A stretch of DNA of 38,006 nucleotides from Promethearchaeota archaeon (GTDB lineage: Archaea > Asgardarchaeota > Lokiarchaeia > Sigynarchaeales > SOKP01). Location of the stretch: positions 1-38,006 of the forward strand of contig JAEOTL010000298.1 in NCBI GenBank assembly GCA_016839845.1, written 5' to 3'. Shown piece after piece: positions 1-38,006 of this stretch (the first letter of the stretch is position 1; every line of letters starts with the position of its first letter). The notes under the pieces are model-generated. The model ran no database searches, was not told where the DNA came from, and worked only from the letters and a program-made list of their open reading frames with translations. Position numbers and translations under genes: made by a program.

Positions 1-1
1 A

Positions 2-343
2 ATTAAAGATGACTCAATTTCAATAAATTATCTTCTAGGTTTATTAAACAGTTCTCTTTATAACTATTTAGCTAAAGGTATCATTAATAACACAAATAGT
101 CTCCAACTTACTGGAATCCACGCGTTACCATTTGTAATTCCTGATAACACTACTAAGGGAAAAGTTGAGGAATTAGTTGATAGCATAATTTTTAAAAAAA
201 AAGAAAAAGTAGATTATGATTACCTCGCTGAACAAAAAGAAATCGATAATGTAATTTTTAACCTTTACTCAGCAAAATTTCATTTTACAAAGAAACTTAA
301 AGTTAAATTAGATGATTCCTTTTCCGAATACAGAAAAGATTAG
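2..343 (+). CDS. C-terminal end of an Eco57I-like (type IIG) restriction/methylase, 5' truncated
   Basis: An open frame enters from the left edge and stops with TAG at 341-343, giving 113 residues. It contains YLLGLLNSSLYNY, then a SLQLTGIHALPFVIP stretch, and ends with a basic and acidic tail that includes LAEQKEIDNVIFNLY. This order (LLGxLNS, the PxPxIP-like segment, then an IDxxVxxLY helix) is typical of the C-terminal target-recognition part of Eco57I/BREX-type N6-adenine methylases and of fused type IIG enzymes. The catalytic NPPY motif would lie outside the window. The family call rests on these short motifs only. Whether the enzyme also carries a nuclease cannot be seen. Confidence 0.55.
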   Translation: MKDDSISINYLLGLLNSSLYNYLAKGIINNTNSLQLTGIHALPFVIPDNTTKGKVEELVDSIIFKKKEKVDYDYLAEQKEIDNVIFNLYSAKFHFTKKLKVKLDDSFSEYRKD

Positions 344-373
344 TGAACCTTACTTTACAGATTTGTGTAGAAG

Positions 374-1276
374 ATGAACGCTAAAAAAATCCCCGTGATT
401 CTTGACACCGATATCGGATTTGATATAGATGATACTTGGGCACTTGGATTATTACTTAAGTGTCCTGAATTCGATGTAAAATTAATTACCACGACTTATG
501 GAAACACGTTTTTTAAGTCTAAGTTGGTCGCCAAATTTCTTGAAGAAGTTGGCCGCTCTGATATTCCGATAGGCATTGGACCTAAAAACAGTGATAGAAG
601 GGGTCCATTACTTCCTTGGGTTAAGGATTATAACTTAAATAGATATCCGGGAATAATATATGAAAATGGGGTAGAATCCATTTGTAATACTATTGAGGAG
701 TCTAAAGATGAAGTTACGTTGATAGCTATAGGCGCTCTAGGGAATATTTCCAAAGCACTTACCCTCAATCCACAAATAACAGAGAATTCATGCTTTGTAG
801 GGATGCATGGAAGTATCCGGATTGGTTATGGAGGATCTCCTACGCCTCATATTGAATATAACGTCTTATGTGATATTCAAGCATGTAGAGAAGTCTTTCA
901 GGCAAATTGGGATAAAACAATTACCCCACTTGATACTTGTGGAAATATTATCCTCTCAGGCAGTAATTATAAACGGATTTTAAATTCCGATAATCCAGTT
1001 GTAAACAATATAAAAGATTGCACTGAAATTTGGCTCAATAAAAATAGAAGACATATAACTTTTGATGCGCAAAAAAGAACTTCGATTTTATTTGATATCG
1101 TGGCTATTTACTTAGCATTCTCAGAGGACTTAATAAATATCGAAGACATAAAAATTATGGTGACGGATAAGGGTTTAACAAAAATAGATGAAAAAGGAAA
1201 CGCAATTCGTTGTGCAACTTCTTGGAAAGATCCTCAAGCGTTTAAAGATTTGATTGTCTCCCGCTTAACTGACTAA
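374..1276 (+). CDS. Inosine-uridine preferring nucleoside hydrolase family protein
   Basis: The product has 300 residues, close to the usual 305-320 of the family. It would hydrolyse the N-glycosidic bond of ribonucleosides to release ribose and base, acting in the cytoplasm in nucleoside salvage. The calcium-binding signature DTDIGFDIDD is at residues 11-20, just after a hydrophobic strand as in IunH/RihA enzymes. Further support comes from LIAIGALGNIS, the PHIEYNVLCDIQA segment (EYN-x2-D) and a C-terminal SILFDIVAIY that carries the last metal aspartate. It follows the methylase remnant by 30 nt and is convergent with the TPP enzyme at 1298. The exact base preference cannot be read from the sequence. 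Confidence 0.85.
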   Translation: MNAKKIPVILDTDIGFDIDDTWALGLLLKCPEFDVKLITTTYGNTFFKSKLVAKFLEEVGRSDIPIGIGPKNSDRRGPLLPWVKDYNLNRYPGIIYENGVESICNTIEESKDEVTLIAIGALGNISKALTLNPQITENSCFVGMHGSIRIGYGGSPTPHIEYNVLCDIQACREVFQANWDKTITPLDTCGNIILSGSNYKRILNSDNPVVNNIKDCTEIWLNKNRRHITFDAQKRTSILFDIVAIYLAFSEDLINIEDIKIMVTDKGLTKIDEKGNAIRCATSWKDPQAFKDLIVSRLTD

Positions 1277-1297
1277 AATATATAAAAAAGAGATCTT

Positions 1298-3115
1298 TTA
1301 TAGTTTTTCCCCTTTTATTTCTTCTTCATATTTCTTTCTTCTGAGCTTTAAGTATTCTGGTATCGGAACATCCCACCAACCCCAAGCAGGTGAACCTGTA
1401 AACGGAAAAGTTCTATTTACAAGGATCTCTATAACAACTGGTTTATTTACCTTACTTGCTCTTTCTAATGCAGGATGAATTTCTTCTTTCTTAGAAATTT
1501 GTTCCGCATAACATCCAAAACCTTCAGCGATTTTAGCAAAATCTGGTGAATATGGATTCCCTTCATTGTCAATGAAAGCAGTACCATAACTTCTTTCTTC
1601 TCCGAAAGCTGTCTGTTGAAGATCTTGGATTGCAAGCCAGCCAAAATTATTTAACACAATTATAAACAAATTGGTTAGGCCGAGTTGAACAGCAACAGAC
1701 AATTCTGATATAGTCATCATGAAATCACCATCTCCCACTAATGCTACAACTTGTCTTGAAGAATTTTCTGTGTCAATTGAACCTAGCTTAGCACCAATTG
1801 CAGCAGGTAAACTATAGCCCATTGTTGAGAATCCTCCCGCAGTAATACAAGTTCTGGGTTCGTAAAATGCTAATTCTTGAATCATTTGAGCTTGTACATT
1901 ACCCGAACTAGTTACAATAACAGCATCCTTTTCAAAAAAATTCCGAATTTCACTTAAGACTGTAGAAATCATTACCGGGATTTTAGATGAGTTTCGATGC
2001 TTCTCAAGGGTATTTTCCCACTTTTCTTTCTCCTGTTGGAGCTCTTTAAAATATGTCGTCTTTTCATATTCGACAGAATAATCGGAAAGCTCATTAATAA
2101 CTTGTCGAAGACATGCTTTTGCATCTCCTACAACTCCAACTTCAACGGGATAATTCTTACCAATCTCTTGGGGATCAATATCAATTTGAATTAGTTTTGT
2201 AGGAGGAATTGAAAAACTCACCCCTTGTTTATAGGAACTTGCGGTTTCGTCGGCAAATCTACAACCAATGGCAAGAATAACGTCGGCACTTGATGTCATT
2301 TTCAAACCAACTGTAGTTCCTTTACTGCCTGTGCTCCACGCGAACAATGGATGATCATTTGGGAATGCAGATTTTGCCATCATTGTTACCACTACTGCTG
2401 CCCCGATTTTTTCTGCTAACTCTTTCACTTCAGAGAAAGCCCCAGCATTTACGATTCCCCCTCCTAAAAGAATTACAGGTCTAATAGCTTTTTTAAGTAG
2501 AAATGTAATTTTCTTAATTAATTTTGGGTCTCCTAGGACTCTACCCTCACTCCGTCGTTCTTGAGGTTCTGGGATCTCACATTCGATTGCATCTGCCTGC
2601 ACATTCATAGGGAGATCTATTACTACAGGTCCCCTTCTACCACCCATCATGTTATTAAAAGCACGTTGCATAATTGAAGGTAATTGTCCTACTTGACTAA
2701 CTTGCCATAAACGTTTGGTTATAGGTTCTAAGATTCGATACATATCAGAATCTCGTTTTCTCTCAACCTCTTGAAGTACTCCTTTACCTCTCATATGAGT
2801 ATGTGTACTTCCAACAATCACGCATACAGGAAAGCTATCTACAAATGCATCGGCTAATCCAATAGCTGTATTTACAGCCCCAGGACCGATTGATGTAAAT
2901 ACACACAACGGGTGATTAGTTATTCTATAATATCCGATTGCCATGTGGACAGCACTCATTTCCTGTTTGGGTTGAATTAACCGAATTTTGTCCCGGTTCT
3001 CATAGAATGCATCAGTAAGTGGAAGATTTCCGTGCCCAGGAATGCCAATAACATATTTTATACCCTCCTTTATTAAATAGTGGGTAATAATCTCTCCTCC
3101 TGTATATCGGACCAT
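1298..3115 (-). CDS. Thiamine pyrophosphate-dependent enzyme, acetolactate synthase large-subunit/IolD-like
   Basis: The 605-residue protein has the three-domain layout of the POX/ALS family. The N-terminal PYR domain carries the activating glutamate at residue 52 (KQEMSAVHMA). A central Rossmann domain follows (PVILLGGGIVNAG), then a C-terminal PP domain with GDGDF at 461-465 and NN at 489-490, the Mg-TPP motif. The GHGN at residues 27-30, where acetolactate synthases have a GxxG phosphate-contact loop, and the C-terminal GWWDVP recall trihydroxycyclohexanedione hydrolase (IolD) more than IlvB. No ilvH or inositol gene is nearby, so the substrate is open. It lies divergent from the flavoprotein gene at 3207, with 91 nt between them for both promoters. 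Confidence 0.75.
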   Translation of the reverse strand: MVRYTGGEIITHYLIKEGIKYVIGIPGHGNLPLTDAFYENRDKIRLIQPKQEMSAVHMAIGYYRITNHPLCVFTSIGPGAVNTAIGLADAFVDSFPVCVIVGSTHTHMRGKGVLQEVERKRDSDMYRILEPITKRLWQVSQVGQLPSIMQRAFNNMMGGRRGPVVIDLPMNVQADAIECEIPEPQERRSEGRVLGDPKLIKKITFLLKKAIRPVILLGGGIVNAGAFSEVKELAEKIGAAVVVTMMAKSAFPNDHPLFAWSTGSKGTTVGLKMTSSADVILAIGCRFADETASSYKQGVSFSIPPTKLIQIDIDPQEIGKNYPVEVGVVGDAKACLRQVINELSDYSVEYEKTTYFKELQQEKEKWENTLEKHRNSSKIPVMISTVLSEIRNFFEKDAVIVTSSGNVQAQMIQELAFYEPRTCITAGGFSTMGYSLPAAIGAKLGSIDTENSSRQVVALVGDGDFMMTISELSVAVQLGLTNLFIIVLNNFGWLAIQDLQQTAFGEERSYGTAFIDNEGNPYSPDFAKIAEGFGCYAEQISKKEEIHPALERASKVNKPVVIEILVNRTFPFTGSPAWGWWDVPIPEYLKLRRKKYEEEIKGEKL

Positions 3116-3206
3116 AATACTCAGTTTTGTTAAGCTTTTTTGTAATTTAAAATATACTTAATACAGATATCTAATTATAAGATTTAATAATAAAAAAGTG
3201 ATTTCG

Positions 3207-4241
3207 ATGGTATTTGAAACAAATATAACCAATACTTTAGGGATTAAACACCCCATAATTGGAGCCCCTATGGGACCGTTTTATACTACTGAATTAACGG
3301 TTGCAATCTCAGAAGCTGGGGGCTTAGGCGTCCTGAGTCATACAAACTTATTTGGAAAAAGTCCAATAGAAGAAATGAAGAATAATATGCTACATGTAGT
3401 CGAACATACAGATAAACCGTTTGGATTCAACATAAGAACGGCACGAATGCAGCCTGACGCTCTTACACTCTGCAGAAAAATACCACAACTTATAGCGAAT
3501 AATCCAAAACTACGGGAACAATGTAAATATGTAATTACTAGTGCTGGTTCTCCAAAAATGTTGAAGACAAGAAATTTTCAAAAGTTAAAAGAGAGTGGAT
3601 CTGAAATACAACATTTCCATGTTGCTCCTGCACTATGGTTAGCAGATAAATGCGTGGCTGCTGATGTTGATGGTATGGTAATAACCGGATCCGAGGGGGG
3701 AGGACATCAATCGTATGAAAAAGTTAGCACTTTAGTTCTATTGCAACAAGTTGTTGATAAATATCCCGATATACCTTTAATCGCGTGTGGAGGTTTTGCT
3801 ACTGGTCAAGGATTAGCTGCAGCTTTAGCAATGGGTGCAGGTGCTATAGCAATGGGATCCAGATTTATTGCATCAGAAGAGAGCGAATTCCACGAAAATT
3901 ATAAAAATATTGTTCCCCCTGCAAAGGCTCAAGATACAGTTTTGGTAACTGGTTTTTTTGGCCCTATAAGATTATGGAAAAATAACTATGCCTTGTCCCA
4001 TGATTTAGTTGCTAGTAAAGAAGAAAAAATGGCGCAAGAAAAAGCGATGACAGCTGAAGAAATGATGGACACATTGAAAAAAGGGGAACTCGCTTATGAG
4101 GGTAATATTGAAGATGGGAGCATTCTCTTAGGTCAAAGCATTGGAATTATAAATAAAATCCAAAGTGTAGAAGATATTATAAACTCTCTTGTTGCTGATG
4201 CTGAGAAATATTTAAAAAAAGCTCACACTCAAATTAAATAA
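3207..4241 (+). CDS. NAD(P)H-dependent flavin oxidoreductase, nitronate monooxygenase/FabK-like
   Basis: The 344-residue protein matches the 2-nitropropane dioxygenase family, an FMN TIM barrel. It shows the N-terminal LGIKHPIIGAPMG, EAGGLGVLSH, the phosphate-binding GSEGGGHQ loop near residue 160, and IACGGFATGQGLAAALAMGAGAIAMGSRF. Members oxidise nitronates or, as FabK, reduce enoyl-ACP; archaea make ether lipids, so the first or an unknown redox role is more likely. A GTG lies 9 nt upstream at 3198, but it is part of the SD-like GTGAT at 3198-3202, and the ATG at 3207 matches the usual family N-terminus, so I start there. A long T tract follows the stop. Confidence 0.8.
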   Translation: MVFETNITNTLGIKHPIIGAPMGPFYTTELTVAISEAGGLGVLSHTNLFGKSPIEEMKNNMLHVVEHTDKPFGFNIRTARMQPDALTLCRKIPQLIANNPKLREQCKYVITSAGSPKMLKTRNFQKLKESGSEIQHFHVAPALWLADKCVAADVDGMVITGSEGGGHQSYEKVSTLVLLQQVVDKYPDIPLIACGGFATGQGLAAALAMGAGAIAMGSRFIASEESEFHENYKNIVPPAKAQDTVLVTGFFGPIRLWKNNYALSHDLVASKEEKMAQEKAMTAEEMMDTLKKGELAYEGNIEDGSILLGQSIGIINKIQSVEDIINSLVADAEKYLKKAHTQIK

Positions 4242-4267
4242 CGGAAATCTTACAATCTCATCCTTAA

Positions 4268-4279
4268 TTTTTTTTTTTT
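4268..4279 (+). terminator. Poly-T tract, probable transcription terminator
   Basis: An uninterrupted run of twelve T residues lies 27 nt after the stop of the flavoprotein gene. Archaeal RNA polymerase terminates efficiently at such T runs without a hairpin, so this likely ends the 3207-4241 transcript. No stable stem is seen before it. Confidence 0.5.
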
Positions 4280-4407
4280 ACATTTTTAATTTTATGTACA
4301 TTGATAAAGTTTCATAATTCTCTATGCCCTTTCGATTTATAAATCGAATTTCAAGAGATATAATTAAATACCATCATAATAATCTGTGAAACTCTACTTA
4401 GAGATAA

Positions 4408-5733
4408 ATGCCTTCAACTTTAGAAAAGATTCGCGTCTTAGGAGAAAATTCAAAATACGATATTTGTGCTAGCACTGCTTCCAGTCGTACGGCAAAATAT
4501 CCAAAACTTTTTGGAGATTCTAAAAAATGGATAGGAGCTACAGCAAGTGCTGGGATTTGCCATAGTTATACTCCTGATGGTAGATGTATGAGTCTTTTTA
4601 AAACTCTATATACTAACAAATGTATTTATAACTGTAAGTATTGTTTTTCTCATGGATGTAAGAAGAAAATGAGTTTCACACCAGAGGAATATGCCCGTAC
4701 ATTTATGAAACTTTATTCGATGAATACCGTAGAAGGTGTTTTCATATCATCGGGGGTTTGTGGTAGTGCCGATAGTACTACCGAGGAAATGTTAGAAGCT
4801 ATAAGATTGTTAAGATTTAAGTACAACTTCCGAGGATATGTACATTTTAAATGTTTACCGGGGGTAAGTAAATATTTGCTTAAGGAAGCTATAACTCTGT
4901 CAGATCGCATCTCAATTAATACAGAAGCTTCTACTAAGGATCATCTTGCCGAAATTGCGGATCAAAAAGATTTCAATAATGATATTCTTACTCGTCAACA
5001 TTGGTTAAAGCAGATTCGACTTAAACATAATGATGAAACTCTTAAAGTAATGAGGGATTTGAAAAAAGACAACCAATTAGAGTATCAAGCAAAAATGATA
5101 AAAGATAGAAGGGAAAACGGGTATAAAAAATTTCGATGGGACGGTGCACCAATTTTGAATAGCGGACAAACGACCCAGTTTGTTGTAGGAGCTGCTGAGA
5201 GTGAAACGGATTATGATCTACTGAAAAGAATTGACTGGGGATATAAGAAAATAGATTTAAGACGCGCATATTTTTCTTCTTTCATACCTATTGAAGGTAC
5301 CCCATTAGCAAGTAAACAAGCAGCCTCACTTGCAAGAGAACATCGGTTATATCAAACTGATTGGCTATTACGGATATATCATTATAAATTGAAAGATATA
5401 GAAGAAGTTATTACAGAGGAAGGTCATTTACCAAAAGGAGATCCGAAGATTCATTTGGCTCGGAAATATTTTAATGAAAATAATCCTGTGGATCCAAATC
5501 AAGCATCCTACAAAGAATTATTGCGAGTTCCGGGAATCGGTCCCATTTCTGCCAAAAGGATAATAAATTTACGAGCATCAAATTTTGTTTTTAAACGTCG
5601 TGCTGATTTAAAGTCTGTAGGAGTTGTTTTAAAACGTGCTGATCCATTCCTTAAAATTAATGGTCAAAATCAAACGACTCTCAATAGTTTTCTAATTACT
5701 GATAATAATTCACTACAAGGTGGAATTAATTGA
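4408..5733 (+). CDS. Putative DNA modification/repair radical SAM protein with C-terminal HhH (TIGR03916-like)
   Basis: The product has 441 residues. The radical SAM cluster motif CX3CX2C is at residues 72, 76 and 79 (KCIYNCKYC). The N-terminal KYDICASTASS and the SAGICHSYTPDGRCMSLFK segment are hallmarks I recognise from the TIGR03916 family, a putative DNA modification/repair radical SAM protein. After the barrel, residues about 365-415 form a helix-hairpin-helix unit (LLRVPGIGPISAKRII), which suggests DNA or RNA contact. The stop overlaps the start of the next gene by 4 nt, so the two are probably co-translated. In bacteria this family is regularly encoded beside a DUF4130 (TIGR03915) protein, which is also the likely nature of the neighbour. 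The biochemical reaction is unknown. Confidence 0.8.
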   Translation: MPSTLEKIRVLGENSKYDICASTASSRTAKYPKLFGDSKKWIGATASAGICHSYTPDGRCMSLFKTLYTNKCIYNCKYCFSHGCKKKMSFTPEEYARTFMKLYSMNTVEGVFISSGVCGSADSTTEEMLEAIRLLRFKYNFRGYVHFKCLPGVSKYLLKEAITLSDRISINTEASTKDHLAEIADQKDFNNDILTRQHWLKQIRLKHNDETLKVMRDLKKDNQLEYQAKMIKDRRENGYKKFRWDGAPILNSGQTTQFVVGAAESETDYDLLKRIDWGYKKIDLRRAYFSSFIPIEGTPLASKQAASLAREHRLYQTDWLLRIYHYKLKDIEEVITEEGHLPKGDPKIHLARKYFNENNPVDPNQASYKELLRVPGIGPISAKRIINLRASNFVFKRRADLKSVGVVLKRADPFLKINGQNQTTLNSFLITDNNSLQGGIN

Positions 5734-6398
5734 TTAAAAGAAGAGTTGAGCAGGATCCCTTAAAGGTTGTAGGTTGTGCAAAGGGATATTCTCATCAAGA
5801 ATTAATAAAAAATCTACCAAGACATTGCAAATCAACACCATATCTAATACAACAAGTAAGGAAGATCCCTGAAGCAGTTTTACGCAATTCAGGCACCCTT
5901 ATGGCTAAAAAAATAAATAAGATGATGCGGGAGGTTAATACTGAAGCTTATCGTGCCATTCAATTTACACGAACAGAAATAAATAATCGTGGGGTACTAT
6001 TTGGATTAGTTCTACTCAAACACCGGGTCATGGATAAAATATTAAACTATTTTCATGAAAGATGGCCACAGTGCATAATTTGCTTGTATAATGAACAAAC
6101 TCAAAGAACTGGAATTATAAATGAGAAAGGGAACATTAAAGAAGTAAAACTTCCTCTTAAACACGCCGTTGAAGCAGCAAGTAGAGGGCGCTCAATTATC
6201 CCATATTTCGAAGACATCCAATTTACGGGAGAAGAAATATTCGAAGTCCTTTATAAATCTCAAAATATTGTGGAAAGAGAGAATCCTCGTTATTTTGAGA
6301 GTATGATCCCGAAAAAGTGTTATGATCTTCCAGGGATGAGAAAAGGAGTAGAGAAGCGGTATAATTCTCAAAATAAAAAAATTAATGATTATTTTTAG
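5730..6398 (+). CDS. DUF4130/TIGR03915-like partner of the radical SAM protein
   Basis: The 222-residue protein starts with TTG at 5730, inside the stop of the upstream gene (TTGA overlap). A strong SD, AAGGTGG at 5717-5723, lies 6 nt before it and decides the start. The segment from about residue 60 (MAKKINKMMREVNTEAYRA) to HERWPQCIICLYNEQTQ resembles the C-terminal half of DUF4130, where a helix with REAHRMKGF is followed by an HFxxRFPxQxWLIYD strand. The N-terminal half is less similar to what I remember of the family. Tight coupling to the radical SAM gene suggests one complex in nucleic-acid modification or repair. The family call is moderate and leans on the neighbour. Confidence 0.6.
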   Translation: MIKRRVEQDPLKVVGCAKGYSHQELIKNLPRHCKSTPYLIQQVRKIPEAVLRNSGTLMAKKINKMMREVNTEAYRAIQFTRTEINNRGVLFGLVLLKHRVMDKILNYFHERWPQCIICLYNEQTQRTGIINEKGNIKEVKLPLKHAVEAASRGRSIIPYFEDIQFTGEEIFEVLYKSQNIVERENPRYFESMIPKKCYDLPGMRKGVEKRYNSQNKKINDYF

Positions 6399-6400
6399 TC

Positions 6401-7177
6401 TTAGATAATCTTTGCAAACAAATCTTTTGCATTCTTATAAGCGTTGCTTTCACTAGGTAAGAGTAATAGATTTTCTCCAACTAAGTTCATACTACTTATT
6501 TCTTCACTATTAGAAACGAAACCTAGGAGTTTTACATTATCTTCATTTATAGAAGCTACTTCTTTTTCTAAAATTTCTTTAACATTGACTGGAAACCTAT
6601 TACCGATAATCCATATATTTTCAAACAATAAATCAACTTCTTTCGTTAATTCAATTATCCTTTTCATGGTGTGAATACCCATTTTACTAGCATCGGTTAC
6701 AATTATAAGATCGGTGACATCTCTTCCAGTTTTTCTGGAAAAATATTCAAGCCCCGCGGGAGCATCGATAAAGGTTACATCGTAATTTTTTGAGAGGATA
6801 TCAATTACTCGCTTTAACGTGTTGTTTACGCTGCAGTAACATCCTTCACCTTCGGAACGCCCCATTTCGAGGATGTCGAAGTCGTCCATTTCGAGCAAGG
6901 CACTAAACACCTCAGACTCAATAATTTGATCTTTTGATACATCAAGAGGGATTTGTCGTTTCTGAATTTTGTTTTTCAGTACCGTCATTTTTCCCCCGAT
7001 AGTTTCCTTAAAATTGATCTCTTTTCCAATGATATCTCCAATATTCGCATCAGGGTCGGCATCTATTACAAGGATATCGTGTTTTTTTTCTTTCTCAAGG
7101 AGATATTTCAGCATTAAGACGAGGAGGGTAGATTTTCCTACACCCCCCTTACCAGAAAATGAAATAATTTTTTTCAT
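6401..7177 (-). CDS. CooC-like nickel-insertion ATPase (MinD/ParA superfamily)
   Basis: The 258-residue protein opens with the deviant Walker A KGGVGKST (residues 10-17) of the SIMIBI class. The segment MGRSEGEGCYCSVNN carries C113 and C115 and matches the GRPEGPGCYC(x)NN signature of CooC. In CooC these cysteines form the dimer metal site used for nickel insertion into carbon monoxide dehydrogenase. A Walker B-like FIDAPAGLEYFSR and switch TDASKMGIHT follow. No CODH gene is in the window, so this is an orphan maturase copy here; it implies CO dehydrogenase or another nickel/Fe-S enzyme elsewhere in the genome. It is convergent with the radical SAM pair, 2 nt apart. A general ParA-like role is the alternative. 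Confidence 0.75.
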   Translation of the reverse strand: MKKIISFSGKGGVGKSTLLVLMLKYLLEKEKKHDILVIDADPDANIGDIIGKEINFKETIGGKMTVLKNKIQKRQIPLDVSKDQIIESEVFSALLEMDDFDILEMGRSEGEGCYCSVNNTLKRVIDILSKNYDVTFIDAPAGLEYFSRKTGRDVTDLIIVTDASKMGIHTMKRIIELTKEVDLLFENIWIIGNRFPVNVKEILEKEVASINEDNVKLLGFVSNSEEISSMNLVGENLLLLPSESNAYKNAKDLFAKII

Positions 7178-7342
7178 ATGATCCCACTTTTCAAAAATAA
7201 TTAATCTCTAAATTATGATAATAGGTTTTTGGTTAAAAATTTGATATAAATATTTCAAAAGAGGGAAATTAATTCTAATAAGAAATAAAAGCTTCATACG
7301 TAAAGAAATTAATAAATAATAAAAAATTGCATTTAAGAAACT

Positions 7343-7822
7343 ATGATAATACGAGATATTGAGAGAAATGAGATGGGTGACCTATTAAAGCTTTATACCC
7401 ATCTGCATCGTGAAGATGCTCCTTTACCAGAGAAATCAAAACTAGAATCGATCTGGAACGAAATAACCTTAAATCCTCTTTTATGTTACTTTGTTGCCGA
7501 AATTGATGGAAAAATCGTTTCTTCATGCACCCTTTCAATAATCCCGAATTTAACACGAGGTGGAAGACCTTATGGATTAATTGAAAACGTGGTGACTCAC
7601 GCTGATTATCGAAGGCGTGGATTTGGTACCTCAGTTCTTCAACATGCACTCGAAGTAGCATGGAAAAATAATTGTTATAAGGTTATGTTATTAACTGGTT
7701 CAAAAGATCCAGGGATTCATCAATTTTATGAAGGTGTGGGTTTTAAAATGGGAATTAAAACTGGATTTGTCGCCAATGCCAAAGATTTTTCAAACTTGGG
7801 GGGATTAACTCCTGGAAAATGA
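7343..7822 (+). CDS. GNAT family N-acetyltransferase
   Basis: This is a compact 159-residue single-domain GNAT. The acetyl-CoA pyrophosphate-binding motif A appears as ENVVTHADYRRRGFGTSVLQHA (RRxGxG/A near residues 92-97), preceded by the ALTIIPN-like strand SCTLSIIPNLTRGG. Motif B, with GIHQFYEGVGF, follows. The substrate is unknown; small members like this acetylate amines, antibiotics or protein N-termini. The stop at 7820-7822 is followed almost at once by the HAD hydrolase, so they are probably one transcript. No clear SD precedes its ATG. Confidence 0.85.
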   Translation: MIIRDIERNEMGDLLKLYTHLHREDAPLPEKSKLESIWNEITLNPLLCYFVAEIDGKIVSSCTLSIIPNLTRGGRPYGLIENVVTHADYRRRGFGTSVLQHALEVAWKNNCYKVMLLTGSKDPGIHQFYEGVGFKMGIKTGFVANAKDFSNLGGLTPGK

Positions 7823-7823
7823 A

Positions 7824-8477
7824 ATAAAAAATTGTCGAGGAATTATATTTGATTTTGATTTTACACTTGCAGATTCTTCTAAAGGCGTAGAAGAATGTGT
7901 AAATTACGCTTTAATAAAGTTAGGTTTTAAAGCAGGTTCTATTGAGAAGATAAATGAGACAATTGGTCTTACCCTTGAACAAACTTTGACATATTTAGTA
8001 GGAGAACAACATACAGATAAAAGTGAGAGATTTAAGTTTTATTTTATCGAAAGAGCAGATGAAATTATGGCGGATTTTACTGATTTGTTCACAGAAACAC
8101 CAAGAGTTCTAAGATTACTACATAAGAAAGGGCTAAAACTGGGGATAGTATCGACGAAATTTAGATATCGAATCGAAACGATTCTATCACGTGAAAATCT
8201 AAGGGAATTGTTTGACGTGATCATCGGGGGAGAAGACGTTCCAAAACTCAAACCGGATCCATTTGGATTAATATCCGCAGTTAAGAAATTAAATCTTTCT
8301 ACTTCAGAAGTCCTCTATGTAGGAGATAGTATAATAGACGCTGAAACGGCTTCCAGAGCGAATATTCATTTCATCGCCATTCTAACCGGGGTTACAACTC
8401 ATAAGGAGTTCGATCAATTTCAAGTGGATAGTTTCATTGAGAAACTTTCTGATTTGCCAAAGCTTATATTTAAATAA
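7824..8477 (+). CDS. HAD-family hydrolase (phosphoglycolate phosphatase-like) with a non-standard start
   Basis: The first in-frame ATG is at 7986, but the open frame continues upstream and encodes the catalytic HAD motif I, IIFDFDFTLADS, so a start at 7986 cannot be right. Motif II (GIVSTK), motif III (KLKPDP) and motif IV (YVGDSIIDAE) follow in normal order, and the C-terminus is complete. Between the in-frame TAA at 7806 and motif I the only plausible starts are CTG at 7812 or ATA at 7824. I choose ATA (217 residues) because other genes here also seem to use it; CTG would overlap the GNAT gene by 11 nt. One extra A in the run near 7823 would instead create an ATG start with an ATGA overlap, so a sequence error or mutation is possible. 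Confidence 0.7.
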   Translation: MKNCRGIIFDFDFTLADSSKGVEECVNYALIKLGFKAGSIEKINETIGLTLEQTLTYLVGEQHTDKSERFKFYFIERADEIMADFTDLFTETPRVLRLLHKKGLKLGIVSTKFRYRIETILSRENLRELFDVIIGGEDVPKLKPDPFGLISAVKKLNLSTSEVLYVGDSIIDAETASRANIHFIAILTGVTTHKEFDQFQVDSFIEKLSDLPKLIFK

Positions 8478-8499
8478 CGAGAATTGAAAAAGAAATGTC

Positions 8500-9312
8500 T
8501 TATCTTTGTTCTTGGCGATAAACTGGAACTATCTTTGACGTAAATTCTTCTAAAGTATAAGGGAACTGTTCTTCACTGTCAATTTTTCCTAATTCAAGTA
8601 GTATCTGTCTTGCTAATAGCCAAAATGCTAACCCTAGTGCCTTTTTCCCTCTATTATTTGCAGGAACGGCAAGGTCTATGCCATCAAGAGTATCATCAGT
8701 ATCAAAAAGGGAAACCACCGGAATACGAGCTAATTTCGCCTCTCGCAGAATTACTTTATCCGCATGAGGATCTACAATCATTACAACACTTGCATCTTTT
8801 ATGTATGTATCTATAAGGGGATTTGTTAAACTTCCTGGGATAAATCTATCAGTTATTACTTTGCACCCAAGAACTTCACAGAATTTCCTCACAGGTTCCT
8901 TTCCATATCTTCTTACAGATGTAACTATTACTCGGTCACTTCCTTCCTCAATATACTTACTCAAGAACTTAGCTGCAATTTTTAATCGCTCATCAGTTTT
9001 TGTTAAATCAATAACATAAAGTCCATAATTTGTTTGACGGTATATAAATCTCCGAGCATCCCCGGATAAGAGTTTTGTGCCGATATGAATACCACAACTC
9101 AAATAGAGTTGTTTTCGTTCCTCATCTTTATCAACTAATTCTTCTTTAACTTCAAGTTCCGCATCTATATCATCGGTGTCTAATAATTCAAGTTCTTCTT
9201 CAAGATCTAAATCTTCTACAAAATCTTCTGTTAATTCTTCCTCGAAGTCTTCGATGATCTCCTCTCTTCCCTCGCTTTCCTCATCTTCAGTTTTTTTTTT
9301 TTTTCTAGCCAA
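8500..9312 (-). CDS. rps2: Ribosomal protein uS2 with a long acidic N-terminal extension
   Basis: From about residue 68 the 270-residue protein is a standard archaeal uS2: LSCGIHIGTKLLSG, FIYRQTNYGLYVIDLTKT, ITDRFIPGSLTNP, VMIVDPHADK, AVPANNRGKKALGLAFWLLAR. It belongs to the small subunit near the anti-SD region of 16S rRNA. The first 65 residues are unusual: a basic ARKKKK start, then an almost wholly Glu/Asp stretch. Archaeal uS2 is commonly about 200-230 residues, so this is an added low-complexity tail. It stands alone rather than in the usual rpoN/eno/rps2 group. The 226-nt gap upstream holds its promoter and that of the divergent membrane protein. Confidence 0.95.
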   Translation of the reverse strand: MARKKKKTEDEESEGREEIIEDFEEELTEDFVEDLDLEEELELLDTDDIDAELEVKEELVDKDEERKQLYLSCGIHIGTKLLSGDARRFIYRQTNYGLYVIDLTKTDERLKIAAKFLSKYIEEGSDRVIVTSVRRYGKEPVRKFCEVLGCKVITDRFIPGSLTNPLIDTYIKDASVVMIVDPHADKVILREAKLARIPVVSLFDTDDTLDGIDLAVPANNRGKKALGLAFWLLARQILLELGKIDSEEQFPYTLEEFTSKIVPVYRQEQR

Positions 9313-9538
9313 GATAGTAGCCTTGTGTACTTTATACTCTAACTAATCGATAGCAGTTTTTATTAAAAAACTATTGAATGATCGATTAAATACTTCATAG
9401 CTTTAATATTTTATTAGGGAGCTCTCCCCCAACAAAAGAGACCTTAAGAATTAATATAGTAAAGATGATTTTAATTATTAAAATACCTAAACAATTATAC
9501 TTATATTATAAATAACTTATCTTTAAAGGGTAGACATA

Positions 9539-10027
9539 ATGGTATCTTATCGATTAATTATTGGGATTATCGTGGGAGTAGTATTAAGTTTTGTGAGTGT
9601 GTTTTTCTTTAATATGGAAAATATAATTAATCAGATTCAAATTAATGCTGATTCTAATATTATGAAAGCTATAGCTTTATTAATCGGGGCAAATTTTCAA
9701 TTTGATATCATTGCCTTTTTTACCGGTTCCTCGACAATATCAGGTTTTTTCGCTGCCCAATTATTAGCGTGGTTGTTTATAGGTTATATTACTGGATCAA
9801 TATCAAAGGGCTTACGGAGAGGCATAATGGCCGCCTTATTGGTGGTAATAATTGATATCTTATTCTGGATCATTTTCAGTATAATCTCTGGGGAGGATTT
9901 GATGGCCTTATTTCAAGGTATTCGTCTCGCCGAAACATTAGGTGGAATTATTAGTGGATTTTTGGGTGCTTTTGTAGGAGGCTTGATTGGAGGGTTAATT
10001 AGCGGGCCGTATGAAGAAATATATTAA
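9539..10027 (+). CDS. Small polytopic membrane protein of unknown function
   Basis: The 162-residue protein is mostly hydrophobic. I see about four or five membrane segments: residues 5-25, a segment near 60-85 (FFAAQLLAWLFIGYITG), 93-116 (GIMAALLVVIIDILFWIIFSIIS), and a Gly-rich C-terminal segment (GGIISGFLGAFVGGLIGGLISG) with GxxxG packing motifs. There is no signal peptide cleavage motif, and I recognise no family; it resembles small archaeal DUF membrane proteins in composition. It is probably transcribed alone, with GGTAG 5 nt before the ATG as a weak SD. Confidence 0.6.
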   Translation: MVSYRLIIGIIVGVVLSFVSVFFFNMENIINQIQINADSNIMKAIALLIGANFQFDIIAFFTGSSTISGFFAAQLLAWLFIGYITGSISKGLRRGIMAALLVVIIDILFWIIFSIISGEDLMALFQGIRLAETLGGIISGFLGAFVGGLIGGLISGPYEEIY

Positions 10028-10164
10028 AGGTAATTCATCAAGTTAAGCTTAATAATAAGAAACGAATTTTGTTCTTAAACTCAATAAATAGTCCTTTAAA
10101 GGATACTAAGACTAAAAATAGAAAATAACTAAAATTTAAAGATATGTAATTAATTATAAATTTA

Positions 10165-10698
10165 ATGGTCAAAGAAGATATACTACCAGATCGAGAGTTC
10201 GCAATCGATCTACTAAGAACACTAAAAGTCCAGCATTCTGTAAGACGCCATTCTGAAAAAGTTGCAGAAAAAGCTTTAAGAATCGCAAAGAAAATTAAAA
10301 AGGTTAAAGTAAACAGAGATTTAATTGAAATTGGTGGATTACTTCACGATATTGGGAGAGCTAAAACACATGGTTTCAAACATGCTTTAATAGGAGGTAA
10401 TATACTAAGAGAAAGGGGTTTTTCTGAAAAATTAGCCAGAATTTGCGAAACGCATATATTAGGAGGATTAGATATAGAGGATGCTAAAAGGCTTGGACTA
10501 CCCGAAAAAGATTATTTACCTGAAACAATAGAAGAAAAAATAATTTGCTTAGCAGATAAACATATGGCAGGAACTAAGGAAGTTTCGATAGAAGAAAGAT
10601 TTAATCGCTGGTTTAGTAAATATGGCAAGAGTAAAATTTTATTAAAATCAAAAAAACGTATCGAGACTATTCAAGCTGAAATTCAAAATATGATGTAA
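10165..10698 (+). CDS. HD-domain phosphohydrolase, TIGR00295-like
   Basis: The product has 177 residues, within the usual 160-180 of the archaeal HDIG group. The HD metal ligands appear in order: an N-terminal H (VRRHSEKVAEKAL), LLHDIGRAKTHGFKHAL with the HD pair, and ADKHMAG for the last aspartate. The segment AKRLGLPEKDYLPETIEEKIICLADK is specific to this archaeal family. These proteins hydrolyse phosphomonoester or phosphodiester bonds of nucleotides or RNA ends; the substrate is not known. No SD is visible before the ATG, so translation may be leaderless. It converges with the LeuD-type gene, 5 nt away. Confidence 0.8.
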   Translation: MVKEDILPDREFAIDLLRTLKVQHSVRRHSEKVAEKALRIAKKIKKVKVNRDLIEIGGLLHDIGRAKTHGFKHALIGGNILRERGFSEKLARICETHILGGLDIEDAKRLGLPEKDYLPETIEEKIICLADKHMAGTKEVSIEERFNRWFSKYGKSKILLKSKKRIETIQAEIQNMM

Positions 10699-10703
10699 CG
10701 ATT

Positions 10704-11204
10704 TTATTTTGAGAGCTTTTTTCTTATTTGGTTGAGAATTCCTCCATCTTCAATTATTTTCATCAGAAATTCCGGAAGCCTCTTGAAGGAAATTTGAGTA
10801 TTTTTTGTTATATTAAGGATTATTCCCTCATTCAAAATAATCTCTAATTTATCTCCTTTTGTAAATTCGTTTTCGTCCCAGTCTAATTCAATAGAGGGAA
10901 TACCTAAATTAATCAGATTCCTGAAATAAATTCGAGCAAAAGATTTTGCGATTATTGATTTGATCCCGAGTGTTTTAAATACAAAAACTGCTTCTTCTCG
11001 AGAACTACCAGTTCCAAAATTTTCTCCCGCTACAATAATATTACATTTATCAATATTCTGCACAAAATTAGGATCAATGAATTCTAATGTGTATTTTGCC
11101 ATCTCATCAGGATCTCTTAACGTTAGCGTATGACTTGGTACGATATCATCCGTATTAATATCGTCACCTAAGATATATACGAATCCTTGAATTTTTTTAA
11201 CCAT
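10704..11204 (-). CDS. LeuD/HacB-type hydro-lyase small (swivel) subunit
   Basis: The 166-residue protein is the swivelling domain of an aconitase-superfamily isomerase: ILGDDINTDDIVPSHTL near the N-terminus, then VAGENFGTGSSREEAVFVFKTLGIKSIIAKSFARIYFRNLINLGIP. It pairs with the large subunit to isomerise 2-alkylmalates (isopropylmalate in leucine synthesis, homocitrate in 2-oxoacid elongation) by dehydration and rehydration. The specificity loop after DDIVP reads SHTLTLRD rather than the YLRT-type loop I remember for some LeuD/HacB proteins, so the substrate is uncertain; dimethylmalate-type dehydratase is possible. Its start overlaps the end of the large-subunit gene by 8 nt. Confidence 0.8.
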   Translation of the reverse strand: MVKKIQGFVYILGDDINTDDIVPSHTLTLRDPDEMAKYTLEFIDPNFVQNIDKCNIIVAGENFGTGSSREEAVFVFKTLGIKSIIAKSFARIYFRNLINLGIPSIELDWDENEFTKGDKLEIILNEGIILNITKNTQISFKRLPEFLMKIIEDGGILNQIRKKLSK

Positions 11205-12468
11205 TATAATACCTCCTCGGATCTATTATTTCTCCTTTAATTGCCGATGCTATTACAGTTGCTGGGGATGCTAGATAGACTTGAGAGGTAGGTGCCCCCA
11301 TGCGTCCTTTAAAGTTTCTATTCGTTGAACTTATGCATACTTCCTCATCACCTAGTACTCCCAAATGACCTCCAATGCACGCACCACAGGTGGAATTTGT
11401 AAAAACACCCCCTGCATTAATAAAAATTTCGACCAATCCCTCTTTAATAGCCTGCTTATAGATTTCTGTTGATGCGGGAGTTACTATTAACCTGACTTCA
11501 GGGAATACCTTATGACCCTTCAAAATTTCTGCAGCTATTCGGAGATCTTCGATTCGAGCATTAGTACAGCTTCCTAGAAATGCCTGATCTATGTTTACTC
11601 CTTCAACTTTCTCTACAGGAACTACATTTGATGGACTATGGGGTTTCGCAACCATAGGTGTGACTTCAGAAAGATCATACTCCATTGATTTTTCATATTT
11701 CGCATCATTATCAGGTGTTATGTAATTATGTGGTCCGGTAGCTCTTAGATTTAACCATTTCTCCAATTTTTCGTCAGGGGAAAAAACAGCAAATTTAGCT
11801 CCAGCCTCTACTGACATATTAGATACCGTCATTCTACCATCAATGGAAAATGACATAGCCCCTTCCCCTTGAAACTCTAATGCTTTATAGATAGCTCCCT
11901 TGGTGGTGACATCTCCTAACATTTTTAAAATAAAATCTTTCGACATAACAGCCGGATTTAACGTGCCTTTAAGATTAATTTTAATGGATTCAGGAACTTT
12001 GAACCATAATCTTCCAGTTGAAAATACAACAGATACATCTGTTGCTCCAATTCCCGTAGATAAACAGTTGAATGCACCATATATAGTAGAATGGCTATCG
12101 CTACCGAGAATTAACATTCCGGGTTTGGCAAATCCCATCTCAGGTAATACTTGATGGCAAATTCCCTTATTTAAATTATACCCGTAATTATGGATAAATT
12201 TGTATTTTTCAGCAAATTTCCTTGCGTCTTGATGCATCTGTGCTGCAGATATTGTGGGGGCAGGAATCCAGTGATCCAAGATAAAGAAGATCTTATTGGG
12301 ATCCCATACATAATCCAATTCGAGCTTTTCATATTCTTTATGAATTCTTCCACCCAACTGTTCATGGACCATAATCAGATCGATATCACATTCAATAAAG
12401 TCACCCGGAGAGAGTTCCTTTAAATTTGAGTGGTTTAATAAGATTTTTTCGGCTACAGTATAACTCAT
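11197..12468 (-). CDS. LeuC/HacA-type hydro-lyase large subunit, 4Fe-4S
   Basis: The product has 423 residues, the size of the archaeal LeuC/HacA group. The three cluster ligands are in place: C301 (FLGSCTNAR) and C361/C364 (STCGACIGG). The PGMLILGSDSHSTIYGAFNCLSTGIGATD segment is the characteristic substrate and cofactor loop. It works with the small subunit encoded just downstream, with which it overlaps by 8 nt. Its own start overlaps the end of the M28 peptidase gene by 4 nt (ATGA), so all three are one translationally coupled operon read leftward. No leuA or leuB lies in the window, and therefore leucine, lysine-type or other 2-oxoacid chain extension cannot be told apart. Confidence 0.85.
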   Translation of the reverse strand: MSYTVAEKILLNHSNLKELSPGDFIECDIDLIMVHEQLGGRIHKEYEKLELDYVWDPNKIFFILDHWIPAPTISAAQMHQDARKFAEKYKFIHNYGYNLNKGICHQVLPEMGFAKPGMLILGSDSHSTIYGAFNCLSTGIGATDVSVVFSTGRLWFKVPESIKINLKGTLNPAVMSKDFILKMLGDVTTKGAIYKALEFQGEGAMSFSIDGRMTVSNMSVEAGAKFAVFSPDEKLEKWLNLRATGPHNYITPDNDAKYEKSMEYDLSEVTPMVAKPHSPSNVVPVEKVEGVNIDQAFLGSCTNARIEDLRIAAEILKGHKVFPEVRLIVTPASTEIYKQAIKEGLVEIFINAGGVFTNSTCGACIGGHLGVLGDEEVCISSTNRNFKGRMGAPTSQVYLASPATVIASAIKGEIIDPRRYYNG

Positions 12469-13760
12469 TTTTCCTCACATACTAGTTCTTGGTTTTCACA
12501 TAAAAATTCATAATCATTATCAATCTTTAAAATTGTTCTTCGGATAAGCAAACACACCTCAACTAATTTTTGAGGATCTACTTTATCAGGAGTATCAAAT
12601 TTACTATGGGTGTAACGGGCGCCAGCTCTAGTGATTATGTCTATAGAATCATATCCTCTCAAATGGAAGGGAACAGAGTCTGTGTGTGCACCAGTAGATA
12701 AATGAAATCCTTCTACTTTTATGCCTTCTGTATCTGCTGCTTCATCCAAATATCGGCTGAGTAACGGGGCGACTTTCTTTCGAGGAAATACCCCAAAGGA
12801 TTTTAGATACTCGATATTATTTCTTGAACTTCCCGCACATGAAACCATTTCAAAATTAAAATGGAAAATTCTCCCCTTAGTGAACGTTCCTTCATGTTCG
12901 TTGAGGAAAATTCTTGATCCCATAGTCCCTAATTCTTCACCACTAAATTGGATAAACCACAGGTTAAAATTATCAAGATTTTTTCCAATGAAATAGTTGC
13001 TTAATTCAAAAACAATTGCCATTCCTGATGCATTATCCAATGCTCCAGGAGATTTGTTGTGAGTATTTAAAAAAAGAAGAATAACATTTGAGATCGAGAT
13101 TAAAATTGTGAATATCGATATTCCGATACCTATTATCAATAAATCTAATTTTAGTGGTGTGTAAACATGGATCGTTAAAGCAATTAAAAATCCCCCGAGA
13201 AAAATTCCACTATATAACCAGAGTCGATAAAGTACAATTCTCCAAGAAGTTTTGAATGTTTGTGATTTTGAGTCCAAGTGGGCTGAGACGATAATATTTC
13301 CTGCGGTTGTATTATCTAAGGTCTTAGCATTTACTTTTGTAAAAACATTCGTGCCTGATATTGATTTTCCATAGTACTCTCCCCAAAATCCAGGATTTTC
13401 TGGATGACGTAATCCCTTGACAATCAAAACCACCACAATTGTCATCATTCCTACAATGAGAATTGTAAGTGTAAAATTTACATATATAAACATCAATAAG
13501 AACAAAGAGAAGGTTAAGTTTATGACCATAATAAGCTTGATGAGTGTTGTTGAATAAAAATCTGAAAATTCAATGGATTCCTTAATTATTTGAGTATCTT
13601 TGAATCCAATATTCTTGAATGTTTCTATAGTGAGAGCAACTGCCTTACGTTCTCCTTCCGTTCCAACTAAACGAGGGAAACTAAATAATTTTAAATAATT
13701 CGATACTCTCTCTACGTTAAATGAATCGTTTACTGTAATATCATCATTCTTCAACATCAT
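12465..13760 (-). CDS. M28-family zinc aminopeptidase with four inserted membrane helices
   Basis: The 431-residue protein has M28 metal and catalytic residues: H161 (VSAHLD), D242 (GALDNASG), E275/E276 (SGEELG) and a late histidine in GARYTHSKFDTPDK, plus STGAHTDSVPFH. Two hydrophobic hairpins break the fold: residues about 73-94 and 97-116 lie before the domain, and 176-199 and 205-231 fall between the first metal histidine and the ALDNASG motif. The peptidase is therefore probably anchored to the membrane with its active-site halves on one face. It is first in an operon with the LeuC/LeuD-type genes; I see no obvious metabolic link. No signal peptide is visible. Confidence 0.8.
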   Translation of the reverse strand: MMLKNDDITVNDSFNVERVSNYLKLFSFPRLVGTEGERKAVALTIETFKNIGFKDTQIIKESIEFSDFYSTTLIKLIMVINLTFSLFLLMFIYVNFTLTILIVGMMTIVVVLIVKGLRHPENPGFWGEYYGKSISGTNVFTKVNAKTLDNTTAGNIIVSAHLDSKSQTFKTSWRIVLYRLWLYSGIFLGGFLIALTIHVYTPLKLDLLIIGIGISIFTILISISNVILLFLNTHNKSPGALDNASGMAIVFELSNYFIGKNLDNFNLWFIQFSGEELGTMGSRIFLNEHEGTFTKGRIFHFNFEMVSCAGSSRNNIEYLKSFGVFPRKKVAPLLSRYLDEAADTEGIKVEGFHLSTGAHTDSVPFHLRGYDSIDIITRAGARYTHSKFDTPDKVDPQKLVEVCLLIRRTILKIDNDYEFLCENQELVCEEK

Positions 13761-13838
13761 TAAGAGTTCTCTTAATATTGTTAAACAGCGCCAAATTTTA
13801 AAATAATAAGGAAAATATATGGTTTGTTATTTTGGTGC

Positions 13839-14444
13839 TTAACTTTGCATTAATTTATTTAAAAAGATCTTTTGAATTTTATCTTGCACAACTTCGATTA
13901 TATCGTCTGAGCTTATCAGTTCATACCCATATTGCTTCGCTCGAGTAATATAAAGTTCTCTGACTTTGTTTAAAAATAAGTTTTCTTCAAATTTTTCTAA
14001 GTCCTCTTCGTTTTTCCGAGCTAAAGCCACCTTTGGATCTATATCTAATATTATAGTTAAATCGGGTTCTCCCACAAATTTATTTAGCTGCTTTATCCAC
14101 TCAATCGAGATCTCCTCAGATTGAATCGATTGATATATAATTGACGATTCTAAATAACGATCTGAGATTACTGTATAGCCCTCATCCAATTTTCTTTTGA
14201 TCTCATTATGATAATGGAGATCTCTATCTGCTGCGAATAATAAAGCATCGGTACTTGGGGGAATTTCCTTATTTTTAAGATATTTTCTTAATAATACACC
14301 TATTTCACTTTTAGACGGTTCATGAGTAAGATGCACTTTCAATTTTAGTTTATGTTCTAAAAAACCCGCCAAGAGTTGACTATGCGTGCTAGTCCCTGCC
14401 CCATCAATTCCATCAATAACGATAAAAAATGAATCCTTTGTCAA
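13839..14444 (-). CDS. tmk: Thymidylate kinase with an altered P-loop
   Basis: The 201-residue protein matches dTMP kinase: FIVIDGIDGAGTST at the N-terminus, THEPSKSEIG, the DR motif ISDRYLESSIIYQ and LTIILDIDPKVALARK. It phosphorylates dTMP to dTDP for DNA synthesis. The P-loop reads GIDGAGTST (residues 12-20), with threonine at position 18 where nearly all kinases have the phosphate-binding lysine. The codon is a clear ACT. The rest of the active site looks intact, so I treat it as a functional variant rather than a pseudogene. It stands alone between the peptidase operon and a divergent zinc-ribbon gene. Confidence 0.85.
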   Translation of the reverse strand: MTKDSFFIVIDGIDGAGTSTHSQLLAGFLEHKLKLKVHLTHEPSKSEIGVLLRKYLKNKEIPPSTDALLFAADRDLHYHNEIKRKLDEGYTVISDRYLESSIIYQSIQSEEISIEWIKQLNKFVGEPDLTIILDIDPKVALARKNEEDLEKFEENLFLNKVRELYITRAKQYGYELISSDDIIEVVQDKIQKIFLNKLMQS

Positions 14445-14677
14445 GTTCTCTCGATATACTAGATTTTAAATTATATTCTCAATTGAATATAGAGGATTAT
14501 TAAACATAAGAACGTATTGATTTTAATTTTAATCAACGAGGTTGTTTTTTTTTATACTCCCTTTTTCAACCGTTTCAACATAAAATATCTCTTAAAAATT
14601 GGTCTTAGGATCTTTTATCTATATCCCATCCTATTTACAAATTAAATAACCATAATTTTTGGAGGTAAGAAAAAACA

Positions 14678-15043
14678 ATGAGGTATTGCCCTAAATGCGA
14701 AAAAGGGGTTATTACGAAAGAAGAAGAATTCAATATAGCATTGGCCATAATTTTAGCTATTTTTACAGGAGGAATAGGATTATTAATTTATATTGCAGTC
14801 TACATGGATAAAAAAAATAGATGTATTCATTGTAATAGTGTGTGTAAAACACAAATTATTGAAAATCAGCCAATTTCAGGATATCAAGCTTTAAATGTTC
14901 CAAATCAAACGCAGAATCAGAAATCTATCATCATTACTCAATCTGCGGGGGAAAAACCCAAATTCTGCTATAATTGTGGCTCTGAATTAGAACAGGGTGA
15001 AAATGCTAAGTTTTGTCGCTTGTGTGGCAACACTATCGCCTAG
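14678..15043 (+). CDS. Membrane zinc-ribbon protein of unknown function
   Basis: The 121-residue protein has CPKC at residues 4-7 and CIHC at 49-52, separated by a single hydrophobic helix (about 21-43), then a linker rich in Gln and Asn, and a second zinc ribbon near the C-terminus (FCYNCGSE, FCRLCGN). The first pair of CXXC motifs may close one ribbon across a membrane helix, which would place both at the same membrane face only if the helix is a re-entrant hairpin; otherwise they bind zinc separately. A full SD, GGAGGT at 14661-14666, precedes the ATG. No family beyond zinc-ribbon domain protein is recognised. Confidence 0.65.
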   Translation: MRYCPKCEKGVITKEEEFNIALAIILAIFTGGIGLLIYIAVYMDKKNRCIHCNSVCKTQIIENQPISGYQALNVPNQTQNQKSIIITQSAGEKPKFCYNCGSELEQGENAKFCRLCGNTIA

Positions 15044-15064
15044 TTCTATCAAATTACTATTTTT

Positions 15065-15967
15065 TTATTCTTTTAAAATCTTCATAAATTTGTAGAAGTA
15101 TTTATAAGAATTTTGAAAATGGTCGTCTTCTTTAGAATATTCCAATCCTTGGGAGAAAATTCGCTTAAACCCATCTAAATCTTTCTGCTTAATAATTTTT
15201 TTATACTCTTTTAGCAAATTTTCAAAAATTTCAAGAATCTCATAGAAACTCTCATTTTCTATCTGGATTTCTCCGAACATCTCCATTTCTCTTTGTATAA
15301 TACTTTCTGCAAAAACCTTTTGTAATAGGAACGTTGTTCCAGTATATTGGGTTAATTTACTTAGTGGTTCATTTGTTCTTCTCAATAAATTCAAAAATAA
15401 AATATTAAACATATGAGGTACACCTAATGTCAGTGCAATCCTTGAATCATGAATTTCTGGCGTAGCTTCAATTAACACTAATCCATCTGACCTAAATAGG
15501 TTGAGTAACTCTTCTACTATGACATTGTATTCTTCAGTTCCCCCAATTTTTAGAAAGATCATAGTATAGTTTTTCATATCTTTAATTCCTGGACCAAACA
15601 TGGGATGCAGTGATAGACAGTTTATAGGATACTTATTATGCACTTCGATTAATGCTTTGCAGATATTCTGTTTTATTGAGGTAATGTCGAAAATCAGGGC
15701 ATTTTTCTTCATCAATGGGGCAACTTTTAATATCATTTCTATTGTTGAGTGAATTGGAATGGTAACCATTACGATATCTGCGTTTTCCACACTTATTTTA
15801 AGATCTAGCTCATAATTCACTTCAAGATTTTCCGCTACTTCCTTTAACTTCTGCTCATTTCGAGCCATTAAAGTCACATTAAATCCATGGGACTTGAAGT
15901 ACTTACTAAAGACGATACCCATCCCCCCAGAACCACCAATAATCGTTATTTCTTTTCCTAACATCAT
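15065..15967 (-). CDS. tyrA: Prephenate dehydrogenase-like protein (TyrA family)
   Basis: The product has 300 residues. The NAD-binding glycine motif GGSGGMG is at the start, followed by VMVTIPIHSTIEMI, LIFDITSIK and the family marker SLHPMFGPG, then a helical dimer domain (TLGVPHMFNILFLNLLR). TyrA oxidatively decarboxylates prephenate to 4-hydroxyphenylpyruvate for tyrosine synthesis. The start overlaps the end of aroE by 4 nt (ATGA), so the two are coupled. There is no chorismate mutase or ACT domain in the chain, unlike many archaeal fusions. An arogenate preference cannot be excluded. Confidence 0.8.
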   Translation of the reverse strand: MMLGKEITIIGGSGGMGIVFSKYFKSHGFNVTLMARNEQKLKEVAENLEVNYELDLKISVENADIVMVTIPIHSTIEMILKVAPLMKKNALIFDITSIKQNICKALIEVHNKYPINCLSLHPMFGPGIKDMKNYTMIFLKIGGTEEYNVIVEELLNLFRSDGLVLIEATPEIHDSRIALTLGVPHMFNILFLNLLRRTNEPLSKLTQYTGTTFLLQKVFAESIIQREMEMFGEIQIENESFYEILEIFENLLKEYKKIIKQKDLDGFKRIFSQGLEYSKEDDHFQNSYKYFYKFMKILKE

Positions 15968-16833
15968 ACTAAGCCTAAATATTCAATAATTTTTTTTTTC
16001 ATAAGTTCTTTATTGGGTTTCTTATTTGTCCACCATTCAAATGCCAACACTCCTTGATTTATGAGCATATCTAAACCACCAAGAGTTTCACACCCAACCC
16101 TAGCAGCCTCTCTCATTAATCTAGTTGTTAAAGGATTGTAAACAACATCAAATACAAAAAGGTCCGGGTGAAGAAGATCCATTGACACGGGTGTAGCGTC
16201 AACATTTGGGGACATTCCGACTGGTGTAGCATTGATGAGAATGTCAGAATTCTTAATTGCGATTTTTGTATTTTTCTCGGAGCTTATCTTCCCTTCGATA
16301 TTAACTCCCATTAATTCTTTAATTTCTTTTGCAATCAGGAGTGCTTTCTCTTCAATTAGGTCAGTTACTACAATTTTATTGGCATCTTCAGCTAAAATAT
16401 AGGTGATTGATCTTGCAACTCCCCCAGAACCCAAGATCAGTACATTCTTACCTTCCACTTCACACCCGTTCTCCAAGAGAGATTTCTTTGCTCCACCAGC
16501 ATCAGTATTTTTTGCTTTTAAAATCCCCTCATCATTCTTAATAGTATTAACCGCGCCTATTTTTTGGGCAATTGGATCGATTTCATCTATATATTTCATT
16601 ATTTCTTGCTTATAAGGTAAAGTTACGTTCATTCCTTTAATCCCCATAACTTTCATACCCTCTATCGCTTTTTCGAGATTTTTTGGATGAATATTAAAAG
16701 CTACATATATAAAATCAAGGTTCAACTCCTTAAGAGCGGGATTCCACATAATTGGAGACATACTATGCTCAATGGGGTATCCTATAACACAGAAAATCTT
16801 AGTTTTTGAGGTTAAACGCCTTTCGATCGACAT
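15964..16833 (-). CDS. aroE: Shikimate dehydrogenase
   Basis: The 289-residue AroE reduces 3-dehydroshikimate to shikimate with NADPH. The shikimate-binding part shows GYPIEHSMSPIMWN, the catalytic lysine in GMNVTLPYKQEIM and NTDAGGAKKSL. The nucleotide part shows LILGSGGVARSI and, near the end, FDVVYNPLTTRLMREA and GLDMLINQGVLAFEWW. Length and order are standard. It is the first gene of a two-gene unit with tyrA. The aroK and aroD genes lie just to the right on mixed strands, so the aromatic pathway is clustered but not one operon. Confidence 0.93.
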   Translation of the reverse strand: MSIERRLTSKTKIFCVIGYPIEHSMSPIMWNPALKELNLDFIYVAFNIHPKNLEKAIEGMKVMGIKGMNVTLPYKQEIMKYIDEIDPIAQKIGAVNTIKNDEGILKAKNTDAGGAKKSLLENGCEVEGKNVLILGSGGVARSITYILAEDANKIVVTDLIEEKALLIAKEIKELMGVNIEGKISSEKNTKIAIKNSDILINATPVGMSPNVDATPVSMDLLHPDLFVFDVVYNPLTTRLMREAARVGCETLGGLDMLINQGVLAFEWWTNKKPNKELMKKKIIEYLGLV

Positions 16834-16932
16834 TATGTAAGCAGAAGTTTTATATAATATTTAATAATATGTTAAAGAAAAATTGTAATTTATAATTATT
16901 TAGCTGATAATGAGCATGAGGTAAATATTGAC

Positions 16933-17487
16933 ATGGTAAAAGTTAAGTTAAGGACAGGAGTGGCAACGTTTCCAATGCCAGCTGCAGTTATATCTGTTGG
17001 AATAGGAGATGAGGCGAATCTCATAACCTTAGCATATGTAGGGAAGGTTTGTATGAATCCACCAATTATTGCGATATCAATACAACCAAAGCGACATTCT
17101 TATCAATTAATAGAAAAGCATGGAGAATTTGTAATTAATTATCCAACTGTTGACCAACTAAGGGACATGGATTATTGCGGAACAAGGTCAGGGAGAGATG
17201 TTAATAAATGGGAAGAACTCAATTTAACGAAAGAAAAAGGAGCAGTAGTGGAAGTTCCGATAGTCAAAGAATTTCCTTGGAACATGGAATGTAAAGTCAT
17301 AAAAAGAATAGAACTGGGTTCTCATGTATGTTATTTGGGTGAAGTAGTAGCTACTCACTCTGATCAAGAATATGTGACAAATAATGCACTAGATCCTGAT
17401 AAGATTAACATATTTGCCTATATTTCAGGAAATTATATCGGATTGAAAAAAGGTTTGTTGGGACGGCATGGATTTTCAATGGGTTAA
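16933..17487 (+). CDS. Flavin reductase-like FMN-binding protein
   Basis: The 184-residue protein fits the flavoredoxin/flavin reductase family: an N-terminal split-barrel with PMPAAVISVGIG, MNPPIIAISIQPKRHSYQLI, EFVINYPTV and the CGTRSGRDVNKWEELNLT signature. These proteins bind FMN and pass electrons from NAD(P)H or ferredoxin to partner oxidases or to iron. GAGGT at 16919-16923 serves as a somewhat distant SD. It is 53 nt upstream of aroK on the same strand and may share its transcript; I see no functional reason for the pairing. Confidence 0.8.
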   Translation: MVKVKLRTGVATFPMPAAVISVGIGDEANLITLAYVGKVCMNPPIIAISIQPKRHSYQLIEKHGEFVINYPTVDQLRDMDYCGTRSGRDVNKWEELNLTKEKGAVVEVPIVKEFPWNMECKVIKRIELGSHVCYLGEVVATHSDQEYVTNNALDPDKINIFAYISGNYIGLKKGLLGRHGFSMG

Positions 17488-17540
17488 AAAAGTGACTAAA
17501 TCTTTTTTACCCAAGATTTAAGAAAAGAGAAAGAGGAGAC

Positions 17541-18071
17541 ATGACGAAAAATAGCATTGCTCTGATTGGTTTTATGGCAACGGGTAAAACTACAGTAGGA
17601 AAAGCATTAACAAAGTATTTAGGAAAGAAATTTTCCTTTATTGAAACAGATCAGATGATTATTGATATGGTAGGTAAACCAATCCCCTCTATTTTTTCTG
17701 AGGATGGAGAGAGTAAATTTAGAGAATATGAATCTATTGTATGTAAAAAAGCATCAAGGTTAAAAAGAACTGTAATATCTTGTGGGGGAGGCGTTGTTTT
17801 AGATAAAAAAAATATAACGAACTTAAGAAAAAACTGCCACATTGTCTTACTAACAGCGACTCAAGAAGAAATTTATGCTAGAGCAATGAAAGATGGGAAA
17901 GAAACGAGACCAATCATTGATAAAGAGGATCCTAAAACAGAAATAGAAACAGCCCTAAATGATCGAAAACCTTTTTATGATTCAGCAGCAGAACTCATCA
18001 TTGAAACGACAGGCAGGAAAATCGAGAACATTGTAAGGGAGATAGCGATAGCCACTCAATTAAAAACCTAA
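17541..18071 (+). CDS. aroK: Shikimate kinase, bacterial AroK type
   Basis: The 176-residue protein is an NMP-kinase-fold shikimate kinase: P-loop GFMATGKTTVGK, FIETDQMI, the shikimate-binding SKFREYE and SCGGGVV loops, and a lid arginine in GKETRPII. It phosphorylates shikimate at the 3-position. Many archaea use an unrelated GHMP-type kinase for this step, so the bacterial form is notable and may reflect old transfer; base composition is like its neighbours. An SD (GGAG) lies 5-8 nt before the ATG. Neighbours aroD and aroE complete this part of the pathway. Confidence 0.9.
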   Translation: MTKNSIALIGFMATGKTTVGKALTKYLGKKFSFIETDQMIIDMVGKPIPSIFSEDGESKFREYESIVCKKASRLKRTVISCGGGVVLDKKNITNLRKNCHIVLLTATQEEIYARAMKDGKETRPIIDKEDPKTEIETALNDRKPFYDSAAELIIETTGRKIENIVREIAIATQLKT

Positions 18072-18131
18072 ATTTAAATTCTTGAAATTAAGATTAAAGA
18101 TACCATTTTAATTGGTTAAAAGCTAGAAACA

Positions 18132-18884
18132 TTAATTTCTCCTGGTGAGAGTGTTTAAAAGATCTCTCATAAGCTCAATTTCAATTTGTCCAGGTGCTGT
18201 TTTTTCTTCAGCTGAAGCATAAGTAAGAAAAGAGCCACTTAGTACGCATAATACCCTTGAAAAAATCCCCTTGTTTCCCATACAGAAAGAGATTATTTGA
18301 TGCTTGCTCTCGGAGATTTTTCTACATAATAATAAAGGAATTAAATTATCTTGAAGCGAATTTGCTTTGAAGATCACCTTAATTAAGCTGCCTTGTATCT
18401 CATCTAGGCTAAAATCACATTCCCTTGTAAGTTTATTAACATAACCTTGTACGTTATTATACGCAATCTCATACGAAGGTGTTTTTTCAAAATCATGGTA
18501 TGAGAAGATTACTTTGACTTTATTCTGAAAAGCTAGGTTAACTAACTCCTTTAATTTGCTTTTTTCTGTGTTTACTTCTATATCAATATAACTTGGTTGA
18601 GCCTCAATTAGTTTTTTTATGATTTCAATGCGGTCTTCTTCTCGGATCTTCGTTTTACCTCCTTCATTTGAGTTCCTAAAAGTGAAAATCACAGGAATTT
18701 TACGAGGAACAAGATCCATAAGATCTCTAATGGACTTTAGGTTAAGATTCTGAACATCATCAATATAATCAAATCGAAATTCGATGATAGTGGGATTTAA
18801 ACTAATAACTTTTTTAATTGAAGCTGAGACCTCACTTACATTAACAGATTTTATCTGTGCAGGTACACAAATATTATATTTCAT
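18132..18884 (-). CDS. aroD: Type I 3-dehydroquinate dehydratase
   Basis: The 250-residue protein has the type I motifs: EFRFDYID, IPVIFTFRN, YIDIEVN, the catalytic histidine in VIFSYHDF, the Schiff-base lysine region LIKVIFKANSLQD, and the C-terminal CMGNKGIFSRVLCVLSGSFLTYAS...APGQIE. It dehydrates 3-dehydroquinate to 3-dehydroshikimate, the substrate of AroE encoded nearby. It is transcribed leftward, convergent with aroK, 27 nt downstream of adk on the same strand. Confidence 0.93.
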   Translation of the reverse strand: MKYNICVPAQIKSVNVSEVSASIKKVISLNPTIIEFRFDYIDDVQNLNLKSIRDLMDLVPRKIPVIFTFRNSNEGGKTKIREEDRIEIIKKLIEAQPSYIDIEVNTEKSKLKELVNLAFQNKVKVIFSYHDFEKTPSYEIAYNNVQGYVNKLTRECDFSLDEIQGSLIKVIFKANSLQDNLIPLLLCRKISESKHQIISFCMGNKGIFSRVLCVLSGSFLTYASAEEKTAPGQIEIELMRDLLNTLTRRN

Positions 18885-18910
18885 ATTTTGAATTTAATGT
18901 TTAGGTTAAA

Positions 18911-19555
18911 TTAGACCTCTAAAATCTCTTTAATATCAGATTCTGTGAATTTTAATGTATTCTCGGCATTAACTCGTTTTAATTTTCCCATTTCATCATA
19001 AAACTTAATCACTGGACCTGCATTTTTCTCATAAGCATCTAGCCTATTTTTTAGCGTTTCTTCATTGTCATCGCTTCTCTGTTCAAATCGAATTTCAGAA
19101 CCGCATTTATCACATACACCCTCAACCTTCGGGGGAAGTGTATATTTATTATAAAGGGTATTACAATTAGAGCATGAATATCGACCGAGTATTCTTTTTA
19201 TTATTATTTCCCGGTCAACCTCTAATAGGAGTAATAAATCAACTTCCGTTATATCTGCTAAAGCTTTTGCTTGGTTGAAAGTTCTAGGAAACCCATCAAG
19301 AATAAAACCCTGTTCCTTGACATCATCTTTATTTAATCTATCACGAACCATTTCGATTGTAACATCATCAGGAACAAGTTCACCCTTATCCATAAAAGTT
19401 TTTGCTTTTAACCCTAAAGGGGTCTGCTTTTTTAAATTTTCCCTGAATATATCCCCAGTGCTCACATGTATAATGTTTGGCAAGACTCTTTTAATTTGTG
19501 AACTCAACGTTCCCTTTCCGCTTCCAGGAGCACCAAATAATATTAATTTTTTCAT
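18911..19555 (-). CDS. adk: Adenylate kinase, bacterial type with zinc lid
   Basis: This is a long-form Adk of 214 residues: LILFGAPGSGKGT, STGDIFREN, GFILDGFPRTFNQA, a lid with CSNC and CDKC (zinc-binding CXXC pairs 16 residues apart) and the QRSDDNEETLKNRL helix. It equilibrates ATP + AMP with 2 ADP. Many archaea carry the shorter trimeric AdkA instead, so this is the bacterial/eukaryotic form. Three start codons are clustered (TTG 19564, ATG 19561, ATG 19555). I prefer 19555 because it gives the usual MKKLILFG beginning; no SD helps to decide. Confidence 0.92.
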   Translation of the reverse strand: MKKLILFGAPGSGKGTLSSQIKRVLPNIIHVSTGDIFRENLKKQTPLGLKAKTFMDKGELVPDDVTIEMVRDRLNKDDVKEQGFILDGFPRTFNQAKALADITEVDLLLLLEVDREIIIKRILGRYSCSNCNTLYNKYTLPPKVEGVCDKCGSEIRFEQRSDDNEETLKNRLDAYEKNAGPVIKFYDEMGKLKRVNAENTLKFTESDIKEILEV

Positions 19556-19645
19556 ATTCATCAAGCTATTTGTAGTTTAATTGTAGTATATAATATTAGA
19601 TATACGTTATAAATATTATATTAAAATTATTGGGATCAAAAAAAC

Positions 19646-20233
19646 TTAATCAGTAGAATAAGAATTGTCTACTTGTTTAATTAAGGATTCTACTTTTTGT
19701 TTCTCTCTCAAACTAAATAAAGAGCTGTAATCACTCTTTATTGAAGATCCATAATAAGAGTTTCCAAAAAATGTATTTGACTTAGATATCGCCTTTAATA
19801 TAAGATTAATGCTTCCAATCTGAAGATATATAGAAATATCATTAATAATTAGTAAGGGTGTTGGATCCTCAATGAATGATTTAAGAATTTCATATGTTTT
19901 CCGAAAGTTATCACATGCAAATGTATATAATTCCTTTTTATTTCTTGAATTTAAACGAGGTGGGATAATTTCTCCCTTGATTAAAGGATATCTACATTTA
20001 CTACTTTGTTTATAGAAGTCTTTCACTTTTCCCCCTATTTTTAGGTCCTTAAAGATGGTAAGGTTAGGTGCAAAATCTAAGATTGTAATATCCTGTGGGG
20101 GCATATTTTTTGATTCGAGAAGAAATTGCACAAATTTAGATGTTATTAGAGTCTTTTTAGTATTCGCTTCTCCATACAATAGAGTATTTCGGCCTATTAA
20201 TTTATTGTAATCTAACGTTAAGTTGTGTTTCAT
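19646..20233 (-). CDS. Unknown P-loop-like protein with degenerate Walker A
   Basis: The 195-residue protein shows an N-terminal TLLYGEANTKKTLIT (residues 17-31), which matches a Walker A loop except that the usual glycine before the lysine is replaced (GxxxxKKT). A hydrophobic strand ending in aspartate, PLLIINDISIYLQIG (about 122-136), could be Walker B. No further motor or kinase motif is seen, and I recognise no family. It sits 24 nt downstream of the ThiW-like gene on the same strand, so it may be co-transcribed with the thiamine genes. Function is unknown; a RecA/AAA-like ATPase that has lost or altered nucleotide binding fits the sequence. Confidence 0.6.
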   Translation of the reverse strand: MKHNLTLDYNKLIGRNTLLYGEANTKKTLITSKFVQFLLESKNMPPQDITILDFAPNLTIFKDLKIGGKVKDFYKQSSKCRYPLIKGEIIPPRLNSRNKKELYTFACDNFRKTYEILKSFIEDPTPLLIINDISIYLQIGSINLILKAISKSNTFFGNSYYGSSIKSDYSSLFSLREKQKVESLIKQVDNSYSTD

Positions 20234-20257
20234 AAATAATTCAAAAAGTAATTTTAT

Positions 20258-20827
20258 TTAAAAAAAATCCTCCCATGATATTTTGGCTGCTTTCAAAGCC
20301 ATTAAAATCATAAATCCAATGATAGAACCTGGGATACAGCTTAAAGCAAACAAACCCCAGAATGTAAAAAGACTTTCAATGACGAAAATATTATCTGGAA
20401 ATGTACTTATTAAATGTCCGATAGTTCCTCCGATAAAAATTGTTCCTAATGGTTCAAATAATGCTGCTAGTTCTACATATTTAGGGAATTTTTTACGTAA
20501 GAAGTAGGAAATCCCTCCAACAACTAACGCTCCTGAAATCCCCCCATGAAACGCATGAATCGAGCCAATATTGGTTGAAAATCGAAGAGTTGCAATTCCC
20601 AGAGCTGTTATGCATGAAAAAATAGTACCAAGTAAGACTCCCGTTAAGGCATTAATTATGTGAGCAAAGGGGTTAATTTTTGTCCCAAATATGAAAAAAT
20701 AGCCGAAAGGGTTTATAGCACTTAAAAACACTCCAACTGCTATAAAAATACCCGCCGCTGCAATTCTTTTAGTTATTATAAGCGAATGACGTGAGACTTC
20801 TTCCTTCTTAGCATTATTTTCACTCAT
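20258..20827 (-). CDS. ECF transporter S-component, ThiW-like
   Basis: The 189-residue protein has about five or six membrane helices after a short polar N-terminus. The segment INPFAHIINALTGVLLGTIFSCITALGIATLRFS and the GSIHAFHGGISGALVVGGISYFLRKK motif resemble ThiW, the predicted hydroxyethylthiazole/thiamine-precursor S component of energy-coupling-factor transporters. It binds the vitamin in the membrane; the EcfA/EcfT energising module is not in the window and would be shared from elsewhere. Position next to the ThiN gene on the same strand (50 nt apart) supports a thiamine role. Confidence 0.7.
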   Translation of the reverse strand: MSENNAKKEEVSRHSLIITKRIAAAGIFIAVGVFLSAINPFGYFFIFGTKINPFAHIINALTGVLLGTIFSCITALGIATLRFSTNIGSIHAFHGGISGALVVGGISYFLRKKFPKYVELAALFEPLGTIFIGGTIGHLISTFPDNIFVIESLFTFWGLFALSCIPGSIIGFMILMALKAAKISWEDFF

Positions 20828-20877
20828 ATGCTTATCAAACTCTTAAAACAATCATTTATCTCTTATTATTTGAAAAT

Positions 20878-21474
20878 TTATTCATCTTTAATACTATTAA
20901 TAATTTTCTCTAATTTTTGGATCATATCAGCGGAATTTTTTCCAAATAATCTAATCATTGGTTCTTTCCCTATTGAACCCTTGTCCCAAACGATATCGGG
21001 AATTTTCCCCGTCGTTCTCAAGCTTTCTTTTATTAGCCATTGCATTGTAGAGTATTCCTTGCTTTTGATTTCGTCGGGTTGGTTCTCTCTATCGATTTCT
21101 TTTAATGAAAGATCTGTATCTTTCTGAAGAGTGAGAATTAACTCTGGATAATATTTAAGGTTCATCACAAAGTTAATTGAATTATCAAATTCTTTTGCTG
21201 TTAATACTAAACGTGCTGTATGTTCAGCTACTCCAAACTTGATTTCTCCAGCAGCTTTGGGAAGCCCATTAACAATCGTAATTCTCCCATCTATTCCCGC
21301 TACATCATTCTTGGTTTTACCGTCAATAAGAGCTCCAGCGATATTAGTTCGTACTTCGGGGATCAGTTTATTAAATTGCTTTATTCTAATAAAAATATAA
21401 ATTTCTTTAATTTGGTTTATTACAAGTGTTCTCTCGTTAGAGGGAGTAGAATTTGAGAGCTTATTGTTTTCCAT
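20878..21474 (-). CDS. thiN: Stand-alone ThiN-type thiamine-phosphate synthase
   Basis: After a short 25-residue lead, the 198-residue protein is one ThiN domain: LIPEVRTNIAGAL, DVAGIDGRI, GEIKFGVAEHTARLVL, NLKYYPEL, IDRENQPDE, the tmxW-like STMQWLIKE and the C-terminal IVWDKGSIGKEPMIRLFG. ThiN joins hydroxymethylpyrimidine pyrophosphate and thiazole phosphate, replacing ThiE in many archaea. It usually occurs fused behind ThiD or a DNA-binding domain (ThiR); here neither is present, so it should be the free enzyme. I use the ATG at 21474, since the TTG before it has no support. It is divergent from the FAH genes. Confidence 0.82.
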   Translation of the reverse strand: MENNKLSNSTPSNERTLVINQIKEIYIFIRIKQFNKLIPEVRTNIAGALIDGKTKNDVAGIDGRITIVNGLPKAAGEIKFGVAEHTARLVLTAKEFDNSINFVMNLKYYPELILTLQKDTDLSLKEIDRENQPDEIKSKEYSTMQWLIKESLRTTGKIPDIVWDKGSIGKEPMIRLFGKNSADMIQKLEKIINSIKDE

Positions 21475-21545
21475 CAAATCTATAAGTAGTATAAGTTTAT
21501 TTAATTTAACGTTTATTCATTATTTCGAAGGTAGAGTATAATATT

Positions 21546-22226
21546 ATGATAACTATCGGAGATACCACCATAAATCCAACGAAGATTATTTGTCTAGGTA
21601 CCAACTACATGGATCACATCGAAGAGACAAAAATGGAAGTACCAAAAGAACCATTACTATTCCCTAAGACATTAAATTGCTTGATTACTGATAAACAACC
21701 AATAATATACCCAAAATACTTATTTGACAATAGAAAATATAATCGTGTTGACTATGAGGTAGAGTTAGCATTTATCATTGAGGATCGATGTAAAAATATA
21801 CAAGCTGAGGATGTTTATGATCACATCTTAGGATATACTGTATTCAATGACATAACTGCCCGGAAAATGCAGACAAGAGATATTATTTCTCAGAAACCAT
21901 GGTTTCGCTCCAAGTCTTTTGATACGTTCGGGCCAATTGGTCCGAGGATAGCACTTGTTGATGAAATAAAAGATCCTCATAATCTTGATATTGAATTAAA
22001 GGTAAATGGGACTGTAAAACAATTATCAAATACAAAACACTTACTTTTTAAAATTCCCGAAACTTTTGAATATATTACTAAATTATTTACACTCGAATCG
22101 GGGGATATTATTGCCACTGGAACTCCTGCAGGGATTGGACCAGTCGTTCCTGGAGATATAATTGAAGCAACTATAGAAAAGATTGGTACTCTATCAAATA
22201 ATGTCGTTTTAGAAGGAGAGTGTTAA
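21546..22226 (+). CDS. Fumarylacetoacetate hydrolase (FAH) family protein, copy 1
   Basis: The 226-residue protein has the FAHD1-like fold: NPTKIICLGTNYMDHIEET, the metal-binding DYEVELAFII (two glutamates), GYTVFNDITARKMQ (aspartate ligand), WFRSKSFDTFGPIGP and the C-terminal LESGDIIATGTPAGIGPVVPGDIIE loop. Such proteins act as acylpyruvate hydrolases, oxaloacetate decarboxylases or diketo-acid hydrolases with Mg2+ or Mn2+. It is followed after 6 nt by a close paralogue, so it is part of a tandem duplication. The individual substrate is unknown. Confidence 0.85.
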   Translation: MITIGDTTINPTKIICLGTNYMDHIEETKMEVPKEPLLFPKTLNCLITDKQPIIYPKYLFDNRKYNRVDYEVELAFIIEDRCKNIQAEDVYDHILGYTVFNDITARKMQTRDIISQKPWFRSKSFDTFGPIGPRIALVDEIKDPHNLDIELKVNGTVKQLSNTKHLLFKIPETFEYITKLFTLESGDIIATGTPAGIGPVVPGDIIEATIEKIGTLSNNVVLEGEC

Positions 22227-22232
22227 CTTAAT

Positions 22233-22907
22233 ATGAAAATTGGTCAAACAGAAATTAATCCCACCAAAATTGTATGCTTGGGAAGGAACTATAGAGAGCA
22301 TGCTAAAGAATTCAATGCTCCTGTGCCGACTGAACCCGTAATATTTGTTAAAACAATCAACTCTTTAATTACTGGAAAAGATCCAATAATTTATCCAAGG
22401 ATTTTGTATAATACAGAAGCATTTAATCGAGTAGATCATGAGGTAGAACTTGCATTTATCATGAAAAAAACTTGCAAAAAAGTAACAGTTGATAACGCGT
22501 TCGAGTATATTCTTGGATATTCAATATTTTTAGATATGACCGCAAGAGAGATGCAAATTTTTGACCGAAATAAAAATTTACCCTGGTATCGGAGTAAGAA
22601 TTTCGATACGTTTTCAGTTATAGGACCTCAAATCGTTTCCATCAATGAAATTGAAAATCCGCACGATTTAACCATAAGATTAAAATTAAATAGTGAAATA
22701 CGACAAGAATCTAATACAAAGCTTATGATTTTTAAGATACCTGAGATTGTGGAATACATTTCGAGCTATTTGACCCTTGAGAGGGACGATATTATCGCTA
22801 CAGGAACTCCGAGTGGAGTAGGACCTGTTTTACCGGGGGATATTATTGAAGCATCAATAGACAAAATTGGCACAATTACCCATAAAGTTGTCTTAGAAGA
22901 AGGATGA
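22233..22907 (+). CDS. FAH family protein, copy 2
   Basis: This 224-residue tandem paralogue of the upstream gene keeps every motif: PTKIVCLGRNYREHAKE (closer to the classic FAH RNYxxHAxE signature than copy 1), DHEVELAFIM, FLDMTAREMQ, WYRSKNFDTFSVIGP and the ATGTPSGVGPVLPGD loop. The metal ligands are intact. The pair may form a heteromer or have split substrates. Its last 45 codons and the small gene after it were copied to 35.6-36.0 kb, where the FAH part is now only a fragment. GGAGAG at 22215-22220 serves as a somewhat distant SD. Confidence 0.87.
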   Translation: MKIGQTEINPTKIVCLGRNYREHAKEFNAPVPTEPVIFVKTINSLITGKDPIIYPRILYNTEAFNRVDHEVELAFIMKKTCKKVTVDNAFEYILGYSIFLDMTAREMQIFDRNKNLPWYRSKNFDTFSVIGPQIVSINEIENPHDLTIRLKLNSEIRQESNTKLMIFKIPEIVEYISSYLTLERDDIIATGTPSGVGPVLPGDIIEASIDKIGTITHKVVLEEG

Positions 22908-23166
22908 CCTTCCTTTTAGCATAGATTTGGATTACTTTTTTTATCAAATTTTTTTAAGTTAGAAGGCTTTTAATTATATGATGAATGAGATCTTGAGTGA
23001 AGAAACCAAAGAAGAGATACTTAAGCTAATCTCAACTCCTGGAATTGAAGTTGAGGATATAGTGTTAAAAGTAAATCTAGATTTTGACATAATTATGGAT
23101 TTTCTTTCAGATGAATATCTCAAACATAACTTCAACTATGGAAGAAGGATCTGTTGCAGATTTTGA
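22772..23166. repeat. Dispersed duplication, copy A (FAH 3' end plus small gene)
   Basis: This stretch of about 395 bp matches 35629-36021 at high DNA identity with few indels, spanning the last part of FAH copy 2, the T-rich spacer and the whole small CC-tailed gene. Similarity starts and ends abruptly at both loci. Copy A sits in the intact context and is the likely donor type. Confidence 0.85.
22981..23166 (+). CDS. Small conserved protein with C-terminal GRRICCRF, copy A
   Basis: The 61-residue protein is acidic in its first half with predicted helices (SEETKEEILKLIS, VEDIVLKVNLDFDIIMDFLSDEYLK) and ends in YGRRICCRF. The helices could form a small winged-helix or HTH-like unit; I recognise no family. 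Two adjacent cysteines near the end could bind metal or form a disulfide. A nearly identical second copy is at 35836, with substitutions mostly conservative, which argues that it is a real gene under selection. ATG at 22978 is one codon further up; copy B starts at the position equal to 22981. Confidence 0.7.
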   Translation: MNEILSEETKEEILKLISTPGIEVEDIVLKVNLDFDIIMDFLSDEYLKHNFNYGRRICCRF

Positions 23167-23258
23167 ATATTTTTGCAACCTACTTCTTCATCATATTTGG
23201 GATTTATAAACAAATTTTATTAAAAAAGTGATTAGTAATGAGTTTTTGGGGATTTCAT

Positions 23259-23711
23259 TCAAGTTTTAAAAAATATTTTATGAGTAATTTTAAAAATATC
23301 AATAAAACTTGATACATCCATCTGTGGTTTGACTCCATCAATAGTCTTTATTTTTTCATTGATAAATCTCCACAGAGATTTTTCATCATTGGCAATCACA
23401 CGCGCAACTATATCATGATCACCAGTTGTCGTGGCAACAAGCTGAACTTCATCATATGTAGCGATTTGTTTAGATATCTCATTCATTTTAACAGGATCCA
23501 CAGAAAGTCCTACAATGGCTATAACATCAAATCCAACCTTCATAGGATCAATTATAGTATCTTCTCTTCTTATTATACCTTCATCTAACATTTTTTGAAC
23601 TCTATTATGGACACTACTAGCTGCCATATTGACTTTTTTCCCTAAATACTTAAAAGAAATTTGATAGTTATTCTGCAAAATATTTAGAATTTGCTTATCA
23701 ATCTTATCCAT
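23259..23711 (-). CDS. Lrp/AsnC-family transcriptional regulator, copy A
   Basis: The 150-residue protein has an N-terminal HTH (IDKQILNILQNNYQISFKYLGKKVNMAASSVHNRVQKMLDEGII) and a C-terminal RAM domain (VIAIVGLSVDPVKMNEI, VATTTGDHDIVARVI), the effector-binding and oligomerising part. It probably senses an amino acid or related metabolite. A GTG at 23720 begins a longer frame but lies in an SD-like GTGAT; the ATG at 23711 aligns with the start of the paralogue at 30938. The two share most residues, including the C-terminal DVSSFIDIxKxxH. It converges with the small CC gene. Confidence 0.88.
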   Translation of the reverse strand: MDKIDKQILNILQNNYQISFKYLGKKVNMAASSVHNRVQKMLDEGIIRREDTIIDPMKVGFDVIAIVGLSVDPVKMNEISKQIATYDEVQLVATTTGDHDIVARVIANDEKSLWRFINEKIKTIDGVKPQMDVSSFIDIFKITHKIFFKT

Positions 23712-24106
23712 ACAAATCACATTGAATAAAAAACTCTTTTTATATATTATTTGGGATTATATTCTTTTAAAGCTTCTTTTTTTAAATATTATCCAATTCA
23801 TACAACAATTTCCTAATTATGATTATGATAAGTTGTATGAATATTATTCATATTTTTTTCTTGGATTTCTTATTTTAGTATATTGTTTTTATTTTATTCA
23901 AGTATTTCGAATGATATTCGGAATCTTTAAATATTATAGATGTTATAAATATTATGGATAATAAGATATCGACTGCAAAGTAGACAAATTAGAAAATTGA
24001 ATTTTATTCGAATACATTTCAAAATATCGATACCAACATAGGAAATAAATTTTAAGAAAATTAGCAATAATCGAGATTATTTTTTATAGCTAGGAGTTCC
24101 AATAAT
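23712..24106. other. 395-nt AT-rich interval, no convincing gene
   Basis: This holds the promoter of the leftward Lrp gene and of the small gene at 24107. An open frame of 79 codons at 23722-23961 is Tyr/Phe/Ile-rich, starts with TTG against the Lrp start and has no SD, so I do not call it. A near-palindrome ATGAATATTATTCAT at 23837-23851 resembles the operators upstream of the NifX genes. Confidence 0.5.
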
Positions 24107-24244
24107 ATGCCAGAAATGAATTATAAAACATCTACGTATCAATGGAGATACCAAAAGAAATTAGATAAACTCAATTTAAAGCTTCAAAAATTTGGCCAAA
24201 AAAAAGAATCTGAATTTAAGAAATATAAAAAAAAGGAATATTAG
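24107..24244 (+). CDS. Small lysine-rich protein upstream of the NifU-like gene
   Basis: The 45-residue protein is strongly basic (about one third lysine) and probably helical, with KKLDKLNLKLQKFG in its centre. It is supported by an SD-like GGAG at 24093-24096, by its complete use of the space up to the next gene (its TAG is followed directly by that ATG) and by a non-repetitive start, MPEMNYKTSTYQWRY. I recognise no family. Directly coupled translation with the NifU-like scaffold suggests a partner role, which is inference only. Confidence 0.55.
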   Translation: MPEMNYKTSTYQWRYQKKLDKLNLKLQKFGQKKESEFKKYKKKEY

Positions 24245-24709
24245 ATGAAGTTTTATAATAAAAATAAGCATAAAAATGAGCTTAAAGGAAATATCAAGGT
24301 TCTTCAGGAGAAATTTATTGAAAAGAAAATTGAAGAACATAATAATCCTATCATTGATTTGTCTAGAAATCCAAAAAACTGGGGTATACCATCAATTAGT
24401 GAGATTTCGGTTTCCCACTCATTTACTGGTCCTTGTGGTGATACAATGAAATTCTTTTTGGTAATTAAGGAGGAGATAATTATAAGAGCAACTTTTATTA
24501 CAGACGGATGTGGAACTTCTAAAGCAGTAGCGAGTCAAACCACAATTCTGATTGAAGGAAAATCTTTAGAGTTTGCTGAAAATTTAGAACCAAATGAAAT
24601 TGAGGAAGCTTTAGGTGGTTTACCAGATGATCATAAACATTGTACCGAATTGGCAATTAAAACCTTAAGAAATGCGATAAGAAAGTATAAAATTCTTAAT
24701 AATAATTAA
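24245..24709 (+). CDS. NifU/IscU-like iron-sulfur scaffold protein
   Basis: After a basic 40-residue extension, the 154-residue protein has the IscU-like core: SFTGPCGDTMKFFL, ATFITDGCGTSKAVASQTTILIEGKS and LPDDHKHCTELAIKTLRNAI. The three cysteines sit in the spacing expected of a [2Fe-2S] scaffold (PCGD, GCGTS, KHC). This GPCGDTM subfamily is found in anaerobes beside NifX/NifB-like and DUF134 proteins, as here. The start follows the TAG of the small Lys-rich gene without a gap. It would assemble or carry Fe-S or related metal clusters in the cytoplasm. Confidence 0.82.
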   Translation: MKFYNKNKHKNELKGNIKVLQEKFIEKKIEEHNNPIIDLSRNPKNWGIPSISEISVSHSFTGPCGDTMKFFLVIKEEIIIRATFITDGCGTSKAVASQTTILIEGKSLEFAENLEPNEIEEALGGLPDDHKHCTELAIKTLRNAIRKYKILNNN

Positions 24710-24821
24710 TATTTTTGATCAGGTGAATAATGAGAATTAACTGTATCAATACAAAGTATGAGAGAGATTTTATATTCAAAATGCGAATTAAACAAATTAA
24801 TAGATATTAGAGGTATAAATT

Positions 24822-25373
24822 ATAGCTTTCCTAAATGTTATGCAAATTTTTATTATGCATTTTGATGAGATTAATGGAAACGTTCCACTTTTGTTTTTCC
24901 CAGATGAAACTACTCAGAATAATGAAAAATTTATGGATGTTTTTAAGTTTAATTCAATTTGGCTTTTAGATTCGGAAGATAAAACAAATGATAAATATAT
25001 TAGTTTAAATTATGATGGGAAGATATATTTAGCAAGAGTATATCGAATTTCTTCAAATTTAGGTAGAAAAGAAAGCTTTCCCTTGGAAAATTCTTCCGAT
25101 ACAATAATGGTAACTGTTGTATTACCAATAGAACTTGTATCCTATGGATTAGATTTTCTGATTGTAATAACTGAATTGTTTTTTGAAGATTATAAAGAAT
25201 TGCTATACTATATTTTTTTATCTGAGATTCTACAAGAAAATGGGGTTAAAGCTCCTAAAATGAGAAAGATAATAGAAGCTGGTAGTCATTTAAAAGAACA
25301 ATTGAGAATTTCAATAAAAACAAATCAAGAAAAATATTTTTCCTTAATTTTAAGTCATCAACAAAATTATTAA
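24822..25373 (+). CDS. Unknown 183-residue family, copy A (probable ATA start)
   Basis: The protein begins QIFIMHFDEINGNVPLLFFPDET after a short lead and continues with WLLDSEDK, YDGKIYLARVYRISS, a hydrophobic central part (TVVLPIELVSYGLDFLIVITELFF) and a conserved C-terminal helix (LQENGVKAPKMRKIIEAG). The paralogue at 32019 matches along its whole length. The opening strand-turn-strand pattern recalls longin/roadblock-type folds, but this is only a visual impression. An ATG occurs at 24840, but the SD AGAGGT (24809-24814) is 25 nt from it and only 7 nt from the ATA at 24822; starting there also gives a lead the length of that in the paralogue. Confidence 0.65.
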   Translation: MAFLNVMQIFIMHFDEINGNVPLLFFPDETTQNNEKFMDVFKFNSIWLLDSEDKTNDKYISLNYDGKIYLARVYRISSNLGRKESFPLENSSDTIMVTVVLPIELVSYGLDFLIVITELFFEDYKELLYYIFLSEILQENGVKAPKMRKIIEAGSHLKEQLRISIKTNQEKYFSLILSHQQNY

Positions 25374-25477
25374 TCAAATTCTTACAGAATAAATCACCTA
25401 CTTCTAAAACTTCTACTGACTTAACTTCGAATAATGCTAGGAAAAATTTATATAACATCGAATGTATTTGATAATTG

Positions 25478-25491
25478 TGAATAATTATTCA
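25478..25491. promoter_or_regulatory. Perfect 14-bp palindrome upstream of the first NifX-like gene
   Basis: TGAATAATTATTCA is its own reverse complement. It lies 48 nt before the start at 25540 and just upstream of an AT-rich TATA-like stretch. The identical 14-mer occurs before the second NifX-like gene at 26630-26643, so it is likely an operator for one regulator. Confidence 0.6.
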
Positions 25492-25539
25492 TAATTCATA
25501 AAGTTACATAAATAATTAATAAATTAGGTCGAAAACATA

Positions 25540-25965
25540 ATGGTAATTGTAGCAATCCCTTCAATGAAAGAAGGGGGATTAAATGATGAGTTTAATCCTC
25601 GTTTTGGAAGATGTTCCAGCTTTACATTTGTTGAACTAGAGAGTAATGAAATTAAAGCCATTAAGACTGTCACAAACCATGCAGCTAATGCAATAGGAGG
25701 TGCGGGTATACAAGCAACTCAAATAATTGGTAATAACAGTGCTAAAGTTGCGATTGTAGGATTTTTAGGACCAAACGCAGCTGATGGACTCAATGCCCTA
25801 AAAATAGAAATCTTTAATGCACCTAATAAAAGGATGACAATAAGAGAAGTGATAAATTTGTACAGAGAGGGTAAATTACATCCGATGACATCTGGAAATG
25901 TAGCATCTCATTATGGTATGGGGAGTGGACGAGGTATGGGCGGTGGACGAGGTAGGGGTAGTTAA
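25540..25965 (+). CDS. NifX/NifB-type dinitrogenase cofactor-domain protein, Gly/Arg tail
   Basis: The 141-residue protein has the RNase H-like cofactor-carrier domain: VIVAIPSMKEGGLNDEFNPRFGRCSSFTFVEL, then AVQTI-like and VAIVGFLGPNAADGLNALKIEIF. A glycine- and arginine-rich tail (GMGSGRGMGGGRGRGS) ends the chain. Such proteins bind Fe-S or FeMo-type clusters in nitrogenase maturation; stand-alone ones in anaerobes lacking nitrogenase are linked to Mrp/NBP35, IscU-like and DUF134 proteins. AGGTCG before the start is a weak SD, and an in-frame ATA precedes the ATG by one codon. It is convergent with the DUF134 gene. Confidence 0.82.
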   Translation: MVIVAIPSMKEGGLNDEFNPRFGRCSSFTFVELESNEIKAIKTVTNHAANAIGGAGIQATQIIGNNSAKVAIVGFLGPNAADGLNALKIEIFNAPNKRMTIREVINLYREGKLHPMTSGNVASHYGMGSGRGMGGGRGRGS

Positions 25966-26012
25966 ACACTTTTAAAAATTAATGTTAAACCCTTAACGTA
26001 TTGAATAAGTAT

Positions 26013-26432
26013 CTAAATGTATTCTTTGACAAGATAAAAAACGTTTTCAGAATTACATTTCACACATTTAATTTTTCTGTTCTTCGTCGCATTAGCGTCT
26101 TTCCATTCATGGTTACAATCTAAACATCCATAACCTACAAAAATTGCCTTGCAGTCAAAATTTCCACCATAAACTTTAATTTGCTTCCCCTCAATTAGAG
26201 CTAATGTATTCTTTCGATGAGCACTTTCAAGAATTCTAGAAAGTGTAGGTTGACTTACACCCATCTTTTCACCAGATGCTTTCTGATTTAAACCAATATA
26301 ATGTCTAAGTCGCATAGCCTCAAATTCAGCAACGCTTAAGGTTATTGTATCTTCGTTTGTAGGTGCTTCACTTAAAAAGTATAAGTTATTAGGTGTTTGA
26401 CTAACCCATCTCCTATGCTTTCTTCTTCCTAT
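26013..26432 (-). CDS. DUF134-family HTH regulator with zinc ribbon, ATA start
   Basis: The first in-frame ATG is at 26315, but the frame upstream encodes the normal DUF134 N-terminus (GRRKHRRWV, then LSVAEFEAMRLRHYIGLNQ), so the gene must begin earlier. The only candidate start before the in-frame TGA is ATA at 26432-26430, giving 139 residues. It has GGTGA 6 nt upstream and overlaps the TAG stop of the preceding small gene as ATAG. The HTH is QKASGEKMGVSQPTLSRILESAH. A C-terminal zinc ribbon (GCLDCNHEW, CVKCNSENV) follows. DUF134 genes accompany NifX/IscU-like genes in anaerobes, and it is the best candidate regulator of this cluster. Confidence 0.8.
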   Translation of the reverse strand: MGRRKHRRWVSQTPNNLYFLSEAPTNEDTITLSVAEFEAMRLRHYIGLNQKASGEKMGVSQPTLSRILESAHRKNTLALIEGKQIKVYGGNFDCKAIFVGYGCLDCNHEWKDANATKNRKIKCVKCNSENVFYLVKEYI

Positions 26433-26566
26433 ATTAAATCACCAATATTTAAATTGAAACTACGGTCTTGGAAATTAAATAGATAACCGGTATTAGTATC
26501 TCTAATAATTTTTATTTCCAAAATTAACTTTTTACAATTAATTAATGATTTATGATCTTCATTCAT
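26429..26566 (-). CDS. Small 45-residue protein coupled to the DUF134 gene
   Basis: An ATG-started frame reads MNEDHKSLINCKKLILEIK and ends NLNIGDLI, with its TAG at 26431-26429 inside the start of the DUF134 gene. The 4-nt ATAG overlap and the SD of the next gene lying in its last codons are the main support. No family is recognised and no good SD precedes its own ATG. It could also be a leader whose translation controls the downstream gene. Confidence 0.45.
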   Translation of the reverse strand: MNEDHKSLINCKKLILEIKIIRDTNTGYLFNFQDRSFNLNIGDLI

Positions 26567-26629
26567 ATTTTCTTCTTCATTATTTGGATCTTAGTTCAAA
26601 CTAATATTATTATCATTCGAACTATATAT

Positions 26630-26643
26630 TGAATAATTATTCA
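26630..26643. promoter_or_regulatory. Perfect 14-bp palindrome upstream of the second NifX-like gene
   Basis: This is the same TGAATAATTATTCA as at 25478-25491, here 57 nt before the start at 26701. It also lies 63 nt upstream of the leftward small gene that precedes DUF134, so one site could serve both directions. Confidence 0.6.
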
Positions 26644-26700
26644 TTAAATTTAAATTTTATAAAAACATTCTATAAATTAAGAAAATATTTATAAAATTAG

Positions 26701-27117
26701 ATGATAGAAATGAAAATTGCTATTAGTTCAGATTCAGGTAATGTTTCTCCTCATTTTGGGAGAGCTCCAGAATTTACATTTATTAGGATCGAAAACAACG
26801 AATTAGTAGAGAAAGAAATACTTCAGAATCCTGGACATACTGTAGGAAGTATCCCTAAATTCGTAAGTGACCACGGAGCAAAATGCATGATATCAGGAGG
26901 GATGGGGCGTAGAGCCCAAGATTTCTTTAATCAATACGGGATTGAAGTAATTATGGGCGTTACTGGGAATATAGATGATGTTATTAAGAAGATATTAGAC
27001 GGTACATTAGAAGGCGGAGAAAGCATTTGCTCTCCAGGGGGCGGTAAAGGATACGGAGTTGAAAAAATTCACACTGAAGCTGATGATAACCACGAGCATC
27101 ATCATTCCCATGGTTAA
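26701..27117 (+). CDS. NifX/NifB-type cofactor-domain protein, His-rich tail
   Basis: The 138-residue protein shows MKIAISSDSGNVSPHFGRAPEFTFIRIE, a phosphate-free cofactor loop, CMISGGMGRRAQDFFNQYGIEVIMGVTGNIDDVI, then ICSPGGGKGYG and a tail with HEHHHSH that could bind metal. It is a diverged paralogue of the protein at 25540. Start could be the ATG at 26701 or at 26710; the latter gives the usual MKIAI beginning. The histidine tail suggests metal loading or sensing. Confidence 0.82.
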   Translation: MIEMKIAISSDSGNVSPHFGRAPEFTFIRIENNELVEKEILQNPGHTVGSIPKFVSDHGAKCMISGGMGRRAQDFFNQYGIEVIMGVTGNIDDVIKKILDGTLEGGESICSPGGGKGYGVEKIHTEADDNHEHHHSHG

Positions 27118-27264
27118 CATTTCAATTAGAATTTGAATATTTTTAGGAAGAAATCAGTTCCATCAGTAAGAATTCAGATGATTTCATTCCCACTTCTTAA
27201 TTTATTGTATATGATAATTTATAGATGTTATTTTATTTGAATGAATCTTATTATTTGCATTTTG

Positions 27265-27278
27265 TGAATATTTATTCA
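27265..27278. promoter_or_regulatory. Near-copy of the NifX operator
   Basis: TGAATATTTATTCA differs by one base from the 14-bp palindrome before the two NifX genes. It lies upstream of the small frame at 27395 and 28 nt before a CCNNA-type inverted repeat. Confidence 0.4.
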
Positions 27279-27305
27279 TAAAAAAAATGCTATAATATCA
27301 GATAA

Positions 27306-27320
27306 CCAAACTATATTCGG
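27306..27320. promoter_or_regulatory. CCAAA-N5-TTCGG element upstream of a TATA box
   Basis: CCAAACTATATTCGG fits the 15-bp inverted-repeat pattern seen at 30748 and 32738. A TTTAAATA box follows at 27336-27343, about 52 nt before the small frame at 27395. Confidence 0.4.
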
Positions 27321-27394
27321 TTTAAAGTCGAAGCATTTAAATAAAATATCTTATAATTCTCATTCAGTGAACCTTATTCGCTTTCGTGATGTAA

Positions 27395-27610
27395 ATACCA
27401 GATATAAATAAATGGAAAGAAAAAGAAGAGTGTATTAAATTTTTCTTAGATTTTAATAAATCTGATAAAATTTTATATGATAATCTGTATTTAGGTGAAT
27501 TTAATATAGTTATCAAGATTCCGATGGGTGGAAAAGATAATTCACAAAGTCAAATTAAGGTTGAATATTTTTCACTAGAAAATGATATTTATATAACGTC
27601 GCATTCATAA
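27395..27610 (+). CDS. Possible small protein starting at ATA, unknown
   Basis: A 71-residue frame reads PDINKWKEKEECIKFFLDFNK from an ATA directly after an in-frame TAA and ends at TAA 27608-27610. It has a balanced composition and a promoter-like TTTAAATA 52 nt upstream, with CGTGAT just before as a possible SD. The first ATG is deep inside (27524). It may be a real ATA-started gene like others here or a decayed remnant; I recognise no family. Confidence 0.35.
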   Translation: MPDINKWKEKEECIKFFLDFNKSDKILYDNLYLGEFNIVIKIPMGGKDNSQSQIKVEYFSLENDIYITSHS

Positions 27611-27693
27611 TAAATTTAGGAACTGAGGGTAAAAATTTAGACTTTTTCATAATATTACTTTATTGCTAATTTAACTTTTGATACAATAAATAG

Positions 27694-27936
27694 ATGTTTG
27701 GAATTTTTCAATTAATTGAGAACTATGTATTGGATTTATTAGTCTTGATTGTAGAAATTTTTAGTCCAAAACTTTATATAAAGGAGCTGAGAATGAAAAA
27801 AGAATATTTAAGATATAGAGAACAGAAAAAAAAAGAAATCAAGGAAGAACAGTATTTATTCTCTGAAAGAGGTATTTTATTTCACAATATTGATGAGCTA
27901 AGGAATTTTACTAACGATGATGATTTTTCTCAATAG
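27694..27936 (+). CDS. Hypothetical small protein, hydrophobic N-terminus and charged helix
   Basis: The 80-residue frame has an N-terminal hydrophobic helix (QLIENYVLDLLVLIVEIF) followed by a very basic and acidic helical part (RMKKEYLRYREQKKKEIKEEQ). This looks like a short membrane-anchored coiled coil. There is no SD and no recognised family. The reading is plausible but not secure. Confidence 0.4.
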   Translation: MFGIFQLIENYVLDLLVLIVEIFSPKLYIKELRMKKEYLRYREQKKKEIKEEQYLFSERGILFHNIDELRNFTNDDDFSQ

Positions 27937-28005
27937 ATCTTATTGGTTCATGGGAAAACCTGCTAATTTAACAAAAATAATTATAAGAATAAAAAATGAT
28001 TTCTT

Positions 28006-28080
28006 TTAATGAAATAAAAAAGACAAGTTGAGGGGATATTCTGCTCTTTTAAGATATTCTTCCTTTGTTGTTTTTTCCAT
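28006..28080 (-). CDS. Microprotein of 24 residues with strong SD
   Basis: On the minus strand, AGGTGA is followed 4 nt later by ATG at 28080 and a frame MEKTTKEEYLKRAEYPLNLS that ends at TAA. It lies in a 389-nt gap between 27936 and 28326 that otherwise holds only promoter-like sequence. The SD is among the best in the window, which is the whole case for it. No homologue is known to me. Confidence 0.4.
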   Translation of the reverse strand: MEKTTKEEYLKRAEYPLNLSFLFH

Positions 28081-28201
28081 AAGTTCACCTTTTTTCAAAG
28101 TTAGTTATTTTTAAATTTTTTATTATCTAATTGAATGATATTTTTATTTTATTTGAATTCTAGTATATTGTACGATAATATATCATTAATTTAGAAGTTT
28201 G

Positions 28202-28218
28202 TTCGGTAGATTTAAATA
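28202..28218 (+). promoter_or_regulatory. TTCGGTAG-TTTAAATA promoter element of the stress-protein genes
   Basis: TTCGGTAGATTTAAATA matches 32748-32764 at 16 of 17 positions. It joins the right half of the CCGAA/TTCGG repeat to a TATA-like TTTAAATA, so a factor bound here would touch the BRE/TATA region. The universal stress gene starts 108 nt downstream, leaving a long leader. Confidence 0.5.
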
Positions 28219-28325
28219 TAATAAATTGTTTCTATAAAATGTAAAAGCACGAGTTTTTTAATTTTTATTAAAAAAAAAAATGTGAATTTTATACGAGTTA
28301 AATAAAAAATTTAGAGGTATATTAT

Positions 28326-28787
28326 ATGTACAAAAAAATTCTACTAGCTATTGATGGGTCAGAGCACTCTATAAGGGCCATTGAAAAGGCTATTGAACTT
28401 AAAAAAGATTGGGGCTGTAAAGTTGTTATGTTCCATTCAATTAAGCACCCCATTAAACCAATGCTAGCAAATTTGGCACTTGCATCTGGTTATGGTAATT
28501 TTTATGTCAGTGAACGAGAATTAGATTATGAAAACAGAAAAGCAGCAGATGCTCTCCTCCAGGATAGGGTTGAAATTTTTAAAAATGAAGAATTATCTGT
28601 TGAAACAAGACTTATTATCGATGAAGCTCCAGAAGAATATATTGAAAAAGAAGTAGAAGAAGAAGGATTTGACCTCGTCATAATTGGTAACAGAGGCATA
28701 CATTCTAAGTTAAATCAACTTCTATTAGGAACAGTAGCCCAAAGAGTCATAAAACATGCTCCTTGTGATGTGTTAATTATCATATAA
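28326..28787 (+). CDS. Universal stress protein (UspA family), copy 1
   Basis: The 153-residue protein begins MYKKILLAIDGSEHSIRAIEKA and ends with the nucleotide-binding motif NRGIHSKLNQLLLGTVAQRVIKHAPCDVLII, which has the GX2GX9G(S/T) pattern of ATP-binding USPs. It is part of a set of three; copy 2 follows after 22 nt and copy 3 is at 31431. AGAGGT at 28314-28319 is the SD. The role is probably stress survival or signalling, as known for the family in general. Confidence 0.9.
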   Translation: MYKKILLAIDGSEHSIRAIEKAIELKKDWGCKVVMFHSIKHPIKPMLANLALASGYGNFYVSERELDYENRKAADALLQDRVEIFKNEELSVETRLIIDEAPEEYIEKEVEEEGFDLVIIGNRGIHSKLNQLLLGTVAQRVIKHAPCDVLIII

Positions 28788-28809
28788 AAATCCAATATAG
28801 GTGTTTGAA

Positions 28810-29259
28810 ATTTACGAAAAAATTTTATTGGCTACAGATGGATCATTCCATTCGAATAATGCTGCGGAACAAGTTGCAGAATTTCAAAAGGTGTGGGAAA
28901 GTAAGGTTGTAATATTTCATTCAATAATGCATCATATGATTCCTAGGTATTATTTCCACAATAAATCCGTTCCTGTAGCAGCTTATCGAGAAATGAAAGA
29001 AGTAGCAAGAGAAGCAGGAAAAAATTTATTAAATAAAACAAAAGAAATTTTCGACAAAGCTGGTTTATCTGTGAAAACTCGTTTAATTGAAGATGAGGAG
29101 CCTGAATTATATATAAGGAGAATTGTAGAAGAAGAAAACTTTGATCTTGTAGTTTTAGGTTGTAAGGGTAAACACTCGAAGTTGAAAGAGATTTTATTAG
29201 GAACAGTTTCCACAAAAATTATTAAAAGTGCCCCCTGCGACGTTTTAATAATAAAGTAG
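28810..29259 (+). CDS. Universal stress protein, copy 2, with an ATT start
   Basis: A GTG at 28801 opens this frame, but it is part of the SD AGGTG (28799-28803). Six nt later an ATT at 28810 begins IYEKILLATDGS, which aligns exactly with the ATG of copy 1 (MYKKILLAIDGS) and copy 3 (MYRKILLAIDES). Started there the protein has 149 residues, the same as copy 3. The ATP-binding motif CKGKHSKLKEILLGTVSTKIIKSAPCDVLII is intact. I infer initiation at ATT; the GTG would add three residues absent from the paralogues. Confidence 0.85.
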   Translation: MYEKILLATDGSFHSNNAAEQVAEFQKVWESKVVIFHSIMHHMIPRYYFHNKSVPVAAYREMKEVAREAGKNLLNKTKEIFDKAGLSVKTRLIEDEEPELYIRRIVEEENFDLVVLGCKGKHSKLKEILLGTVSTKIIKSAPCDVLIIK

Positions 29260-29334
29260 AGGCTTTCAATCCATTATAACGAATGTAAAAGAAGAATTTT
29301 GAGTTTAAACTTGCAGATTTATTATATATTATTT

Positions 29335-29505
29335 ATGAAATATGTATATGGCCCTGTTCCAAGCAGGAGATTAGGAAAGTCGTTAGTGATTGATCCAATC
29401 CCATCAAGAACCTATAATTTGCTCTGCGATGAACTATTCGATATCATTTCATTCTGGTATAGAGAACTTTTTTACCTCATAATAATTCAATCCGTTGAGA
29501 AGTAA
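29335..29505 (+). pseudogene. Remnant of a radical SAM protein N-terminus
   Basis: The frame begins [31 protein letters not shown]. [33 protein letters not shown] is the hallmark start of a family of radical SAM enzymes of about 300 residues. Here the first cysteine of the cluster motif is tyrosine, the remaining cysteines are missing, and the frame ends after 56 codons in unrelated sequence. No continuation is found before the next gene at 29548. It is a truncated relic. Confidence 0.7.
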
Positions 29506-29547
29506 ATCAAAGTTTGTATAAATATTTTTGGTTACGTTATTTTTGAG

Positions 29548-29742
29548 CTAAGCAGTTCTTTTGTAACCTAAACTTTTTTTTGTTTTTCTCAGAAATTTCT
29601 CTCTAGCGTATTGAAGACAGGGTTCATAAAGACATATATCTTGTAATCTAAGGAGTCCTACCTTAGCGTTGATTTCATTAATTGGAATTTCTGATACTTT
29701 CATAATTAATAACAATTCTTGTATATAATCTTTTAAATCCAT
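29548..29742 (-). CDS. Small hypothetical protein downstream of TFB
   Basis: The 64-residue protein begins MDLKDYIQELLLIMK and ends in a basic tail (REKFLRKTKKSLGYKRTA). It starts 31 nt after the TFB stop on the same strand. GGTGA lies 5 nt before the ATG at 29742; two GTG codons that would extend the frame are part of that SD. Predicted helical; no family recognised. Co-transcription with TFB is likely. Confidence 0.6.
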   Translation of the reverse strand: MDLKDYIQELLLIMKVSEIPINEINAKVGLLRLQDICLYEPCLQYAREKFLRKTKKSLGYKRTA

Positions 29743-29773
29743 TAATTTCACCACTTCTTTTTTAATTCTTATC

Positions 29774-30664
29774 CTAACTCTGAACTACAATCCTCATATT
29801 TTTTAAGTAATCTTTAACCCTTGAGCGTATAGTAACCTCTGAAACACCTGTTATCTGAGCAATTTCTCTTTGACTTATTTTAATTTTTTTGAGTTTACAC
29901 ACTAAGTATATAGCCCCAGCACAGAGTCCACTTGGATCCTTGCCACAGGAGATATTTGTCTTCATAAATGATTCTAATATAATATTAACTGCTTTCTCTA
30001 TATCAGAATTCAATCCCAACTCAGCAATATATTTGGGAATTAATGAAATTGGATTCATTATATGTGATTTTAAATGTAATGTGTTAACAATCGTGCTAAG
30101 GCACCCTTTTACTGTTTTAGCATTAGAAGAGGTTTCACCTAAGATTTCATGTAAGGTTCTATTGATTTCGAATTCTCTGCACATATGATATATGCAAGCT
30201 ACAATCATTGCTTCAATAGATCTGCCTTTCAGCATCTTCATTTCATATATAAGTTTGTATAATTTTATTACTGCTTGTTTAACATAATCTGGCAAATTTA
30301 AGTTGGAGCTGATTCTTTTTAATTCGGTAGTAGCAATTAATAAATTTCGCTCCCCCCATGTCATACGCGAATTCCATTTGGCTGCTCTTTTTAAATTGGG
30401 ATTTTTAATATTATCTGCATGGATAACAGTATGTAAACCAACAGTTGGAGTTAAAGAAGTGATAAGTGGTCCATTTTGTTCCCTTTCTAGCCTTTCTTGT
30501 TGGTTGAATACTCTTTTATCACAATGTGAATAATCCACCACTCTGTCATTAAGAACTAACCCACAATGACTGCAAACCTCTTCTCCTGACTCAGGATTAA
30601 AAATGATATAACCACCACACTCACTACAATAATTTAGGGCTTGTTTACTATACGCTACATCCAT
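29774..30664 (-). CDS. tfb: Transcription initiation factor B (TFB)
   Basis: The 296-residue protein has an N-terminal zinc ribbon (C13, C16, C31, C34), a B-reader segment (VDYSHCDKRVFNQQERLEREQNG), and two cyclin-like repeats, the first around LPDYVKQAVIKLYKLIYE and the second ending in the recognition HTH KKIKISQREIAQITGVSEVTIRSRVKDYLK. TFB bridges TBP-TATA and RNA polymerase. The linker is less like the canonical RRxRxG B-finger (here WGERNLLIATTELKRI), so it may be one of several TFBs. The frame extends to a GTG at 30676 that lies in the SD GGTGT; ATG 30664 (or ATT 30667) is the start. Confidence 0.92.
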   Translation of the reverse strand: MDVAYSKQALNYCSECGGYIIFNPESGEEVCSHCGLVLNDRVVDYSHCDKRVFNQQERLEREQNGPLITSLTPTVGLHTVIHADNIKNPNLKRAAKWNSRMTWGERNLLIATTELKRISSNLNLPDYVKQAVIKLYKLIYEMKMLKGRSIEAMIVACIYHMCREFEINRTLHEILGETSSNAKTVKGCLSTIVNTLHLKSHIMNPISLIPKYIAELGLNSDIEKAVNIILESFMKTNISCGKDPSGLCAGAIYLVCKLKKIKISQREIAQITGVSEVTIRSRVKDYLKNMRIVVQS

Positions 30665-30747
30665 AATAAAAAACACCTAATTTTTTTATTATCATTTTGG
30701 ATTTTTTTTCTTGTATTTAAATAATCTTCTTTTCATTATTGGCTTAC

Positions 30748-30762
30748 CCGAATATAGTTCGG
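30748..30762. promoter_or_regulatory. Perfect inverted repeat CCGAA-N5-TTCGG in the TFB/Lrp intergenic region
   Basis: CCGAATATAGTTCGG lies 84 nt upstream of the TFB start, between TFB and the divergent Lrp gene. It is the best copy of a 15-bp pattern also at 27306 and 32738, and a likely operator. Confidence 0.55.
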
Positions 30763-30909
30763 ATTAATTATATTTGTGTAAAATTTTATATTACCATTTT
30801 TAACATGTAATGCATAATATTTAAATCTTCGTGTAATCATTCGAATTTTTAATGATTAGTTCGTATTTTATCTATAATAAGAATTATAATCTGAAAGATC
30901 ATACCAAGA

Positions 30910-30917
30910 TTTATATA
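30910..30917 (+). promoter_or_regulatory. TATA box for a leaderless Lrp transcript
   Basis: TTTATATA is centred about 24 nt before the ATG at 30938, the distance of an archaeal TATA box to the transcription start. No SD follows, so the mRNA is probably leaderless. A GAA-N5-TTC repeat (GAACAATATTC, 30924-30934) sits between box and start, where an autoregulator could bind. Confidence 0.5.
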
Positions 30918-30937
30918 GAATAACGAACAATATTCAC

Positions 30938-31396
30938 ATGATGGATTATATAGATAAAAAAATACTGAATTTACTTCAAGACAACGATAAGATTTCTTAT
31001 CACAAAATTGCAAAAATTCTAAGAATGTCAGCTAGCACAGTCCATTCCCGAGTGAAAAAAATGACACAAAATGGGATTATTAAACGATTCAGTGCTATTA
31101 TCGAACCACAAAAGGTGGGATTTAATTCAATAGCAATAATAGGTTTAACTGTTGATGCCAATAAAATGAGTGAGGCAGCCAATGCACTTTCATTATTCAA
31201 AGAAGTGCAAATCGTATCTACTTCAACTGGAGATCACGACTTAATAGCCTTAATAATTGCTGAAGATGAAAAATCATTATGGCGCTTTATAAATCGAAAA
31301 ATTAAAACAATTGATGGAATTAACTCTCGAATAGATGTCTCAAGTTTTATAGATATCTACAAATTCAGTCATATGATTAAATTCTCAATAAATTAA
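30938..31396 (+). CDS. Lrp/AsnC-family transcriptional regulator, copy B
   Basis: The 152-residue paralogue of the regulator at 23259 has HTH IDKKILNLLQDNDKISYHKIAKILRMSASTVHSRVKKM and RAM domain AIIGLTVDANKMSEAANAL, STSTGDHDLIALII. The last 40 residues are nearly the same as in copy A (LWRFINxKIKTIDG, DVSSFIDIYKFSHMI). It heads a run with the third universal stress gene 34 nt downstream, so the stress gene may be under its direct control. It lies divergent from TFB. Confidence 0.9.
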   Translation: MMDYIDKKILNLLQDNDKISYHKIAKILRMSASTVHSRVKKMTQNGIIKRFSAIIEPQKVGFNSIAIIGLTVDANKMSEAANALSLFKEVQIVSTSTGDHDLIALIIAEDEKSLWRFINRKIKTIDGINSRIDVSSFIDIYKFSHMIKFSIN

Positions 31397-31430
31397 GAAG
31401 AAAAATAAAAAAAAAAAGAGGGGTGGTTTA

Positions 31431-31880
31431 ATGTATAGGAAGATTTTGCTTGCTATTGATGAATCAGAAAACTCGAATAGAGCGATAGAAAAAGTAATCG
31501 AATTACAAAAAAGCTGGAATTGTGATGTTATTATGTTTCATTCAATTAAGCATAGAAGTAAATCTATTGTAGTAGGGGCTAGGATAGGATCCGGGGGATC
31601 GTATTATATCAGTGAACGAGAATTAGAGTACAAGATAGGGAAAGATATATTACTGGCTAAGGAAAAGTATTTTGATAAAGCAAATTTACCCGTTGAAGCA
31701 AGGCTTATTATTGATGATCCTCCTGAAGAGTACATTGAAAAAAGTGTAAAGAAAGAAAATTTTGATTTAATTGTAATTGGGACTAAAGGATACCATTCTA
31801 AGTTAAGAGAAATTCTCTTAGGCTCAGTAGCACGCAACGCTGTAAAACATGCTTCTTGTGATGTTTTGGTTATCCGATGA
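31431..31880 (+). CDS. Universal stress protein, copy 3
   Basis: The 149-residue protein starts MYRKILLAIDESENSNRAIEKV and ends TKGYHSKLREILLGSVARNAVKHASCDVLVI with the GX2GX9GS nucleotide motif. It is closest to copies 1 and 2 at 28.3-29.3 kb. The SD is GGGGTGG, 4 nt from the ATG. It lies directly behind Lrp copy B and before the second member of the unknown 184-residue family. Confidence 0.9.
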   Translation: MYRKILLAIDESENSNRAIEKVIELQKSWNCDVIMFHSIKHRSKSIVVGARIGSGGSYYISERELEYKIGKDILLAKEKYFDKANLPVEARLIIDDPPEEYIEKSVKKENFDLIVIGTKGYHSKLREILLGSVARNAVKHASCDVLVIR

Positions 31881-32018
31881 AATATAGCTATCTGTAGAAT
31901 CTGTGGCAAGATTTTATATTAATTATGAGTGCAAATGAGAGATGATAAATCTATTATTATCGTCTCATACAAATATAGTAAAATATGCAAAAAATATTAA
32001 AGAAAAGGGGTGAGTAAT

Positions 32019-32573
32019 ATACAACCGTTCCCAGATTTAGTTCAAGTTTTTATTATGCATTTTGACGAAGCTTATGGAAATATTCCTCTTCTGATTTTCC
32101 CAGATGAATCTATAAAAGATAATGAGAAATTAGTTCGGTTACTTAAATATCATCCTATTTGGTTTTTAGAGTCAGAGGATCAGGTTAACGATGAGCATAT
32201 TGATTTAATTTATGATGGAAAGGCATATTTAGCTAGAAAGTATCAAATCACTTCACAATTGGGTAAGTGTCAAACTTACCTACCAAAAAAAGCTTTTGAT
32301 CTAATAGTAGTGTTTATTATTGTACCAAAAGAATTAGCTTCTTATGGTTTAAGTTTTTTAAATGAAATAACAGAAATTATTTTAAAAGAATTTAAATATT
32401 GTTTAAGCGAAATCATTGAATCTGAGATTTTAAAAGAAAATACGATAAAAACTCCTAAGATGAGAAAAACTATCGAAAAAGGGGAACTCTTAAAGGAACA
32501 AATAATAAATCTAATAAGTATCAGACAAGAAGAATATTTCTCCTCAATTTTAAGCCATGCGCAAGTACATTAA
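32019..32573 (+). CDS. Unknown 184-residue family, copy B, ATA start
   Basis: This is a full-length paralogue of the protein at 24822: VFIMHFDEAYGNIPLLIFPDES, WFLESEDQ, YDGKAYLARKYQITS, PKELASYGLSFLNEITEIIL, LKENTIKTPKMRKTIEKGE. A GTG at 32010 opens the frame but is part of the SD GGGGTGA (32007-32013); 5 nt after it is ATA at 32019, giving QPFPDLVQVFIMHF. The conserved pattern (small N-terminal strand pair, central hydrophobic part, C-terminal PKMRK helix) suggests one compact alpha/beta domain. No function can be assigned. Confidence 0.7.
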   Translation: MQPFPDLVQVFIMHFDEAYGNIPLLIFPDESIKDNEKLVRLLKYHPIWFLESEDQVNDEHIDLIYDGKAYLARKYQITSQLGKCQTYLPKKAFDLIVVFIIVPKELASYGLSFLNEITEIILKEFKYCLSEIIESEILKENTIKTPKMRKTIEKGELLKEQIINLISIRQEEYFSSILSHAQVH

Positions 32574-32737
32574 TTAGATAAGGTATAAAATTTGAATTTA
32601 GAATTTAGGTTTCTTCTATTGAAGTTCGAAGATAATTTTATGGTTCATATTTTTTCAGCACAGTATTCGGATTTCCAAGAGAATGTTCGCCATAATTTTT
32701 TTTTAATCGAACTAATTACGATTTATTTAGTGGTTAA

Positions 32738-32764
32738 CCGTATAATATTCGGTAGGTTTAAATA
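32738..32764 (+). promoter_or_regulatory. CCGTA-N5-TTCGG repeat joined to TATA-like TTTAAATA
   Basis: CCGTATAATATTCGG at 32738-32752 is followed by TAGG and TTTAAATA (32757-32764). The arrangement copies that at 28202-28218. It is the probable promoter of the 32873-35594 genes, with a leader of about 80 nt. Confidence 0.55.
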
Positions 32765-32872
32765 GTATATTTTATATGTTAATCATAGAAAGATTGGTTT
32801 AAAAAATTTAAATTAAAAATATCTGTTATTGAAAGTTATTCAAAATTAATAAAAAAATTGAGGTGGTAATTA

Positions 32873-33202
32873 ATGTTAAAATTAGACTATACTACACCCG
32901 AAGGTTCATTCAAGCAAGATAAGGAAGGTTCTATGAAAAAAATTAAAATCACAGAAAAGCTAAGATCAAAGATCGATGAAACTACACAACATTTAATAAA
33001 GAGTAATTTTCCTTATGATGCCTTGTGTTGGGCCCTTGCTGAATTTCAGATGATTTTTGAAAAAGGGGGTAAAAATTATTCAGAGCAAGAAGTAATTGAG
33101 AGGGAAAAGAAAATTTTTAACGTATCGCTTGAATATGATGAAATCTGCTTTCTTATTGCTAATCTTAAAGTCTACCTTGAAGAAGTTAAGTTGTATCCAT
33201 AA
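32873..33202 (+). CDS. Hypothetical 109-residue protein before the CoA-transferase fusion
   Basis: The protein is helical and charged: KIKITEKLRSKIDETTQHLIKSNFPYDALCWALAEFQMIFEKGGKNYSEQEVIEREKKIF and a C-terminal LIANLKVYLEEVKLYP. SD GAGGTGG lies 6 nt before the ATG. It is followed after 23 nt by the large acyl-CoA enzyme, so one transcript is likely. An internal MKKIKI start at codon 22 is possible but has no SD. No family recognised. Confidence 0.6.
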   Translation: MLKLDYTTPEGSFKQDKEGSMKKIKITEKLRSKIDETTQHLIKSNFPYDALCWALAEFQMIFEKGGKNYSEQEVIEREKKIFNVSLEYDEICFLIANLKVYLEEVKLYP

Positions 33203-33225
33203 TCGCAATTGTATAGGTGAAGTCA

Positions 33226-35151
33226 ATAAAGGATTTAAATCGTAATTTATCATTATTGCTATCAAATTATAAGAGTAAGGAATTGAGCCCTGAAGAAGCT
33301 ATTAAAGCATACATTAATCCAGGTGACCGAATTTTTATTGATTCTGGATGTTCTGAACCATTGGATCTTACCCAAAAGCTTATAGAACTCGGTCCGAAAT
33401 TCCCAGATGTTGAAATTCTGCATTTCATAAGTCTTTCTGATTTTGATTATTATAGAACTGCTGGAGGCAAAGAGGATTTATTTCGTCATAATGTGTTTTT
33501 CATTAGTGATAATCTTAGGGAAGCTGTAAAGAATGGTTTTGCAGATTATACTCCAATGTTACTTTCAGAAATCCCAAGGATTTTTGAACAAGGACAGATG
33601 CATCTTAAAACCGCCCTTATACAGGTTAGTCCTCCTGATCAACACGGTTTTTGTAGTTATGGTATAAATGTTGATGTAACTAAACCTATTACTGAAACAG
33701 CAGAATATATTATTGCTGAAATAAATCCGAATATGCCCCGAACTTTGGGTGATTCTTTTATTCATATGGACAAAATTGATGCATTTACTATATCTAATCA
33801 TGATATTCTAGAATTTACGTATGAGGATTCAAGTAAAACCGCAGAAAAGATTGGAAAATATGTTGCTTCTTTAATTGAAGATGAATCTACAATTCAAATG
33901 GGAATAGGAACCATCCCAAATGCCGTAACTAGAGAATTAGTGGAGAAAACGGATCTAGGAGTACATAGTGAAGTATTTTCTGATGGAATTGTAGATTTAG
34001 TTGAGAAAGGAGTAGTAACTTGTGATAAGAAAACGATTCATAGAGGTAAAATAATCACATCTTTCATAATGGGTTCACGTAGACTTTATAATTTTGTAGA
34101 TAACAATCCTTTTGTAGAATTTCACCCTGTTAATTATTGTAATGATCCTTTTATTATCAGTAGAAATAGAAGGCAAGTAGCGATAAATGCTGCCTTATCA
34201 GTAGATTTAACAGGGCAAATTAACGCTGATTCTTTAGGACCTTTATTTTATAGTGGAATAGGTGGTCAAGTAGATTTTATCCGAGGAGCAAATCGTTCTA
34301 AAGGTGGCAAATCAATCACAGTTATTCCTAGTACCGCAACCCTTAAGGATGGTACTATCGTTTCTCGAATTGTTCCCTTTCTCCAACCGGGGTCAGGAGT
34401 TGTTATCACTCGAGGAGACGTCCATTATGTTGTAACTGAATGGGGGGTCGCTTATCTATATGGTAAGAGTATCAGAGAAAGAGTTCTGCAATTGATAAAT
34501 ATTGCTCATCCCGATTTTCGGGAAGAATTACTTGAATACGCGAAGAAATGGAAATACGTGTACTCAGACCAGCAGTTACCACACTCGATAGGTGGGAAAC
34601 TAAGTCTGTATCCAGAGAAATATGAAACATCTCTTCAACTAAAAAATGGTTGTAGTATTAAAATTCGTCCTGTAAAACCTACAGATGAGCGATTAATCCA
34701 AGAACTTTACTATTCAATGGGAAGGAAGGATCGTTACTTAAGATTTTTTGCCGCCAGAAGAAGTTTTCCTCACAAAATGATTCAAACTTTAGCTAATATC
34801 GATTACTCTACTAATATGATTTTAGTAGGGGAGGTATGGGAAAATGATGAACAGAAATTAATTGCTTCTGCAGCGTTTATCAAAGATAAAAAAAACCCAT
34901 CAACAGCCGAACTAGCTTTAGTAGTTAATGATAAATGGAGAAGATACGGTATAGCTAAGTTTTTACTACAATATTTGGTAAAAATTGGTCGAGAATTGAA
35001 TTATAAATATTTTTCTGGAACAGTTCTGCTTGAAAATAAACCAATGCTCCACATTTTACATGATAGTGGATATCCTATGATATCCAAAAAAGTAAGTTAT
35101 GGGGAGGTTGATTTTAAATTTGATATATCAAAATCCCCCTCACAAAATTAA
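33226..35151 (+). CDS. Acetyl-CoA hydrolase/transferase fused to a GNAT acetyltransferase, ATA start
   Basis: The 641-residue protein has an N-terminal CoA-transferase part (residues about 15-455): GDRIFIDSGCSEPLDL, DQHGFCSYGINVDVT, GIGTIPNAV, the catalytic glutamate in VHSEVFSDGIVDLV, and GIGGQVDFIRGA. The C-terminal GNAT (about 480-635) shows IRPVKPTDERLIQELYYSM, AELALVVNDKWRRYGIAKFLLQYL. Such fusions are known in some anaerobic bacteria and could use an acyl-CoA both for transfer and for acylation. The GTG at 33217 is inside the SD AGGTGA (33215-33220); five nt later ATA at 33226 begins KDLNRNLS, which I take as the start. Confidence 0.88.
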   Translation: MKDLNRNLSLLLSNYKSKELSPEEAIKAYINPGDRIFIDSGCSEPLDLTQKLIELGPKFPDVEILHFISLSDFDYYRTAGGKEDLFRHNVFFISDNLREAVKNGFADYTPMLLSEIPRIFEQGQMHLKTALIQVSPPDQHGFCSYGINVDVTKPITETAEYIIAEINPNMPRTLGDSFIHMDKIDAFTISNHDILEFTYEDSSKTAEKIGKYVASLIEDESTIQMGIGTIPNAVTRELVEKTDLGVHSEVFSDGIVDLVEKGVVTCDKKTIHRGKIITSFIMGSRRLYNFVDNNPFVEFHPVNYCNDPFIISRNRRQVAINAALSVDLTGQINADSLGPLFYSGIGGQVDFIRGANRSKGGKSITVIPSTATLKDGTIVSRIVPFLQPGSGVVITRGDVHYVVTEWGVAYLYGKSIRERVLQLINIAHPDFREELLEYAKKWKYVYSDQQLPHSIGGKLSLYPEKYETSLQLKNGCSIKIRPVKPTDERLIQELYYSMGRKDRYLRFFAARRSFPHKMIQTLANIDYSTNMILVGEVWENDEQKLIASAAFIKDKKNPSTAELALVVNDKWRRYGIAKFLLQYLVKIGRELNYKYFSGTVLLENKPMLHILHDSGYPMISKKVSYGEVDFKFDISKSPSQN

Positions 35152-35207
35152 TTAAACTGTATATAATCAATTTAAAATAAATGAAGATTTGGAGGTGGAT
35201 ATAATTA

Positions 35208-35594
35208 ATGATTGAGGTATTTAATAAAAAAAAGAAGAGAATTGGATATATTAAGGGAAAGGAATACTTCGATAAGAAAAACAGATTAATCGGTTATTTA
35301 GAAGGAAATGATGTTAAGACCAAGAATGGTAATATTCTTTTAAAACTTGATAAACACGATGATATCTATTTCGGTAATGAACAAGTGGGTTATATTCTTA
35401 ATTCCCAAGTGTATTTAAGAGAGAAACCTATTTTTGAATTTTCAGAAGAAAAAAGAGAAGTACATACTCTCGATGGAAAAGAAGACCTAATATTAATAGG
35501 TAATAACGGAAAAATTAATGATTTAGATTTATTCGCAATTGCAACGATTTTTCTGGAATCTAAATGGTCTGACATAATTTATGGGTATTATTAA
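35208..35594 (+). CDS. Beta-repeat protein of unknown function (beta-flower-like)
   Basis: The 128-residue protein consists of short repeats of the form strand-turn-strand: KKRIGYIKGKEYFD, KKNRLIGYLEGNDVKT, KNGNILLKLDKHDDIYF, NEQVGYILNSQVYL. This resembles small 4-fold beta-flower domains, which carry similar GxxIGYIxxxxVYDxxG repeats; the match is by pattern only. The C-terminus is a hydrophobic helix (LDLFAIATIFLESKW). SD GGAGGTGG lies before the ATG. It probably ends the operon of the CoA-transferase fusion. Confidence 0.6.
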   Translation: MIEVFNKKKKRIGYIKGKEYFDKKNRLIGYLEGNDVKTKNGNILLKLDKHDDIYFGNEQVGYILNSQVYLREKPIFEFSEEKREVHTLDGKEDLILIGNNGKINDLDLFAIATIFLESKWSDIIYGYY

Positions 35595-35626
35595 ATCTTT
35601 TTTGAATCATTTAAATTAATAGGTAT

Positions 35627-35764
35627 ATTACTCTTGAGAAGGATGATATTATCGCTACGGGAACTCCGAGTGGAGTAGGTCCAGTCTTACCCGGGGATGT
35701 TATTGAAGCTTCAATTGACAAAATTGGCACCATTACCCGCAAAGTTGCCTTGGAGGAAGAATAA
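35627..35764 (+). pseudogene. C-terminal fragment of an FAH-family gene
   Basis: The frame reads LEKDDIIATGTPSGVGPVLP and on to a TAA, matching the last 45 codons of FAH copy 2 with a few conservative changes (R to K, I to V, H to R). There is no start and no upstream part of the gene, since unrelated sequence precedes it. It is the left edge of a duplicated block whose right part is the small CC gene. Confidence 0.85.
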
Positions 35765-36021
35765 CCTTCCTTTTCAAATAGAATCGGAATAATTTTTATC
35801 AAATTTTTTTAAGATAGATCGCTTTTTATTAAATAATGAATGAGATCTTGAGTGAAGAAACGAAGGAAGAGATACTCAAGTTAATCTCAACTCCCGGGAT
35901 TGAAGTTGAGGACATTGTATCAAAAGTAAATCTAGATTTTGATACAATTATGGAATTTCTTTCAGATGAATATCTCAAACATAACTTAGATTATGGGAGA
36001 AGAATCTGTTGTAGATTTTAA
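35629..36021. repeat. Dispersed duplication, copy B
   Basis: This copy of 22772-23166 includes the FAH gene fragment, the T-rich spacer with ATTTTTTTAAG and the complete small gene. Most differences in the coding parts are synonymous or conservative. Similarity stops just after the small gene's stop codon. Confidence 0.85.
35836..36021 (+). CDS. Small conserved protein with C-terminal GRRICCRF, copy B
   Basis: The 61-residue protein differs from copy A at a handful of residues (for example VSKVNLDFDTIMEF against VLKVNLDFDIIMDF), and the YGRRICCRF end is unchanged. Preservation of the frame while the FAH part decayed suggests that this small protein is itself useful. It is the last gene before the ribosomal operon, followed by a T8 tract. 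Confidence 0.7.
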   Translation: MNEILSEETKEEILKLISTPGIEVEDIVSKVNLDFDTIMEFLSDEYLKHNLDYGRRICCRF

Positions 36022-36062
36022 TCTCCTAATCCTTTTTAATAATATTTTTTAATGTTGCTGCG

Positions 36063-36070
36063 TTTTTTTT
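36063..36070 (+). terminator. Poly-T tract after the small gene
   Basis: A run of eight T residues 42 nt after the stop of the small CC gene could end its transcript before the ribosomal operon. The 147 nt that follow up to 36217 hold no gene and should contain the uL11 promoter. Confidence 0.35.
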
Positions 36071-36217
36071 CTTACTAAGTTCATAAAATATTATTCTAAG
36101 AAACTTAGGACGCAAATTAAAGCGGTTTCGATATAGTAGAGATATTGGAAAACAAAAGTTTTTACGCGATTTTTTGCTTCGGAGTTTTATTGTTATGGAC
36201 TAATTAGGTGAAATTAT

Positions 36218-36816
36218 GTGAGTAGTAAAGGAAAAGTAATAGTTAAAGCCCTTGTGACTGGTGGGACTGTTTAAATTTAGCAATCACTTCGATTGAACCC
36301 CAAGTGCATCAGGAGGGCCGCCGATAAGTCAGAACGTATCGTTCTAATTACTTTACGGTAAAGGCCCCGCAGTCGGCCCCACTGGCATAACCGGAAACCA
36401 CCTCGGTTTCTGATGCATACATAAAAGATGTGGTCGACGCAATTAATGAACAGACTATGGTTTTTAGAGGTCTTACAGTCCCAGTAAGAATTGAATGCGA
36501 TCCGGAAACAAAGCAATTTGAGATTTTTGTTGAAACTCCATCCACTGCTTCACTACTACTAAAAGAAGCTGGTGTAGAAAAAGGAAGTTCAGAAAATGCC
36601 GAGAAAAAAATTGGGGATCTCACACTCGACCAAGTCATTCAGGTAGTTGAAGCAAAGAAGAGCATCTTTCTTGATAAAACGATGAAAAACGCTGTTAAAT
36701 CAACATTAGGCACAGCATTATCGATAGGAGTTACTGTTGAAGGAGAAGACCCTAGGGAGATTCAGAAGAGGATTGATAATGGAGAATACAACGAAAAAAT
36801 AAAAGGTGAGTTATAG
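36218..36816 (+). CDS. rpl11: Ribosomal protein uL11, coding sequence split into four exons by three mini-introns
   Basis: The gene begins at GTG 36218 with SD AGGTGA 6 nt upstream. The first 16 codons end in VTGGT, then a stop appears. Joining exons 36218-36267, 36305-36325, 36362-36390 and 36419-36816 gives one frame of 165 residues, the normal archaeal length. It reads GGTASGGPPIGPAVGPTGIN at the exon joints, aligning without gaps with the archaeal consensus GGKATPGPPLGPALGPLGVN. Downstream, KDVVDAINEQT and VPVRIECDP are standard. The conserved Gly/Pro segment contacts thiostrepton-site rRNA and translation factors, so unspliced mRNA could not make uL11. A GTG at 36430 is a false start. 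It heads the uL11-uL1-uL10 operon. Confidence 0.93.
36268..36304 (+). other. BHB intron 1 of rpl11, 37 nt
   Basis: Protein alignment places the insertion at 36268-36304, with two-base ambiguity. In RNA, exon UGGG (36262-36265) pairs with intron CCCA (36299-36302) as a 4-bp helix. Three-base bulges ACU (36266-36268) and AGU (36303-36305) flank it on opposite strands, and GUU (36269-36271) pairs with AAC (36296-36298) directly inside. A CAAUC/GAUUG hairpin (36281-36295) tops the intron. Cuts after the second bulge base (AC|U and AG|U) give exactly the in-frame joint. The outer exon-exon helix is weak. Confidence 0.85.
36326..36361 (+). other. BHB intron 2 of rpl11, 36 nt (relaxed motif)
   Basis: Outer exon helix GGGCC (36315-36319) pairs with GGCCC (36363-36367). 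The central helix is GCCG (36320-36323) with CGGU (36356-36359). The 3' bulge is AAA (36360-36362) and the 5' side AUA (36324-36326) faces a few unpaired bases, so the 5' half is a relaxed internal loop. A perfect AGAACG/CGUUCU hairpin (36331-36345) lies inside. Cuts AU|A and AA|A restore the ATA codon. The length is a multiple of three but an in-frame TAA is present. Confidence 0.83.
36391..36418 (+). other. BHB intron 3 of rpl11, 28 nt
   Basis: The joint is unambiguous from the protein (GIN|IK needs ATA A+AC ATA). Exon GCAU (36385-36388) pairs with intron AUGC (36413-36416). Bulges AAC (36389-36391) and AUA (36417-36419) carry the cuts AA|C and AU|A. The intron body is an 8-bp hairpin, 36392-36399 with 36405-36412, one G-U, loop ACCUC. 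This is a textbook BHB apart from a short outer helix (UG/CA). Confidence 0.88.
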
Positions 36817-37547
36817 AACTGAAAGTAGATGAAAAATTACTAAGAAAGTCTTTAAATGCCGCGATCGACTTCTCGATTATAAAAAAGGAAGGATTTAAAG
36901 AAAAGGTTAGAAAATTTGATGAGACTGTTGATGTCATTATTAATATTAAAGATGTGAATCTAAACGATCCTAAAAATAGAATCGATAAGGAAATCATCCT
37001 CTCACACGAAATAATCACAAAAGGTAAACCAAATATCTGTGTAATCGCTTCAGATGAGATTTTAATGGAAGCAAAGAAACTTGGTGTTGATACTCTTGAT
37101 TCAGATGGGCTTAAAAGCCTAAATAATGATGAAAAGAAAGAGAAAAAGAAATTTGCTAAGAAGTATGATTTTTTTGTTGTCGAGGATAAGATGATGAGAG
37201 ACGTTGCTCGATATTTAGCACGATTCCTAGGTCCTCTGGGTAAAATGCCAAAACCCTTCCCTTCAGGATATGGTATTATTTCTAGTCCAGATGATCTAAA
37301 AGTTGCTTATGATCGCTATAAGAAGATAATCCGTATTCAAATGAAAAAGCAACCAATTATTTTCGTGAAGATTGGGAAGAAATCAATGGAAATTGATAAA
37401 TTATTTGAAAATATGAAAACAATTGTTAACTATATTGCAGATCAAATGCCCCACAAGTTCAATAATTTCAAGTCTATGCATTTGAAGAGTACTATGGGCA
37501 AGCCTGTAAAAGTTACTGAAGATTTTCTAAAGAGTATAGAGGTGTAA
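36813..37547 (+). CDS. rpl1: Ribosomal protein uL1 with a non-standard start
   Basis: The frame upstream of the first GTG (36954) encodes the normal uL1 N-terminus (KVDEKLLRKSLNAAIDFS, then VDVIINIKDVNLNDPKNRID), so the gene starts earlier. After the in-frame TGA at 36807 the choices are ATA 36813 or CTG 36819. ATA overlaps the uL11 TAG as ATAG, the same arrangement as at the DUF134 gene, with AGGTGA (36804-36809) 3 nt before it; CTG would have a 9-nt spacing. The rest is typical: FLGPLGKMPKPFP, MKKQPIIFVKIGKKSM, LKSTMGKPVKV. It binds the L1 stalk of 23S rRNA; archaeal uL1 often also represses its own operon. Confidence 0.9.
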   Translation: MELKVDEKLLRKSLNAAIDFSIIKKEGFKEKVRKFDETVDVIINIKDVNLNDPKNRIDKEIILSHEIITKGKPNICVIASDEILMEAKKLGVDTLDSDGLKSLNNDEKKEKKKFAKKYDFFVVEDKMMRDVARYLARFLGPLGKMPKPFPSGYGIISSPDDLKVAYDRYKKIIRIQMKKQPIIFVKIGKKSMEIDKLFENMKTIVNYIADQMPHKFNNFKSMHLKSTMGKPVKVTEDFLKSIEV

Positions 37548-37551
37548 AGAA

Positions 37552-38006
37552 ATGATTAAAAAGGACCATATTCCGCAATGGAAATTAGATGAGATTAATA
37601 CTCTTATAGATTTATTTAAGACACATAAAAATGTTGCAGTGATCGAAGTTGCCCATATTCATGACACGCAAATTCAATCAACTCGCAAAATTTTAAGAGG
37701 AAAAGCGGTATTTCGAATGTCAAAAAAATCTTTGCAGCAAAGAGCAATCGAACAATATGAAAAAGAATCGAAAAAACCTAATTTAGATGCACTGGCAAGT
37801 CATATCCCAGGTCAGTCTAGTCTTGTGTTTACTGATTTAGATCTCTTTGAACTTAAGAAAATATTTCATGAAAGCGAGTGGATGGTACCCGCAAAACCGA
37901 ATGAAGTTACACCTGTTGACATATGGGTCCCTGCCGGAGACACAGGTTTACCGACTGGACAGGTTATTAGCGAATTAAACATGACCTTAAAACTCCCGAC
38001 TCGAAT
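37552..38006 (+). CDS. rplP0: Ribosomal protein uL10 (P0), 3' truncated by the window end
   Basis: The frame begins at ATG 37552 after SD GAGGTG and runs off the window after 151 codons. It shows QWKLDEINTLIDLFKTHKNVAVIEV, TRKILRGKAVFRMSKKSL, HIPGQSSLVFTDLDLFEL, PAKPNEVTPVDIWVPAGDTGLPTG, the archaeal/eukaryotic P0 pattern. It anchors P1/uL12 dimers in the GTPase centre together with uL11. It starts 4 nt after the uL1 stop, so it is in the same operon. Confidence 0.93.
   Translation, partial: MIKKDHIPQWKLDEINTLIDLFKTHKNVAVIEVAHIHDTQIQSTRKILRGKAVFRMSKKSLQQRAIEQYEKESKKPNLDALASHIPGQSSLVFTDLDLFELKKIFHESEWMVPAKPNEVTPVDIWVPAGDTGLPTGQVISELNMTLKLPTR

Follow-up and report, generated by a model that had tools for sequence, protein, structure and literature searches.

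Cbf5 pre-mRNA carries an intron in Crenarchaea of the Desulfurococcales and Sulfolobales, and the available excerpt of PMC2738675 gives this gene as the only one with confirmed archaeal mRNA splicing at the time of that report. According to the same excerpt, archaeal bulge-helix-bulge (BHB) introns are cut between the second and third bulge residues, and the cbf5 intron combines a BHB-like structure cut at this position with a variable interior, conserved exon-paired parts, a hetero-oligomeric EndA, and a common origin with lineage losses. Among Asgard archaea, the part of PMC11291895 that is available describes multiple tRNA introns in Atabeyarchaeia and Freyarchaeia, with several per gene and at non-canonical positions, and relaxed BHBs are given as substrates of (alpha-beta)2 EndA, the broad-specificity enzyme of Crenarchaea, in the excerpt of PMC6379350.

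The uL11 genes of Lokiarchaeia, archaea akin to the ancestor of the eukaryotic cell, resemble each of these systems in part. Their introns appear from sequence to be like that of cbf5 in all of the respects listed above, but in cbf5 a single site holds the only intron, probably lost twice or more (PMC2738675, in excerpt), whereas in uL11, an Asgard ribosomal protein gene, there are four sites, of which as many as three are filled in one gene, and at least 33 changes over the sites. They are like archaeal tRNA and rRNA BHB introns in their presence in Asgard archaea and in occurring several per gene (PMC11291895, in the part available), but sit in mRNA, with exon helices encoded in silent codon positions, and Lokiarchaeia, like Crenarchaea with (alpha-beta)2 EndA (PMC6379350, in excerpt), have two EndA-type genes, recognized by sequence in nine of 10 genomes. 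The uL11 introns thus appear to be of a known kind, that of cbf5, in a new gene and lineage, and with crowding, turnover, and silent-site constraint to a degree that is new. The preliminary description of this locus took the case to be undescribed, which stands for multiple introns in uL11 but not for the general kind, known from cbf5; neither a uL11 intron nor a ribosomal gene acting as a multi-intron hotspot was found in the open-licence literature other than preprints, and a uL11 intron goes unmentioned in the available parts of PMC11291895, PMC13149111, PMC6379350, and PMC12397907. In our view uL11, a core ribosomal gene of Asgard archaea, strongly qualifies as a candidate second archaeal mRNA splicing system, much more dynamic than the first, and one in which replicate natural experiments permit study of how introns are gained and lost and how splicing selects on silent sites.

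The interrupted uL11 gene

The window, the whole 38,006-nt stretch of lokiarchaeal DNA analyzed here, closes with a run of ribosomal protein genes coding for uL11, uL1, and uL10, identified by Pfam matches (Table 1). The uL11 gene is unreadable in a single frame, and its C-terminal part matches PF00298, with a weak match to PF03946 under its cut-off. Spliced alignment with an intact relative, in which introns of any phase are permitted and RNA structure is not used, recovers the complete N-terminal part from 36218 on and bears out exactly the three insertions of 37, 36, and 28 nt reported in the preliminary description, and subtracting these 101 nt from 36218-36816 leaves 498 nt, or 165 codons and a stop. 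From the protein alone, 9, 9, and 5 junction slides are possible for introns A, B, and C, respectively, and BHB geometry picks a single junction pair for each (Table 1); the spliced alignment placed intron A 3 nt to the left of this, with a nearly equal fit.

The three 4-bp exon-intron helices of the preliminary description are also present, with the junctions at the BHB cut position. In the window, the classical outer exon-exon helix adjoining the bulge is seen at site B only; the outer helix of site A is longer but lies at some distance from the bulge, and at site C there is almost no outer helix, as in a relaxed BHB. Folding energies of the window segments exceed those of shuffled sequences in stability by a weak to moderate margin (z of -1.0 for A, -1.6 for B, and -2.9 for C), and the case for BHB structure is carried by the comparison across relatives and not by single-segment energies.

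Table 1. Features of the interrupted uL11 gene and its downstream neighbors (coordinates are those of the window)
Feature	Coordinates	Strand	Remarks
uL11 (rpl11), interrupted	36218..36816	+	start codon GTG, stop codon TAG (36814-36816); 165 aa once three introns are removed
Exon 1	36218..36267	+	3' end ...GGT GGG AC
Site A outer exon-exon helix, 5' strand	36247..36257	+	
Site A central helix, exon strand UGGG	36262..36265	+	
Intron A, 37 nt	36268..36304	+	within codon 17, phase 2; site also used in 12/48 relatives
Site A central helix, intron strand CCCA	36299..36302	+	
Exon 2	36305..36325	+	
Site A outer exon-exon helix, 3' strand	36309..36319	+	
Site B outer helix, 5' strand GGGCC	36315..36319	+	Gly21-Pro22 codons
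Site B central helix, exon strand GCCG	36320..36323	+	
Intron B, 36 nt	36326..36361	+	within codon 24, phase 2; inner hairpin 36331-36345; site in 7/48 relatives
Site B central helix, intron strand CGGU	36356..36359	+	
Exon 3	36362..36390	+	
Site B outer helix, 3' strand GGCCC	36363..36367	+	Gly25-Pro26 codons
Site C central helix, exon strand GCAU	36385..36388	+	
Intron C, 28 nt	36391..36418	+	within codon 34, phase 1; hairpin 36392-36412; site in 14/48 relatives
Site C central helix, intron strand AUGC	36413..36416	+	
Exon 4 (remainder of uL11)	36419..36816	+	contains the 128-aa frame 36430-36816 kept by plain ORF reading
uL1 gene, uninterrupted neighbor	36819..37547	+	apparent CTG start
uL10 gene	37552..38006	+	uninterrupted within the window; continues past its end

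Recurrence and predicted BHB structure among lokiarchaeal uL11 genes

A contig scan with the uL11 alignment yields 50 uL11 loci, all titled Lokiarchaeota or Lokiarchaeia, of which 48 hold the 5' part of the gene and, together with the window, make 49 assessable genes; L035 and L044 are without upstream exons and were excluded before counting, as were L055-L074, which are the same contigs as named loci, from every count. The window uL11 falls within these loci, with a top identity of 85% (L001), and groups in the tree with L001, L002, L005, and L011 in a supported set. Breaks at the same codons are present in 26 of the 48 relatives as well as in the window, and these 27 genes bear 38 introns of 28 to 37 nt at four sites that are constant at the BHB register: A in codon 17 (13 introns), B in codon 24 (8 introns), C in codon 34 (15 introns), and D in codon 28 (2 introns). 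The other 22 genes are intron-free, and the remaining sets are C (8 genes), A (5), A+C (4), B (3), D (2), A+B (2), A+B+C (2), and B+C (1), with the triple set in the window and L034 only. Intron removal recovers the conserved N-terminal stretch in all 27 carriers, the first few residues being uncertain in some (e.g., L003 and L047). The excluded locus L035 shows an insert of ∼31 nt.

A complete 4-bp exon-intron central helix forms in 34 of the 38 introns at one register per site, and in 0 to 3 of 38 at each of the 18 other registers tried; the registers of the four sites were themselves picked by BHB fit, so that the comparison concerns one register serving nearly all carriers. At this register the intron junctions are predicted to fall between bulge nucleotides 2 and 3. 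Twenty-four of the 34 complete helices are Watson-Crick only, and the other four introns pair at three of four positions, all of them at site B (four of eight introns). An inner hairpin is present in most introns. Across carriers, the structure is near-strict hBHBh' at B (in most) and at D, with a long offset exon-exon helix at A and mainly the inner helix at C.

Exon and intron strands change in step at site A, where an exon UGGG or AGGG is met by an intron CCCA or CCCU to match (two with a G-U variant), and the first central pair is U-A in seven genes and A-U in six. Own partners pair at four of four positions in all 13 carriers, and swapping them between exon classes leaves three of four in all 84 combinations; the two exon classes may reflect few events. 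Paired alignment cells make up 96.8% at A, 94.4% at C, and 92.5% at B, compared to 21 to 65% with partners slid by 1 to 3 columns. The covariation score, calculated on structures drawn from the same sequences, is reached by none of 500 shuffles at A, B, or C. Pairs changed on both sides number three at A, four at C, and four at B; of 500 shuffles, 471, 32, and 18, respectively, do as well, so that this count is uninformative at A. For further pair types, the corresponding numbers of shuffles are 186 at A, 391 at C, and 175 at B.

Those of the nearest database proteins that carry a source name are Asgard, and N-terminal truncations at recurrent positions are frequent among these neighbors; the ALVTGG segment is missing from 49 of the best 120 of the 545 nearest proteins, with contig ends explaining some. 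The uL11 protein is thus truncated in many public lokiarchaeal protein sets, and marker-gene work is affected. Protein P0001, a near-identical allele of the window uL11, is out of frame before FRGLTVP, as if a further short insertion followed VFR.

Silent positions, descent, and competing explanations

Because the splicing helices use exon letters, synonymous codons should be restricted where an intron is present. Gly16 is coded by GGG in all 13 site-A carriers and in three of 36 other genes, and Gly32 by GGC in all 15 site-C carriers and in six of 34 others. Among independent phylogenetic pairs, Gly16 and intron A give a mean of 8.6 in the same direction and 0 in the opposite direction of nine (median P = 0.0039), and Gly32 and intron C a mean of 7.8 and 0 of 11 (median P = 0.0078). 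In A carriers the paired third bases of codons 13, 16, 19, 20, and 21 are invariant (1.6 to 1.9 bits in non-carriers), while codon 18, which is unpaired and beside the junction, has 1.83 bits in carriers and 1.77 in non-carriers. The fit of silent-site constraint to pairing is good, not perfect, as codon 17 in the bulge has 0 bits in carriers and 1.61 in non-carriers, and the unpaired codon 14 has 0.99 and 1.74 bits, respectively. The outer exon-exon helix at site A has 9 to 10 of 10 pairs in all 13 carriers and 2 to 8 in all 36 non-carriers. To our knowledge, an exonic splicing code in silent positions would be the first for any non-spliceosomal mRNA intron system.

The loop GGPPIGPAVGPTGI of uL11 is encoded by repeated GGN CCN units that pair mutually, and successive units form four or five of five pairs in all 49 genes. 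All five pairs are present in seven of eight B carriers versus 17 of 41 other genes, and in both D carriers versus six of 47 others. Sites B and D could thus obtain their outer helix from these Gly-Pro codon repeats at no cost. We tentatively picture the uL11 mRNA as a nursery, in which Gly-Pro self-complementarity gives a BHB at hardly any cost to the protein and mini-introns have been kept, shuffled, and lost over a large part of lokiarchaeal history, leaving a silent exonic splicing code, with the turnover visible between sister species; this picture seems to us slightly more apt to fail than to hold.

How the introns came to their present distribution was considered on a tree of the uL11 C terminus, uL1, and uL10 with 50 rows, 48 with known introns; L047, which is without uL1 and uL10, was left out. 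The distribution is very patchy, with at least 11, 7, 14, and 1 changes for A, B, C, and D, respectively, and 21, 16, 16, and 0 losses under single gain and midpoint rooting. Intron sets are barely more clustered than shuffled labels (23 changes compared to a mean of 24.9, with values as low in 15 of 200), so vertical descent requires very frequent loss, and the sisters L012 (A+C) and L015 (B) have non-overlapping sets. This would accord with real BHB introns that were gained repeatedly, spreading from gene to gene into fixed target sites as mobile or retro-inserted elements, and the flanking silent codons common to carriers, along with the reduced variability of codons 14 and 17, are as co-conversion would give. 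However, the common silent codons lie mostly in helices, and co-conversion would be expected to include codon 18 in its block, so that selection on pairing accounts better for the pattern; the GGG codon that such a target needs is present in only the three of 36 genes without intron A given above. Moreover, intron identity drops with tree distance, with Mantel r of -0.83 at A (n = 13), -0.48 at B (n = 8), and -0.51 at C (n = 14), values reached by 0%, 2.7%, and 0.05% of permutations, respectively, and descent with repeated precise loss is thus favored over free mobility; on the other side, distant site-A introns barely exceed shuffled ones in identity (0.57 compared to 0.54). We consider repeated gain unlikely, if still the most serious competitor, and old introns with many precise losses appear to be the best fit, perhaps with some local exchange of introns.

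In translational bypassing, of which phage T4 gene 60 and the byp elements of some yeast mitochondria are examples, ribosomes would hop across insertions that remain in the message, and short, hairpin-forming, patchy insertions in a conserved coding stretch do look like byps. Take-off and landing codons agree at two of three letters for 22 of the 38 insertions, but at one of three in 15 and exactly in just one, with seven positions tried for each, and bypassing predicts neither exon-intron pairing at the EndA cut register, which fits instead, nor exon-exon helix constraint, making it a very improbable account. Errors of assembly or sequencing could be entertained, as could decay of a pseudogene whose intact counterpart lies elsewhere in the genome, in that the relatives' records are titled metagenome-assembled. 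However, identical codon sites and phases recur in the 26 relatives under many different accessions, and such recurrence in separately deposited genomes makes assembly error very unlikely; the exon-encoded protein and the pairing are conserved, and no second intact uL11 was found in the genomes of the 26 intron-bearing relatives, with one, G146, ambiguous. There, an additional contig (G146:C33:7-219) begins within uL11 and shares 40 residues with the copy at a contig end of this MAG, and could be a strain variant or fragment. We give error or decay next to no credence.

The preliminary description also suggested a control point for ribosome production. In favor of introns acting as a regulatory switch for ribosome synthesis, uL11 comes first in the uL11-uL1-uL10 run, no complete uL11 could be made from unspliced mRNA, and splicing of some yeast ribosomal protein genes is reported to be regulatory. 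However, the 22 intron-free genes include close sisters of carriers and the carriers keep different introns, a turnover that is not expected of a conserved switch; the control-point role is therefore unsupported, and we think it improbable. Two further intron classes were considered and rejected: the borders at the BHB register do not, by eye, follow the GU...AG of spliceosomal introns, and group I and II introns were set aside on length, since a ribozyme core does not fit into 28 to 37 nt.

The reading of the insertions as BHB introns, as first proposed, is strongly supported by the sites, the helix register, the matched exon and intron changes, and the silent-site constraint, all drawn from comparative sequence data. 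Very probably, these are introns of the uL11 pre-mRNA that are cut out by EndA with the exons joined by RtcB, old and mostly vertically inherited, precisely lost, and with silent helix positions under selection.

Candidate splicing enzymes and scans beyond uL11

By sequence, the upstream exon can form 4 bp with nucleotides near the intron 3' end, so that the junctions land at the EndA cut position; as proposed, a two-subunit lokiarchaeal EndA would cut both junctions of each intron, RtcB would join the exons, and the spliced mRNA would be translated into a normal 165-residue uL11. The introns are likely old in Lokiarchaeia, passed on mostly vertically and lost precisely, one by one, in many lineages. 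To judge from the association with carriers, selection would hold the flanking silent positions for the helices while an intron is present, with drift after its loss, and the Gly-Pro codons (GGN CCN) of the N-terminal loop may favor introns by offering an outer helix with the protein unchanged. If spliced in this way, these organisms need tRNA-splicing enzymes directly for making ribosomes.

Genes of the EndA family are present in all 10 genomes of lokiarchaeal relatives searched, with two copies in nine. The subunit of the first kind, of which one was searched, has chains 3p1z_B and 3ajv_B as its best PDB matches, and all four aligned subunits of this kind keep an FFGSPLGxxKPR loop with its lysine, which we take to be that of the crenarchaeal EndA specificity loop. 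The second kind, with sequence from two genomes and one searched, has 1a79 as its best match and is without an obvious catalytic histidine in either genome. RtcB is present in 11 of the 12 genomes of lokiarchaeal relatives searched, with no match in one MAG, G010.

Scans for split coding-strand frames point to uL11 only. Self-comparison of 51 sources (327 kb) found none elsewhere, at a sensitivity that flagged uL11 in the window and 17 relatives, or 18 of the 27 known carriers, and missed about one-third, and the same scan of 12 stretches from eight lokiarchaeal genomes (377 kb, of which 292 kb is comparable coding sequence, ribosomal protein regions included) flagged uL11 in six of six and no other split coding-strand frame; since single introns near gene ends can escape the scan, the restriction to uL11 is provisional. 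No interruption was found in the ribosomal protein regions of seven lokiarchaeal genomes, uL1 is in one piece in 49 of 50 relatives (it is absent from L047, whose contig ends in uL11), and uS12, cbf5 (TruB_N), and uL14 are each uninterrupted in the 25 of 26 lokiarchaeal genomes with a match, partial copies of uS12 (G133) and uL14 (G141) lying at contig ends. Across the phylum, uL11 is matched in 210 of 227 genomes, and among the matches listed no interrupted uL11 was seen outside Lokiarchaeia, with membership judged by identity and by contigs common to named loci; the 17 genomes with weak, partial, stop-bearing, or no matches were re-searched, leaving six without a match and 11 with contig ends or unbroken N termini.

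The remaining split-frame rows are antisense shadows of uL11 and one 60-aa minus-strand open reading frame of G001 (L075). The latter matches in two pieces, with size differences of 16 to 88 nt between genomes, in L083 (G006), L082 (G007), and L086 (G136), and is perhaps a structured RNA. ARAGORN predicts only two tRNAs on 19 lokiarchaeal stretches, both tRNA-Sec, located in the ribosomal protein regions of two genomes (L078:2205-2297 and L079:18029-18121).

Two minor features of the window flank the uL11 gene. The uL1 start is CTG at 36819 (within 36813-36830), and the aligned start in relatives is ATG, TTG, GTG, or, in L004, CTG. Upstream, at ∼35627-35764, there is a fragment that by eye is like the C terminus of the tandem genes at 21546-22226 and 22233-22907, which are presumably fumarylacetoacetase-like, and it is apparently a broken duplicate.
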